Shown: positions 1-22,631 of the stretch, piece after piece
Position numbering within the stretch: the stretch's first letter is position 1
Layout of the letters: every line of letters starts with the position of its first letter
Virus record (IMG/VR): IMGVR_UViG_3300008459_000438
Coordinates: 1 to 22,631 of that record
DNA length: 22,631 bases
Strand: one strand, 5' to 3'
Source of the DNA: a virus
The notes under the pieces: generated by a model
What the model was told of the DNA's origin: nothing
Databases searched by the model: none
Seen by the model: the letters and a program-made list of their open reading frames with translations, nothing else
Translations under genes and position numbers: made by a program

Positions 1-1
1 T

Positions 2-343
2 GGAGCAGAGCGTATGAAATTTATGGATGAGTGTTATCGCATACTAAAACCAGGAGGTAAAATGCGACTAATACACCCATACTATAAATCAGTCAGAGCT
101 GTACAAGATCCTACACACAAATGGCCACCAATATCAGAAAACAGTTATTTTTATTGGGATAAAAAGTGGAGAGAATTAAATAAACTCGATCACTACCCAA
201 TTAAGTGTGATTATGAATTTAATATATATTACTTGTGGCAAGATTCCTCTGTTGTTAATAGGAGTGAAGAAACAAGGACTTTTTGGATTGACAAGTATTG
301 GAATGTAGTTGCTGATATGGTAGTTGATTTAGTTAAACGATAA
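2..343 (+). CDS. SAM-dependent methyltransferase, C-terminal part (5' end outside window)
   Basis: The reading frame is open to the left edge, with codons G-A-E-R before the first internal ATG at 14. This is therefore the last ~113 codons of a longer gene, and ATG 14 is probably not the start. What remains begins with the helix and strand that close a class I Rossmann methyltransferase: FMDECYRILKPGG followed by KMRLIHPYY. Next come the segments RAVQDPTHKWPP, a YFYW patch, LDHYPIKCDYEF and a C-terminal SEETRTFW...VDLVKR. From memory, this pattern matches a methyltransferase family common in environmental phage genomes. The SAM-binding GxGxG loop would lie upstream and cannot be seen. The substrate is unknown. 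Position beside tail genes does not show a structural role; modification of a small molecule, sugar or DNA are all possible. Confidence 0.75.
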   Translation, partial: GAERMKFMDECYRILKPGGKMRLIHPYYKSVRAVQDPTHKWPPISENSYFYWDKKWRELNKLDHYPIKCDYEFNIYYLWQDSSVVNRSEETRTFWIDKYWNVVADMVVDLVKR

Positions 344-351
344 TATTTATA
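344..351 (+). promoter_or_regulatory. TATTTATA octamer in leader of the 91-aa gene
   Basis: An exact TATTTATA lies 15 nt before the ATG at 367. The same octamer recurs in the leaders at 3685-3692 and 4817-4824. It could be a phage promoter element or simply an unstructured A/T-rich leader. No transcription data support it, and its match to a known promoter class is unclear. Confidence 0.2.
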
Positions 352-366
352 ATAAAATAAAAAGTT

Positions 367-642
367 ATGTCACAACAACAATTTACAGCAGAAGAACTAC
401 AACAAATTAAAGACCTCCAAGCCACATACAACGAGATTGGTATTGAACTTGTTCAAATTAAACTAGCGCAGAAAAACGCTAAAGAGTATATACAAAAACT
501 TACAGAGCAAGAAGAAGAGCTTACAAACAAAATTGTTGAAGCCAACCAATCAGAAAAACTACTAGCAGAAAAGCTAAACGGTAAATACGGAGCAGGTTCC
601 CTTGACGTAGAAACAGGATTATTTACACCTACGACTGCCTAA
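367..642 (+). CDS. Small coiled-coil protein of unknown function
   Basis: This 91-aa protein is rich in Gln, Glu and Lys. Residues ~7-72 show heptad-like spacing of Leu/Ile/Val and read as one long helical coiled coil. A short Gly-containing tail follows: KYGAGSLDVETGLFTP. The tail motif looks familiar from small proteins of marine T4-like phages, but I cannot name a function. The start has no Shine-Dalgarno sequence, only an A-rich leader. It sits between the methyltransferase and the tail sheath, so a role as a minor virion or assembly protein is plausible by context only. There are no cysteines, signal peptide or membrane segments. Confidence 0.7.
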   Translation: MSQQQFTAEELQQIKDLQATYNEIGIELVQIKLAQKNAKEYIQKLTEQEEELTNKIVEANQSEKLLAEKLNGKYGAGSLDVETGLFTPTTA

Positions 643-662
643 ATTAGCGTTTTGAGGTTACG

Positions 663-680
663 TATTAGTATTTATTAGTA
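663..680 (+). repeat. TATTAGTA direct repeat in sheath leader
   Basis: Two exact copies of TATTAGTA (663-670 and 673-680) are separated by two T residues, giving a 10-bp period, about one helical turn. They lie 23-41 nt before the sheath ATG in the only gap between the two genes. Same-face spacing suggests a binding site or promoter element for the highly expressed sheath gene, but chance in A/T-rich DNA is possible. Confidence 0.3.
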
Positions 681-703
681 CAAACCTTTAAAACATTAAT
701 AAC

Positions 704-3100
704 ATGGCAGAAAAAATTGTAAGTCCTGGTGTCTTTACGAATGAATTAGATCTTTCATTCTTACCAGCCGGAGTTGCGAATATTGGTGCAGCGTTTGTTG
801 GCCCTTTACAAAAAGGACCAGCATTTGTACCAATCGTACTAACCAACTTCGAGCAATTCAAGTCATACTATGGAGATCTTAACGAAAGTTATTATATCCC
901 GTATGCAGTACGAAATTATTTAAAAAATGCTTCACAGGTAACTGTTGTACGCGTTGTATCTGAGGGTGGATATGCTACTAATGGATTGTCTATTATTAGT
1001 GGTTCATCAATCATTGGTTTATTATTACCAACAACTCAAGTTGGATTCAGTAACGGAGCTGATTTTGCAAAAACAACCGGAGCCGCAGTAACAGCAGGAA
1101 CCGCCTCATTAGTTGTTTCTGGTTCAAATGTAACAGCTGAGAGTGCTAGTGTTAGCTTTACCAGCACTGATACTAACTACATATTAAAAGTATTAGGTCA
1201 GTCTGCTAAAGGTGCTAAAAAAGCATATGCTTATGTTTACATGGAGCAGTATGCAAAAAGCCAAACTAGTAAAAACTTTGTTATTAACTCTGGATCATTA
1301 TCAGCATCTATTGACTTAAGTGGTGCATCAACCAACTACGGCAAGTTTAGACCAGGTGCAACACCGTGGATTACTTCGCAGCTTATAGGTACTGGTGCTA
1401 GCAAATCAACACAGCGATTGTTCAGAGTGTTGACTCAAGGTGATGGTGATTTGTTTAATAGAACATTTAAAGTGTCTATCATTAACACAAACCTCGCTGG
1501 TAACGTACCAGGTAGTGATTATGGTAACTTTACTCTATTAGTGCGCGATTATAATGACACAGATAAGAGACCAAATGTATTAGAAACTTACTCAAACTTA
1601 AATTTAGATCCAGATTCACCTAACTACGTTGCTAGAAGAATTGGTGATAGGTATTATGAGGTTGTTGCTAGTTCAGGATTTGGTGCAGAGGTAGTTGCTA
1701 AAGGTGAATACAATAACATTAGTAAACTGATTCGTGTTGAAATGAACACACAGGTTGCTAACAAAGCGACAGATGCAGGATTGAATCCATATGGATTTGA
1801 GTCCGTATTAGACACTGTTGTTGTTCCTGGATGCACAATGCCAACAGCTAGCTTAGTAACAGTTAATCCAGAAATTGAGGGAGACTATAGTGAGCGCGCT
1901 TATTATGGATGGCATTATGATGGTACTAATGATAACGCAAATTATCTTAAGCCAGTGCCAAATGGTGCTACAGTTGGATCGAACGTATTGTTTAACCTAG
2001 ATGAGTGTGCAATTTCCGTTGATTACGGCACAGCTAGATCTGCTAATAGTGCTTTAACCGCAGGTCAAGTAATCTCTGGTTCAACTTTAAGAGGATTAGA
2101 TGTATCTACCATTGCTAAATTTAATGTACCATTCCAAAACGGATTTGACGGTGACGATCCAGCAGTACCATTGAATACTGGTGCAAATATCACTGATACT
2201 AACACCGTTGGTATGAACTGTGCCACAGCAACAAGTTCTGGTTCAGTAGCTTACTTCAAAGCATTAAATGCAATGTCGAATGCCGAAACATTTGATATTA
2301 ACTTGCTTTCTATGCCAGGTATTAACCTTAACGATCACAAGATTATTTGTGACAAGGCTGTAGACGTAGCAACAACTCGTGGAGATGCATTTGTTATCCT
2401 CGACCCAGTTAAGCAAGGAACAACTGTTGGTACAGCTATTGAAGGTGTAGAAGGTAGCTTAGTGGATTCTAACTATGCAGCTGCATACTGGCCATGGGTT
2501 AAAATTCTCGACATTAACAGAAACAAGCCAGTGTGGGTACCTGCATCAGCTGTACTCCCAGGTGTAATCGCTCGTTCAGATGCAGCCGCATTCGAATGGT
2601 TTGCTCCTGCAGGTTTGAACAGAGGTGGTATTCCTGACGCTTTGGAAGTTGAAGCTAAGCTTAGCGTATCACAACGTGATGCTTTGTATGATGCTCGTAT
2701 TAACCCACTTGCTAGCTTCCCAGCTCAGGGTGTGTGTGTATGGGGTCAGAAAACTTTGCAAACTAAGGCATCTGCTTTGGATCGTGTAAACGTAAGACGC
2801 TTGATGATTACTTTGAAGAAGTATATCGCTAGCTCTACTCGCTATCTTGTATTCGAAAACAATACTGTTGAAACTCGTCAGAAGTTCATCAATATTGTAA
2901 CTCCTTATCTTGAGAATGTTAAAGCTCGTCAAGGTCTGTATGCTTTCCGCGTAGTAATGGATGAGTCAAACAACACTCCTGATGTTATTGATCGTAACCA
3001 GCTTTATGGTCAAATCTTCATCCAGCCTACCAAGACTGCAGAATTTATTGTTCTTGACTTTAATATTCTGCCTACTGGTGCAACTTTCGATAACGCTTAA
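704..3100 (+). CDS. gp18: Contractile tail sheath protein (T4 gp18-like)
   Basis: This 798-aa protein forms the contractile sheath around the tail tube. It has the two conserved ends of the family. The N-terminus carries SPGVFTNELDLS with AAFVGPLQKGPAF, then a YYGDLNESYYIPYAVRNYL segment that starts the first conserved domain. The C-terminal ~240 residues form the sheath core, with QKTLQTKASALDRVNVRRL, an arm region and the ending IFIQPTKTAEFIVLDFNI. It is longer than T4 gp18 (659 aa). The extra length lies in the Ser/Thr/Gly-rich middle (about residues 105-560), the variable outer domains in this family. The tail tube gene follows 28 nt later, the standard order. The ATG at 704 is the natural start, with an A/T-rich leader and no Shine-Dalgarno. 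Arginine codons shift from mixed AGA/CGN to almost all CGN in the C-terminal part. Confidence 0.95.
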   Translation: MAEKIVSPGVFTNELDLSFLPAGVANIGAAFVGPLQKGPAFVPIVLTNFEQFKSYYGDLNESYYIPYAVRNYLKNASQVTVVRVVSEGGYATNGLSIISGSSIIGLLLPTTQVGFSNGADFAKTTGAAVTAGTASLVVSGSNVTAESASVSFTSTDTNYILKVLGQSAKGAKKAYAYVYMEQYAKSQTSKNFVINSGSLSASIDLSGASTNYGKFRPGATPWITSQLIGTGASKSTQRLFRVLTQGDGDLFNRTFKVSIINTNLAGNVPGSDYGNFTLLVRDYNDTDKRPNVLETYSNLNLDPDSPNYVARRIGDRYYEVVASSGFGAEVVAKGEYNNISKLIRVEMNTQVANKATDAGLNPYGFESVLDTVVVPGCTMPTASLVTVNPEIEGDYSERAYYGWHYDGTNDNANYLKPVPNGATVGSNVLFNLDECAISVDYGTARSANSALTAGQVISGSTLRGLDVSTIAKFNVPFQNGFDGDDPAVPLNTGANITDTNTVGMNCATATSSGSVAYFKALNAMSNAETFDINLLSMPGINLNDHKIICDKAVDVATTRGDAFVILDPVKQGTTVGTAIEGVEGSLVDSNYAAAYWPWVKILDINRNKPVWVPASAVLPGVIARSDAAAFEWFAPAGLNRGGIPDALEVEAKLSVSQRDALYDARINPLASFPAQGVCVWGQKTLQTKASALDRVNVRRLMITLKKYIASSTRYLVFENNTVETRQKFINIVTPYLENVKARQGLYAFRVVMDESNNTPDVIDRNQLYGQIFIQPTKTAEFIVLDFNILPTGATFDNA

Positions 3101-3104
3101 TACT

Positions 3105-3115
3105 TATATTAAATA
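3105..3115 (+). promoter_or_regulatory. TATATTAAATA element upstream of tail tube gene
   Basis: An exact 11-mer TATATTAAATA sits in the 28-nt sheath-tube gap. The same 11-mer occurs upstream of the gp26-like gene (3689-3699) and the helicase gene (22027-22037). With 3688-3700 the match extends to 13 nt. It is a candidate phage promoter core, since its TAAATA end resembles T4-type late promoters, but no experimental support can be read from sequence. Confidence 0.25.
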
Positions 3116-3128
3116 AAGATAACGAAAC

Positions 3129-3626
3129 ATGGCAACACTAATCCCAGAAAATGGTCCTAATGGTATCTTCTATACCAATTACGAACCGAAAACGCAAAAT
3201 AGATTCATCATGCAGATAGGCGGTATACCAGCATTCATCTGTAAGAAAGTCTCTCGCCCTAACATCGATTGTGGCGAAGTTGTAATCGATCACATTAACC
3301 TCGTACGCAAGCTGAAAGGTAAGTGTAAGTGGCAAGATATGACTATGACTTTGTACGATCCGATCGTTCCTTCAGGTGCACAAACAGTAATGGAGTGGAT
3401 CAGAACTGCTCACGAATCAGCAACTGGTCGCGATGGATATGCTGACTTCTACAAGAAAGATATCCAAATTCAAACTCTAGGTCCTGTAGGTGACATCGTT
3501 GAACAGTGGACTATCAAAGGTGCATACATTAAAACTGCAAACTTTGGACAGTTAGACTGGTCAACTGAAACCCAAGTTGAAATCGAACTTACTCTCGGTC
3601 TTGACTGGTGCTTACTTGAATTCTAA
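3129..3626 (+). CDS. gp19: Tail tube protein (T4 gp19-like)
   Basis: This 165-aa protein is almost the same length as T4 gp19 (163 aa) and stacks in hexameric rings to form the inner tail tube. Family features are visible. There is an N-terminal stretch leading to NRFIMQIGGIPAFICKKVSRP, a loop with KLKGKCKWQDMTMTLYDPI and a helix GAQTVMEWIRTAHES. A C-terminal beta-strand pair follows, with IKGAYIKTANFGQLDWSTET and the ending LTLGLDWCLLEF. It follows the sheath directly and is closed by a strong terminator, so sheath and tube look like one late unit. There is no Shine-Dalgarno; the start is chosen as the first ATG and the one that gives family length. Arg codons are mostly CGN, in line with a high-copy protein. 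Confidence 0.95.
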   Translation: MATLIPENGPNGIFYTNYEPKTQNRFIMQIGGIPAFICKKVSRPNIDCGEVVIDHINLVRKLKGKCKWQDMTMTLYDPIVPSGAQTVMEWIRTAHESATGRDGYADFYKKDIQIQTLGPVGDIVEQWTIKGAYIKTANFGQLDWSTETQVEIELTLGLDWCLLEF

Positions 3627-3645
3627 TTGAGTATCTTAGTAAAAG

Positions 3646-3679
3646 AAACCAACCTCGTAAGGGGTTGGTTTTCTTTTTT
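3646..3679 (+). terminator. Rho-independent terminator after sheath-tube unit
   Basis: A 9-bp stem (AAACCAACC at 3646-3654 pairing with GGTTGGTTT at 3663-3671) with an 8-nt loop is followed by C and six T residues. It starts 19 nt after the tube stop codon. Confidence 0.9.
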
Positions 3680-3684
3680 GTGTA

Positions 3685-3699
3685 TATTTATATTAAATA
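3685..3699 (+). promoter_or_regulatory. TATTTATA/TATATTAAATA element upstream of gp26-like gene
   Basis: Overlapping copies of the two recurrent leader motifs (TATTTATA 3685-3692, TATATTAAATA 3689-3699) lie just after the terminator and 25 nt before the ATG at 3725. This is where a new promoter would be expected. The recurrence and position support the call, but the A/T-rich background weakens it. Confidence 0.3.
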
Positions 3700-3724
3700 A
3701 GTTTTATCTAAAAAGTTATAAATT

Positions 3725-4597
3725 ATGACAAAAGTTGTAGGCGATCTTCCACCAAGAGCAGATTCACTCTCAAACGAAGAAATTAAACAAATGTTTGCAG
3801 CAGAACAAGCTGCTTACGAAGGTACACCCGTACAAATCAAAAACGATTTTCCAACTGAGATTATTGACTTACCATCAAAAGGGTATTTCTATCCAGAAGG
3901 TCATCCACTTGCAGCAGGTACTATTGAAATGAAGTATATGACTGCAAAGGAAGAAGATATACTATCTTCCGCAACACTTATTAAGCAGGGAGTTGTATTA
4001 GATCGTTTGATACAATCTTTGATTGTGACAAAAGTAAAATATGATGATTTATTGGTAGCAGATAAAAATGCACTGTTAATTGCATCTAGGATTCTTGCTT
4101 ATGGTCCAGAGTATAGTGTTGAAGTGACTTGCCCTAATTGTGGAGCTAAGAACAAAGTAGATGTAGATTTGCAGCAATTTGAATCTAAAGATCTTGACTT
4201 TAGTGCTCTGCAAAAAGGTAAAACTGAACTAGACTTTACATTCCCAATTTGCAAAAAGCATATTACTTTTAAGTTCTTGACACATGGCGATGAAAAGCTG
4301 ATCGAACAGGATATCAAAGGATATAACAAGATGAGGGCTTTACACGGAGTAGATCCGCAGCTGTCAACTAGATTGAAGCATTTAATTACTTCAGTTGAAG
4401 GTGATAGAGATAAAGCAACAGTTCATAAGTTTGTCGATAACTTGTTATCCCGTGATTCGTTAGCACTTAGAAGCTACTTAAAAGAAATTACCCCAGATAT
4501 TGATTTAACCTTTCACTTTAGCTGCAATAGCTGCGACTACACCAACGAGAAGATGATGTTGCCGCTCGATGTGTCCTTTTTTTGGCCTGGGGCCTAG
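3725..4597 (+). CDS. gp26: gp26-like baseplate protein with zinc ribbon; possible frameshift donor
   Basis: This 290-aa protein resembles the T4 gp26 baseplate hub assembly family. The conserved core is visible at residues ~48-100: IDLPSKGYFYPEGHPLA, then MKYMTAKEEDILSSATLIKQG and VLDRLIQSLI. Two CxxC pairs (C136/C139 in TCPNCG and C267/C270 in CNSC) can form a zinc ribbon. The protein ends in PLDVSFFWPGA. It is longer than T4 gp26 (208 aa). The F-F codons before the end form a run of seven T, and the tag stop lies inside a hairpin, with an overlapping ORF in another frame. It sits between the tube and tape measure genes, the place where tail assembly chaperones are coded in many phages. It could therefore be a baseplate component, an assembly chaperone, or both. 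The ATG at 3725 has an A/T-rich leader without Shine-Dalgarno. Confidence 0.8.
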   Translation: MTKVVGDLPPRADSLSNEEIKQMFAAEQAAYEGTPVQIKNDFPTEIIDLPSKGYFYPEGHPLAAGTIEMKYMTAKEEDILSSATLIKQGVVLDRLIQSLIVTKVKYDDLLVADKNALLIASRILAYGPEYSVEVTCPNCGAKNKVDVDLQQFESKDLDFSALQKGKTELDFTFPICKKHITFKFLTHGDEKLIEQDIKGYNKMRALHGVDPQLSTRLKHLITSVEGDRDKATVHKFVDNLLSRDSLALRSYLKEITPDIDLTFHFSCNSCDYTNEKMMLPLDVSFFWPGA

Positions 4598-4781
4598 TTA
4601 TAGGCCCGTTCTGTATGATCAGATCTTTGATCTGATGTATTATGGGAAGTTAGGTTTTACATTTACCGAACTTTATTCCATGCCGATATTCCTACGTAAT
4701 TATTACTATAGAAAGTTAGCCGATGTACGTAAGAAAGAAAATGAGGAGCACGAAAAGGAGATAAAAAAAGCAAAGAGATAG
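4569..4781 (+). CDS. Overlapping small ORF, likely read by frameshift from the gp26-like gene
   Basis: The open frame overlaps the end of the gp26-like gene by 29 nt and lies in the +1 (equally -2) frame. If started at its own ATG it gives 70 aa, but no ribosome-binding site is seen there. The distinctive part begins after the T run: RPVLYDQIFDLMYYGKLGF, then FTELYSMPIFLRNYYYRKL and a charged helical tail to KAKR. The length, helical character and ELYSMP-type motif are reminiscent of the small downstream partner of tail assembly chaperones (lambda T, P2 E'). Slippage at the T run would give a 351-352 aa fusion carrying this domain. Independent translation from ATG 4569 or ATG 4635 remains possible. 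A strong terminator overlaps its stop codon. Confidence 0.65.
   Translation: MCPFFGLGPSYRPVLYDQIFDLMYYGKLGFTFTELYSMPIFLRNYYYRKLADVRKKENEEHEKEIKKAKR
4577..4636 (+). other. Candidate programmed ribosomal frameshift signal (slippery T7 plus hairpins)
   Basis: Seven consecutive T residues (4577-4583) encode F-F in the gp26-like frame. Six nt further starts a perfect 7-bp hairpin: GGGCCTA at 4590-4596, loop GTTA, TAGGCCC at 4601-4607. The zero-frame TAG stop (4595-4597) lies inside the stem and loop. A second perfect hairpin follows: 8-bp stem ATCAGATC at 4618-4625, loop TTT, GATCTGAT at 4629-4636. The downstream open frame requires a +1 or -2 shift. Spacing of 5-9 nt between slippery site and stem is usual for stimulatory structures, and Mu is known to use a -2 shift in its chaperone gene. 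Efficiency and direction cannot be read from sequence. Confidence 0.6.
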
Positions 4782-4805
4782 GCCGATAAAACATCGGCCT
4801 TTTTC
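4780..4805 (+). terminator. Rho-independent terminator after the frameshift ORF
   Basis: An 8-bp perfect stem (AGGCCGAT 4780-4787, loop AAAAC, ATCGGCCT 4793-4800) is followed by a T tract interrupted by C. The stem overlaps the tag stop of the small ORF (4779-4781). Confidence 0.88.
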
Positions 4806-4816
4806 ATTTTCAAAAC

Positions 4817-4824
4817 TATTTATA
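4817..4824 (+). promoter_or_regulatory. TATTTATA octamer before the 97-aa gene/tape measure unit
   Basis: This is the third leader copy of TATTTATA, placed between a strong terminator and the ATG at 4835, where transcription of the long baseplate unit would have to restart. It is only 10 nt from the ATG, so it would give a nearly leaderless transcript if it were a -10 box. The call is weak. Confidence 0.2.
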
Positions 4825-4834
4825 AAAAAACAAT

Positions 4835-5128
4835 ATGACAAGGAAAGAGCTATATCAAATCATACGTGAAGAGTACGACAACGTAAGATTAGAAGAAGGA
4901 CTGCTGTCATGGGCTTCTGGAGTTGCAGATAACATTTTTTATGGTATCATAAACAAAAGAGCAGATATACTTAGAAGTAAAATATTTGATGATCCAAAGC
5001 TACAGAGATTAGCAAAGGACTTGAAGATAGATAAAAAAGAATTAGAAGCAAGAGTTAATAAATTGTTGTCAAGTGATCCAAGATTTTTAAAGAATCTTGC
5101 AACAGTTAGAGCTAAGTATGTTCGCTGA
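4835..5128 (+). CDS. Small helical protein upstream of the tape measure, function unknown
   Basis: This is a 97-aa basic, mostly helical protein. It opens with MTRKELYQIIREEYDNVRLEEG, a pattern (KELxxIIREE) that I recall from the N-termini of several small phage proteins. A short Trp/Gly segment (LLSWASGVADNIFYGI) is followed by two charged helices with DPKLQRLAKDLKIDKKELE and a basic end (VRAKYVR). It overlaps the tape measure start by one nt (TGATG), so the two are likely translationally coupled. A tape-measure chaperone or minor tail protein is plausible from position only. No Shine-Dalgarno precedes the ATG; the leader is a run of A residues. Confidence 0.65.
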   Translation: MTRKELYQIIREEYDNVRLEEGLLSWASGVADNIFYGIINKRADILRSKIFDDPKLQRLAKDLKIDKKELEARVNKLLSSDPRFLKNLATVRAKYVR

Positions 5129-8100
5129 TGGCTAAAAAGCAAAAAATAGATCAGTCACAAATAGACCTATCTAGCATTGGGCAACTCCTCAGCAACATAG
5201 CCGCTGAGAGTTTACAAGATGCTATTGATGCAGTAGAGTTTTCTAGTGTATCCTATAATTTAGCAGATGCTATTGTAGGTGGCTTACAAGACGTTGATGT
5301 CGCTAAGATTATAAAAGAGAATTTAGTAGAAGATACAGCTGTTAAAAAAGTACTTACCGATGCGCAAAAGAAAGTCGAAGACGCAATCGGTAATATGAAA
5401 ATACAGTTAAATAACATAACTGTACCGAAGTCACCAATAAGCATAGATGCAAAACTTGGCAAGATAGATACAACTAGCATAGCAAAGTCAATATCAATAC
5501 CAATTGAATATAGTTATAGTGATTTTGACTTACCAAACGAATCATTGTCTGTAGCTGTAGACTACCTCTATGACACTTTCAAGCTGCCCGTCAAGGAAGC
5601 TGAAAAGAAGATACAAGTACCAGTAAATTACATATATAGTAAATTTACCTTACCATCAGTAAAAAAAATTGATGTGCCGGTATCATATGTTTACGATAAG
5701 TACACTCAGCCAAAAGCAACAAAGGTTAATGTACCGGTAGAGTATGACTATGAGAAGTTTTCATTACCAAAAATAAGCACACTTAACATACCAGTAGAGT
5801 ATACCTACGATAAGCTTATTCAACCAAAAGCACAGCAAATAGACGTGCCTGTAAAATACAAATACGATAAGTTTGTATTACCAACCGCTAAGCCAATAGA
5901 TATTTTTGTTGACTACGTTTACTCAAAGCTTGATTTGCCAAAGGTATCACCTATTAATGTGCAAGTTAAATATGCCTATGATAAATTTATACTACCAAAA
6001 GTATCAGATTTGCAAATAGGTGTATCATATTTGTATGATAAATTTATACTACCAAAAGTATCAGATTTGCAAATAGGTGTATCATATTTGTATGATAAGT
6101 TTACATTACCAAAAGTAAACAGCATAACTATACCAGTTGCGTATATCTATGAAAAACTTAGCTTACCAAAAGTCGATGATATAGAGGTATTCGTTGACTT
6201 CGTATACAGCAAATTACAATTACCCAAAGTAGAACCAATAAGTGTAGCAGTAAAGTATGCTTATGATAAATTCCTACAACCAAAGGTAAGTGATCTTGAG
6301 ATTGCCGTTAGCTACGCATACGACAAGTTTGTACAGCCTATTGCAAAGTCATTAACTGTACCAGTAAAGTATTCCTATGACAAGCTTGTATTACCAAAGG
6401 CCCAAGCCTTAGACGTATTTGTAAGTTATACATACGATAAGCTGCAATTACCAAAAGCAGCACCTATTAATATATTAGTAAAGTATAGCTACGATAAGTT
6501 TGTATTACCAAAAACAAACGACATAGAAGTAGGCGTTAGTTATCTTTATGACAAATTCACTTTACCAACAATAAGTGCATTAACTATTCCAGTTAAATAT
6601 GTTTACGATAAACTAGCATTACCAAAAGCACAAGCTTTAGAAGTGTTGGTTGGATATGTTTATGATAAACTAACTATACCAAAAGCTAACCCTATTACAG
6701 TAGCTGTTAAGTATATTTACGATAAATTTGTACAAGTTAAACCATACAGCATTGAGGTCCCAGTGTCTTATGCTTATGATAAATTTACATTACCTAAAGC
6801 TCAGCAGATTGATGTAGCAGTAAATTATTTGTATGATAAGTTTGTGTTACCAAAAGGTACTGTAAGCATACCAGTAAAATATATTTACGAGAAGCTTATT
6901 TTACCAAAGGCTAGTGATGTAAAAATTGGCGTTACTTACCTATACGATAAGTTTATACAACCAGCAGTAAAACCAATCACTATTGCTGTTAAATACATTT
7001 ACGATGAGCTTATTGTACCAAAAGTAAAAGATATAGGTGTTGGTGTCAAATTTACATATGATAAGTTAGTACTACCAAAAGTTGAAGCTCTGAGTGTGAA
7101 AGTTGGATACGTGTACGACAAGTTCATTCAACCAATTATTAAGCCTATTGTAGTAGGTGTAAAGTATGCATACGAAAAGTTTGTGTTACCAAAAGCACAA
7201 CAAGTAAATATAGCAGTTGATTACATTTATAGTAAGTTTAATTTACCAAAAGCAACAATATCTGTACCGGTATCATTCAACTACGATAAATTTGTTTTAC
7301 CTAAAGTAGGTGGATTGTCAGTACCCGTAGCATTTGATTATGATGAGTATACACAACCAGAACCAGAAGATATAACAATACCGGTAAGCTATGATTACGA
7401 TAAGCTCATTTTACCAAAATCACAAGCAGTAAATGTATTTGTTGATTATGTTTATAGCAAATTCACTTTACCAAAAGCAAATCCATTATCAGTAGCAGTA
7501 AAATATGTTTATGATAAATTAGTTTTACCAACAGTTAAAGATATAAAAGTACCAGTACGATATGTACTTGATAAGTTTGTAGCACCAAAACTAGAGCCAA
7601 TTACAGCTAATATATTACCAGATACATCGGCACTTGGTTTAATGGATGATGTAAACGTAACGGCTAAAGTGTCTGCTTTTAATACAGATTTAATACAACA
7701 AAGAATAAGTGAGATTACCCCAATTGATATTAATACAACGACATCAGGTGCACCAGTTATAAGCACACTTACGTCGGGTATAGAAAACGTAAGTGATGCA
7801 GCTAGAAACTTTGTTAACTTAATAGGTGAAGCAAACAAACGTGCAACTATAACAGTTCAGTTATATGATCGCATAAGACAAGCTGCAGAGCAATTAGTGT
7901 CTGCTAATATGATGGAAAGAGCTGAAGTAGATAAAACACTTCAGACACTTGAAACTAAACTCAAAGCAACAAAATCTGTAACACTGTCAACTAAACTTGG
8001 CAAGATTGATACGGGTGGATTAAAGCCAGTAAACATAGAAGCGGTTGTATCTAAAGTTGATATGTCCACTGTCGATAAAGAGGTTTACAAGTATACACCT

Positions 8101-11100
8101 ATTATACTGGATGCAGTTGTTAATGTTGATACAAGTGAAATAGAGAAATTACAAGGTAGTGTACAACCACAAATACAAGCAAGCGTATCAGAAGCAAACA
8201 ACCCACAAAAAACAGCAGCTCCCAACATAACTGGATTCAATACTACGGAACTCACCACAGCATTAAAAAAGGCAATTGTTGACGCAACTGTATTTATGCA
8301 AAAAGAATTTGGTATTGCGGCAGCAGCTGTTGGTAAAAATGCTGGCACATTTATTAATAGTGGTATATCAAGTAGTAAATTATTTTCAGATATAGACACT
8401 AGTGATATTGTTGGCTCCTTTGATGATTTACTAGACTCAACGAAGCAGTTAAGAACGGAAACTACTTTAATATTAAATAATAACAAAGAAGATCAACAAA
8501 CAATTATACAAAGATTAGCATACCAAAAGAGTATAGCTAGTCTAGCTTTTGAAGAAAAAGCGATACTGGTTAGTAGGCTCGGAATAGATCCAGGTGGTAA
8601 GTCTGATAAGCAGATTAACAGCCTTATAGTTGAGCGACTAATGTATCAATATAAGCTAAACGATGCATTGGCAATATCAAAGGAAACTGCTGTAGATTAT
8701 ACACGGGCTATGAGACAAGCCGAAATGGATAATTTAATAAAGGATCTCACAGTGCAGCTTACGTTAACAGAGGATGAGGTGTCACAAAGAGCGTTATCCA
8801 TGGCTTTGGCAAACGAAGCAGCTGGACTTGGTAGACTGTTGACAGAAGAGCAGAAAAAGCAGCTCGTACTAGAAAACCAGAAGCTTAAGCACAGAAGAGA
8901 AGAAGTTGAATTGATCGAGCATGTTGCAAATTATCAAAGAGAGGTAATAAAAGAAGTTGATGAACTTAAAGAAAAATGGACCAAGGTCGGTGCTACAATA
9001 AGAGCTATTGCCGAAAGTCCAGCATTTGCAAAAGGTGTTTTAATAACTAGTGCATTAGCTTTGGGTGAAAGGTTAGCACATACGATGCATGAGTTTAAAG
9101 AAGTTGGTATGGACGCTGGTAGCGCTGTAGAAGCTTCCTTCCGAGGAGTGACCTTTAACTCAATGTTAGGATTAAGTGATACATCGGGAGTATTAAAAAC
9201 AATAGTACAACAATACGGTACCATAAACGCACTAACAGGTGAACAGGTTGATGCGGTCGGGTATATGGCAAAGAGCAATGGATTAGCTGCTGAGGAAGCA
9301 ACTAATATGGTTATGGCATTATCTAGGATGCCTGGCATGACTAGAGAGTCTGCTTCAAACAGTGAAGCAATATTCAAAAGTATAGCTAAACAAAAAGGAG
9401 TTATACCAGCACAAGTAATGAAAGAAGTTGCCAAGAACTCTGGTTTAATGGCAATGTATAGCAAAGGTGGCGCTGAAGGGTTTATTAGAGCAGCTGCCTC
9501 AGCAAAAAAAATGGGTGTTGAGCTAAGCACAATGCTTAACGCTGCTAGAAAAACATTAGATTTTGAAAGTAGTATACAAGCTGAAATGGAAGCCTCTGCG
9601 TTAATTGGTAGATCACTTAACACAGATGCACTCAGAAGAGCAGCATTGTCTGGTGATGCAGAAGCAATACAGAGAGAGCAGTTGAAGCTTATACAACAGG
9701 CAGGTGGTTTAGAAGGTAAGAATACTTTACAAAAAGAGAAGCTTGCAGAATTACTAGGCCTCCAAGTTGAGGACATGCAAAAGATTAACGACAGTGCAAA
9801 ATACCAAGAAGAGCATTTTGGTCAACAAGCGGGTATATGGCAAAATATTACTGGTGGTTTAGGAACAGCTGTTAAATATACAGAAGGTTTATCACAAGGA
9901 TTTAATACATGGTTACCTCTACTAACTGGTGTGACTAGCTTAATGACTCTTATGAATGTTAAAACATTACCAGGTTTAGTAACAGGTACCTATGGTATGA
10001 TTAAGGGTTTGGCATCTGGTGTGTTTCAAGCTGGTCTCCTACTACTTAAGTTTGTAGCTATGGGTGCAGTAAAATTATTTAGCCCATCTACATGGACTGG
10101 ATTAGTTGGTGGTATCACAAGTGCTGGTAAGGCAATGCAAGGATTGAGTTTCAAAGGTGCCATGGATAGTCTAAGTGGTCTGAAAACTAAACTAATAGAT
10201 TTTGTAAAAGCAGCTTCAGCTGGCAAAGTTAAAGAAGCCTTTAGCGGTATGTTTGGTGGAGGTGGGGCAGCAGGTGGCACATCATTTGCAGATAGACGTA
10301 GAATGGTATTGGAAAGGCAAAGAGCGGGTGGTGGATTGTCACCTAGAATCCCTGAAGCACCAACTAGTGGAGCTGGTCCAACTGATCAAGCAAGCAGAGT
10401 TGGTAAACTCAATGCTGGTGATATGATGAAGGGTGCAGCGGCATTGCTAATAGTTTCTGCAGCATTGTACGTTGCAGCAAAAGCATTCCAAGAATTTGCA
10501 ACAGTTAAGTGGCAAGATGTTGCATTGGGCATTGGTGGTATAATTGGATTATCTTTAGCTACAAAAATAATAGCTAAAGGATCAAGCGAGATGATAAGAG
10601 GTGCGGTTGCAGTTGCAATACTTGGTGTCGCATTGATACCATTTGCTTATGCAATGGGTTTGATAGCAAAACTAGATATTAACTCAGTACTAGCAGCTGC
10701 AGCAGGCTTAGTTGTATTTACAGCAGCAGTGTTTGGTCTTGGTGCTTTAATATCCGGACCTGGCGCTATAGTATTTGGTGCAGGTTTACTTGGATTAATT
10801 GGCTTAGGTATAGCGTTGAGTGTATTAGGTGAAGGATTGCAGAAGGTAACAACACCAATGGAAGTGTTTGCAAAGTCTTTTGGAGATATGATAAAGTCAA
10901 TGGACCCTAAATCCTTATTAATGATTGGCATTGGCTTACCATTAGTGGCATTTGGTATAATGGCATTAGCAGGTTCATTGGTATTTGCTATACCAGCCGC
11001 AGCAGCTTTAACAATACTAAGTGGAGGATTGTCTGTATTTGGATTAGCAATGATACCATTAGCTAATGGTTTAAAATTAGTAGCACCAGCACTTGAGAGT

Positions 11101-11784
11101 GTAAGTTTGAGTTTAGCTAACTTGGTATCTAATGTAGATGGAGGAGCATTAATACAAATGGGCATTGGAGCAGCAGCGTTGGGTGTTGGTATTGGTGCAT
11201 TAGGAGCAGCCGCGTTTATAGCATCCCCAGGCTTAGTTGTTTTATCATTAGTGATGATGGGTATAGGTGCATCAATGAAGATAGTGGCTGATAGCATAAA
11301 TTCATCATCAGTAGGTATTCGAGGATTAATAACAAATTTAACACAGTTACCACCATTAGTAAGTGGCTTACTTCAAATAGCAGGAGCGTTAGACAAAGTA
11401 GCATCAAGCATGACTAAGCTAGCAATAGCAGGTGTACTAGCCGCGCCAGCAATGGCTATAATGAAAGGCCTTGGTGGTGGAGAAGTGAAACCAAAAGAAC
11501 CAGTAACATTAGGTGAAGCAAAAACCACACCTGCAGGAGCAGCACCTGTAGTTAAAGCAGCACCACCATTAGCACCTGCACCTGCACCAATTACTGCCGC
11601 AGCGACAACACAACAAACTGTGGAAAAAACAACTAAAGAATCATCCACAGACATATCTATAATAGCAGATAAGTTGACTGAGTTGATTACTGTAATGAAG
11701 TCTGGTGCAGTAATAAATGTTGATGGACGTAAACTTGCAAGTGTTGTACAAAGTAACATAAGAGCATTAAAATTCACTGACTAA
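5128..11784 (+). CDS. Tail tape measure protein with large N-terminal repeat array
   Basis: The 2218-aa product is the longest in the window and follows tube and chaperone-like genes, the expected place for the tape measure that sets tail length. Architecture: residues 1-120 form a helical leader. Residues 121-820 hold 37 units of about 19 residues with the pattern V-x-Y-x-Y-D-K-F/L-x-L-P-K. Residues ~820-1080 hold further degenerate strand segments (KLGKIDT, VSKVDMSTV). Residues ~1080-1285 are charged helices, then ~1285-1555 form a soluble helical domain (GATIRAIAESPAFAKG...VEDMQKI). Residues ~1825-2065 are several very hydrophobic Gly/Ala-rich membrane-like segments. A Pro/Ala-rich linker and a conserved-looking end, INVDGRKLASVVQSNIRALK, follow. 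Membrane-like and helical segments are normal for tape measures; the beta-rich repeat array is not. It overlaps the previous stop by one nt, and its own stop overlaps the next ATG by one nt. Confidence 0.88.
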   Translation: MAKKQKIDQSQIDLSSIGQLLSNIAAESLQDAIDAVEFSSVSYNLADAIVGGLQDVDVAKIIKENLVEDTAVKKVLTDAQKKVEDAIGNMKIQLNNITVPKSPISIDAKLGKIDTTSIAKSISIPIEYSYSDFDLPNESLSVAVDYLYDTFKLPVKEAEKKIQVPVNYIYSKFTLPSVKKIDVPVSYVYDKYTQPKATKVNVPVEYDYEKFSLPKISTLNIPVEYTYDKLIQPKAQQIDVPVKYKYDKFVLPTAKPIDIFVDYVYSKLDLPKVSPINVQVKYAYDKFILPKVSDLQIGVSYLYDKFILPKVSDLQIGVSYLYDKFTLPKVNSITIPVAYIYEKLSLPKVDDIEVFVDFVYSKLQLPKVEPISVAVKYAYDKFLQPKVSDLEIAVSYAYDKFVQPIAKSLTVPVKYSYDKLVLPKAQALDVFVSYTYDKLQLPKAAPINILVKYSYDKFVLPKTNDIEVGVSYLYDKFTLPTISALTIPVKYVYDKLALPKAQALEVLVGYVYDKLTIPKANPITVAVKYIYDKFVQVKPYSIEVPVSYAYDKFTLPKAQQIDVAVNYLYDKFVLPKGTVSIPVKYIYEKLILPKASDVKIGVTYLYDKFIQPAVKPITIAVKYIYDELIVPKVKDIGVGVKFTYDKLVLPKVEALSVKVGYVYDKFIQPIIKPIVVGVKYAYEKFVLPKAQQVNIAVDYIYSKFNLPKATISVPVSFNYDKFVLPKVGGLSVPVAFDYDEYTQPEPEDITIPVSYDYDKLILPKSQAVNVFVDYVYSKFTLPKANPLSVAVKYVYDKLVLPTVKDIKVPVRYVLDKFVAPKLEPITANILPDTSALGLMDDVNVTAKVSAFNTDLIQQRISEITPIDINTTTSGAPVISTLTSGIENVSDAARNFVNLIGEANKRATITVQLYDRIRQAAEQLVSANMMERAEVDKTLQTLETKLKATKSVTLSTKLGKIDTGGLKPVNIEAVVSKVDMSTVDKEVYKYTPIILDAVVNVDTSEIEKLQGSVQPQIQASVSEANNPQKTAAPNITGFNTTELTTALKKAIVDATVFMQKEFGIAAAAVGKNAGTFINSGISSSKLFSDIDTSDIVGSFDDLLDSTKQLRTETTLILNNNKEDQQTIIQRLAYQKSIASLAFEEKAILVSRLGIDPGGKSDKQINSLIVERLMYQYKLNDALAISKETAVDYTRAMRQAEMDNLIKDLTVQLTLTEDEVSQRALSMALANEAAGLGRLLTEEQKKQLVLENQKLKHRREEVELIEHVANYQREVIKEVDELKEKWTKVGATIRAIAESPAFAKGVLITSALALGERLAHTMHEFKEVGMDAGSAVEASFRGVTFNSMLGLSDTSGVLKTIVQQYGTINALTGEQVDAVGYMAKSNGLAAEEATNMVMALSRMPGMTRESASNSEAIFKSIAKQKGVIPAQVMKEVAKNSGLMAMYSKGGAEGFIRAAASAKKMGVELSTMLNAARKTLDFESSIQAEMEASALIGRSLNTDALRRAALSGDAEAIQREQLKLIQQAGGLEGKNTLQKEKLAELLGLQVEDMQKINDSAKYQEEHFGQQAGIWQNITGGLGTAVKYTEGLSQGFNTWLPLLTGVTSLMTLMNVKTLPGLVTGTYGMIKGLASGVFQAGLLLLKFVAMGAVKLFSPSTWTGLVGGITSAGKAMQGLSFKGAMDSLSGLKTKLIDFVKAASAGKVKEAFSGMFGGGGAAGGTSFADRRRMVLERQRAGGGLSPRIPEAPTSGAGPTDQASRVGKLNAGDMMKGAAALLIVSAALYVAAKAFQEFATVKWQDVALGIGGIIGLSLATKIIAKGSSEMIRGAVAVAILGVALIPFAYAMGLIAKLDINSVLAAAAGLVVFTAAVFGLGALISGPGAIVFGAGLLGLIGLGIALSVLGEGLQKVTTPMEVFAKSFGDMIKSMDPKSLLMIGIGLPLVAFGIMALAGSLVFAIPAAAALTILSGGLSVFGLAMIPLANGLKLVAPALESVSLSLANLVSNVDGGALIQMGIGAAALGVGIGALGAAAFIASPGLVVLSLVMMGIGASMKIVADSINSSSVGIRGLITNLTQLPPLVSGLLQIAGALDKVASSMTKLAIAGVLAAPAMAIMKGLGGGEVKPKEPVTLGEAKTTPAGAAPVVKAAPPLAPAPAPITAAATTQQTVEKTTKESSTDISIIADKLTELITVMKSGAVINVDGRKLASVVQSNIRALKFTD
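5452..5471 (+). repeat. KLGKIDT-coding repeat, left of the array
   Basis: The 20-mer AAACTTGGCAAGATAGATAC matches 7993-8012 at 19 of 20 bases. Both code for KLGKIDT and they bracket the 19-residue repeat array at about 36 and 405 nt from its ends. Confidence 0.6.
5488..7587 (+). repeat. 37-unit tandem array (57-bp / 19-aa units) inside tape measure gene
   Basis: By reading the translated frame I count 37 units keyed on V-x-Y-x-Y-(D/S/E)-K-(F/L)-x-(L/Q)-P. Most are 19 residues; a few are 18, and one early unit is 22. Units 8-22 and 34-37 follow a four-type order. Type A ends VDYVYSKL or VSYTYDKL, type B contains PI..VKYAYDKF, type C contains D-(I/L)-x-(I/V)-G-VSYLYDKF, type D contains (L/I)-T-(I/V)-PVKY.YDKL. 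The alternation of short hydrophobic beta-like strands with conserved YDKF-LPK turns suggests a regular beta or extended fibre. Most units have diverged at DNA level, so the array is old apart from one recent duplication. Confidence 0.92.
5977..6098 (+). repeat. Exact 57-bp tandem duplication within the array
   Basis: Bases 5977-6033 and 6034-6090 are identical, and identity continues for 8 more bases (6091-6098). The copied unit is the type C repeat coding KVSDLQIGVSYLYDKF. This is the only perfectly duplicated unit seen and is clearly younger than the rest of the array. Confidence 0.95.
7993..8012 (+). repeat. KLGKIDT-coding repeat, right of the array
   Basis: This is the right-hand partner of 5452-5471, with one mismatch (T for A at the 15th base). 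It starts a more degenerate series of segments of the form V.I.A.VSKVDMSTV in the tape measure. Confidence 0.6.
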
Positions 11785-14405
11785 TGGCTAAGTTGTTTGC
11801 TAATAAATTTAATTTAGATGCTCTAGCTAACCCTCAAAAGCAAGTACGACCTGTAAACCAGGGTGAAGCTGTACTTAAACAGCAGATACCACAACAGCAA
11901 GGAATCCAAGTTGCAAGTAACAGAGATGTGTTCGGTAGAACGATAAGTATGGCAGATAGGTATAGGCAATACGCTGCTGCCGGATCTACAACGCATCTAC
12001 CCGAGTATATTTTATCTGATTACAATACCGGTGGCATAAAAAGAACAATAACAACACAAAAGAACACAAGTGTTAGCTTGAGTAAGGACAGAGTTGATTT
12101 ATTTGGCAGATCCATAAGTATGGCAGATAGATTCAATCAGTTTTCCGCCATCGGATCAACATCACACTTAGGAGAATACGTACTATCAAGCTTTAACGTA
12201 AGACCTTACAGAGATCCTTTTGGCAAAACAATAAAACTTACAGATAGATTTAGACAATATGCAGAAATAACCTCTACATCCCATTTGCCAGAATATGTTC
12301 TGTCTGATTGGAATACTGGATATTTGGATAAACTGCTTGGAAATAAAAATGCAGGAGGTAGATTTACCGATCAATCAATCGCTATAGGCATATTAGAGTA
12401 TGCAGGTATTATCAAACCAATTAATAAAAATTATGCAGACACACCTGTGAATCAAGGTAGAGTAGAAATTGATTTGTTTCCACTAAAAAGATTATTAGAA
12501 AAGTTAGGTACAACATTTTTAACATCTAACTTAACAGAGTTCCGTAAAGAAAAGATAACTATACCTGACATTAAACTACAAAAAATAAAAGCAGGTGATA
12601 GGACATTTGATCCAAATACTAAAATACAAAGAATAGCATACGACGAAGTATCCGTTGTTAATAATAATTTAATCCTTGGCGTAACAACTATACCGGATAT
12701 AACAGTAAATAAAAGTTATTCAAAAAGAGATTTAATCACTAATCCAAATATACGTATTGAGTTAACTGGAGTAAGAACTTTTATAATTGACCCACAAATA
12801 AAAGTTGTTAAGCCTCTTGAACCATATGATGGTGAAACTATAGCAAGTGCACCAGGTTTATTTAAATTACCACCAAGGCTATCAACCGTACCGCAGATAG
12901 GTATTGATCCAACATTAAGAGTTGTATCACCAAAAAGTATATTCTTAACTAATCCTAGAATTTCAATTACAAGAGAAAGGGTAATAATAAATTACCAAGA
13001 GCAGGCTAGTGTTAATAGGATTACTGAGCCATCAATCATTCAAAGACCTGAGCAAAGACATGGTACAATTAGCGTAAATACGCTATTTATCGAACCAGAT
13101 CAATTTTTAACTTTCCCATTATTTAGGCCAGTAAAACCTAGGGATATAAAAATCGATGAGAAGTATGCACCTCAACAAATAACAAGAGTACAAAATATAA
13201 GAGATCCTGAAGCAAGGCATGGTACACCACGGTTTGACGGCCGTCCCGTTACAGTTGATAGTAGATATTTGGTACTTAATAAAAACTTAATTGACTCATT
13301 AGAAAGAGGTGAATTCTTTATATACACAAGTAGAGAGTTAAGAGACATACTAGCATCGCCATATATTGCAAAAAACGATGCATCTATATCCTTACTCAAT
13401 AACAATGGTCAAATTGGTTTTGGCTTTGGTGCACAAAATATATCTAACTATTACTTTCCTGGCATAGCTCCTGTTTATCCACCACAATCAGTTGATGGTG
13501 GTACAGCATCAGATGGTGAAATAAGACCTACATTCAGTCAAACATTTACAAATGCATATACAGATGCTAGCAGGTATTCTCAAACACAAGCGCAAAATAC
13601 AAGCCCACTAAGACAAGCAGCAGAAAATTCAACAGAGGGTTTACTGCAGGTTGGTCCAAATAGGTTTGAACCAGGATCGGCGCCAATAGATGCGGGATTG
13701 GGTTGGGTAGGTTCTAGTGGTACAGGAGGAACGACATTACCTGGTGATTACAGAGCTTTATCCTATCCAGAAATTGCAGCAAAGAGATCTAGTAGTGAGA
13801 GACCTACAAAAGACTTTACAGTTACCACAACAAATGATTCTTTGGAAACATGGAGAGTGAGACTTGGTATGCCTGATAACGGTGAAGGTGATATATTGTA
13901 TAGTGGTGTTGGAGCAACTGCAACAGATTTAGTTAAAGTAAAAATTGGAAGTTTGCAATTTCGTGCGTATATTACTAGCTTCAGTGATAGCTATGCACCA
14001 AGTTATACTGATGTTAATTACATAGGTAGACCTGATGTGTTAAAGGTGTTTAAAAATACAACAAGAAATATAAGTTTGGGTTTTAAAGTAGCAGCATTTA
14101 GTAATAAGGATTTGAAAGGGATGTACAAGAAGATGGAAGCCTTAGTAAAAAACACAGCAATGGCAAGTGTTAGTGGAGTATACGCAAAAGGTCCAATGAC
14201 ATCTTTAACAGTTGGTGGCTGGGTACAGAATGCACCAATTGTTATAAGCTCTTTGAAGTTTGATACAAATCCAACAGAATATACATGGGACATAGAACAT
14301 GAAGTACCACAAATTGTTGATGTGTCATTAGATTGTGTTGTGCTTGCATCTAACGGCGGTTCAGAACCATTTACAACTAGCGGACAATATATAGCATACG
14401 GATAA
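11784..14405 (+). CDS. Baseplate protein: N-terminal triple repeat, C-terminal gp48/54-like tube-initiator domain
   Basis: This 873-aa protein starts on the last base of the tape measure stop (TAATG). Residues 48-179 contain three copies of a ~35-residue motif: D-x-FG(R/K)(T/S)I, (M/L)(A/T)DR(Y/F), then ST(S/T)HL(P/G)EY(V/I)LS. Residues ~270-500 are Pro/Ile-rich short strands with two DPEARHGT/RPEQRHGT motifs. Residues ~665-873 form a compact domain with ETWRVRLG, RAYITSFSDSYAPSY, YIGRPDVLKVFKNTTR, ISLGFKVAAFS, MYKKMEAL, SLTVGGW and the strand pair TWDIEHEVPQIVDVSLD. That domain resembles phage baseplate proteins that cap or nucleate the tail tube. In T4, genes 48 and 54, with this role, directly follow the tape measure gene 29, as here. 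Baseplate assignment is firm by context; the gp48/54 equivalence is inference. Confidence 0.65.
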   Translation: MAKLFANKFNLDALANPQKQVRPVNQGEAVLKQQIPQQQGIQVASNRDVFGRTISMADRYRQYAAAGSTTHLPEYILSDYNTGGIKRTITTQKNTSVSLSKDRVDLFGRSISMADRFNQFSAIGSTSHLGEYVLSSFNVRPYRDPFGKTIKLTDRFRQYAEITSTSHLPEYVLSDWNTGYLDKLLGNKNAGGRFTDQSIAIGILEYAGIIKPINKNYADTPVNQGRVEIDLFPLKRLLEKLGTTFLTSNLTEFRKEKITIPDIKLQKIKAGDRTFDPNTKIQRIAYDEVSVVNNNLILGVTTIPDITVNKSYSKRDLITNPNIRIELTGVRTFIIDPQIKVVKPLEPYDGETIASAPGLFKLPPRLSTVPQIGIDPTLRVVSPKSIFLTNPRISITRERVIINYQEQASVNRITEPSIIQRPEQRHGTISVNTLFIEPDQFLTFPLFRPVKPRDIKIDEKYAPQQITRVQNIRDPEARHGTPRFDGRPVTVDSRYLVLNKNLIDSLERGEFFIYTSRELRDILASPYIAKNDASISLLNNNGQIGFGFGAQNISNYYFPGIAPVYPPQSVDGGTASDGEIRPTFSQTFTNAYTDASRYSQTQAQNTSPLRQAAENSTEGLLQVGPNRFEPGSAPIDAGLGWVGSSGTGGTTLPGDYRALSYPEIAAKRSSSERPTKDFTVTTTNDSLETWRVRLGMPDNGEGDILYSGVGATATDLVKVKIGSLQFRAYITSFSDSYAPSYTDVNYIGRPDVLKVFKNTTRNISLGFKVAAFSNKDLKGMYKKMEALVKNTAMASVSGVYAKGPMTSLTVGGWVQNAPIVISSLKFDTNPTEYTWDIEHEVPQIVDVSLDCVVLASNGGSEPFTTSGQYIAYG
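11925..12320 (+). repeat. Three protein-level repeats at the N-terminus of the baseplate protein
   Basis: The units fall at about 11925-12029, 12096-12200 and 12213-12320. Shared residues are the FGRTISMADR-type start and the STSHLPEYVLS-type end. Spacers differ (~22 residues between the first two, ~4 between the last two). The DNA has diverged, so the repeats are old. Confidence 0.85.
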
Positions 14406-14406
14406 A

Positions 14407-14706
14407 ATGAGCAGTAGATACGATTACGTTAAAAAGGTTAAAAATATCGATGGTAAGACTGTTACTACTAGTTTTACTATACCAGTCATTGAACCTAAAG
14501 ATACAGATGTGTTTATTATAACATCATCAACAGATAGACTAGATACGCTATCAAACAAGTATTATGGATCACCAAAATATTGGTGGGTCATAGCAATGGT
14601 AAATAATGTAAACACAGGAACAATGGTACTACCAGCAAACATGCGTTTATTTATACCATCTGAACTTGGTGACGTAACAACAAAGGTTAAACAAGCAAAT
14701 ATGTAA
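14407..14706 (+). CDS. gp53: LysM-like baseplate protein (T4 gp53-like)
   Basis: This is a 99-aa protein. Residues ~41-88 match the LysM-like fold seen in baseplate wedge protein gp53 and related small tail proteins. The visible landmarks are DRLDTLSNKYYGSPKYWWVI (start helix and WW), an AMVNN helix end, then VLPANMRLFIPS as the final strand. The ATG is one base after the stop of the 873-aa baseplate gene. It lies between the tube-initiator-like gene and the hub gene, which supports a baseplate role connecting hub, wedge or tube. In phage tails this fold acts as a structural connector, so peptidoglycan binding should not be assumed. Confidence 0.72.
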   Translation: MSSRYDYVKKVKNIDGKTVTTSFTIPVIEPKDTDVFIITSSTDRLDTLSNKYYGSPKYWWVIAMVNNVNTGTMVLPANMRLFIPSELGDVTTKVKQANM

Positions 14707-14710
14707 TGTT

Positions 14711-16675
14711 ATGGCAACGTCTTTTGGTGGACATAATAGTTTTGGACAATCAGGTGAATTAGAAGCAAGAAGAAGTCCAAATGCTTTTAATGATTGGTTT
14801 GCAAGACGCACAGTTTGGGTAAGACTGCAATCCTACAGTAGTGGTTGTGGATCATACAAAGAGTTAACTGGCCTCAAAAACAACATACCATACGAAGAGG
14901 GATATAATGGTAGTAGACCACAACCAATTATAACAGGTGTCAAAGTTACTAGCGCTGGTAATCTTGGTACAATTAGAGAGGCTACTGTTAATATAATAGC
15001 TTTTACTAACGAGCAATTAAATGATCTAGAAGCTTGTTATTTAATTCCAAAGATGAGCGTTACAGTCTCATTTGGTTGGTCAGTAGGTGCTAGTGGAGCT
15101 GTACCAGCAGGTGGAATTAGTGGTGCTTCTGATAATGCAATACAGTGTTCATTAAAGGGCTTATGGCCAGTTGGCGATGGTGTACATGGTAGAGTTTCAA
15201 AATACGAAGTGTCGTTCAACAAAGATGGTATGTGGTGGGAGTTGTCGGTAAAGATTGTTGGCATTGGCAATGCTGCATTAACAGCACCAGCAGAAGATTT
15301 TACAAATACATGCAAGTGTGACACTGCATCATCACCTGCAGCACAGCAGAAGGAGGTGGATGAGGATACGAAAGCAGAGGCATCAGGTTTTAAGCAGGTA
15401 TTTATTCACTTATGTGAGTATGCGTCCAAAAATGATGACGCATCTTACAACAAGATATTAGGTTATGGCAGTCAGTTTGGTGCAGCTGGTAGCACATACG
15501 CAGCTATACTAAATAATAAAAATAGATGGAAGACTTCACTACTAGAAGACATAGCTGGTTACATACCAGACTTCCTTGGACAGGCTTACCGATGGATAAG
15601 AGAAAAAGTCTCTGGTGATGCAAATCCTTGGTCATCTATGGAAGCTTATATTACCGTTGATGGTATTGTTAAAGCATGGGAAATGCGTAGTACGTCACAA
15701 TGTGATAATGGACCAATATGGGGTAAGTTTGATAATACAAAGGGAGGCTTAATAAGTGGCCCACCTTCTGTATTACAAAGTGCCAATCCACACAAAGCTT
15801 TATTTCCACCAGAAGATGGTTATGAAAAGTTAACAGCTGGAAGTTGTTTTAGTGGAGGTAAAGTGCTTGTAGGTAAAATATTAGTTAATACAATTTTTGC
15901 AAACCAATGCTTAGAAGATTGTGGTAAACAGGCAACCTTTGAAGATTTTATGTCAAAGATTTTGCAAGGCATTAATGACGCAGCTGGCGGTTTATGGGAA
16001 TTGACAATAATAAACACAGGAGACTGCTCATCAGCAACACCAATTTATTCCATTATAGATTTGCAGGCAGTACAAAGTGTGGCTCCAACTAATATTCCAT
16101 TGAATCCAAAAATAGCGGTTGTTAGAGAGGTTGGCTTGTCATTAAAAATGACAGATGCTATGCAAACTCAAGCATTATACGGAGCTGTTAGACAAGGTAA
16201 AAAAGATCAACCGTGTGATGAAAAACGATTTACCAACGTGTTGCAAGCAACACCAAATAGCTTAGATCCAAATGGATGTAAGGTACCAGCGGCACCTAGT
16301 TGTGGTGAAAATGCTGATCTTGGATGTGAGCCAGCTAGTAGTGGGGAGAGCTCTAACTTTCCAGCAGCAAGGACAGCAATGCAAAAGGATACTGGTAATC
16401 CCGATTTAATGGAAGCGTGTTATACTGCATTAGCTAATTCGCATAATGTAACTGGAGCGTCATTGCCTACACAATGTAAGAACGTAATATTGCCATATGA
16501 GTTTAGCTTTACAATTGATGGTATTGGAGGCTTTGAGTTTGGTCAAATGGTTACCAGCAACATACTACCAGCAAACGCTTCTGCCGTATATGTATACCAA
16601 GTTACTGCTGTAGAGCATAATGTAACACATGGTGATTGGACAACAACTGTAAAAACTGTACCAAGATATAAATAA
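14711..16675 (+). CDS. Baseplate hub protein (T4 gp27-like), cysteine-rich
   Basis: This is a 654-aa protein. The N-terminal ~190 residues carry a hub/VgrG-like pattern: PQPIITGVKVTSAGNLGT, REATVNIIAFTNEQLNDLE, YLIPKMSVTVSFGWS and a strand KYEVSFNKDGMWWELSVKIVG. The C-terminus (about 595-654) is typical for hub or late-control proteins: YEFSFTIDGIGGFEFGQM, NILPANASAVYVYQVTAVEH and W-TTTVKTVPRY. These parts would form the trimeric ring linking tail tube to the spike. No lysozyme domain is visible, so the lytic activity found in T4 gp5 must lie elsewhere. There are about 17 cysteines, many clustered (CKC at 201-203, and GCKV-SCGE-GCEP near residues 521-542), unusual for a phage virion protein. 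Gene spacing is 4 nt upstream and 5 nt downstream. Confidence 0.78.
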   Translation: MATSFGGHNSFGQSGELEARRSPNAFNDWFARRTVWVRLQSYSSGCGSYKELTGLKNNIPYEEGYNGSRPQPIITGVKVTSAGNLGTIREATVNIIAFTNEQLNDLEACYLIPKMSVTVSFGWSVGASGAVPAGGISGASDNAIQCSLKGLWPVGDGVHGRVSKYEVSFNKDGMWWELSVKIVGIGNAALTAPAEDFTNTCKCDTASSPAAQQKEVDEDTKAEASGFKQVFIHLCEYASKNDDASYNKILGYGSQFGAAGSTYAAILNNKNRWKTSLLEDIAGYIPDFLGQAYRWIREKVSGDANPWSSMEAYITVDGIVKAWEMRSTSQCDNGPIWGKFDNTKGGLISGPPSVLQSANPHKALFPPEDGYEKLTAGSCFSGGKVLVGKILVNTIFANQCLEDCGKQATFEDFMSKILQGINDAAGGLWELTIINTGDCSSATPIYSIIDLQAVQSVAPTNIPLNPKIAVVREVGLSLKMTDAMQTQALYGAVRQGKKDQPCDEKRFTNVLQATPNSLDPNGCKVPAAPSCGENADLGCEPASSGESSNFPAARTAMQKDTGNPDLMEACYTALANSHNVTGASLPTQCKNVILPYEFSFTIDGIGGFEFGQMVTSNILPANASAVYVYQVTAVEHNVTHGDWTTTVKTVPRYK

Positions 16676-16680
16676 TTATA

Positions 16681-17289
16681 ATGGCAACGCAGCTTGATAA
16701 ATTAACGATTGCTAAGATAAGCAAGAAAACAAAATACCTTTATACAAAAGGTGGTGAGTTTAGTTTAGATGGTGTAGAGTATGTTGGAGAGTATCACATT
16801 ATAGGATTTGATGTAAGAACTGGTCCTGTACCAAGTCAATCATCAAAGCTGTTAAGGCAGTACTACACTGATCCTCTTTTATATGAATATGATAAAGCAA
16901 GAGCTTTTAAATCAAGAGATGTAGTTGAGCCAAATCAAAGCGTTGTTAGACCAAGAGAGTCTGACTACACTACTGGGTTTATGGTAAGATATTTTGTTGA
17001 AAGAGCTGGATCTTTTGAAGGTTACCCAATAGAAATAGACAAGTTACAATATGCATCATATGGTAAAGAGGGAGGTATAAGTGGTGATGTTTACAACTCA
17101 GTTGCTATAAATTGGAAGTTAACTGGTCCAAGAAATAATGTCTTTACACAAGATGGCACATTGTATGAAATGGGTATATTCGAGCATAATCAGCAAGTTG
17201 TTTACAGCGCAACAAGAATTATACCATCCTTACCAGGTGCAATTAAAAACTATTTAGAGTTTGCAAAAATAACACGAGTCTATCGATAG
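16681..17289 (+). CDS. Probable baseplate/virion structural protein of marine phage type
   Basis: This is a 202-aa protein. The N-terminus has TKYLYTKGGEFSLDGVEYVG-EYHIIGF followed by TGPVPSQSSKLLRQYYTDP. Proteins with a GGEFxLxGxEYVGxYH pattern are common next to baseplate genes in marine myoviruses, and I recognise the pattern from memory rather than a database match. The middle contains DYTTGFMVRYFVERAGS and NWKLTGPRNN; the end is basic (EFAKITRVYR). It is the last gene of the tail/baseplate unit and closes with a 10-bp palindrome at its stop. A minor baseplate or fibre-attachment part is the likeliest role. Confidence 0.6.
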   Translation: MATQLDKLTIAKISKKTKYLYTKGGEFSLDGVEYVGEYHIIGFDVRTGPVPSQSSKLLRQYYTDPLLYEYDKARAFKSRDVVEPNQSVVRPRESDYTTGFMVRYFVERAGSFEGYPIEIDKLQYASYGKEGGISGDVYNSVAINWKLTGPRNNVFTQDGTLYEMGIFEHNQQVVYSATRIIPSLPGAIKNYLEFAKITRVYR

Positions 17290-17302
17290 TTGTAAAAAAA
17301 GT

Positions 17303-17310
17303 AGTATATT
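17303..17310 (+). promoter_or_regulatory. AGTATATT element 6 nt before polymerase-like gene
   Basis: AGTATATT stands exactly 6 nt before the ATG at 17317, and the same octamer stands exactly 6 nt before the helicase ATG at 22039. TTG triplets precede both. This could be a translation-leader signal or promoter shared by replication genes. The evidence is two occurrences only. Confidence 0.22.
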
Positions 17311-17316
17311 TTATTA

Positions 17317-18636
17317 ATGATATTTGTCGATAGTTATAGTGTACTGCAGCAGTATAAGGATACTGTTAAGGATAAATGTGTTATAGTTGTACCATTGCTA
17401 CTTGACAATAGAACACATTTTGTAAAAAACGACATAATAGCTTTATATGCTGTTTGTGAAAAGACGGAGTTTGTATTTGCTTTTAAGCATCCAGAGTCTA
17501 CGTTTAAAGATTATACATTAGTAGATGTTTTGAGTGGAGGTACGGTTTATGTCTACGATAGTCATATACTTAGATACTTGAAAAGTACAGTTACTGTAAA
17601 TGATCTTGAAACAGCTCATTATCTAAGTACAACTACAGAGCACGAAAGCGACGAAATATCAACTCAATATCATTATAGAAGATTATACAATTCGTTTGGT
17701 AGACAAGGATATATACAACCCCTTAGTCGATTTATTGAATATGCACGTAATATTGTATTAAACGCCAACATACAAGAAAGCGCTGGTGGATTTTTTTACA
17801 ATACTTCTTTATTTAATGTTTTTCACAAAATAGAATCTAGTGGATTGTGTGTCAACAAAGATTACTTTGTAGCGCAATATGGTAATGTGCCCAACTTAGT
17901 TGATAATAAAGTATACACAAAGTACAATTACTTCACATCAACGGGAAGACCAAGTAACAGATTTGGCGGCATTAACTTTGCAGCTTTGAATAAGAATGAT
18001 GATACGCGTAAATGCTTTATATCTAGATTTGATAAAGGCAAACTTGTTGAAATAGACTTCAAAGCATATCATCCTCATATAATTGCGTGGTTGTGTGACT
18101 ATGATTTCGGTAATGAAGACGTTTATGAGCACTTAGCGAAGCATTACAATGGCACAGATACACCAACTGATCAGCAAATTAGAGAAGCCAAAGAAGCAAC
18201 GTTTAATCAATTGTATGGTGGTATAAATAAAAAATACTTACATATAGAGTTTTTTAAAAGAGCAAAAGAGTTTGCAATAAAATTATTTGATGATTACAAA
18301 AACGACAATTACGTTGTTTCTATAATATCAGGCAGAAAACTGTATGCGGAAGATATGAATGTAGCCAAGCTGTTCAACTATTATATACAGATGCTTGAGA
18401 CTGAGCTTAATGTTGTGTTTTTACACAACTTGTTTAAAGAACTAGATTTTGATCAATGCTTGCCTATCTTATATACCTACGATGCTATATTATTTGACTC
18501 TAAACAGGATTATATAGATGAGCTATTACAAAAAATAAATTTAAGTTTAACTGCTAAATTTCCTATTACAGTGAAAGTTGGAGATAATTATAAGGAGATG
18601 ATTAACTATGAAGACACAGCTGCTTTGCACATTTAG
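17317..18636 (+). CDS. Compact, divergent family-A DNA polymerase-like protein
   Basis: This is a 439-aa protein. Family-A landmarks are in the right order. They are the helix IESSGLCVNKDYF (173-185), STGRPS with R211 and GINFAAL, and motif A EIDFKAYHPHIIA with catalytic D247. Motif B follows (REAKEATFNQLYGG, K292, F296, Y300), then NYYIQ (N354/Q358) and motif C YTYDAILFD with D389. Both catalytic aspartates and the O-helix Lys/Phe/Tyr are kept. The Klenow steric-gate Glu is His252, and motif C reads YDA instead of HDE. Only ~22 residues separate the IESSG helix from TGR, where Klenow has ~120, so the thumb is missing. The N-terminal ~170 residues look like a worn exonuclease domain (VYDSHILRYL, NDLETAHYL). 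It is probably a phage polymerase or specialised nucleotide-adding enzyme; activity is unproven. Confidence 0.75.
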   Translation: MIFVDSYSVLQQYKDTVKDKCVIVVPLLLDNRTHFVKNDIIALYAVCEKTEFVFAFKHPESTFKDYTLVDVLSGGTVYVYDSHILRYLKSTVTVNDLETAHYLSTTTEHESDEISTQYHYRRLYNSFGRQGYIQPLSRFIEYARNIVLNANIQESAGGFFYNTSLFNVFHKIESSGLCVNKDYFVAQYGNVPNLVDNKVYTKYNYFTSTGRPSNRFGGINFAALNKNDDTRKCFISRFDKGKLVEIDFKAYHPHIIAWLCDYDFGNEDVYEHLAKHYNGTDTPTDQQIREAKEATFNQLYGGINKKYLHIEFFKRAKEFAIKLFDDYKNDNYVVSIISGRKLYAEDMNVAKLFNYYIQMLETELNVVFLHNLFKELDFDQCLPILYTYDAILFDSKQDYIDELLQKINLSLTAKFPITVKVGDNYKEMINYEDTAALHI

Positions 18637-18988
18637 TAATATAGACAGCATTTTTAATACCGTAAAGGTTATAAAAAATACTTACGAAAACAATATCAAT
18701 GGTATTGTTGTTTATTCTTATGCAGATACACCGTCTAATGTTGTGTGTATATACAACGTAGTGGACACATCAAAAAGATTAAAAGACACAATCAGCATAA
18801 ACAAGAAAAAAGAAACAAATACATATTACAGCATCAATGCACTTAACGCATTGATAATGGCACTTAATAACGGAACACTGGATAAGTCATATAAAATTAA
18901 TTGGAGCGACTATAACGACTCATTACTTTTATCCAATGGTCCAAACGGCTATCGACACATACGCATACAAAGCGTAAGTACTTTTTAA
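18608..18988 (+). CDS. Conserved-looking small protein of unknown function
   Basis: This 126-aa protein overlaps the end of the polymerase-like gene by 29 nt. It is one of the few genes with a plausible Shine-Dalgarno sequence (AAGGAG, about 10 nt upstream), though that also codes for the polymerase C-terminus. The N-terminus is LLCTFSNIDSIFNTV, then INGIVVYSYAD and VVCIYNVVD strands. The most distinctive segment is TISINKKKETNTYYSINALN, followed by KINWSDYNDSLLL. The kkETNTYYSINALN motif seems familiar from other marine T4-like phages, without known function. The fold looks like a small alpha/beta domain. Its place between polymerase and SSB suggests a replication accessory role. Confidence 0.7.
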   Translation: MKTQLLCTFSNIDSIFNTVKVIKNTYENNINGIVVYSYADTPSNVVCIYNVVDTSKRLKDTISINKKKETNTYYSINALNALIMALNNGTLDKSYKINWSDYNDSLLLSNGPNGYRHIRIQSVSTF

Positions 18989-19005
18989 GAAAGCTGTTGC
19001 TTTTT
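18988..19005 (+). terminator. Weak hairpin with short T tract after the 126-aa gene
   Basis: AGAAAGC (18988-18994) pairs with GCTTTTT (18999-19005), including one G-T pair, around a TGTT loop. The T residues are part of the stem rather than after it, and a second stem TAAGTA/TACTTA lies outside. It could be a weak terminator or processing site before the SSB gene. Confidence 0.35.
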
Positions 19006-19054
19006 ACTTATTTTGTTATTATATTATATTATTAATCTATAAAACCATTAAATT

Positions 19055-19819
19055 ATGAGCATTAACATCGATCAGATCAAGCAGAAGCTAAAACAGATCC
19101 AATCCACAGCTAGTACAGGAGGTTCAAACAGTGAAATCATTTGGAAGCCACCCGTTGGCAAGAGTCAAGTTCGTATCGTACCATACGCACATGATAAGTC
19201 TAATCCTTTTATCGAACTTTATTTCCATTTTGAAATTGGTAAGAAGACAATGCTATCACCGCATAGCTTTGGTCGTCCTGACCCAATCATGGAATTTGCT
19301 GAGAAGCTTAAAAAGTCAGGTAACAAAGATGACTGGCGTTTAGGTAAAAAGATTGAACCAAAGTTTCGTGTTTACGTTCCAGTAATTGTGCGTGGTCAAG
19401 AGTCAGAAGGTGTAAAGTTTTGGAGCTTCGGTAAGCAGATTTACCAAGAGCTATTAGGCTACATCGCAGATCCTGATTACGGTGATATTACCGATCTTAT
19501 GAATGGTCGCGATATTACCATCGACCACATTGCCGCTGAAAAAGAAGGTGCGTTTCCATCCTACACTGTAAGGATTAAACCAAACGCTACGCCTGCAACA
19601 CAAGATAAGGCAATTGCAGAACTTATTGTAAATGGACAAAAGAATATAACAGATATCGTTAAAGAACCAAGCTACGAAGACATGACCGCTGCTCTCGAAG
19701 CATGGCTGAACCCAGGTTCTGAATCTGCTGCGCCAAAGAATGCTCCAATTAAAGGTGCTACTACGGCAAAGAAGGTTGACGATATTTCTGATGCATTTAG
19801 TGAACTCTTCAATAGCTAA
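19055..19819 (+). CDS. gp32: Single-stranded DNA-binding protein (T4 gp32-like)
   Basis: The 254-aa product coats single-stranded DNA during replication and recombination. Features: a basic helical N-terminus (DQIKQKLKQIQ) for cooperative binding, then IIWKPPVGKSQVRIVPY, the usual opening strand pair of the gp32 core. IELYFHFEIGKKTMLSP, KFRVYVPVIVRG and VKFWSFGKQIYQELLGYI follow. The tail is Pro/Ala/Lys-rich and ends acidic, DDISDAFSELF, as in gp32 where the tail recruits replication partners. T4 gp32 has a zinc site made of His and three Cys; this protein has no cysteine at all, so the zinc-binding loop is lost. A 66-nt A/T-rich gap with a weak hairpin precedes it, the longest spacer in the replication module. 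Codon use (CGT, AAC) suggests high expression. RecA follows after 5 nt. Confidence 0.88.
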   Translation: MSINIDQIKQKLKQIQSTASTGGSNSEIIWKPPVGKSQVRIVPYAHDKSNPFIELYFHFEIGKKTMLSPHSFGRPDPIMEFAEKLKKSGNKDDWRLGKKIEPKFRVYVPVIVRGQESEGVKFWSFGKQIYQELLGYIADPDYGDITDLMNGRDITIDHIAAEKEGAFPSYTVRIKPNATPATQDKAIAELIVNGQKNITDIVKEPSYEDMTAALEAWLNPGSESAAPKNAPIKGATTAKKVDDISDAFSELFNS

Positions 19820-19824
19820 GATTT

Positions 19825-20985
19825 ATGGCTAAGGTTTCAAAAATAAAAGAACGCACTAGTGAGGGTGATCCTCTCAGTGGAAGAGATGAGCTAGCATCAG
19901 TGTTAGCCGACAGCTTGAACAAGAAGTTCAAGGATATGAAGGCTGCATACTTTCTAGGCGAGGATGATGCTCCAACCGATCTAACAGAGTGGGTCTCAAC
20001 AGGGTCCACTCTGTTGGACTTGGCAATCTCCAATAGACCAAATGGTGGATTACCAGTTGGTAGGATTTGTGAGTTCACAGGATTGGAAGCATCAGGTAAG
20101 AGCTTAATTATGGCACACGTACTTGCCAATACTCAAAAGAAGGGTGGACTTGCAGTTTATATTGATACTGAGAATGCTTTGTCAGAAGAGTTTCTGAGAG
20201 CCGTAGGTGTTAATGTAACTGACATGCTCTATTTACCAATTGACACTGTAGAAGATATTTTCGAAGCTATCGAGAATATTATTGAGACTGTACGTAAGTC
20301 GTCTAAGGATAGACTTGTAACAATCGTAGTGGACTCAGTAGCAGCAGCAACAACTAAGATTGAGCAAGAAGCTGATTTTGACAAAGATGGCTGGGCAACT
20401 GCCAAGGCTATTATTATGTCAAAAGCTCTGCGTAAGATTACTGGTATGATTGGTAAGCAGAGAATTTTATTGTGTTTTACAAATCAGTTAAGAGAAAAGC
20501 TTGGTGTAATGTTTGGAGACAAATACACTACATCGGGTGGTAAGGCACTACCTTTTCACGCAAGCTGTCGTGTAAGGTTGAAAGGATTAGACAAGCTTAA
20601 AAGCAAGCAAGGTTCTGTCGAGCAGATTATCGGTGTGAGAACAGAAGCACAGGTTGTTAAGAATCGTATGGGTCCTCCTTTCAAAAAAGCTAACTTTGAT
20701 ATCTATTTCGAATCTGGGATTGACGATGTCAATAGTTGGCTACAGCTACTCAAAGACTATGAGGTTATCAAACAGTCCGGATCCTGGTATGAATTTACTA
20801 ATGAAGAAACCGGTGAACATTATAAGTTCCAAGGTAAGGATTGGAGATCAATGATTAATAGTGATCAGAACCTCAAAGAACACTGCTATAAAAAGATTTG
20901 TGAGGTCGTTATTATGCGATACAAAGCAGACGAATCAATTGACCCAGATCAACTAATTTTAGACAACGAAGTAGACGAAGAATGA
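19825..20985 (+). CDS. recA: RecA/UvsX recombinase
   Basis: The 386-aa product catalyses ATP-dependent strand exchange and works with the SSB encoded just upstream. Walker A is GLEASGKS (86-93). The catalytic glutamate sits in DTENALS (E116). Walker B is VTIVVDSVAAA (D170). The L2/Gln sensor region is FTNQLREKLGVMFGDKYTTSGGKALPF, broken here by reading as FTNQLREKLGVMF and TTSGGKAL. This region is closer in wording to bacterial RecA (NQIR.KIGVMFG..ETT.GG.AL) than to T4 UvsX. The C-terminal ~100 residues are unlike bacterial RecA and end acidic (DNEVDEE). The next gene's ATG overlaps its TGA by 4 nt (ATGA), which indicates coupled translation. Confidence 0.93.
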   Translation: MAKVSKIKERTSEGDPLSGRDELASVLADSLNKKFKDMKAAYFLGEDDAPTDLTEWVSTGSTLLDLAISNRPNGGLPVGRICEFTGLEASGKSLIMAHVLANTQKKGGLAVYIDTENALSEEFLRAVGVNVTDMLYLPIDTVEDIFEAIENIIETVRKSSKDRLVTIVVDSVAAATTKIEQEADFDKDGWATAKAIIMSKALRKITGMIGKQRILLCFTNQLREKLGVMFGDKYTTSGGKALPFHASCRVRLKGLDKLKSKQGSVEQIIGVRTEAQVVKNRMGPPFKKANFDIYFESGIDDVNSWLQLLKDYEVIKQSGSWYEFTNEETGEHYKFQGKDWRSMINSDQNLKEHCYKKICEVVIMRYKADESIDPDQLILDNEVDEE

Positions 20986-22016
20986 ACTCAAGATATTTGA
21001 ATATATTAAAAGAGATCAAGAACAGAGCAAATGAAGTTGAGAACACAAGTAAAGATAGCAGAGTACTAATAGTAGATGGCTTAAACACTTTCATACGTTC
21101 ATATGCCGCAAGTCCGGTAACAAACGATGACGGTGAGCACGTAGGAGGAATCTCAGGGTTCCTCCTATCTGTTGGCCACGCTATCAAAGCTATTAACCCA
21201 ACTAGACTCATTATTGTTTTTGATGGTAAGAACGGATCTTCTAGAAGAAGACAAATCTACCCTGAATATAAAGCACATAGAAACTTTAAGGTAAGACTTA
21301 ACAGAGCAGAGACGGTAGATAAGCAAGATAATCAAATGGAGCAGTTATTAAGACTGCGTGATTATCTAGGTGTGTTACCTCTAACGATTACAGTATGTGA
21401 TAACACTGAGGCAGATGATGTAGTTGCTTATATGGTTAATGACCATTTTCAAGAGTCACAATGCTTTATCATGTCATCTGACAAAGACTTCTTGCAACTG
21501 ATAACTGATCGTGTGCACGTTTGGAGCCCAACTAAGAAGAAGCTCTACTATGATGAGGATGTGTTTGAGGAGTATGGTGTGCATGCAAACAACTTCGCAC
21601 TTTACAAAGCTATAATAGGTGACCCATCAGATAACATTCCAGGTGTGGATGGTATTGGTGCAAAGACTCTGATTAAACGCTTTCCAATAATACAACAAAC
21701 AGATAAGGTTGACGTTACAACTTTTATGGAGTATGTTAATAACCTTAACGATAAAACAAAAACATTACAGACAATGAAAGCATCACAAGAACTAATAGAG
21801 CGCAACATGCAATTAGTTCAGTTGAGTGAATCAAATATGTCTGTTACAAATAAATTAAAAGTACAGAATTTAATTGATCAGCCTATACAACGATTAGCTA
21901 AACCAACATTCCACAAAATGCTGATAGAAGATAAAATGACTACAGCAATAAAGAATGTAGACTACTGGTTAAAAGAAGTAGCACAAAAATTAGATATGTA
22001 TGCTTTGCAAGGTTGA
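20982..22016 (+). CDS. 5'-3' exonuclease / flap endonuclease (T4 RNase H-type)
   Basis: The 344-aa product would remove RNA primers and 5' flaps from lagging strands. The acidic metal-binding residues of the FEN/PIN family are all visible: D32 in VLIVDGLN, D81 in IIVFDG, E143/D145/D146 in TEADDVVAY, D167/D169 in SSDKDF, and D214/D217 in IIGDPSDNIPG. The helix-hairpin-helix GVDGIGAKTLIKRF follows. Between D81 and E143 lies the basic helical-arch segment (SSRRRQIYPEYKAHRNF). The C-terminal ~100 residues are specific to this group. No polymerase domain is fused; the polymerase-like gene is separate and upstream. It overlaps RecA by 4 nt. Confidence 0.92.
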   Translation: MNSRYLNILKEIKNRANEVENTSKDSRVLIVDGLNTFIRSYAASPVTNDDGEHVGGISGFLLSVGHAIKAINPTRLIIVFDGKNGSSRRRQIYPEYKAHRNFKVRLNRAETVDKQDNQMEQLLRLRDYLGVLPLTITVCDNTEADDVVAYMVNDHFQESQCFIMSSDKDFLQLITDRVHVWSPTKKKLYYDEDVFEEYGVHANNFALYKAIIGDPSDNIPGVDGIGAKTLIKRFPIIQQTDKVDVTTFMEYVNNLNDKTKTLQTMKASQELIERNMQLVQLSESNMSVTNKLKVQNLIDQPIQRLAKPTFHKMLIEDKMTTAIKNVDYWLKEVAQKLDMYALQG

Positions 22017-22024
22017 TATTTTTT

Positions 22025-22037
22025 AGTATATTAAATA
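22025..22037 (+). promoter_or_regulatory. AGTATATTAAATA element before helicase gene
   Basis: This combines the recurrent 11-mer TATATTAAATA (22027-22037) with the AGTATATT octamer (22025-22032) that also precedes the polymerase-like gene at the same 6-nt distance from ATG. It is directly after the nuclease gene in a 22-nt gap. Confidence 0.25.
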
Positions 22038-22038
22038 C

Positions 22039-22631
22039 ATGAGCGATACGTTACAGGTTTACGGAAATGCCTTTCAGCAAAAGGTTATAGCGGTCTTAAT
22101 GACCGACAAGCTATTTCTACAGCAGGTGCATGATATAGTAGATCCAAAATATTTTTCATCAGATGCTAGTCAATGGACAGTTAAGCAGATATTGGAGTAC
22201 TATAACGAATACAAGACTCAGCCAACATTAGATGTGCTAAAGATTAAGGTTGATGAGGTAGATGTTGATTTACTTAAAGCATCAATCGTTGATACACTAA
22301 AAGAGGCAGTAAGATACCACGAAAGTCCTGACTTACCGTTTGTAAAGGATAAAACATTAGACTTCTGCAAAAATCAAAAGCTTAAAAATGCTATTTTATC
22401 ATCAGTAGACTTATTGCGTAGCGGTGAATATGATTCTATCAAAACAATGATAGATGACGCTATGAAAGCTGGAGGTGATAGAAACATAGGTCACAACTAT
22501 GTTGAGGATGTAGCATCTCGATTCATAGAAAATCAAAGAAATACAACACCAACACCATGGGATGTTATTAATGATATAATGGATGGTGGTTTGGGTAAAG
22601 GTGAGCTTGGTGTATTTGTTGCACCTGCAGG
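22039..22631 (+). CDS. Replicative DNA helicase, DnaB/gp41-like (3' end outside window)
   Basis: The open frame starts at ATG 22039 (MSDTLQVYGNAFQQKVIAVL) and runs to the edge, 197 codons. The N-terminal domain is helical, with DPKYFSSDASQWTVKQILEY, as in the N-terminal domain of T4 gp41/DnaB helicases (the DPxYF...W pattern). It reaches the core entry TPTPWDVINDIMDGGLGKGE, then LGVFVAPAG. The Walker A motif begins in these last residues and would be completed just beyond position 22631. This helicase would unwind the fork with the polymerase, SSB and nuclease of the same module. The start is chosen as the first ATG after the A/T-rich gap; there is no Shine-Dalgarno. Confidence 0.87.
   Translation, partial: MSDTLQVYGNAFQQKVIAVLMTDKLFLQQVHDIVDPKYFSSDASQWTVKQILEYYNEYKTQPTLDVLKIKVDEVDVDLLKASIVDTLKEAVRYHESPDLPFVKDKTLDFCKNQKLKNAILSSVDLLRSGEYDSIKTMIDDAMKAGGDRNIGHNYVEDVASRFIENQRNTTPTPWDVINDIMDGGLGKGELGVFVAPA

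Follow-up and report, generated by a model that had tools for sequence, protein, structure and literature searches.

A gene for a gp26-like zinc-ribbon protein and a small open reading frame (ORF) that overlaps its 3′ end in another frame raise the question of whether the two are expressed as separate proteins, or whether some ribosomes change frame at their junction and thereby make a fused product in addition to the short one. Both lie in a 22,631-nt stretch of viral DNA which was analysed as a whole (hereafter the window); the coordinates of the features are given in Table 1. The reading put forward here, to which we assign a probability of roughly 0.87, is that a single gene encodes a T4-type pair of tail assembly chaperones (TAC), TAC-N and TAC-NC, by +1 slippage.

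Table 1. The putative chaperone gene and its surroundings, in positions of the window
Feature	Position	Strand	Remarks
Tail tube protein (gp19-like), upstream	3129..3626	+	phrog_4542 tail tube, E=4e-24
Terminator-like hairpin 3′ of the tail tube gene	3645..3672	+	
Putative TAC-N, short form: gp26-like zinc-ribbon protein, 290 aa	3725..4597	+	stop TAG 4595-4597; PF12322, phrog_150
+1-frame ORF (TAC-C)	4557..4781	+	about 65 aa beyond the junction; stop 4779-4781
Putative slip site UUU UUU U	4577..4583	+	TTT TTT T in frame with the gp26-like ORF
Conserved UGG CCU 3′ of the slip site	4583..4588	+	zero frame Trp-Pro, +1 frame Gly-Leu
Stem-loop 1, GGGCCTA-GTTA-TAGGCCC	4590..4607	+	6 nt 3′ of the T run, overlaps the zero-frame stop
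Stem-loop 2, 8-bp stem 4618-4625/4629-4636	4618..4636	+	not conserved
Terminator-like hairpin from the end of the +1 ORF	4780..4800	+	
Presumed tape measure protein, 2218 aa, downstream	5128..11784	+	position, length, repeats

The gp26-like ORF ends, in zero frame, with ...GTG TCC TTT TTT TGG CCT GGG GCC TAG; the downstream ORF is open from 4557 and stands in the +1 (equivalent to −2) frame relative to it. A +1 shift at the T run would join the two into a protein computed at 351 aa, which is predicted to read ...DVSFFGLGPSYRP... across the junction. The gp26-like ORF and the TAC-C ORF share one small unit flanked by two terminator-like hairpins. Genes for sheath and tube lie upstream of it, and the locus has the tail tube gene on one side and the presumed tape measure gene on the other, as is usual for G/GT-type chaperones, with one 97-aa ORF intervening before the latter; this ORF (4835-5128) is without a convincing family match. 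The gene at the equivalent position in Flavobacterium phage immuto is annotated as tail tape measure protein. The presumed tape measure protein of the window carries a long N-terminal array of repeats of about 20 residues (of the type VPVxYxYDKFxLPK), which are near-identical as DNA in only 2.5 copies (57-nt unit, 5977-6117). Two ORFs of the baseplate region, 14711-16675 (654 aa) and 16681-17289 (202 aa), had no match in PHROGs at E≤1, and the former had none in Pfam either.

To gather relatives of the locus, viral contigs were scanned with the gp26-like protein as query and once more with an alignment of 15 members, and annotated phages were added. About 190 gp26-like loci were collected in this way, 165 of which were matched by a profile of the downstream domain, and in all 165 loci where this domain is detectable, TAC-C is offset by +1 from the gp26-like gene that it overlaps. 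A search in the reverse direction, with the downstream domain as query, gave 80 loci, which all fit the +1 overlap, 78 of them at once; the count includes three apparent exceptions (L208, L245 and L263) that were read by eye. In L208 and L245 the upstream TAC-N frame is broken and the normal slip site is intact, and the breaks are probably assembly errors; the odd site reported for L263 arose from the script. Scans seeded with L003 and with phage XacN1 found no relatives. An earlier note on this DNA, made from the sequence alone, had proposed a frameshift into the overlapping +1/−2 frame with a product of 351–352 aa, and had named relatives with the two ORFs separated or in frame as evidence that would refute it; such relatives are absent from both sets (165/165 and 80/80), the frame offset is kept, and the computed length falls on the lower of the two values, so that the candidate stands. 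The locus is beyond chance because site and frame are conserved in all relatives examined.

The short form matches PF12322 (T4_baseplate) with E=3.9e-15 (score 56.6, cut-off 24.5), the domain extending over most of the protein, and phrog_150 (baseplate hub) with E=7e-18, a match that runs to position 232 of the 282 in the profile. Both gp26 and gp51 of phage T4 are full-length PF12322 proteins, gp51 having an extra C-terminus, and it is this extra part that is matched by the TAC-C ORF of cyanophages (phrog_634, hub assembly catalyst, and the end of phrog_150). The profile of the fused window-clade protein is co-linear across the junction with T4 gp51 and the cyanophage fusions (hhalign 94%, E=1.2e-7); the match of the TAC-C domain alone to the C-terminus of T4 gp51 is weak (59%, E=9e-5). 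Judged by the PF12322 matches and the co-linear fusion profile, the short product corresponds in sequence to gp26 and the 351-aa fused product to gp51. Thus T4 and other T4-like phages share with the window the family (PF12322, phrog_150) and the logic of two products; in T4, however, genes 26 and 51 are separate and lie on opposite strands, while the window has one gene and a shifted frame.

Modelled with AF2 (mean pLDDT 85.8), the fusion has a confident N domain, a linker of low confidence at residues 283-294, which coincides with the junction, and then a helical C domain. The model of the latter rests mainly on the query itself, because the separate C-domain rows were placed badly in the input alignment. 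Among the viral structures matched by the model are baseplate hub and hub assembly proteins of T4-like type; searches of the PDB by sequence and by fold gave nothing significant, with the HK97 tail assembly chaperone (2ob9) appearing only at E=4.1.

That T4-like gp26 proteins act as chaperone donor, as the earlier note had suggested, is right and had already been published, and the match of the two window products to T4 gp26 and gp51 agrees with it. The view that genes 26 and 51 of T4 are the tail assembly chaperones TAC-N and TAC-NC comes from a 2022 paper (Vladimirov, Gautam, Davidson 2022, Virology 566:9-15), which is cited in PMC10885494 and PMC12846349; its abstract reportedly names genes 26 and 51, and frameshifting is said there to be conserved in several T4-like groups. 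As cited in PMC10885494, the paper has some T4-like phages carrying a short TAC gene together with a separate, longer fused gene.

At the junction, TTT TTT TGG CCT is found in 131 of 155 distinct sites, the remainder being close variants, and TGG CCT is kept in 138; a homopolymer T run is present at about 90% of the sites. In the AT-rich window, a run of seven T is by itself not unusual (9 found versus 16 expected), and TTTTTTTGGCCT occurs once there and in none of 100 shuffles. Variant sites among the relatives read TTT CTT TGG, TTT CTT TAC, TTT CTT CTC and TTT CTA TTC (the last in L003), and those of distant +1 phages TTC TTT CGT (GXN1), TTT TTT CAC (SP-15), TTT TTT AGT (LIS04) and CTG TTT CGC (BRock). 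All that the variant sites have in common is a UUU codon with U or C after it (UUU-Y), which is carried by the distant +1 phages SP-15, LIS04, GXN1, RM378 and BRock; the T run, the conservation of which had been set as a check, is thus either kept or replaced by UUU-C. In relatives of the type of Alishewanella phage Slickus01 (L099, L101-L104), a TAC-C-like ORF overlaps in the +1 frame and the T run is absent; a shift site, if there is any, is not recognisable there.

The earlier note had left the choice between +1 and −2 open. Because only UUU-Y is common to the variant sites, we favour +1 slippage of the P-site tRNA-Phe, from UUU to UUU or UUC, a preference that comes from the pairing argument; the same restriction argues against a −2 shift and against slippage during transcription. 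A −2 shift on this U run, of the kind known from phage Mu, would reach the same frame and give a product of 352 aa with one extra Phe, and on TTT TTT T the tRNA-Phe would re-pair perfectly from the second UUU; it is nevertheless improbable, since it would meet a mismatch at the middle position in TTC TTT CGT (GXN1) and CTG TTT CGC (BRock) and re-pair poorly in TTT CTA TTC (L003), whereas the +1 move from UUU-Y to UUY pairs correctly at all three. Distinctly less credible is slippage of RNA polymerase on the T7 run, which would produce the fusion from edited transcripts with one U less or two more: frequent as the homopolymer run is, this process needs it unbroken, and at 11 distinct sites it is interrupted by a C (TTTCTT or TTTCTA) with frame and domain still conserved, and the covarying hairpin 3′ of the site (see below) suits ribosomes. 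Finally, that the downstream ORF is a small gene of its own, read by re-initiation or from ATG 4569 or 4635, both of which are present in the TAC-C frame of the window, is very unlikely even though deposited annotations name it a separate hypothetical protein, as an ATG upstream of the site in this frame is found in only 45 of 165 relatives, 44 of the 165 are without any ATG, GTG or TTG between the upstream stop and a point 50 nt beyond the site, the residues that precede position 4635 are conserved, unlike the Met encoded there, and the cognate products are one fused protein in T4 gp51. Independent initiation at either codon, which had been named as a refutation of the frameshift, accordingly finds no counterpart in conserved start codons. 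The conserved pattern of TAC-C is GL.P.YR...QI...Y.G.GG....VYNMPI.LR. In two deposited genomes, L001 (3851-4087) and L002 (3845-3955), the C-terminus of the chaperone is annotated as a separate or truncated hypothetical protein. A shift at the stop codon or at the Pro codon (RF2- or PSA-like) was also considered and rejected, as neither the codon preceding the stop nor its distance to the site is constant.

The +1 slippage favoured here may be assisted by RNA structure in part of the relatives. Stem-loop 1 has a perfect 7-bp stem (4590-4596/4601-4607) overlapping the TAG at 4595-4597, and the stretch with both stem-loops folds with z = −3.5, none of 200 shuffles being as stable. Across 26 relatives from the window clade and the clades near it, selected according to position in the gp26 tree, 91.8% of the pair cells are paired, and five of the seven pairs have changes on both sides; the covariation score is reached by none of 500 shuffles and is destroyed when the partner is slid. 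Four sequences scored as partly unpaired can pair one base out of register. Some of the changes alter +1-frame amino acids on both arms (for example Pro/Ser with Arg versus Leu with Lys), and this speaks for selection on the RNA. From most other relatives, which keep site and frame, stem-loop 1 is absent; it is therefore best seen as an accessory element, likely a lineage-specific stimulator of slippage. A role as general requirement was rejected on account of this absence; a search of Rfam found nothing relevant. Stem-loop 2 has all 8 pairs only in the window and in L011, and between 4 and 7 in the other close relatives; not being conserved even among the closest relatives, it was rejected as a stimulator and is probably incidental to the coding sequence. 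Of the arrangement described in the earlier note, the T7 run, the 6-nt spacer and both perfect hairpins are all present in the window; in the alignment of relatives that it had called for, T run and frame offset proved conserved, stem-loop 1 was kept in a subset only, and stem-loop 2 did not hold.

The locus would then work as follows. Most ribosomes would stop at 4595 and release the short form, the gp26-like TAC-N. In a minority, whose P site holds peptidyl-tRNA-Phe on UUU while the A-site codon is UUU or UGG, the tRNA would slip one base forward, from UUU-U to UUU, so that these ribosomes read past the zero-frame stop in their new, +1 frame; UGG may be a slow A-site codon. They would add the helical C-terminal domain and yield the 351-aa TAC-NC, the predicted counterpart of T4 gp51. 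In the phage of the window and its close relatives the downstream stem-loop 1 probably raises the rate of slipping. If lambda G/GT is taken as the model, the short form would coat the tape measure protein and the long form recruit subunits of the tail tube; this chaperone role of both forms is extrapolated from the TAC biochemistry of other phages.

In lambda, the shift in the tail chaperone gene is −1 and takes place at GGGAAAG, and the slip site of phage Mu is G-rich, which differs from the U run of the window. Lambda G/GT otherwise resembles the arrangement proposed here in the position of the gene between tube and tape measure, in its short and long chaperone and in the low-level frameshift near the 3′ end (Xu et al. 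2004; PMC5009743); the lambda protein is unrelated, whereas the window would use +1 on UUU-Y in a zinc-ribbon protein. Tail chaperone frameshifts are −1, −2 or +1 in different phages, and the G-T type of frameshift is widely conserved except in T4 (reviewed in PMC5009743). The +1 frame is reached in the tail chaperone genes of phage Mu (by −2) and Halorubrum virus HSTV-2 (by a probable +1; PMC5009743), as is proposed for the window, but the chaperones are different proteins. Poly-T sites in T4-like TAC-N genes are described as −1 signals in PMC12846349, which cites Vladimirov et al. 2022, in contrast to the +1 frame of the window; in the literature, with the 2022 paper represented by those citing it, a +1 direction for TAC-N of T4-like phages was not found.

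A closer comparison is offered by the pairs of gp26 and “hub assembly catalyst” genes in cyanophages and jumbo phages (Sf-CH11, C48C1, 121Q, PA5oct, Atu_ph07, Serratia BF). There, as in the window, a T run encodes the Phe-Phe at the end of TAC-N, with which the TAC-C ORF overlaps in another frame, yet this frame is −1 (T TTT TTC/T) instead of +1. The −1 frame is found in cyanophages, 121Q, Serratia BF, PA5oct, Atu_ph07, XacN1 and LR756511, the +1 frame in the window clade, L003, RM378, GXN1, LIS04, SP-15 and BRock; the window and all of its close relatives have TAC-C in the +1 frame, and −1 occurs only in distant relatives. The deep branches of the gp26 tree are long and weakly supported, which makes it too uncertain for counting switches of direction. 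Phage L005 (LR756511), with a genome of 595 kb, has the −1 organisation on TTT TTT TTC and groups weakly with +1 phages of Gram-positive hosts; its position hints at a change of direction, the long branches making the grouping unsure. We lean, with some reserve, towards the view that the Phe-Phe junction was kept while evolution altered the direction of the shift: it would be −1 in cyanophages and in several of the jumbo phages, absent from T4 with its two separate genes, and +1 in some Gram-positive phages as well as in a large clade that has Bacteroidota-associated phages and Microcystis phages among its members. In the +1 version, tRNA-Phe would move from UUU to UUY, with the covarying stem-loop assisting in some lineages.

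As to the hosts, four matches were found in bacterial genome assemblies, three of which are labelled Bacteroidota (Winogradskyella, Flavobacteriales, Sphingobacteriales); together with the Flavobacterium immuto phages, they point to Bacteroidota hosts for much of the window clade. The presence of Microcystis phage Mel-JY01 indicates that the clade is not limited to phages of Bacteroidota.

A frameshift in a tail chaperone gene is thus of a known kind and its +1 variant is apparently new; the +1 version looks like a distinct variant across a large T4-like group, represented mostly by environmental sequence data. For this group, annotation is to be corrected, as the C-terminal half of the chaperone has been missed or called a separate hypothetical protein. 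The locus gives independent support to genes 26 and 51 of T4-like phages as tail assembly chaperones, beyond parts of the baseplate hub. It also provides a natural comparison, in which one protein junction would be crossed with a −1 shift, with a +1 shift or with none, and which can be used to ask what determines the way ribosomes shift, forward or back, on a U run.

Follow-up and report, generated by a model that had tools for sequence, protein, structure and literature searches.

Analysis of a 22,631-nucleotide sequence from a freshwater bacterial virus (IMG/VR record IMGVR_UViG_3300008459_000438, positions 1 to 22,631, hereafter the window) identified a conserved 19-residue repeat of strand-type composition that accounts for a third of the tape measure protein (TMP) in a contractile phage and is present in 37, 29, about 12 or 3-4 copies in the window and its relatives. 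Repeats within TMPs, and their role in determining tail length, are already known; what is new is a repeat of this type, on this scale and in this variable number.

The repeat lies in a 2218-residue open reading frame (ORF) at 5128..11784, on the + strand like all window features given below. This gene follows those encoding the tail sheath protein (704..3100; phrog_23, 1.4e-73), the tail tube protein (3129..3626; phrog_4542, 4e-24; 58% identical to the tube of Microcystis phage Mel-JY01), a gp26-like baseplate hub protein (3725..4597; phrog_150, 7.3e-18) and a small ORF of 97 residues that matches no PHROG or Pfam family and whose stop overlaps the TMP start (4835..5128). It precedes the baseplate genes, with one large ORF, encoding a baseplate-region protein with short repeats of its own (11784..14405; 33% identical over 111 residues to its counterpart at that position in Mel-JY01), between it and a gene for a baseplate wedge-like protein (14407..14706; phrog_7145, 3.1e-10). 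The gene order is the same in Mel-JY01 (190 kb), whose sheath, tube and hub are 45-58% identical to those of the window. The 2218-residue ORF itself has no direct family match in PHROG or Pfam. The Mel-JY01 protein in the same slot, which is 36% identical over residues 1385-1550 of the window ORF, matches several tape-measure PHROGs (best 1.8e-9), and the protein of a shorter relative in that slot, L010, matches another (3.3e-6). Because of the gene order and these relatives, the assignment to a tape measure protein made in the first-pass annotation is supported, and the ORF very probably encodes the TMP of a T4-like phage with a contractile tail, a relative of Mel-JY01. Further downstream, an ORF at 17317..18636 stands in a Mel-JY01-like order before the genes for a single-stranded DNA-binding protein and RecA; its weak match to DNA polymerase A (1.1e-5) falls below the cut-off, and it is possibly a divergent or partial polymerase.

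The array occupies residues 126-828 of the TMP (5503..7611) and was delineated by motif matches, a profile and lag identity. It comprises 37 motif matches to a 19-residue unit, whose position frequencies give the consensus V1-x-Y3-x-Y5-D-K-F/L-x-L/Q-P11-K-V/A-x-x-I/L/V16-x-V/I18-x, compared with a mean of 0.036 and a maximum of 2 matches in 2000 shuffled versions of the TMP. The spacing from unit to unit is exactly 19 residues in 32 of the 36 steps, the other four being 18, 22, 18 and 18, and identity at lag 19 within the array reaches 0.43 as against 0.03-0.13 at lags 15-18 and 20-24. Against a profile of those units that are exactly 19 residues long, most units score 23-34 bits; the 18-residue units 24 and 31 match the profile in part (14.8-16.5 bits), and units 1, 2 and 37 are degenerate (-3.1, -0.4 and 2.2 bits, respectively). 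The 37-copy, 19-residue array described in the first-pass annotation is thereby confirmed, as is its estimate of almost a third of the protein (31.7%). The span of 5488-7587 given there begins 5 residues too soon and leaves off about 8 residues of the last unit.

At the DNA level, Tandem Repeats Finder detected a recent tandem repeat only at 5977..6117 within the array, where the most recent duplication has a 57-bp period, 2.5 copies and 96% matches; owing to this repeat the unit count may be off by one or two. Outside it the units have only about 57% of their bases in common, so that an assembly artefact is unlikely; the array also recurs on L004/L059, L005 and L007. Identities at the three codon positions are 0.60/0.68/0.46 over all unit pairs and 0.68/0.77/0.51 when units of the window are compared with their matches in L004, so the protein sequence has been kept more than the DNA, which shows that the array is under protein-level constraint. 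Adjacent units are no more similar than random unit pairs. Units four apart are more similar (p=0.007 in the window and p=0.0145 in L004, six lags tested), which suggests either duplication in blocks of four units or a four-unit structural period.

To follow the array among relatives, 55 related contigs were collected in a scan with the tube protein and the TMP downstream of the tube was then inspected. Contig L004, whose tube is 96% identical to that of the window, has 29 units in a TMP of 1841 residues; L007 has 11 clear units and one degenerate unit in a TMP of at least 1577 residues (the contig ends within the gene), and L008 has 3-4 degenerate units in a TMP of 1612 residues. No 19-residue units were found in L010 (842 residues), Mel-JY01 (1348 residues) or the other relatives examined. 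Unit number thus varies among close relatives, as would be expected of the repeat-based ruler envisaged in the first-pass annotation, and does so despite tubes that are 88-99% identical between the window, L004, L007 and L008. L007 and L008, which are 99.4% identical in the tube and 82% identical in the N-terminal segment of the TMP, are nevertheless about 8 units apart. The array is flanked on both sides by conserved TMP segments and therefore grows and shrinks in place: upstream lie residues 1-125 (5128..5502), conserved in L004, L007 and L008 (30-34% identity to these by blastp), and downstream residues 889-954 (7792..7989), which align with L004, L007, L008 and L061. Several units, for example the unique DYDEYTQPEPED unit, have the same order in the window and L004, with other units gained or lost. 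The most conserved part of the TMP in the alignment, residues 1357-1536 (9196..9735), served as the query segment for finding relatives, and 297 stretches related to it were found in viral contigs. The TMP varies in length outside the array as well; L008, for instance, combines few units with a long helical region, so that the array is not the sole determinant of total TMP length.

Other repeats are found in this part of the genome. The TMP-adjoining protein of the window (11784-14405) contains about three copies of a unit of some 45 residues, ..FG(R/K)(S/T)I...DR(F/Y).Q(F/Y)..STSHL.EY(V/I)LS..N, its counterpart in L008 (16839-19895) has a 16-residue GERTIDPKTKI.PI array, and that of Mel-JY01 (L003:14783-21550) has a 44-residue array with 95% identity at lag 44. 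The related TMP of L061 (7586-12340; 1585 residues, with 59% identity in the conserved segment) lacks 19-residue units; several units of about 24 residues (..V.L.A.I..VDTS.I) stand right after its conserved post-array domain and a 42-residue repeat lies near residue 1040. The TMP and the adjoining tail protein of this lineage seem prone to array growth. In L007 (4447-9177) and L008 (12001-16836) the first unit, at residues ~99-120, reads V.V.ADTS(N/E)FKL(P/Q)..KP(I/V).(I/V)P, an apparent hybrid, judged by its sequence, of a DTS-type motif and the 19-residue unit. Kinship between the 19-residue unit and the flanking I.A.V..VDTS.I segments is a suggestion, and profile comparison of the two did not score above column-shuffled controls.

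The strand character of the array is well supported by composition, hydrophobic pattern and modelling. Proline accounts for 8.7% of its residues and V, I, Y, F and T together for 40.6%, compared with 2-3% and 24-28% elsewhere in the TMP, and Cys, Trp, His and Met are absent from its 704 residues; when 53 related TMPs are ranked by strand-type composition, the array carriers come first. Every unit has hydrophobic residues at positions 16, 18, 1, 3, 5 and 8, and positions 2, 17 and 14 are polar. The remainder of the TMP is helix-type, as judged by composition only. AlphaFold2 models of 10 and 20 units contain no helix anywhere, and the 20-unit model is all-beta with a strand period of 19, placing strands in its better part from unit positions 15/16 to 4/5, as the hydrophobic pattern predicts. 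Confidence was low (pLDDT 29.6 for 10 units and 47.1 for 20 units) in these single-chain predictions, which would not detect a fold built from several chains, and a Foldseek search with the 20-unit model returned nothing significant (best E 0.41), the best matches being mostly beta-solenoids. The beta-like reading of the first-pass annotation therefore holds as far as strand type and lack of helix are concerned, but the defined folded fibre that it considered finds no support in the low pLDDT, the Foldseek result or a comparison with the triple beta-spiral. The shafts of the adenovirus fibre and reovirus sigma1 resemble the array in having short repeats, alternating hydrophobic residues and a Pro/Gly turn (PMC3150272, PMC8869412), and adenovirus shaft peptides in isolation do not adopt their native fold (PMC3150272, PMC8869412). 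However, the a-o pattern of the triple beta-spiral, with hydrophobic residues at c, e, g, k and m and Pro/Gly at j, does not fit any register of the 19-residue unit; in the best registers the hydrophobic fraction is 0.36 with 0.97 Pro/Gly, or 0.81 with 0.05. We rejected this fold as a candidate.

Searches with the array against Pfam, PHROG and PDB sequences gave no match worth naming and the unit, which the first-pass annotation had proposed to compare with phage proteins as a profile, matches no known Pfam or PHROG domain. A scan of IMG/VR with the array profile found carriers only in the L004 contig (L059), L007 and L005, and no further carriers were detected in the genome collection, in plasmids or in a DNA search of phages. 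The full-length TMP as a query found no relative in IMG/VR, the exact peptide patterns used probably being too strict. Neither a conserved 19-residue strand-type TMP repeat nor a ruler segment of beta structure in any tape measure was found in the literature searched, which for the former is weak evidence, as subscription papers were mostly outside it.

The first-pass annotation knew of no described tape measure of this kind. This stands for the beta-type repeat, but TMP repeats whose removal shortens the tail are known from phage TP901-1 (PMC5099701). The TP901-1 TMP has 29 repeats, each 11 or 18 residues long and carrying Trp or Phe as a marker, which have been suggested to make it easier for the protein to gain or lose length, and TMP deletions, including those of the repeats, shorten the tail in proportion (PMC5099701). 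The window array resembles it in having tandem, aromatic-marked repeats (here Y3, Y5 and F8) within a TMP. The TP901-1 repeats, however, are predicted to be alpha-helical, are weakly conserved and belong to a non-contractile phage (PMC5099701), whereas those of the window are strand-type, proline-rich and well conserved over 37 copies in a contractile, T4-like phage; a repeat of the 11/18-residue type was rejected for the window, where period and aromatics recur at 19. The TMP occupies the same place in the T4-like tail gene cluster as gp29 of T4, which is present in 3 copies in the tail, and is presumed to have the same role in about three copies; gp29 has no described array of this kind and, at 64.4 kDa, is much the shorter protein (PMC3004832). 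The TMP of Mel-JY01 (WWT39328.1) is syntenic and 36% identical over the best-conserved stretch of the TMP but lacks the 19-residue units, the 44-residue array of that phage lying instead in the neighbouring protein WWT39329.1. TMPs span the tail lumen. In phage 80alpha, the three TMP N-termini are head-proximal and form beta-strands in a sheet with the tail completion protein, and the C-termini reach the baseplate (PMC11661146). The N-terminal residues of that TMP thus resemble the array in strand type; they lie at the head-proximal end of the lumen and contribute one strand per chain (PMC11661146), whereas the window array would contribute dozens.

Taking these comparisons together with the copy-number series, we consider the chances about even that the array is a copy-number-variable, strand-forming extension in the N-terminal third of a contractile-phage TMP, constituting the head-proximal part of the ruler. 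Each unit would provide one amphipathic strand, I16-x-V18-x-V1-x-Y3-x-Y5, with five alternating hydrophobic residues, followed by a further short run of hydrophobic residues, F8-x-L10, and a turn at proline, P11-K12. By analogy with 80alpha and T4 the array would lie in the head-proximal part of the tail tube lumen, where its strands probably pair between chains or between units. Gain or loss of units in evolution would lengthen or shorten the TMP and most likely the tail too, and it is plausible that unit number sets tail length. The arrangement of TMP chains inside the tail is listed as an open question in a review (PMC9022992). A more specific version, in which part of the contractile tail is measured by a non-helical fibre of intertwined beta-strands from the TMP chains, its length tuned by 19-residue units and perhaps in blocks of four, is tentative and somewhat doubtful.

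Alternatively, the array could fold compactly, for example as a beta-solenoid with one coil per unit, and form a plug, a spacer or part of an ejected channel near the head, in which case unit number would hardly affect tail length. We regard this as unlikely. It is in keeping with the all-beta 20-unit model, its 19-residue strand period and its mostly solenoid, if insignificant, Foldseek matches, and the four-unit super-repeat seen in both the window and L004 could be structural; but the models are of low confidence, no match had an E-value below 0.4, and low-confidence beta models tend to resemble solenoids by default. A lumen of about 4 nm would leave little room for three solenoids abreast. 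It is more improbable that the array serves as an elastic linker of low complexity, intrinsically disordered and subject to near-neutral expansion, with the strand pattern reflecting transient pairing or chaperone contacts during assembly. The very low pLDDT of the 10-unit model, the four missing amino acids and the fast change in copy number between near-identical relatives would fit such a linker, and the gp29 of T4 is believed to be unfolded when it enters the baseplate (PMC3004832). Against it, the same positions are hydrophobic in all units and the codon-position identities show constraint. It is rare for a disordered linker to retain five alternating positions of buried type, together with aromatics, in every unit. 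It is very improbable that the ORF encodes a fibre, adhesin or RHS-type protein among the tail genes. In favour of this is the sole distant phage-record match over the array, the RHS/YD-repeat protein of MT835648 (24.7% identity, E 8e-6), but that match lies on an unverified contig without recognisable phage tail context, no RHS Pfam match appears at E up to 1, and gene order and homology put the ORF in the TMP slot, as does the tape-measure PHROG match in L010; RHS/YD repeats were likewise rejected as relatives of the array. The record concerned (L002, MT835648.1, labelled 'Bacteriophage sp.' in GenBank) is probably a bacterial contig and encodes at 2597-11953 a 3118-residue product with a signal-peptide-like start.

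The reading of the array as a strand-forming extension of the ruler bears on how tail length is estimated. TMPs are assumed to be alpha-helical, with a rise of about 0.15 nm per residue, and tail length is predicted from gene length on this basis (e.g. PMC3556154); the same arithmetic gives 333 nm for the whole window TMP and 227 nm without the array, and 276 and 242 nm for TMPs of 1841 and 1612 residues. A chain of which a third is strand-type would break this helix-based rule relating gene length to tail length, and phages that naturally carry 37, 29, about 12 and 3-4 units while having closely similar tubes offer material for a direct test of the ruler hypothesis.
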